Shown: positions 1 to 21,940 of the stretch, piece by piece
How positions within the stretch are numbered: the first letter of the stretch is position 1
Layout: each line of letters opens with the position of its first letter
From: a virus
Length of the DNA: 21,940 bases
Virus record (IMG/VR): IMGVR_UViG_3300010148_003001
Span: 1-21,940 of that record
Direction: 5' to 3' (one strand)
Notes under the pieces: generated by a model
What the model was told of the DNA's origin: nothing
What the model saw: only the letters and a program-made list of their open reading frames with translations
Databases searched by the model: none
Program-made: the position numbers and the translations under genes

Positions 1-162
1 ATTGCTTGTAGTTAGATCCCAGTTCATACCGTATGCTTTGTTGCAAAGCTGACGAAACGCTTTATTTTCATTGCCCGCTACCCTATTGGACGCTTGGTAT
101 TCAGCTTTAATTAAGCCTAGATCTTTAGCTTTAAGTTTTGAGTTTATTATTGATGTGTTCAT
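1..162 (-). CDS. Leftward gene of unknown function, 5' part only
   Basis: An ATG at 162-160 on the minus strand opens a frame with no stop through the left window edge, giving 54 visible codons. The peptide begins MNTSIINSKLKAKDLGLIKA and continues with charged, mostly polar residues (key pieces AEYQASNRVAG, NENKAFRQLCNKAYGMNWDL). There is no signal peptide or membrane segment. A good ribosome binding site, AAAGGGAG (178-171), sits 8 nt before the ATG. A sigma70-like promoter and a dyad lie upstream. I do not recognise the family. Because it diverges from the late genes and has its own promoter and operator-like site, it is probably the first gene of an early or regulatory leftward operon; this is inferred from position only. 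The frame, start and binding site are read directly; the function is unknown. Confidence 0.7.
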   Translation of the reverse strand, partial: MNTSIINSKLKAKDLGLIKAEYQASNRVAGNENKAFRQLCNKAYGMNWDLTTSN

Positions 163-191
163 TTGGTTTACTCCCTTTGAACTTGTTTTTA

Positions 192-209
192 GTTGTAAAA
201 ATTTACAAC
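192..209. promoter_or_regulatory. 18-bp dyad, candidate operator in the leader of the leftward gene
   Basis: GTTGTAAA (192-199) and TTTACAAC (202-209) form a perfect 8-bp inverted repeat with a 2-bp centre. It lies between the predicted start site of the leftward promoter (about 214) and the ribosome binding site (178-171). Its size and place fit a dimeric repressor operator. As RNA it could instead form a small AU-rich hairpin in the leader. No protein that binds it is visible in the window. Confidence 0.45.
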
Positions 210-220
210 CGTTAAAGTAA

Positions 221-249
221 AGTCTACATGAAGGTTCAAAGCTGGTCAA
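221..249 (-). promoter_or_regulatory. Leftward sigma70-like promoter for the edge gene
   Basis: On the minus strand TTGACC (249-244) is followed after 17 nt by TAGACT (226-221). This matches the consensus at 5 of 6 and 4 of 6 positions with ideal spacing. Predicted transcription starts near 214, leaving a leader of about 50 nt before the ATG at 162. No other start signal of similar quality was seen directly upstream of this gene. Confidence 0.5.
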
Positions 250-375
250 ATATTATCAATAAAATATTAGAATTAGGTTTAAAATTCCTTGTAACCAACT
301 CAAACATTTATAAGAGTTCATCTATGGAAGGGAGATTTTTTTAGCTTTAAACTTAGTTCTGATAGCGTTGAACGG

Positions 376-460
376 TGCGGTAGGTTTAATCTAGCTTTGC
401 GGTAGGTTTAAAAATATTATTACGTACGTATGCCGTATATTTTACCGCCGATAGACCGCC
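376..460. repeat. Repeated GCGGT-type sites, including two 13-bp direct repeats
   Basis: The 13-mer TGCGGTAGGTTTA occurs twice, at 376-388 and 398-410, exactly 22 bp apart (about two helical turns). The inverted core ACCGCC occurs at 444-449 and 455-460, 11 bp apart (about one turn). A separate 9-mer AGCGTTGAA is present at 364-372 and again at 493-501, each soon followed by CGGT. Same-face spacing in a noncoding control region suggests cooperative protein binding, such as repressor, activator or origin iterons. This is inference; the repeats themselves are read directly. Confidence 0.5.
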
Positions 461-540
461 ATCATTATGTAGAATGTGTATGTAGTACCCAGAGCGTTGA
501 AATACGGTACGGAGGGGGTAGTTCTTAGAAGGGGGAGATG
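411..540. other. Noncoding part of the control region, no gene seen
   Basis: I see no gene with a ribosome binding site here. It holds the palindrome TACGTACGTA (421-430), flanked by a weak AT-only inverted repeat (AAAATAT 411-417, ATATTTT 437-443), and possible TACCC/GGGTA pairing between 486-490 and 516-520. If the leftward transcript from 772 runs on, this stretch is its 3' part. No convincing factor-independent terminator for it was found. Confidence 0.4.
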
Positions 541-772
541 GTTTTAGATACACGCCGCCCCTTATAGGAGCGCTTTACTGTGCGTTCGTTGGTTATGCCT
601 CTTGCAAATATCGCTAACTTCCCTGACATTGGAGTATCGGTGTTCCCGTCCCTACACCACTCTGTTTGTCCTGGGGCATCGCTAGACCCCCAGTAGGAGT
701 AACCCTGCAGGTTTTGATCTTTTTGTAGTGACCTGGCTACCTGCTCCGTTACTGTGCGGTTACATTTGCCGT
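541..772 (-). ncRNA. Candidate structured noncoding RNA, leftward, about 230 nt
   Basis: The block is about 49% G+C by hand count, against roughly 27% in 181-240. On the leftward transcript it forms consecutive stem-loops. SL1 (753-698): AGUAAC and GCAGGU pair with ACCUGC and GUUACU around a 3x3 internal loop. Inside it, GGUC (733-730) can pair with GAUC (719-716). SL2 (693-671): CUGGGG with CCCCAG. SL3 (670-625): nested GACA/UGUC, GAGU/ACUC and GGUGU/ACACC. SL4 (585-552): ACGC/GCGU enclosing CGCUCC-UAUAA-GGGGCG. Two pairs are G-U on this strand but A-C mismatches on the other, which favours leftward RNA. A promoter at 808-779 predicts a start at 772. I match it to no known RNA family. It could also be a leader, or DNA-level signals such as a packaging site. 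The 3' end is uncertain. An 84-codon open frame without a usable start also crosses it. Confidence 0.5.
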
Positions 773-794
773 AAAAAAATTATATACTCATAAT
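766..794 (+). promoter_or_regulatory. Rightward promoter for the packaging/late operon
   Basis: TTGCCG (766-771) and CATAAT (789-794) are separated by 17 nt and match the sigma70 consensus at 4 of 6 and 5 of 6 positions. Transcription would start near 801, giving a leader of only about 16 nt that is mostly ribosome binding site. It overlaps the leftward promoter, so both cannot be occupied at once. No phage-type RNA polymerase promoter was recognised. Confidence 0.4.
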
Positions 795-808
795 AAATTA
801 TGCGTCAA
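779..808 (-). promoter_or_regulatory. Leftward promoter for the structured RNA block
   Basis: On the minus strand TTGACG (808-803) and a perfect TATAAT (784-779) are separated by 18 nt. Predicted start is an A at 772, right where the run of folded stems begins. The -35 box shares bases 807-808 with the ribosome binding site of the small terminase gene, and the spacer overlaps the rightward -10 box (789-794). It is among the best sigma70-like matches I found in the window. Confidence 0.55.
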
Positions 809-816
809 GGAGGAAT

Positions 817-1386
817 ATGACGTTAAGTAATATGCTAGCTAAGTCTAGCTCTGGTGTATCCGAGATAGAACGCAGGGTTCTTAAGGCGATACCTGAGTGG
901 AAGCTGTGGACTAGGCAACTAAAACAGGTATATATACTATTGCCTGTATTCGGTTCTAGTCTTGACGGACTCTCAGAGATATGTGATGAGTTTGGGTGGG
1001 ACATAGATAAGCTAGAAAAAAAAATTGAAAGGACTGCGTCCTTCAGCAAGAGACTAGCCGACTATAGAAATACTGGTGAGTACCCAATATTTCCTAGCAG
1101 TAAAAAATCAAGAATTAAAAAATCACATCTTGATACTGTTTATGCACATGAGTCTGCAGTCATAAGTTTTATGCACCTTGAGCGTGCAAAAGCGTCTGGT
1201 AGTGCGGGTGTTAACTTTGCACTTAAGATGATGGCACAAGGATACTTAGAGTTTATGGAGCCGATTAACAGCAGACCAGAGATTAAGTATTTTATGAATG
1301 ATAAACAACAACCAGGTATGGTGCAGGACAATAGCGATACACCATCACTTGATTACTCAGCGGACGGATTACCTAACTTTGAGTAA
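817..1386 (+). CDS. Terminase small subunit (probable)
   Basis: This 189-residue protein precedes the large terminase gene by one base, the usual place of the small subunit, which binds phage DNA at the packaging start and loads the large subunit. Residues about 48-82 (from SSLDGLSEICDEFGW through KKIERTASFSKRL) read like the helix-turn-helix DNA-binding domain of that family. A middle helical stretch (about 108-150) could oligomerise, and the tail from about 165 is acidic and disordered-looking. A near-perfect binding site, AAGGAGG (807-813), lies only 3 nt before the ATG, which is tight but acceptable; the next in-frame ATG (832) is too far. It is the first gene after the rightward promoter and, like its upstream neighbour, is richer in G+C than most of the window. 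The assignment rests on position, size and the helix-turn-helix look, not on a diagnostic motif. Confidence 0.75.
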   Translation: MTLSNMLAKSSSGVSEIERRVLKAIPEWKLWTRQLKQVYILLPVFGSSLDGLSEICDEFGWDIDKLEKKIERTASFSKRLADYRNTGEYPIFPSSKKSRIKKSHLDTVYAHESAVISFMHLERAKASGSAGVNFALKMMAQGYLEFMEPINSRPEIKYFMNDKQQPGMVQDNSDTPSLDYSADGLPNFE

Positions 1387-1387
1387 T

Positions 1388-2875
1388 ATGTACGAAGCCT
1401 ATCCCTGGCAAAAGGAGATGCATGAATCTAAAGCTAAAATTAAATTTGTACAAGCTGGAAGACGAGCAGGTAAAACTAGATCAGCTCTTCAGGAAGTATT
1501 ACACGTCATCAGACAAGCCAGTATCCAACCAGTCCAGTTCCCAGGAAAAAAAGAAAAGCTAACTGCAGAACAAGCAGGTCTTGTGCCACCAATACATATA
1601 TGGACAGTAGCGCCTACACGTGCGCAAATGTTACAGGTATGGAATGAGATGCAGGCATTTATTCCAAAACACATAGTTCGTAAAACAAGAACCAAAGCAC
1701 AAGCTGGTGGTAGAGGCGGAGGGTTTAAACAAGACGACCTTCATGTGTGGTTAGATTTAAAAGACGAGAAAGGCAACTGGTTACCTAACAGATGGAGACA
1801 ATCTGTATTTTGGGAACTAAAGTCTGCTGACAACCCAGAAGGACTTCAAACTGTAGGTCTTGATTTTCTACACATGGCGGAATCCCAAGACATCAAAGAA
1901 GCTGCGTGGAACAAGGTCAGACCTACACTTAACTCACCAGGAAGATTGGGTAGGGCTATTGTTGAGGGTGTTCCTCCAGATAGCACCCAGCATTGGTTTG
2001 CTAGGAACTACAAGATTGCAAAAGAAAACCCTTCGGATCGGCGTAGAGCTTTTCATGCATCCACCTTTGACAACCCCTACCTTACAGAAGAAGACAAATT
2101 AGAAATACAAGAAGAGAAAGCATCTTTGACTGAAGGTATATGGGATAGGTTCTATATGGCTAAGCAACCAGAAGGTGCAGGTAACTTTTTTAAAAATATA
2201 TCTAAAGCATACTCCCATGGCACATACGAAATGATTGGACCAGAAGATGGAAGAAGCTATGTAGCTGGTCTTGACTTGGGAAGAAACAACGATCCTACTG
2301 TGATGATTATAAAGGACAGGGTTTCAAGGCACTCAGTCACAGCAATAGAATTAATTAAGACAGACTGGACTTTGCAAGTAGAAACAATAAAAGCTGCTGC
2401 AGAAAAATGGGGCATTGAAGAAGTATATATGGACTCTACAGGATTGGGTGGTAAGTTTGGTGAAGATGTTTTATATCGTGAACTTATGGAGTTGTCTATT
2501 CCTGTTGTTGGATACAATTTTACTCCGCAAAAAAAATATCAATTATTTTTAGATTATGCTATATCTCTTGAAAAAGAGACTGTTGCATTTCCACAGAGTT
2601 GGGTTAAACTAATAAGTCAGTTAGAAGATATTGCTCATAGGGAAACATCTAACAGAGGGCATTCTTTTTATACTGTATCTGGTGCGAATGATGACTGGGT
2701 AGATGCTGAATGTTTGGCACTTATGGCTTGTGATCCTGCCATAGAAACAGGAGAACAATTTGCCATGCCTATGTCACGAAGAGGCATAAAGCCACTTAAT
2801 AATAACTACAATCAAAAGGGTGGTAGGATAATTCGCTGGAGACAGATGAGAAAAGAATTAGCTGAACAAGGATAA
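1388..2875 (+). CDS. terL: Terminase large subunit (ATPase and nuclease)
   Basis: This 495-residue motor pumps DNA into the procapsid and cuts the concatemer. The ATPase comes first: an adenine-binding Q motif YPWQ at 5-8, Walker A GRRAGKT at 24-30, and Walker B LDFLHMAE at 158-165 with the catalytic Glu165. The RNase H-like nuclease follows, with acidic residues in GLDLGRNNDP (Asp296), MDSTGLGG (Asp349) and NDDWVDAE (Asp435/436/439). Length and motif order fit the family. I start at 1388, not at the in-frame ATG 1298, because the longer form overlaps the small subunit gene by 89 nt with no family-like residues. The Q motif near residue 7 supports 1388. The binding site is weak, so translation may depend on the preceding gene ending one base earlier. 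The basic C-terminal tail (GGRIIRWRQMRKEL) may contact the portal or DNA. Confidence 0.97.
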   Translation: MYEAYPWQKEMHESKAKIKFVQAGRRAGKTRSALQEVLHVIRQASIQPVQFPGKKEKLTAEQAGLVPPIHIWTVAPTRAQMLQVWNEMQAFIPKHIVRKTRTKAQAGGRGGGFKQDDLHVWLDLKDEKGNWLPNRWRQSVFWELKSADNPEGLQTVGLDFLHMAESQDIKEAAWNKVRPTLNSPGRLGRAIVEGVPPDSTQHWFARNYKIAKENPSDRRRAFHASTFDNPYLTEEDKLEIQEEKASLTEGIWDRFYMAKQPEGAGNFFKNISKAYSHGTYEMIGPEDGRSYVAGLDLGRNNDPTVMIIKDRVSRHSVTAIELIKTDWTLQVETIKAAAEKWGIEEVYMDSTGLGGKFGEDVLYRELMELSIPVVGYNFTPQKKYQLFLDYAISLEKETVAFPQSWVKLISQLEDIAHRETSNRGHSFYTVSGANDDWVDAECLALMACDPAIETGEQFAMPMSRRGIKPLNNNYNQKGGRIIRWRQMRKELAEQG

Positions 2876-2878
2876 CCT

Positions 2879-4807
2879 ATGACAATGAATTATGGCGGTG
2901 GCGCTGGTGGTAGCGCAGACCCAAGAGAAGAAATAGCACGAGAAAGTGCAAACCCATTAGAAGAACCTTTACTATCTATTGATTGGGTAAAGTCAACACT
3001 AAATGCTAAAAGGTCTGAGTTTCAAGATTTTTTTGATAACTGTGAGGAAGCAGAAGATTTTTATTTATCAAACTTTGACTTTGATGTTCCAGAGACAGGA
3101 TCTCAGGTAAGACTTGGTACAGCACACTCAACAGTCAACACATTAGTAGCACACGTAACTCCGCAGTTTTTAGATATTTCAGTTCCGCCACCAGGACCAA
3201 AAGGTCAAGCAAGAGCAGAACTACTTGAGAAGTTTTTACGTGGTGCAAATCACATGCTTGAACAATTTTCCCCAACTCGTAGAGAAACAGCAAAACACAT
3301 GGCTTTATACGGGATTGCGTTTGAAAAAACAGAGTTTGCTGCAAACAGGTGGGACGATTTCCCAGAACCACCACAAGATGGTGATGATCAATCATACAGA
3401 GAACAATTACAAGATGTTTTAGACAGAAGAAATATTAACTGGCCAATAACTTCAACATGCATAAATCCAAAGATGATGGTATGGGATACCAACAATTTAC
3501 AAGAACCAAGATGGGTCATGCATTTTTATGAAATTGACGCATCATGGGTAAAAGCCCATTTCCCTTCATGGGAGGGTGCTGATGAGGGTACGGTAGAGTT
3601 TGTGGAAACCTGGACTCACAGTCAAGTGTGTTACATGGCGGATGGTAAGTTTGCATTAGAGCCAAAGCGACATGGCTACAAAACATTACCATTCACTATG
3701 TATTGGCCTCATACAGGTCTAATGACTGATGGCAACGAACCTTCTACATTATACAGAGGAATACTAAGTGGTAACTTTGAAATGCTTAGAGCAGAATCAA
3801 GGTTAGCTTCTCAGTATCTTGATATTGTTGGAAATGCTGCATGGCCTACAAGAGACTTCAGAGGACCTCCAGGAATTACTGAACAGGTCATGGAGCAGTA
3901 TGAAGAAACCCCTGGTGCAAAAAACTTCTTACCACAGAATGTACAGATAACGCAATCTGAGACACCTGATCCACCATCTTCAATCGTAGTTGCACAACAG
4001 ATGATGCAAAATGCAATAGAAGATAATACAGCACCAGCTGTATCAAGAGGTCAAAGACCAAAAGGTGCAGCATCTGGATATCATACTGCTGTACTAGCAG
4101 GTATAGCAGCACTTAACTTTGGTGCATATATTGAAGCGGCACAACGTGGGTTACAGGATAGAAACTCAATTATGTTACATATCATAGAAAATGTAATACA
4201 AGATAAAGTTACTGTGTTTGGTAAAACAGAAACAGGTCCACTTGATGCTATACTTAGACCAAATGATATAAGAGGTCATTACATGAATATTGTTCAGTTA
4301 ACACCTACATCGCCAGAAGAACAAGAAAGAAAACTTAACTTGTACAACAACTTATGGAGAACAGGATTTATTGATCAAGATTCAGCTTTGAGAAAAGCAG
4401 GTGTATCTAATGCACTTGAAGTAAGATCAAAACTATTAGCAGAACAATTCTTAAAGAGTCAACAAGTTCAACAAGTGTTACAAGGTGAAGCGGCAAGAAG
4501 GATACCTTTGTTGCAACAATTAGTTGAAGCTACTGGTGGAGCAACAGGTAGTGAAGCAAAACAGATAGCTGAAAATATACTTAATACGCAAGGACAGACG
4601 CAATTACCTAATGCAGGTAACTTTAGTTCTGTAAATCAACCACCTAGATCACCAGCTACAGAAGCAGGCAGGGTAGAAACAAATACTAGACCTGTAGTAC
4701 CTGGCAGTCTTAGAGAACAAGAATTAGTTGGCAGACAAATAGCCTCTCCTAGAACTGGTAACAGGAGAGTACCAACAGCTGATTTACCACCAGGACTAGG
4801 AAGATAA
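2879..4807 (+). CDS. Portal protein (head-tail connector)
   Basis: This 642-residue protein directly follows the large terminase, the standard place of the portal. The portal is a dodecameric ring at one capsid vertex through which DNA enters and leaves and to which the tail attaches. Readable parts fit a portal: an N-terminal helical segment (about 35-60), the stretch NTLVAHVTPQFLDI near 86-99, long helices around 120-153 (LLEKFLRGANHML, then RRETAKHMALYGIAFEKTEF), and a conserved-looking GQRPKGAASGYHTAVLAGIA near 390-410 before the predicted stem helices. The last 110 residues are rich in Gln, Pro and Arg, as in portals with a barrel or disordered tail. AAGGA (2868-2872) lies 6 nt before the ATG. 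The gene is 3 nt downstream of terL. No catalytic motif is expected. The call rests mainly on order, size and general look. Confidence 0.85.
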   Translation: MTMNYGGGAGGSADPREEIARESANPLEEPLLSIDWVKSTLNAKRSEFQDFFDNCEEAEDFYLSNFDFDVPETGSQVRLGTAHSTVNTLVAHVTPQFLDISVPPPGPKGQARAELLEKFLRGANHMLEQFSPTRRETAKHMALYGIAFEKTEFAANRWDDFPEPPQDGDDQSYREQLQDVLDRRNINWPITSTCINPKMMVWDTNNLQEPRWVMHFYEIDASWVKAHFPSWEGADEGTVEFVETWTHSQVCYMADGKFALEPKRHGYKTLPFTMYWPHTGLMTDGNEPSTLYRGILSGNFEMLRAESRLASQYLDIVGNAAWPTRDFRGPPGITEQVMEQYEETPGAKNFLPQNVQITQSETPDPPSSIVVAQQMMQNAIEDNTAPAVSRGQRPKGAASGYHTAVLAGIAALNFGAYIEAAQRGLQDRNSIMLHIIENVIQDKVTVFGKTETGPLDAILRPNDIRGHYMNIVQLTPTSPEEQERKLNLYNNLWRTGFIDQDSALRKAGVSNALEVRSKLLAEQFLKSQQVQQVLQGEAARRIPLLQQLVEATGGATGSEAKQIAENILNTQGQTQLPNAGNFSSVNQPPRSPATEAGRVETNTRPVVPGSLREQELVGRQIASPRTGNRRVPTADLPPGLGR

Positions 4808-4808
4808 A

Positions 4809-4994
4809 ATGGCAAAAAAGAAAGACAGTTCAATAGAGTTAGCATTTAACGAATTTGATACAGTAATAAATAACTTTTTTAAAGAAGCTACTGCAAGCTT
4901 AGAAGATTTAGATAAGCCTGCAGATCCAAAACAAAAAAAACAAACTACACAAACAAGGTTGCCGAAGATCAGCAACCCATTTAATATAAGATAA
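4809..4994 (+). CDS. Small basic protein, unknown function
   Basis: This 61-residue protein starts 1 nt after the portal stop. A purine-rich AGGAAG just upstream, at the end of the portal gene, serves as binding site. It begins MAKKKDSS, has one amphipathic helix in the middle (about 8-35, ELAFNEFDTVINNFFKEATASLEDL), then a Lys/Gln-rich tail ending KISNPFNIR. Its stop overlaps the next start as TAATG, so the two are translationally coupled. Small genes next to the portal are common in phages and may be assembly or connector factors, but nothing here is diagnostic. The tight coupling and AT-rich codons like its neighbours argue that it is real. Confidence 0.7.
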   Translation: MAKKKDSSIELAFNEFDTVINNFFKEATASLEDLDKPADPKQKKQTTQTRLPKISNPFNIR

Positions 4995-7390
4995 TGGCAA
5001 GATTTTTAGTTACATATACAGACGGAACACAATATCCACTTGAAGCAAATACTCCTGTTGAAGCAGCAAGGCTTGCAAATAACTTAGCAGAAGAAGCAAA
5101 TCTATCTGTGCAAAGAATAAATAATGTTGTACAAAGTCCTGTGGAGCCAGGTAGTCCAATTACAGAACAAACAGTTGGCGATATTATATCTATTGGTGAA
5201 AATCCTTTTGGTTCACAGCTAACAACAGCAGAAAGAGGAGAAAATGTTTTAACACAAGGCACACCAATCCCTGCTGGATTTGGAGGTGTTGGTGCGCAAA
5301 ACCCATTAGAAATAGGATCAACGGTACAAGTGTTATCTGAAGAGCAAAGAACTGAAGAATATTTAAGAACTAGAAGGCAAGTTCAAGATCCACAGTTTTC
5401 TGAATTTTTAAGAGAACGGGTTGATGGTCCTATGTTTAGAACATTAGAAGCAACATTTAAATCACCAGATGGTACAACATATAGAAGATATACATATGAG
5501 TACACACTTAAATCAGGTTTTTTTGGTGAACCATCAGGTGGAGCAGATAGGACAGAAACTTTATTGTTTCTTGTAAATGCTGATGCATTAGGTGCAACAG
5601 GAACTGCAGAACAGAACGAAACATTGATGGCATTTGATTTTCTATATGAACTTGAAAGAGACGAAAATAATGTTGTAAGAAGACAGTTAAGAGAGTCATA
5701 TCCAAACCTTACAAGTTTAAGACCAGAAGACTTTGAAGTATTTAATGTAAAAAATCCATCTGCAAACAGACCTTTATATGATGCAGTAAATAGAGAAAAC
5801 GACAATGCTAATGCAGATATACCGATTTGGCTTGAAAGAACATTTGAGCTTAATGGTACACGATTTGTAAAAACAGATGACGATAATTATACAATTAGAG
5901 GTATAGATCAAGGTACGCCTGACCAAACAATTATTGATCCAAGAACTGGACAAACACAACAAGTGGGGCCAGTTGAAACAGATGATCCAGATGATCCAGA
6001 TGGTTCAGATAGTCTAGGTGGTCCAAGTGGTTCAGCACCTGTGCTTGAAACCATTAATGGCACAAAAGTTGTTGGATTATTTCCTGCAACAGATTATCCG
6101 CAAGCAAGTTTAGAAAACTTTTTAACTCAAGCAGGTTTTGTATTGCCTACAGATACTGAAGGCAGACCAATACCTATTGATACATTTTCCTCATTACCAG
6201 GATTTCCAGCTGAATTACTAGCACCTGAAAGTTTATTTATTAGAGTTGTTGAAGAGCAGGATGTTCTAGATGATGATGGAAATAAAATTGGTGTTCAACA
6301 GTTTGATAGATTTGTACCTAACCCAGCTATTGAAGCCGCACTACAATTATATGGTCAAGAGATTGGTTTAAGAAGTAATCTATCAGGTGATGCAAATGAT
6401 CTTGTGCAAGCACAGATATCAGCAACTGGTGGAGTATTACCAGGACCTGCTTCAGGATTAACTAATGCTGATTTTAATGCACTTGCTACTAATTTAAGAA
6501 CAATATCTGCGACAGGCGGAAGACTTACAGCTGATTTACAAACTAAAGATGGAAGAACACAATTAGTTGAAAGCTTGTCTCCCCTAGCAAAACAAGATTT
6601 GACTGCAGAAGTATTAAGGCAGACTGGTGGTAGAGTTGGTGGATACTTTGATGCAAATGGTGATTTTGTAGAAGGTATTACATTTGATCAATTTATTGAA
6701 GATCAAAGACAAGAAGCTAACAGACAACAAGTAAGAGATCTTGAAAGAATACAAGCACAAAATGCACCACAGTTTTTTTCTAGTAGATTAAATGCACAAC
6801 AAGCAGAAGGTTCAAGAAGAAGAGGGCTTCTTCAAGATATTACACAAATATATCAGAACCCTGCACAGCTTGCTGCAATAGTACAAGCTGGTGGTGGTCC
6901 ATTACTTCAGTTACAACAAGAGCTTGCAACATCACCAGGGTTGCCTATGTCACCAGGTATGCAACAACCACAATCACCTGTTTCACAGCAAACACCAACT
7001 ATTGGTACAGCAGGCACATATTTAGATCCAAACTTTGAGCCACCAAGCGGATTAACACTTGATGAGTTTATTGCAACACTTTCTCCTGAGCAGAGAATAA
7101 CACAACCAATGAATCAGCAAAGTACACCATTACAACCTACAGGAACTGCTCCTATAGCACCACCTGAAGTAAATGTTGGATTACCTTTGGTTCAAGGATA
7201 TAACCCTACTGCGACTGAAGCAGACTTTGCAAATCTTAACCCAATACAAAGACAGCAAGCATTAGGCTCTGCTGCAGTATTTGGCAAAACCCCTGAAGAG
7301 GTACAAGATGATTTGGCATCATTTACACCAGGAGAACAAAGATCTCCACTATATGGTGTAGGTGGTACAGTTGTAACTACAAGGAGATAA
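4994..7390 (+). CDS. Large virion-type protein of unknown function (798 aa)
   Basis: This protein is 798 residues long and its ATG overlaps the previous stop. I do not recognise a family. About residues 1-45 look like a small mixed alpha/beta domain (MARFLVTYTDGTQYPL, then a helix). Residues about 130-215 are beta-rich, with many aromatic and charged residues. An Asp/Pro-rich linker (DDPDDPDGSD) lies near 327-337. A second domain follows at about 355-470. From about 575 the chain turns Gln-rich and helical, with long Gln/Pro stretches (about 635-675) before the end. There is no signal peptide, membrane segment or lysozyme-type motif. Its place between portal and scaffold, next to a 1332-residue protein, suggests an internal or ejected virion protein, or a head-tail accessory protein. 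That is inference from position and size only. Confidence 0.75.
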   Translation: MARFLVTYTDGTQYPLEANTPVEAARLANNLAEEANLSVQRINNVVQSPVEPGSPITEQTVGDIISIGENPFGSQLTTAERGENVLTQGTPIPAGFGGVGAQNPLEIGSTVQVLSEEQRTEEYLRTRRQVQDPQFSEFLRERVDGPMFRTLEATFKSPDGTTYRRYTYEYTLKSGFFGEPSGGADRTETLLFLVNADALGATGTAEQNETLMAFDFLYELERDENNVVRRQLRESYPNLTSLRPEDFEVFNVKNPSANRPLYDAVNRENDNANADIPIWLERTFELNGTRFVKTDDDNYTIRGIDQGTPDQTIIDPRTGQTQQVGPVETDDPDDPDGSDSLGGPSGSAPVLETINGTKVVGLFPATDYPQASLENFLTQAGFVLPTDTEGRPIPIDTFSSLPGFPAELLAPESLFIRVVEEQDVLDDDGNKIGVQQFDRFVPNPAIEAALQLYGQEIGLRSNLSGDANDLVQAQISATGGVLPGPASGLTNADFNALATNLRTISATGGRLTADLQTKDGRTQLVESLSPLAKQDLTAEVLRQTGGRVGGYFDANGDFVEGITFDQFIEDQRQEANRQQVRDLERIQAQNAPQFFSSRLNAQQAEGSRRRGLLQDITQIYQNPAQLAAIVQAGGGPLLQLQQELATSPGLPMSPGMQQPQSPVSQQTPTIGTAGTYLDPNFEPPSGLTLDEFIATLSPEQRITQPMNQQSTPLQPTGTAPIAPPEVNVGLPLVQGYNPTATEADFANLNPIQRQQALGSAAVFGKTPEEVQDDLASFTPGEQRSPLYGVGGTVVTTRR

Positions 7391-7391
7391 A

Positions 7392-10300
7392 ATGGTATCA
7401 GGTCCTAGTGGTCCACAATTTAATCAAGCGAATATGCTTAGGCTACTTAAAGCTAGAGAAGCAAAGAAGTTAGCTGAAGAAGCACAAGTTATGGCAGATG
7501 AGCAGAAACAACAGATAACGGCTCCATCAGCGGATATTGTAGAAAGAGCAAAACAAGCTACGCAAGCAGGTACCGAACCAACACCATTAGATAATCCTAA
7601 TTTTTTTGCAAGACTAGGTACCAATACACTTGATGCAATTTCTGCACCAGGTGAAGTAGGTGCTGGGTTGGCTTTTGATTTATTTAGTGGAGATTTTTCA
7701 AAAAGAAGAAGACAATTACAAAACGAAACTCCTGAAAAAGGTTTGTTTGATTACTTTGGTTCTGTAAGAAAAGCGTACCAAGAAAAAGAATTACCGCTTA
7801 AATATGCACTTCCATTAGAAATAGCCTTAGATCCTCTTACATACATACCTGTAGCTGGTGCTGTTAACGTAGGTAGAAGATTGATACAAGGTGGTGCTAA
7901 AGTTGCTAAAGTTGCTAAAGTACCAAAGCTTCAATCAACTATGGATTTTAATCAAGTAATTAAAGTTGCTGATGACCAGATAGAAAGAACTGCAAAAATT
8001 GGAACTAACGAAGAAGTATATAAAGGTGGAGTAATATCAAAAACTTTAGAAACCTTAAAAGGTAGAGGTTTTAAACTTAATTTAAAAAACAATGTAGACA
8101 GAGCTTTATTTAAACATATCAACATTGGATCAAAAATAAATTCAATGGCTTCTGCAAATGCAGCAAAAGTAAATAGTGTAAAAATTTGGAATAAAGATTT
8201 TATAAATAAAAATGGAATAATAGCAAATACAGGCATTGATGGCGTAGATGGTAAGCAAATGTATGAAGCTTTAGAAGATGTTTTTGATGTTGGAAAATTT
8301 ACAAAGAAAAAAGATGTTGTTGATTATGATGATATTGCTAAACAAATAGATAGAGATGAAAATCAAACATGGCTTAACTTAATTGCTAGTAAAGAAGGAT
8401 TAGATAAAGTCAAAGATGCTTTAGTTGACAATAAAATATTTTCTAATGGTACATATAAAGGCAAAATTAATGATAATCATATTAGGAGTCTTGGGCAATA
8501 TTTATATGGATTTACTGATCTTGCAAAACAAGCAATAGCAAAAGGCGTTGATTTAAAACTAATTACAGGAACAGCATATGTAAGCAGAAGAGTTTTATCA
8601 AGAAACGTAGATCAAATTATAAATCAAAAGTCAACAAAATTAGGTCAAGAAGGTGCATCTCAACAAGCAAGAAAAATTAGAAGAGAAGATTTTACACCTA
8701 ATGAATACACAGAGCAATTACTTGCTATGGCAAAAGGTGATCAGACTAAATATTTAACAGATTTATCTGATGTATATGCAGCATATTCAAGAGATTTATA
8801 TAGCTCTATGAATGATAATGTTTTAAGGAGAAGATTAGATACTCTTGCTATGAATCCTAACTCAGGGATTGGTTTTGATGTTGGTGTAAAATTACCTCAA
8901 CTAAATAAAGTAATTCAAAATATAGCAGATAATAAATTTGTAATAACTAATAAAAATATTAAAAAATTAAAATCATTAGGTTTTCAGAATTTAGTTGAAG
9001 CAGCAGGAGATAGTAAAAATTTTAAAAAATTAATACAAGCTAAAAAAGCTTTAGAAGCAAAAGACATAGAAAAAGGTACTTCAGCATACGCTTTTCGTAT
9101 GAAGCATGGTAGAGAGTTGCCAGCTAATTTTAAAAACTTTTTCTTTACTGGGGCAAATGCAGAGCAACTTGCAAAAAGAGCAAGAGATCTTACTGGTTTT
9201 AGAGATGATAATTTATTTACAGAAATGGCAGGAAAGTTTGAAGTTGTTGGAAATGCTTTAAGAACTTTAAAAACTGGTTTTGACTTTGGATTTTCTTTGC
9301 TTCAAGGTTTGCCTACACTAGCAAGAGGATTTCTTGGTGATGTTAATGCATTTAAAACATGGGCTAAATCTGTAGAAAATGGAGCTAAAGTAATGTTTAG
9401 TCCACAAGCTGTAGATCAATTTATGTCAGAAATGCGTGATGTAATTGTAAAGACAGTAGATGGAGATGACATAAGCTTGCTAGATGAATATGTAGCTATG
9501 GGTGGTGAGCTTGGAGAATATGCAACTGATATATACAGAGGTGGTTCATCTATTACAAGAGGTTTGGGTAGATTTGGAAAAGCAGGAAATGCTGCAGGTA
9601 AAGCTTTTCAAGCAACCTTAACTCCATTTGAAAGAAGCTTTCAGTTTTCTTCTGACACATTAAGACTTAAAGGTTACCAGTACATGAGAAATACATTATT
9701 TAAAAATGCACCTGATGGCGAAAAAGCTGAAGCCTTGAAAGGATATGTACAGTTTTTAAATAAATCTACAGGAGCATTAAACCCTGCTGCTTCTGGAATA
9801 CCAATGAGTCAACAAGCGATAGAAAGAGCATTTATTTTCTTTTCACCTAGATATACAAGAGCTAGTTTTTCACTTATAGCAGATGTGTTAAGAGGTGGAG
9901 TGCAAGGTGCTGAGGCAAGAAAAACTTTAGCAGGTATGGCAGGTTTTGGCATACTGCATTATTCTGCTATAGCAAGTGCTGCTGGTCAAGAACTCCATCT
10001 TGACCCAAGAGATAGTAAATTTTTAACAATAGAAGTAAACGGCAATAGAGTTGGCATTGGATCTTTTTGGACAAGTTTTGCTAGATTTGTTACAAAATCT
10101 GTTGATTATTTTGATCCTTTTGATGGTGAAAAAACTATTAGAGAAGAACAAGAAGATAACCCAATATTTAATTATTTTAAAGGACGAACATCTATTGTTT
10201 CAGGATTAGTTTATGAATTAGCTACAGGAGCTGATTTTCTTGGTAGAGATATTGAGTTTGGAACAGACTGGGCAAAACACATTGGTACTTCAGCATTACC

Positions 10301-11390
10301 ACTTACATTAGAATCAACTTTGATGGAAGGTGGTGATTTTAAATCAAGAGCTACAAGACTTGTTTCTGGTTTCTTTGGTACTAGAGAAAGACCTCTTAGT
10401 GTGTGGGAACAAAGAAATAATATGAGAGACGACTTATCTGCAGACCAGTATGGTAAAAAATATGAAGATTTAAATGGATTTCAAAGAAAACAATTAGATC
10501 TTGATAACCCACAACTTGAAGCAATTAATGCAGAAGCAAGAGCATTGTCAGCTGAAATGGGTGATGACTTTGATGCAAAGGTTACTAACTATTACACAGA
10601 AAGAAATGCAATACAACAAGACTATGAAAACAATTTAGCTATAAGTGAACTACAAGGTTATTACCTTGGATTTAGACCAAGTGATTTTAGAGATTTAATT
10701 TTAAAACCTGAAAATAGAACAAAACAAACTAAGTATGAAATTTTGCAAAAAAAACTTGAACCTGGTGCAGAGTTTGAGCAGGTGCAAAGATATTTTGATG
10801 AGATGGGCAAAACATTTAGCGATAAAGCACAGATTGAAGATATTGCATACCAAGATTATATTGAGACTGTAATTAATGGTGATTGGGATAGTGTAAGAGG
10901 ATATAACTGGCAAGATAGAGAACAAGCAGAAAAAGATTTTAGAATTAAATGGGGATCAGAATATTTTGATTATGTGCAACAAAGATTAAAACAAGGTAAA
11001 GAGTTACCAGGACTTGCAGGTGAATTTGTTGAAATGCGTGAAGAATATGGTTATTTTTGGAAATCTATTGAACAAGCTGTAATACAAAGCAGGGATAATC
11101 CAGAAGCTGCGCAAGTTTTAAGAAGTCAATGGTTAAGAGGTACTGATGCAGAAAGAGAAGCATTAGAAGACATAGAAGAGTTAAAACAAATTAATAAACT
11201 TATATCTGCATCAAAGGTTCAGCTTAGAAAACTTGATCCTGGCTTAGATGGATTTTTATTTAGATGGGGTTACACTTCATCACTTGTACATGCTGATAAT
11301 AAAAACCTAGAAGACTTCTATAATAGATACGATAGAATAGAAGCAGCTGTCTATAAAAACGGCGGACCTGTTGACTTTGCACAGGTATAG
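7392..11390 (+). CDS. Giant virion protein, probable internal/ejection protein (1332 aa)
   Basis: At 1332 residues this is the largest gene, starting 1 nt after its neighbour with an AAGGAG site. It opens with a coiled-coil-like helix (about 12-42). Near 135-155 comes LPLEIALDPLTYIPVAGAVN, a stretch resembling those in very large phage proteins ejected with the DNA. The middle (about 200-560) is Lys/Asn/Ile-rich and encoded by very AT-rich DNA. A helical part follows (about 590-690), then FFSPRYTRASFSLIADVLRG (about 816-835) and a hydrophobic helix, AGMAGFGILHYSAIASAAG, near 848-866 that could meet a membrane. The last 350 residues are charged helices. Such proteins (T7 gp15/gp16-like, or large polyvalent proteins) lie inside the head and form a conduit through the cell envelope. 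I see no transglycosylase or peptidase signature. A tape measure is a less likely alternative, as no tail-tube genes are present. Confidence 0.75.
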   Translation: MVSGPSGPQFNQANMLRLLKAREAKKLAEEAQVMADEQKQQITAPSADIVERAKQATQAGTEPTPLDNPNFFARLGTNTLDAISAPGEVGAGLAFDLFSGDFSKRRRQLQNETPEKGLFDYFGSVRKAYQEKELPLKYALPLEIALDPLTYIPVAGAVNVGRRLIQGGAKVAKVAKVPKLQSTMDFNQVIKVADDQIERTAKIGTNEEVYKGGVISKTLETLKGRGFKLNLKNNVDRALFKHINIGSKINSMASANAAKVNSVKIWNKDFINKNGIIANTGIDGVDGKQMYEALEDVFDVGKFTKKKDVVDYDDIAKQIDRDENQTWLNLIASKEGLDKVKDALVDNKIFSNGTYKGKINDNHIRSLGQYLYGFTDLAKQAIAKGVDLKLITGTAYVSRRVLSRNVDQIINQKSTKLGQEGASQQARKIRREDFTPNEYTEQLLAMAKGDQTKYLTDLSDVYAAYSRDLYSSMNDNVLRRRLDTLAMNPNSGIGFDVGVKLPQLNKVIQNIADNKFVITNKNIKKLKSLGFQNLVEAAGDSKNFKKLIQAKKALEAKDIEKGTSAYAFRMKHGRELPANFKNFFFTGANAEQLAKRARDLTGFRDDNLFTEMAGKFEVVGNALRTLKTGFDFGFSLLQGLPTLARGFLGDVNAFKTWAKSVENGAKVMFSPQAVDQFMSEMRDVIVKTVDGDDISLLDEYVAMGGELGEYATDIYRGGSSITRGLGRFGKAGNAAGKAFQATLTPFERSFQFSSDTLRLKGYQYMRNTLFKNAPDGEKAEALKGYVQFLNKSTGALNPAASGIPMSQQAIERAFIFFSPRYTRASFSLIADVLRGGVQGAEARKTLAGMAGFGILHYSAIASAAGQELHLDPRDSKFLTIEVNGNRVGIGSFWTSFARFVTKSVDYFDPFDGEKTIREEQEDNPIFNYFKGRTSIVSGLVYELATGADFLGRDIEFGTDWAKHIGTSALPLTLESTLMEGGDFKSRATRLVSGFFGTRERPLSVWEQRNNMRDDLSADQYGKKYEDLNGFQRKQLDLDNPQLEAINAEARALSAEMGDDFDAKVTNYYTERNAIQQDYENNLAISELQGYYLGFRPSDFRDLILKPENRTKQTKYEILQKKLEPGAEFEQVQRYFDEMGKTFSDKAQIEDIAYQDYIETVINGDWDSVRGYNWQDREQAEKDFRIKWGSEYFDYVQQRLKQGKELPGLAGEFVEMREEYGYFWKSIEQAVIQSRDNPEAAQVLRSQWLRGTDAEREALEDIEELKQINKLISASKVQLRKLDPGLDGFLFRWGYTSSLVHADNKNLEDFYNRYDRIEAAVYKNGGPVDFAQV

Positions 11391-11400
11391 ATGTTATTTT
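11371..11400 (+). promoter_or_regulatory. Candidate promoter for scaffold and capsid genes
   Basis: TTGACT (11371-11376) and TATTTT (11395-11400) are 18 nt apart and match the sigma70 consensus at 5 of 6 and 4 of 6 positions. The -35 lies in the last codons of the giant gene; the predicted start is near 11407. An extra promoter here would raise scaffold and capsid expression above the upstream genes, which fits the large copy number needed. The -10 is not strong. Confidence 0.35.
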
Positions 11401-11409
11401 AATAAAAAA

Positions 11410-11423
11410 CGCATGTCTATGCG
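11410..11423 (+). promoter_or_regulatory. Leader hairpin before the scaffold gene
   Basis: CGCAT and ATGCG (11410-11414, 11419-11423) pair around a 4-nt loop, GTCT. If transcription starts near 11407, the hairpin sits at the very 5' end of the mRNA, with the ribosome binding site following at 11430. A 5'-terminal hairpin usually protects mRNA from decay. Read on the minus strand it is followed by six T and could act as a leftward terminator, but there is no leftward gene nearby to serve. Confidence 0.4.
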
Positions 11424-11444
11424 GAATTGAAAGGGTTACGGCTC

Positions 11445-12251
11445 ATGATAGACGATAAGGAAGTTAAGGCTTCAGAACAACAAGAAGAAACTGTTACGGC
11501 AGAAGAACAGCAGATAGCTGAAAAAGTAAATGATGCTGCACAGACACCAGTAGAAGCTCAAGGGCAACAACAAGAAGTCAAAGCAGATGAATCTCTTACA
11601 ACTGAAAAGATTGCAGAACTTACTGCTAAAGCTGCGGCAGACGCAAGTAAAGAAGCATTAAATTCTTTTCAAGGTAAATTTGCTAATTACACAGCAAGTC
11701 AACAGAAAGAGATACAGGAGATGATCGATAAAAGGTTAGAACCTGTACTAAGGTTTACTGAGGGTGTGGAAAAGGCTCAAGTAGAACAGCTTGAACCTGA
11801 ACAACAGGTAGAATATTACAAGCAAAAGCTAAATGAAAAGAATGAAGCTCCTCCAAAAGAAGAGCCAAAAGCTAACAATGCTGAGCTTGAATTACTAGCG
11901 GAGACCACAAGGCAAATGATTCAAGAGGCAGGATTGTCTGTTGCTGAAAATGATCAGCAAGTATGGCAAGGTTGGACTCAAGATATGTCAACTGCGCAAC
12001 TTATTAATCTTGCGCAAAGAAATATCAACAAGATGAAAACGCCTAAGGAAACTCCAAAAGCTGTAGCTCCTGAGCCAGAACCGCAAACTCAAGCGCCACC
12101 AAGTACAGCAGGCGCACCTAAAGTTGGTGCAGCAGGCAGGGTTTCTACTATATCCGATCTTTCTCAACTAATGGCAGATGGCCAAATAGATGCTACACAG
12201 TATCGTGCAGCGAAGAAAGAAATTAAAAATAAAGGTTATTACAACCTATAA
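11445..12251 (+). CDS. Scaffolding protein
   Basis: This protein of 268 residues lies directly before the major capsid gene, the standard place of the scaffold, which guides shell assembly and then leaves the head. It is very rich in Glu, Gln, Lys and Ala with almost no aromatic residues over the first 150 residues, and would be mostly helical and coiled-coil. A Pro-rich linker (about 200-225, containing PEPEPQTQAPP) leads to the last 38 residues, which look like two short helices with basic residues (DLSQLMADGQIDATQYRAAK, then KEIKNKG). This resembles the C-terminal capsid-binding helix-turn-helix of known scaffolds. I start at ATG 11445 because AAAGGG lies 9 nt upstream. A TTG at 11427 would add six residues, but that site would then lie inside the gene. 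No protease signature is seen. Confidence 0.85.
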   Translation: MIDDKEVKASEQQEETVTAEEQQIAEKVNDAAQTPVEAQGQQQEVKADESLTTEKIAELTAKAAADASKEALNSFQGKFANYTASQQKEIQEMIDKRLEPVLRFTEGVEKAQVEQLEPEQQVEYYKQKLNEKNEAPPKEEPKANNAELELLAETTRQMIQEAGLSVAENDQQVWQGWTQDMSTAQLINLAQRNINKMKTPKETPKAVAPEPEPQTQAPPSTAGAPKVGAAGRVSTISDLSQLMADGQIDATQYRAAKKEIKNKGYYNL

Positions 12252-12267
12252 AAAAGGATAAAAAATT

Positions 12268-13179
12268 ATGGCAACAGGATTGACATTATCGTCAAGTTCT
12301 AATTTGTCTAGCGTGTCGTCAACAGTTATTGCTTCTGCAATATCACAGATTGAGCCTGCTGGTCCTACAAACCAGTTGGTAAGCAGATACGATATTCCTC
12401 AAGGCGCAAAGCAAGTTGATATTCCTATTTGGGGTAGAAACAATGCTGCAGCTCTTACAGAGGGTGTCGATATCGCTACACCACAACAACTATCAGTAAC
12501 CATCAAGAGCGTAACTAGCTCAGAGCATGGTATTTTGGTATTTGTTTCTGACAGATTAACAAGACAAAACAACGAAGATATATTGTCACACGTAGGTGAC
12601 GTACAAGGTGCAGCTTTAGGTAGATTACTTGAAGATGACTTGGTACAGTTATTCCCAGGTTTTGACAATCAAATTGGTTCTGCAGGTAATGCTTTAACAT
12701 TAAGGCAAATTGCTGGTGCAGTATCATTCTTAAAAACAGATAACAGCGCAGATGTTGGTATCGCTCCAGGACAACCTAATGGTGTATTCCACCCTGAACA
12801 AATCAGAAGATTTGCACAAGAGGTTACATCTATTCAAGCAGGTGGTTCTGGTGGTATGGCAGCTCAACCAATTCCACAAGGTATTACAGAAGATGTAATA
12901 ACAAATTACTTTAGAGGAAACGAAAGGTTCTTTGGTGTTCCAATCTTTGAATCTGGTGTTATTGGTAGAGACAGCGGTGACGATGCTAAAGGTGCAATTT
13001 TCGTAAGAGAAGCTCTTGCACTTGGTATGGCTCACGAAATGGAAGCTGAAGAAGAAAGAGACGCATCTCTAAGAGGTACTGAAATGGTTATGGTTGGTGA
13101 ATGGGGTGAAATTGAAGTATCTGGTGTATGGGGTGTTGAAATGGTCGGTGATGCAGTAGGACTGCAATCATCTAACTAA
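12268..13179 (+). CDS. Major capsid protein, HK97-type fold likely
   Basis: This 303-residue protein directly follows the scaffold. The N-terminus is Ser-rich and helical (about 8-30). Next comes a segment with the feel of an HK97-fold extended arm and P-domain: DIPIWGRNNAAALTEGVDI near 50-68, followed by LSVTIKSVTSSEHGILVFVS (about 73-92). The long helix GDVQGAALGRLLEDDLVQLF is near 110-129. The end, RGTEMVMVGEWGEIEVSG followed by WGVEMVGDAVG, has the closing beta strands and DA-type ending seen in many phage major capsid proteins. There is no N-terminal delta domain, consistent with a separate scaffold. AAGGA lies 10 nt before the ATG. Codons are more G+C-tolerant than in the giant gene, as expected of a highly expressed protein. 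Confidence 0.88.
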   Translation: MATGLTLSSSSNLSSVSSTVIASAISQIEPAGPTNQLVSRYDIPQGAKQVDIPIWGRNNAAALTEGVDIATPQQLSVTIKSVTSSEHGILVFVSDRLTRQNNEDILSHVGDVQGAALGRLLEDDLVQLFPGFDNQIGSAGNALTLRQIAGAVSFLKTDNSADVGIAPGQPNGVFHPEQIRRFAQEVTSIQAGGSGGMAAQPIPQGITEDVITNYFRGNERFFGVPIFESGVIGRDSGDDAKGAIFVREALALGMAHEMEAEEERDASLRGTEMVMVGEWGEIEVSGVWGVEMVGDAVGLQSSN

Positions 13180-13185
13180 TAAGCT

Positions 13186-13500
13186 ATGACTACTGAACAA
13201 AATTTTTACGTTAAAACACTTAAACCAGATGATGACAGAGTAACAATTTACAAAGCAACTTCTGGAGATGAATTTAAAGTGAGACCAGATATGGTTAATC
13301 ATTATTTATCTAAAGTAAAAAAACGAACAAAATTTGTCGGTGGTTCATTGCAAACTTACGGAGACTATATACCAGTCTTTGTAAGAACTAAAGAAGAAAT
13401 TATTGGTTCTCCGTCTTCCAGCGTGGTTGAAAGGGTTGCTCCTTCCAATCAAGTTAAAGCTGGGAAACGAAGAAGAGGTAGGAGAGGTAAGAAGAAATGA
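13186..13500 (+). CDS. Small protein with a strongly basic tail, unknown function
   Basis: This 104-residue protein starts 6 nt after the capsid stop, with no clear binding site (TAAGCT), so it is probably reached by reinitiation. Residues 1-70 look like a compact beta-rich domain (FYVKTLKPDDDRVTIYKATS, then KFVGGSLQTYGDYIPVFV). The C-terminus is extremely basic (KAGKRRRGRRGKKK, last 14 residues) and would bind nucleic acid or an acidic surface. Its place after the capsid gene fits a head-completion, decoration or DNA-contacting head protein. The family is not recognised. Its stop region overlaps the next start (ATGA). Confidence 0.75.
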   Translation: MTTEQNFYVKTLKPDDDRVTIYKATSGDEFKVRPDMVNHYLSKVKKRTKFVGGSLQTYGDYIPVFVRTKEEIIGSPSSSVVERVAPSNQVKAGKRRRGRRGKKK

Positions 13501-13874
13501 CTACCATAACAAATAGATGGAAATCTATTATTGCAGAAATCAAGTTAGATAGACGTTGGGAAGAAGTTCTTGAAGATTATCTGAAAGAACAGAAACTTGA
13601 CAGTTTACCTGAACCTGAATGGTCTGATGATCCTACCATGGCTTTTGTACATCTTCCTAAATTATCTCTAGAAAAAGGAGATACAAAACTGGAAAGAATA
13701 AAAGCCAGGATGTTTCCAGAAAGCATCGTTGGGTATCTTAAGAAAGGCGGACTGATGAAGCTCCCTGCAAAGGTAGAAGCATCTCAGAGATCGCAAGAAG
13801 AAGAGCAGCTCCCCAAGATGGAAACGGAGAAACCAAAACCTCAAAAAATTAAATTACCAAAAATAGGAGAATAA
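13497..13874 (+). CDS. Unknown small head-region protein (125 aa)
   Basis: This 125-residue protein overlaps its upstream neighbour by 4 nt (ATGA), a sign of translational coupling. The N-terminal half is helical and rich in Trp, Glu and Lys (NRWKSIIAEIKLDRRWEEVL). The middle has a Pro-rich stretch (SLPEPEWSDDPTMAFVHLPK), and the last 35 residues are Lys, Pro, Glu and Gln only, clearly disordered (MKLPAKVE to KIKLPKIGE). There is no membrane segment and no catalytic motif. The phage family is not recognised. The position among head genes suggests an assembly or connector role, without proof. Confidence 0.7.
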   Translation: MTTITNRWKSIIAEIKLDRRWEEVLEDYLKEQKLDSLPEPEWSDDPTMAFVHLPKLSLEKGDTKLERIKARMFPESIVGYLKKGGLMKLPAKVEASQRSQEEEQLPKMETEKPKPQKIKLPKIGE

Positions 13875-13877
13875 ATC

Positions 13878-14252
13878 ATGTCACAAGGCACGAAATACAA
13901 TTCAGCAGAAGTACAGTCAGGCACACCAAGTTTGACTGCAACATCTGCAAAGTATCAGTTTATTGATCCAGCAGGAGGAAATAAAAATTGTGATCTTCCT
14001 GACTTAAGAGATCATACTAATGATGCGACTTCTGGTACGGGTACAGTTGGTACAGATCTTTATGCAGATCACAGTTCTGGAAGTTTTGTAATTAGCAATA
14101 CAGCTGACGCTTCAGAAATAATTACAATTAGAGGATGGAATGGTTCTAGCACAACTGGAACTATCTGTACTCCAACACAAAATGAAACTGCCATTTTAAC
14201 ATGGACAGGTTCAACTAATGGTTGGATCGGAATCGCTGGTTCTGACGCATAA
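13878..14252 (+). CDS. Beta-rich surface-type protein, possible capsid decoration (124 aa)
   Basis: This 124-residue protein starts 3 nt after the previous stop, with AGGAG 8 nt before the ATG. It is rich in Thr, Ser, Gly and Asn with alternating hydrophobics (FVISNTADASEIITIRGWNG; ICTPTQNETAILTWTGSTNG), a pattern of short beta strands and turns as in decoration or fibre-knob proteins. There are few Lys and Arg residues and no signal peptide. It lies among head genes and just before a long RNA hairpin that closes this gene block. A capsid decoration protein is my best guess on composition and position; a small tail accessory protein is the alternative. Confidence 0.7.
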   Translation: MSQGTKYNSAEVQSGTPSLTATSAKYQFIDPAGGNKNCDLPDLRDHTNDATSGTGTVGTDLYADHSSGSFVISNTADASEIITIRGWNGSSTTGTICTPTQNETAILTWTGSTNGWIGIAGSDA

Positions 14253-14266
14253 ACAAATGAATAGTT

Positions 14267-14325
14267 GATAGGGTGAGGTTTAAACAATAACTAGATTATT
14301 TAATTTAGAACTTCCTCACCTTATC
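14267..14325 (+). promoter_or_regulatory. Long composite RNA hairpin between late gene blocks
   Basis: GATAGGGTGAGG (14267-14278) pairs with CCTCACCTTATC (14314-14325) over 12 bp with one G-U. In the loop, CTAGATT (14291-14297) pairs with AATTTAG (14302-14308) over 7 bp with one G-U. Both wobbles would be A-C mismatches on the minus strand, so the structure belongs to the rightward mRNA. No T-run follows; instead the binding site AAAGGAGAG (14327-14335) of the next gene does. It is more likely an RNase III type processing or stabilising site, or a translation control, than a terminator. Confidence 0.55.
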
Positions 14326-14338
14326 TAAAGGAGAGAAG

Positions 14339-14638
14339 ATGGCATTTGGACATCAAAAATTAACTGTATCTACTGCTACAGGGCTTACAGTACCAACAGA
14401 TGTAAACTATGCAATAATGTCGGTTGAAACTGGAGCTATGAGAGTGAGAGTAGATGGCACAAACCCTACTGACGCAATCGGGTTTCTTGTAAGTGCTGGT
14501 CAAGAACTTAAAGTTTTTGGAGAAGATCAACTTAAAAATCTTAAAATGATTAGGGTAACATCTGATAGTGCAGTTTTAAATATACAATATGGACTAACAA
14601 GTCACGATATTGACCACAGAATAGACATCAATGGGTAA
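14339..14638 (+). CDS. Small beta-rich protein, unknown function (99 aa)
   Basis: This 99-residue protein has the strong site AAAGGAGAG before its ATG, placed right behind the long hairpin, so its translation may depend on that structure. The sequence alternates hydrophobic and polar residues (HQKLTVSTATGLTVP; YAIMSVETGAMRVRVDGTNP; MIRVTSDSAVLNIQYGL), typical of a small beta sandwich. Short beta-barrel proteins like this occur in phages as head-tail or decoration proteins. The family cannot be named. It overlaps the next gene by 8 nt. Confidence 0.7.
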   Translation: MAFGHQKLTVSTATGLTVPTDVNYAIMSVETGAMRVRVDGTNPTDAIGFLVSAGQELKVFGEDQLKNLKMIRVTSDSAVLNIQYGLTSHDIDHRIDING

Positions 14639-15095
14639 GTATACTAAGTCTAACAAAAACAATATTTTTAGAGATAAACCTGAGATTACTGTTTCAGAAC
14701 ATGAAGTAGTAAAGAATGGTAGAAAACTTAAGATGGTCATACCTGAAGGTAAGATTGGTTATGGAGATGTTGAATCACATGCACAGATGGCAGGTGACTT
14801 AGCAACAAAACATAGCGATGATACTAAAGCAGGTCAAAAGGCATACGAAGAGGTTAGAAAACACAGAGATACAGAGAAAGGGTCTACTGTCTATGAGAAC
14901 CGATTACGTATGGCGGAGCGTAAAATGCGAAGCAGAATGTCAATGATGAATATGTTTAACATTGTTGACCCTGCAACTGGCAAAGTAGTTGCTCAAGATA
15001 TTTTATTTATGAAAACAGAAAAGAGTGGACTACAAAGACCACTTAAAATTAGAGTTGACCTAGAAACAGGCAAAACAACGGAGATACCAGTATAG
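14631..15095 (+). CDS. Unknown protein before the adaptor gene (154 aa)
   Basis: This 154-residue protein overlaps its upstream neighbour by 8 nt and ends in TAGTG, sharing a base with the next GTG start. The N-terminus is basic and polar, the middle is a long charged helix (about 65-105, KAYEEVRKHRDTEKGS and RLRMAERKMRSRMSMM), and the end is beta-like (FNIVDPATGKVVAQDILFMK to LETGKTTEIPV). There is no signal or membrane segment. It lies directly before the adaptor gene and may be a neck or assembly factor, but this is inference from position. Confidence 0.7.
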   Translation: MGKYTKSNKNNIFRDKPEITVSEHEVVKNGRKLKMVIPEGKIGYGDVESHAQMAGDLATKHSDDTKAGQKAYEEVRKHRDTEKGSTVYENRLRMAERKMRSRMSMMNMFNIVDPATGKVVAQDILFMKTEKSGLQRPLKIRVDLETGKTTEIPV

Positions 15096-16396
15096 TGGCA
15101 ACAACTTCATTAAATACAATGCTACCTGCATTTGGTAGAACTATTGGTGCATTTATAGGATCATTTACAACTACAACTGCTATTGCAGCAAACACATCAG
15201 TTGTCTCAACAGAGCTTACAGACTCTGGATTTAATAATGATGATTCACTTAATGACACGTTTATTAAGATTACAAGTGCTAATAATCATGATACTGTAAG
15301 GCGTGTAACAGACTATACAGCTAGTTCTGGAACAATTACTGTATCAGGTACTGCTTTAACATCAGATAGTAGCACACAAGCTACATTTGAGCTTTACAGA
15401 TATGATCCTGATCAGTTACGTGACACATTAAATGACGCAAGACTACAATCATTTCCAAGACTATATCAAGAAATACTAGATAGAACTACAACTGGTGCAG
15501 TAAATGTACCAAGGTATCCAAGACCATCTACTATACCTCAAAACTTTGTAAGACAAATATATGAAGAAACAAGAATAGAAGTTAAAACATTTGCTAATAA
15601 TTTAGTGTCTACTCTTAATTGTGATTTTGAAAACTCAACTATAAGCACAGACTGGGCTACGTCAAATATTACTTTGGTAGCAGAATCAGACACAACAACA
15701 CCAGATAACTGGGTTGTTTTTGAAGGAAGTCAATCTGGTAAATGTACAGTTGCTGCATCAAATGTAGGAACTTTATTGCAAACAGTACCATCAAGCACTA
15801 ACTATGTTGGTGAAGAAATAAATATGGGTATCTGGGTATATAGTAAAACAGCATCAAGAATATCTGCAGCTATACAGCTTGATAGTGGTACAGTATCTAC
15901 AAGTTCCGCAACACATAGCGGTAATGGTTGGGAAAGACTTACACACTCCCTGGTAGCTGACGGTGTTAGCAGTACAATTAAGTGTGGTGTTCAGGTAAGT
16001 AGTGGTACTGCATTTGTATTTTATGCAGATCAGCTTCTTGTAACAGCAGGATTTACAAATATACCTCAGATTCTTGGTAATAGAATTACTACATGGAGAG
16101 AAGAAGGCAATGATATTGTTTTATTGCAAGGAGCAGTTGGTGACAGGAATATACTTGTAAGAGGCATGGGACACTTGTCACCTGTATCTTCTGGTTCAGA
16201 TACTATGGAAATAGATGAAAGGCAAGCAAGGTATTTATATCATGTTGCCGCATCATTGTGGTTCCAACAAGATATTGATCAGTTAGATGTATCTGATTTA
16301 AATGCTGCACAAAGAAGATATACACATTTTGCTAATTTAGTTGCACAGAATCATGGTGCAATGGCACCAATTACGTTATACAAAGGTGTTGTATAG
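15095..16396 (+). CDS. Tail adaptor / neck protein with an inserted jelly-roll domain
   Basis: This 433-residue protein starts at a GTG overlapping the previous stop. Residues about 28-103 form a beta domain. A helical adaptor-like part follows (DPDQLRDTLNDARLQSFPRL, about 104-123, continuing to 170) and resumes near 370-425 (IDERQARYLYHVAASLWF). This split helical unit resembles the proteins that sit under the portal in short-tailed phages. Between the halves, about 175-318, lies a typical carbohydrate-binding jelly roll: CDFENSTISTDW at its start, SGKCTVAAS, then Y.G..I...IWVYS, NGWERLTHSL, and AFVFYADQLLV at the end, in the order seen in CBM4/9-like modules. The domain may bind glycans or only decorate the neck. 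The gene precedes the nozzle gene with a 1-nt overlap. The adaptor role is probable and the jelly roll likely; both are read by eye. Confidence 0.65.
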   Translation: MATTSLNTMLPAFGRTIGAFIGSFTTTTAIAANTSVVSTELTDSGFNNDDSLNDTFIKITSANNHDTVRRVTDYTASSGTITVSGTALTSDSSTQATFELYRYDPDQLRDTLNDARLQSFPRLYQEILDRTTTGAVNVPRYPRPSTIPQNFVRQIYEETRIEVKTFANNLVSTLNCDFENSTISTDWATSNITLVAESDTTTPDNWVVFEGSQSGKCTVAASNVGTLLQTVPSSTNYVGEEINMGIWVYSKTASRISAAIQLDSGTVSTSSATHSGNGWERLTHSLVADGVSSTIKCGVQVSSGTAFVFYADQLLVTAGFTNIPQILGNRITTWREEGNDIVLLQGAVGDRNILVRGMGHLSPVSSGSDTMEIDERQARYLYHVAASLWFQQDIDQLDVSDLNAAQRRYTHFANLVAQNHGAMAPITLYKGVV

Positions 16397-18891
16397 TGGC
16401 TACGTCTCCTTATAGTTCAGATATAGTTCTTAGTAAAACAGATGGTTCTACTAATAAAATTGGTTTAAAGTTATTTAGAGACGCACCTAATGTGCCTGGC
16501 GGATGGAGAATAGATCATGTATCTCCTGCACCACCAAGGCAAGCGTCTGACTCTGCAAACTATCAACAACAATCACCTGACATTGGTTTAGTATTAGATC
16601 AGGACTCATGGCACAGAGGCTTTGGGCTATCAACATTTTCTAGATTTGGTACAGCTACTGAATCAAACAGAGCAAGAGCAAGATATGGTTATTCTGATGG
16701 AGTTCTTGGTATGTTTAGAAACGAACTTGTGCTTGGATATTTACAGGATGAAACTGATGTACTTATAAGAAATGGTAGGTTTGAACAGCTTGCAAGTGAT
16801 AGTTCTTTTGATTTAACAGACTACGATACAAATAATGCATCCCTTGCATCTCAAACAACTTATGTAAAAAATGGTAACCGTGGTGGACAAATAACAGCAA
16901 CATCAAATGGTGGATATATAGAACAAACTATTAACAGTCCAACTTTATTTCAAAGCAAAAAAGTATTTGCTCATGTATATCTTAGAAGAATATCAGGATC
17001 AGGTAATGCAAAGATACAGATTGTAGACTCTGCAGCTACAGCATCAGGTGATGAAATTACAGAGACATCAGCATTTACTGCATCACAAACAAGTATTACT
17101 GTTGACGGAAGCGCATCAAGTCTTAAGGTAAGAATAACTTTGTCTACAAGTGGAGATGTTTTTGCTATTGATGATTTAGCATTCTTTCCTGAAGGCGGTG
17201 CAACTTGGACTGAACCGCAAGAATTTGCTGATAATATTTATGCGGCTTGTGGCAGAGCAATTTATAAGTGGGATGATGGTAATGAAATATGGAACGCAGT
17301 TTATATAGATAGTGCCTACACAATTACAGATTTAATTAGTTTTGATGGTGCATTGTATGCTGGCAGAGGTACAAGTGCAAACTATTTAAGAAGCACTAAT
17401 GGAACAACATGGGCAAACCCTTCTACAAATACTGGTAATAATAGATTTGCTGAGTTTTTTACAAGAGCAAGAAACGCAAGTGGAGACTTTGCATTATTTA
17501 AAAGTAGGACTAATCAAATATCTATATCTACAGACCCTAGCGACACAGCTAATTTTGGTAGCGAAATACAATGTGGTGATAGTGACAGAGACATTACTAA
17601 TTTATTTTCTGCTAACGATAGGTTGTATGTTGGTAGAGAAGATGGCTTATTTCAATATTCAAGAAGCACAAACAAATTTTTAGATTTACAACCTGAAGCA
17701 AACTTGTTTCCTGATGATGCAAACTTTAAAGCTGCACAAGGAAGGTCAGGCGCAATATTTGCAGGTGGTGGTGACCAAGCATTTTTTAGAATAGATGTAG
17801 GTAACTTTGATGGTGCTTATGTCTTTACAGATTTATCATATATTTTTAAGGCTCCTGCATTTAGAGGATTTGGAGGTCGTGTAACTGCACTAACACAAGA
17901 CAGGAATAATCTGTTTGTCGCACTAGCAGATGATTTAGCGTCTGAGAGTTCAGGTTTCCCATACACTTTTCCGTACTCTTTTTCAGGAGCCAACGTATCT
18001 AGAACAATTAAATTGTTGTCTGTACGTACACAACAAGAAGAACCTGGCAGTCCATCAGAAGATGTGCCTCATACACTAGCTAGTTTTGAGGTATCTGATA
18101 TTAATGCTATGGGTAAATTTAAAGGATCAGAAAGAACAAGTTTGTTTTGTTTAGGTAATTTAATTAATGATGACTCATCTGATAGCAATAACAACAAAGA
18201 GCCTAGAGCTTTTAGAATAAGAATGCCTATAAGAAACGAAAACCCTGCATTAAACTCTGTTATTGAACACAGACTTACTGGAGAGTTTTATACACCTTAT
18301 GTTAACTTTAACTATCCTGATATAAACAAATCAGCAATCAAGCTAACTTTAACTGGTCAAAATTTATCATCAAGTAAAAATGTGCAAATATTTTATAAAG
18401 TAGATGATGATACAGATAACGACAATATAGGTTGGAATACGTTTGGCACAGGTACATTTACATCAAGTGGTCAAACTATAGCTGGTGATTTTTCATCTGC
18501 ACTTATTAACTTTGACCGTATTAGATTTAAACTAATATTTACTACAGATGACATAGCAGTATCTCCTAGAATAAACTCACTTGTATTTCATGCGGCATGG
18601 AATCCTATTGATTATAGAAGATGGACTGCTGTGATAAAAATGTCTGACAAAAGATCTTTACAACTACGAAGAGTAAGAAATACTGGTGTACTATCAACAG
18701 ATATAGGTACATTAGAAACATTAAGAAAAGAACCGTTTGTACAACTGCAAGATCCAGATGGTACAACGCATTTTGTAAATTTAAAATATAGCGATGCATT
18801 AACATCATCAAGAGTTTACGCAACACGTGGGGTTGCACCAGACCAAACAAGATTGTTAACATTAGAAATGACGGAGGTCAAAACATCATGA
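16396..18891 (+). CDS. Tail nozzle-like protein with jelly roll and beta-propeller (831 aa)
   Basis: This 831-residue protein starts at a GTG sharing a base with the adaptor stop. Residues 1-122 are a beta-rich start (GLVLDQDSWHRGFGLSTFSR). Residues about 124-265 form a second jelly roll of the carbohydrate-binding type (LIRNGRFEQLASDSSFDL at its start, KNGNRGGQITATSN, then VFAHVYLRR, and DVFAIDDLAFFPEG at its end). From about 272 to 525 come repeated propeller-like blades: NIYAACGRAIYKWDDGNEIW, ISFDGALYAGRG, ANDRLYVGREDGLFQYSRST, GRSGAIFAGGGDQAFF, ALTQDRNNLFVALADD. The rest (about 545-831) is beta-rich. Tail nozzle proteins of T7-like phages (gp12, about 790 residues) carry a propeller and follow the adaptor gene, so size, fold look and order agree. 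A host-surface-binding tail protein is the alternative. It overlaps the next gene by 4 nt (ATGA). Confidence 0.65.
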   Translation: MATSPYSSDIVLSKTDGSTNKIGLKLFRDAPNVPGGWRIDHVSPAPPRQASDSANYQQQSPDIGLVLDQDSWHRGFGLSTFSRFGTATESNRARARYGYSDGVLGMFRNELVLGYLQDETDVLIRNGRFEQLASDSSFDLTDYDTNNASLASQTTYVKNGNRGGQITATSNGGYIEQTINSPTLFQSKKVFAHVYLRRISGSGNAKIQIVDSAATASGDEITETSAFTASQTSITVDGSASSLKVRITLSTSGDVFAIDDLAFFPEGGATWTEPQEFADNIYAACGRAIYKWDDGNEIWNAVYIDSAYTITDLISFDGALYAGRGTSANYLRSTNGTTWANPSTNTGNNRFAEFFTRARNASGDFALFKSRTNQISISTDPSDTANFGSEIQCGDSDRDITNLFSANDRLYVGREDGLFQYSRSTNKFLDLQPEANLFPDDANFKAAQGRSGAIFAGGGDQAFFRIDVGNFDGAYVFTDLSYIFKAPAFRGFGGRVTALTQDRNNLFVALADDLASESSGFPYTFPYSFSGANVSRTIKLLSVRTQQEEPGSPSEDVPHTLASFEVSDINAMGKFKGSERTSLFCLGNLINDDSSDSNNNKEPRAFRIRMPIRNENPALNSVIEHRLTGEFYTPYVNFNYPDINKSAIKLTLTGQNLSSSKNVQIFYKVDDDTDNDNIGWNTFGTGTFTSSGQTIAGDFSSALINFDRIRFKLIFTTDDIAVSPRINSLVFHAAWNPIDYRRWTAVIKMSDKRSLQLRRVRNTGVLSTDIGTLETLRKEPFVQLQDPDGTTHFVNLKYSDALTSSRVYATRGVAPDQTRLLTLEMTEVKTS

Positions 18892-21092
18892 GCAATGAGT
18901 TTCAACATAAATCGGTAGGAAGTCAGATGACTCAGACCGAGTACGAGCATACTGACGGAACAGGACATATATTTGATAGCCAAGCTACAGGAGATATACC
19001 TTATGCTGATTCTTCTACAGTTTTAAAAAGACTTGGTATAGGTAGCACAGGGCAAGTGTTAGAAGTAAGTAGTGGTAAACCAGCATGGACAAATACTATT
19101 TATAATACTGGATTAATTTTAGGTTATGGTGCATCTGATGCCACGATTAACTTTGCTACTGATAATAATATTATTTTTAAAATTGATAATGCTGGTCAAA
19201 TAAAACTTACTGATGGTGCATTATTACCTGTAACAGATGATGATGTTGACCTCGGATCATCTTCTTTACAATTTAAAGATGGTTTCTTTGATGGAACACT
19301 AGAAGCTGATGCAATTACAGTTGGTGGCACAGCAGTATTAACTGGTGGTGCTGTAACATCTATAACAGCTATAACACATAACAGTCTTGTTATAGGTAGG
19401 GATGCTGACAACGATATAGATTTTGGTACAGATAACAATATTATTTTTAGAGCAGGTGCGGATGATCAAATCAAGTTAATTGATGGAGCTTTAGCACCAG
19501 TCACAGACAACGATGTTGACCTAGGTACAAGCTCACTTGAATTTAAAGACGCTTACTTTGATGGCACAGTTACTACAGATGCTTTAGCAATGGCTACAAA
19601 TACTTCAGGTAACTTACTTATTGGTACTGGTAGTGCATTTGCATCAACAGCAGTTACAGATTTATCTGCTATAACAAACATTGATAATACTGATACATTT
19701 TTAGCAATAGATGCAACTGACGGTGCATTAAAAAAAGTTGCTAGAAGCGTAGTTGTGTCAGGTCTTGCAACATCAGGTGCAATATCAAATGTAGCAGATG
19801 ATAGTGATCCACATCTTGGTGGTAATTTAGATGTGCAAACTAACTCAATTATTACTGATGCAAGTAATAGAAATATAAAATTAGCACCACATGGTACAGG
19901 TAAAGTTGAGATACAAGGTAACACAACAGGTGGTAACAACCCAGGTACTATTATTTTAAATTGTGAAGCGAATACGCATGGGCAAACGATAAAAGCACAA
20001 GCACATAGTGAAGGTGTAACTAACACTCTAACACTACCAGCAGGTGGTAACGGAGAACTTGTAAGCACAGTTGCTACACAGACACTTACTAACAAAACAT
20101 TAACAACTCCTGTAATAGCAGAGATTGATTCTCTTGGATCAGGTAGTATTACTCTTGATGCTGAAGCAAACATAGAACTAAACGCAGATGGTGGAACAAT
20201 TACATTTGCAGATGCAGGTGCATCACTAGGAACTATTACATCATCTGGGTACTCTGGTAATTCAGCAACAGCTACTAATGCTACTAATTCATCTCATGTT
20301 CTGGTTACAGATAATGAAAGCACAGATGAAAATAACTTAATTACTTTTGTTGAAGATGGTACAAGTTCTACTGGTAATGTAGGGTTAGAAATGGATGGCA
20401 ATTTAACATATAACCCAAGCACAGGCACAGTAACTGCTACAGCTTTTGCTGGAGCGTTAACTGGTAACGTAACTGGTAACGTAAGTGGTACAGCAGCTAC
20501 AGTAACTACAGGAGTTCAAAGCAACATTACTAGAACTGGGACGCTTGACACGCTTACAGTTGATAATGTAATTACAAATGGCACAACTATTGGTCATACT
20601 GATGATACAGACCTACTTACATTAGCAGATGGTTCTTTAACTCTTGCAGGTGATTTAACACTTGGTGATGATAAGACAGTAACACTTGGTAATGAAGGTC
20701 AGATTGTATTAGGTGATAACACACCAGCTAATGGTAAAGGTACAGGTTTAGTTATAAAAGGCACATTAAAGAGTGGTGTAACAGCAGGAATGGTTGTTTA
20801 TTTACATTCAGATGGAGAATATGAACACGCAGATAATGATTCAGAAGCTCACATGCCAGCAGTAGGTGTGGCTCTTGAAGATGCAGGTAGTAATAAAAAA
20901 ATATTAATATATGGTATATACAATGACACAGCACTAAGCCTGACACAAGGTGAAGAATTATATGTAACTGATGATGGTGCTGTAAGTCATACAGTTCCAG
21001 GTTCAGGGCATTTTTTACAACGAGTAGGTGTAGCATTAACAACTACAAGCGTATTGTTTATGCCAAGCCTTGATGTTATAGAACACGCATAA
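18888..21092 (+). CDS. Tail fibre protein built from marine-phage repeat modules (734 aa)
   Basis: This 734-residue protein is coupled to the nozzle gene by ATGA. The N-terminus (QMTQTEYEHTDGTGHIFDSQ, ATGDIPYA, LKRLGIGSTGQVLEV) is a module common at the start of marine phage fibres and probably anchors it. Residues 90-139 and 180-229 are a duplicated shaft unit exactly 90 residues apart (TDNNIIF, KL.DGAL.PVTD.DVDLG, SL.FKD..FDGT). The middle has QTLTNKTLTTPVIAEIDSLG, then AFAGALTGNVTGNVSGTAAT with a 12-bp DNA repeat. The last 125 residues (from GTLKSGVTAGMVVYLHSDGE) form a beta-barrel-like end also seen in such fibres. Composition is Thr, Asp, Gly, Asn and Ala rich with few Lys, Arg or Cys, typical of a trimeric fibre. 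The family call is secure; the receptor is unknown. Confidence 0.85.
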   Translation: MSNEFQHKSVGSQMTQTEYEHTDGTGHIFDSQATGDIPYADSSTVLKRLGIGSTGQVLEVSSGKPAWTNTIYNTGLILGYGASDATINFATDNNIIFKIDNAGQIKLTDGALLPVTDDDVDLGSSSLQFKDGFFDGTLEADAITVGGTAVLTGGAVTSITAITHNSLVIGRDADNDIDFGTDNNIIFRAGADDQIKLIDGALAPVTDNDVDLGTSSLEFKDAYFDGTVTTDALAMATNTSGNLLIGTGSAFASTAVTDLSAITNIDNTDTFLAIDATDGALKKVARSVVVSGLATSGAISNVADDSDPHLGGNLDVQTNSIITDASNRNIKLAPHGTGKVEIQGNTTGGNNPGTIILNCEANTHGQTIKAQAHSEGVTNTLTLPAGGNGELVSTVATQTLTNKTLTTPVIAEIDSLGSGSITLDAEANIELNADGGTITFADAGASLGTITSSGYSGNSATATNATNSSHVLVTDNESTDENNLITFVEDGTSSTGNVGLEMDGNLTYNPSTGTVTATAFAGALTGNVTGNVSGTAATVTTGVQSNITRTGTLDTLTVDNVITNGTTIGHTDDTDLLTLADGSLTLAGDLTLGDDKTVTLGNEGQIVLGDNTPANGKGTGLVIKGTLKSGVTAGMVVYLHSDGEYEHADNDSEAHMPAVGVALEDAGSNKKILIYGIYNDTALSLTQGEELYVTDDGAVSHTVPGSGHFLQRVGVALTTTSVLFMPSLDVIEHA
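19155..19574 (+). repeat. Duplicated fibre unit, 150 bp twice at 270-bp period
   Basis: Copies at 19155-19304 and 19425-19574 encode residues 90-139 and 180-229 of the fibre, in frame and without gaps relative to each other. The proteins agree at most positions (TDNNIIF, GAL.PVTD, DVDLG, FKD, FDGT) while the DNA has drifted at third positions, so the duplication is old and kept by selection. Confidence 0.8.
20458..20490 (+). repeat. 12-bp tandem repeat in the fibre gene
   Basis: TAACTGGTAACG stands twice in tandem (20458-20469, 20470-20481), followed by a diverged partial third copy to 20490. It encodes the LTGNVTGNVSG motif. In-frame 12-bp units can expand or contract by slippage, changing fibre length by four residues without a frameshift. 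Confidence 0.75.
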
Positions 21093-21940
21093 TGGCTAAT
21101 GAAATATCAAAATTAAATGGAATAGCAATAACAAGTATTACAGATGTAAATAGTATTACTGATGGGAACTTGTCTAAATTAAATGGAAAAGAGTTTACTG
21201 GTTCGTTTTCAGCAGCTTATTCTAATACATCAATAGGTTCTGCTACAACAGCAGCTAGAATTTATGATGATGAAAGAGGGGTTGGTTCTTACACTACATA
21301 CGACCCTAATACAGACCAACATATACATGTTTATGGGGATGGTGGCAATAGTTACTATGGCACAATAGATTGCATAATAAAGACTGCAAGTACATATTAC
21401 AGAGGTACTCCTTATGTATATCATAGTGGTGGTACTACTATTTTTAACATGGCTCTTTATGATGCTACTAAATCAAGACTTGTATTTGGGTTTGAAGCAT
21501 GGAGTGGAAGTTATTATCAACCATGGATTGGTACTGCAAATGTCGGTGCAAAACAAAGTTCTACAAATCCTTACGACTTTGCTTCAGGTGATTTCACAGA
21601 AACTGATAGTAGTACAAGCACAATATATAATGTAAAAGTAGCAGATGGAACTACAAGCCATATCAGGCAAATGTGTTCAAATTTTATGAGTTATAACCCA
21701 ACATACGATGTTTATATGTTTACTTACAATACAGAAAGTGGTGGCAGTAAAGGTTATGTAAAAGCATATTATTGTAATAGTGATGGAAGTTTAACTGCTG
21801 GTTCTGAAGTAGAATTTCAAGCTGGTCATCACGATAGAATGTCTTTATCAGTTTATGATGCAAATATATCAAGAACTGTTTTAATGTATAACACATCTTC
21901 ATCAGCAGGTAAGATAAGAGTTGTTAAACATACTGGTACA
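21092..21940 (+). CDS. Second tail fibre / receptor-binding type protein, 3' end missing
   Basis: An ATG sharing a base with the fibre stop (TAATG) opens a frame of 283 codons with no stop to the window edge. The N-terminus, MANEISKLNGIAITSITDVN, then NLSKLNGKEF, uses SKLNG twice, at about 5-9 and 28-32. This is a short motif typical of marine phage fibre proteins and likely an attachment element. From about 45 on the chain is rich in Tyr, Gly, Ser, Thr and Asp, with repeating blade-like pieces (YTTYDPNTDQHIHVYGDGGN; SYYQPWIGTANVGA; YNPTYDVYMFTYNTESGGS; VYDANISRTVLMYNTSSSAG). That looks like a beta-propeller or similar beta-rich receptor-binding domain. Operon position after the main fibre supports this. 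Its total length and C-terminus are unknown. Confidence 0.75.
   Translation, partial: MANEISKLNGIAITSITDVNSITDGNLSKLNGKEFTGSFSAAYSNTSIGSATTAARIYDDERGVGSYTTYDPNTDQHIHVYGDGGNSYYGTIDCIIKTASTYYRGTPYVYHSGGTTIFNMALYDATKSRLVFGFEAWSGSYYQPWIGTANVGAKQSSTNPYDFASGDFTETDSSTSTIYNVKVADGTTSHIRQMCSNFMSYNPTYDVYMFTYNTESGGSKGYVKAYYCNSDGSLTAGSEVEFQAGHHDRMSLSVYDANISRTVLMYNTSSSAGKIRVVKHTGT

Follow-up and report, generated by a model that had tools for sequence, protein, structure and literature searches.

The marine bacterial virus contig IMGVR_UViG_3300010148_003001, a 21,940-base IMG/VR record analysed along its whole length and referred to here as the window, almost certainly encodes a structured RNA on the minus strand of positions 600-772, as judged from covariation among related phages. 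On the sequence comparisons made here, this RNA is a new family within a broad and already known kind, that of structured phage RNAs whose function is unknown. It lies in non-coding DNA between a small leftward gene and terS, which together with terL heads the rightward late arm (Table 1). The initial annotation, made from the letters of the window, had proposed an undescribed structured RNA read leftward from the block 541-772, and this central claim is borne out. The block is indeed richer in G+C than positions 163-360 (0.51 and 0.28, respectively, with 0.37 for the whole window). The major capsid protein of the virus shares approximately 30% identity with pelagiphage counterparts such as that of HTVC026P. 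A search of a phage collection for a close isolate and a search of GTDB genomes for TerL relatives, which could have given a clue to the host, both returned none.

Relatives were collected by TerL and TerS scans of IMG/VR, in which the block proved to be conserved upstream of terS. Fourteen further phage contigs have the RNA in this position, as does one distant relative, L016, whose copy was recovered by a profile built without it (E 4e-18). An alignment of 15 distinct copies (A2) was folded with RNAalifold into a consensus of 51 pairs, and the resulting model (R1) matches the window core at 181 bits. Double compensatory changes occur in 24 of the 51 pairs. Of the alignment cells at consensus pairs, 96.1% pair, in comparison to 32-44% when partners are slid by one to three columns, and double-change cells number 81 against 4-15 in the same slid controls; the observed score was reached by none of 500 shuffles. 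Counted by parsimony on a tree, compensatory changes occurred 21 times along branches and involved 19 pairs, with 0-1 events for slid structures and a mean of 0.74 (maximum 4) for 300 random re-partnerings. As the tree was built from the same short alignment, the number of events is approximate, and it is the contrast with the controls that matters. The count of further pair types did not exceed that of shuffles, as is to be expected where a measure reflects the composition of the columns. This comparative support comes from about seven lineages, all belonging to one phage group. The copies differ by one- and two-nucleotide indels and have no ORF in common, indicating that the segment is non-coding.

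Folding energy gives a different picture. An energy beyond that of shuffled controls had been anticipated for the block, and it was not found: the z-score for 541-772 is -1.15 leftward, with 25 of 200 shuffles as good, and -0.79 rightward, while that of the core ranges from -0.25 to -2.6 over the 15 members. Single-sequence folding energy, significant on neither strand, was therefore rejected as proof of an RNA, and the existence of the RNA is accepted because of covariation rather than energy.

Table 1. Features of the RNA locus and its surroundings (window positions; -, leftward).
Feature	Position	Strand	Pairing, details and basis
Structured RNA core, P1-closed domain, ~173 nt	600-772	-	Alignment, consensus fold, pair and tree counts
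P1, 5' strand	762-769	-	769-765 with 604-608, 763-762 with 610-611; foot at predicted start
P1, 3' strand	604-611	-	Consensus fold, column-pair scan
P1, inner part (CGC with GCG)	756-758 with 612-614	-	Consensus fold
P2 hairpin (SL1)	698-753	-	753-748/698-703, 3x3 internal loop, 744-739/707-712, apical 733-730/716-719
P3	697-695 with 621-623	-	Encloses P4 and P5
P4 hairpin (SL2)	671-693	-	693-685/671-680
P5 hairpin (SL3)	625-670	-	670-668/625-627, 663-660/631-634, 658-654/639-643
3' extension	542-599	-	Less conserved; ~60-nt insertion in near kin of the window
Variable 3' hairpin (SL4), possible	573-567/561-556	-	Sequence conserved, pairing not
Leftward sigma70-type promoter	779-808	-	-35 TTGACG 808-803, 18-nt spacer, -10 TATAAT 784-779
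Small leftward gene	start ~161	-	Flanks the non-coding DNA on the left
terS	817-1386	rightward	Named from position and synteny, without family match
terL	1388-2875	rightward	Terminase large subunit (PHROGs, Pfam)

Of four stem-loops described initially, SL1 to SL3 are retained in the consensus as P2, P4 and P5. SL1 has two stems of 6 bp around the symmetrical 3x3 internal loop, and SL3 follows SL2 directly, both as first described. SL4 (CGCUCC/GGGGCG) was rejected as a conserved stem, since its pairing is found only in the nearest kin and changes between lineages, with the sequence conserved instead. The inventory was also incomplete, having missed P1 and P3, both with good covariation. P1 is a long-range helix in which the first bases of the RNA pair with bases approximately 160 nt further on; five of seven pairs show double changes, whereas its inner pairs are invariant except in L016 and, being without covariation, are weaker. 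The upper stem of P2 carries five compensatory events. P3, P4 and P5 form a three-way junction, with pair variants CC/GG, UU/AA and UG/CA in P3 and GUC/GAU versus GGA/UCC in P4. In the window sequence, the outermost pair of P5 (663/631) is A-C. A scan of all column pairs that makes no use of energies ranked P2, P5, P3, P1 and P4 highest, along with one spurious helix in the U-run of the promoter. The most conserved segments are CGCACAGUA, AAGUU and the G-rich loop of P5, which reads GGGNCGGGA in most members; AAGUUAGCGA, which like CGCACAGUA is a joining segment, is conserved as well.

The consensus pairs also reveal the strand. Read leftward they include 56 G-U and 11 A-C combinations, in comparison to 26 and 24 when read rightward, extending to the whole fold an asymmetry first noticed in two pairs and identifying the leftward strand as the one that folds. 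The TATAAT promoter placed at the 5' edge by the initial annotation is found there, with 11 of 12 consensus matches and a predicted start at ~772, 3 nt before the first base of P1. The pattern TTGACN-16/18-TATAAT/TACAAT/TATACT/TACACT occurs in 12 of the 15 copies and is weaker in L088/L091 and L016, and the distance from the -10 element to CGCACAG is 18-21 nt across copies. By its sequence, a leftward promoter can be recognised in every member and is clear in most. In most members it is overlapped by a weaker promoter-like pair that reads rightward, GTTACA-16/18-TATACT/TATAAT, located at 759-788 of the window. The two divergent promoter-like sequences (759-788 versus 784-808), one directed toward the RNA and one toward terS, share a GTATAC-type -10 element. 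The overlapping rightward pair may explain the conservation of the partly unpaired UGUAAC, the complement of GTTACA.

This overlap, together with flanking repeats that look operator-like, would accommodate an explanation in which the conserved object is an antisense RNA or a DNA-level site (an operator, pac or cos) on the terS side, with the RNA fold as a by-product. Such an explanation is improbable, given that strand-asymmetric tolerance of G-U pairs and compensatory changes require a folded leftward RNA, and that the candidate rightward start would lie to the right of the RNA gene, so that the RNA would not be antisense to terS mRNA.

Beyond the core, the 3' extension is variable to ~542 except for UAUAAGGGGCGG (566-555) and UCUAAA. 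Across members the conserved sequence reads UAUAAGGGGYGG, and pairing is not kept. The UAAGGGGYGG part resembles a Shine-Dalgarno sequence, and a GUG- or CUG-started ORF following it was considered and rejected, as the frame is not open in relatives. A longer RNA of ~500 nt was likewise rejected, as the downstream block TTTCAACGCTCTG...ATCGG is present in sister phages that lack the RNA and is thus a separate element. Within the extension, positions 586-576 of the window repeat the 5' motif CGCACAGUAA, which is also found at 757-748; the versions in close kin are degenerate.

As a discrete module, the RNA is optional, occurring in one clade and in L016. In six sister contigs (L132-L137; TerL 73% identical), terS, a leftward operon headed by the same gene family and the flanking block TTTCAACGCTCTGACTAC...ATCGG are all retained, and the RNA is missing from the junction; this retention of junction and operon without the RNA marks it as a discrete module. 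A further group (L017-L029; TerL 75% identical, three on contigs of 29-36 kb) is also without it. Model R1 found only L016 as a distant homologue among 30 related records and other loci, and nothing beyond L016 among 33 IMG/VR loci picked out with a degenerate pattern. At their junction, ~900 to 510 bases upstream of terL, L132-L137 have a near-perfect palindromic hairpin (GGCA..TTTTACACCCCCCTAAAGGGGGTGTATAAAAGTGCC), the arms of which differ compensatorily by subgroup (ACACCCC/GGGGTGT versus AAACCCC/GGGGTTT). In L016, a gene named by eye from its sequence as SSB-like (~925-1270) is situated between the RNA and terS.

No known family accounts for the RNA. Rfam 15 covariance models, run at gathering and permissive thresholds over the window and five relatives, gave no family match to it, and the one sub-threshold match among the five relatives lies outside the RNA; neither a tRNA nor a tmRNA was found in the window. 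These results agree with the initial reading by eye, which recognised no known RNA in the block. Searches of a set of open-access papers yielded no description of the RNA, which is weak evidence that none exists. No test made here places the RNA with put, pRNA, GOLLD, ROOL, 6S or tmRNA. Like 6S RNA, tmRNA and RNase P RNA, which are stand-alone RNAs, it has ends that pair, but it matches none of them at either threshold and differs in architecture. GOLLD and ROOL are phage or metagenome RNAs of unknown function that, as here, were first defined by covariation (PMC12286853). Unlike the present RNA they are far larger (GOLLD often >800 nt) and often occur near tRNA islands, whereas the window is without tRNA.

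The position of the RNA next to terS in the window and its near kin, and its multi-helix junction in a tailed phage, recall the pRNA of phi29-type phages, a part of the packaging motor that would be retained with the ATPase, and could suggest such a role in DNA packaging for an RNA whose gene neighbours terS and terL. This is very improbable: the RNA is absent from phages with 73-75% identical TerL, a conventional TerS is present, the Rfam library that gave no match includes the pRNA family, transcription is directed away from terS, and in L016 the two are separated by the SSB-like gene.

In three near-complete relatives of 36-37 kb (G001-G003), the RNA marks the point from which the early arm runs leftward and the structural arm rightward. 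The early-arm genes of the near-complete relatives include a DnaC-like loader and a Holliday junction resolvase. On the minus strand of one contig (L110, corresponding to G002), positions 427-2028 encode a 533-aa GHKL-ATPase-like early-arm protein matching Pfam HATPase_c_3 above cut-off. In G001, slightly different versions of one early gene family (MASKDIHPEDLGEF...) occur near both contig ends; the family is either duplicated or lies on a circular genome whose assembly contains overlapping variants. Between the RNA and the first leftward gene lie 350-700 nt of variable sequence, in which a second sigma70-like promoter sequence is located closer to the gene, at 249-221 by scan in the window and by eye in G001-G003. 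A scan for intrinsic terminators 3' of the RNA found none, so that its 3' end is putative and transcription may run on into the early operon.

The intergenic region downstream of the RNA also carries repeated DNA. Two direct copies of TAG-N7-AGCGTTGAA, 79% identical and 129 nt apart, lie at 354-372 and 483-502 of the window; this operator-like DNA element is kept in one copy in the sister phages without the RNA as well. The AT-rich stretch at 376-411 contains an exact repeat of TGCGGTAGGTTTAA with a spacing of 22 nt. The short direct repeats of the region differ between genomes, an example being TAGGGGAGTGA present twice in tandem in L106, and they are possibly iterons of an origin. In ColE1, the transcript RNA II primes or activates an origin, and the leftward transcript could conceivably do so for an origin in the adjacent AT-rich, repeat-bearing region. 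Each of the three near-complete genomes has its minimum of cumulative GC skew 700-830 nt downstream of the RNA, and the phages encode the DnaC-like helicase loader. However, the skew minimum also coincides with the switch in gene direction and therefore proves nothing, and the same junction exists in sister phages without the RNA, leaving a replication-linked role doubtful, if slightly less so than a DNA-level or antisense function.

The best rival to a stand-alone RNA is an antiterminator acting in cis. The put RNA of phage HK022 suppresses termination and pausing in cis, independently of any protein. By analogy, the RNA described here could form the leader at the 5' end of the early leftward transcript, modifying its own polymerase by put-like antitermination or anti-pausing, or controlling the operon. 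HK022 put is ~70 nt in length with two stem-loops and is expressed from a sigma70 early promoter, and the fold of putL begins at A3, a short way downstream of PL (PMC9378689). The RNA is similarly predicted to fold from the first transcribed bases of a strong sigma70-type promoter, starting at +1 and heading the early arm, and no terminator was found before the operon. In promoter position it thus fits put, while in size and architecture it does not: with ~175 nt, the long-range P1, P2 and the P3-P4-P5 three-way junction, its fold is larger than put and unlike it. The variable sequence before the first gene, the second promoter-like sequence nearer to that gene, and the sister clade, in which a similar operon headed by the same gene family runs although the RNA is missing, all speak against a cis leader, which is consequently unlikely, albeit the most credible of the alternatives.

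A stand-alone, trans-acting, protein-binding RNA is modestly favoured, as judged from sequence, given the 5' end that closes P1, the ability of sister phages to run the operon without it, and the absence of an evident pairing target: in four genomes inspected by eye, no exact 8-mer complements of the conserved loops were evident at the starts of shared genes. Under this stand-alone reading, host RNA polymerase would produce an independent RNA early in infection, transcribing leftward from ~772 at the RNA's own host-type sigma70 promoter. P1 would close the molecule through its 5'-most transcribed bases, holding within it the P2 hairpin and P3, which carries P4 and P5. The RNA would then bind a host or phage protein in trans, rather than act by simple antisense pairing, presenting to it the joining segments CGCACAGUA and AAGUUAGCGA and the G-rich loop of P5. 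More speculatively, and with less probability than the cis leader, the RNA could represent a new class, an early stand-alone phage RNA that binds and redirects a host machine such as RNA polymerase, with divergent and overlapping promoters that share a palindromic GTATAC -10 element serving as the switch between it and the late operon.

To our knowledge, covariation supports the folds of few phage RNAs, and fewer still are found in the region of the early/late switch. The RNA described here lies where the leftward early arm meets the late (terS) arm, which runs rightward. With a consensus model, about seven lineages, a predicted start and a sister clade that naturally lacks the RNA, its presence, 5' end, structure and effect are directly testable. 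Furthermore, its restriction to uncultured marine phages without a close isolate shows that RNA families of ocean viruses are still missing from catalogues.
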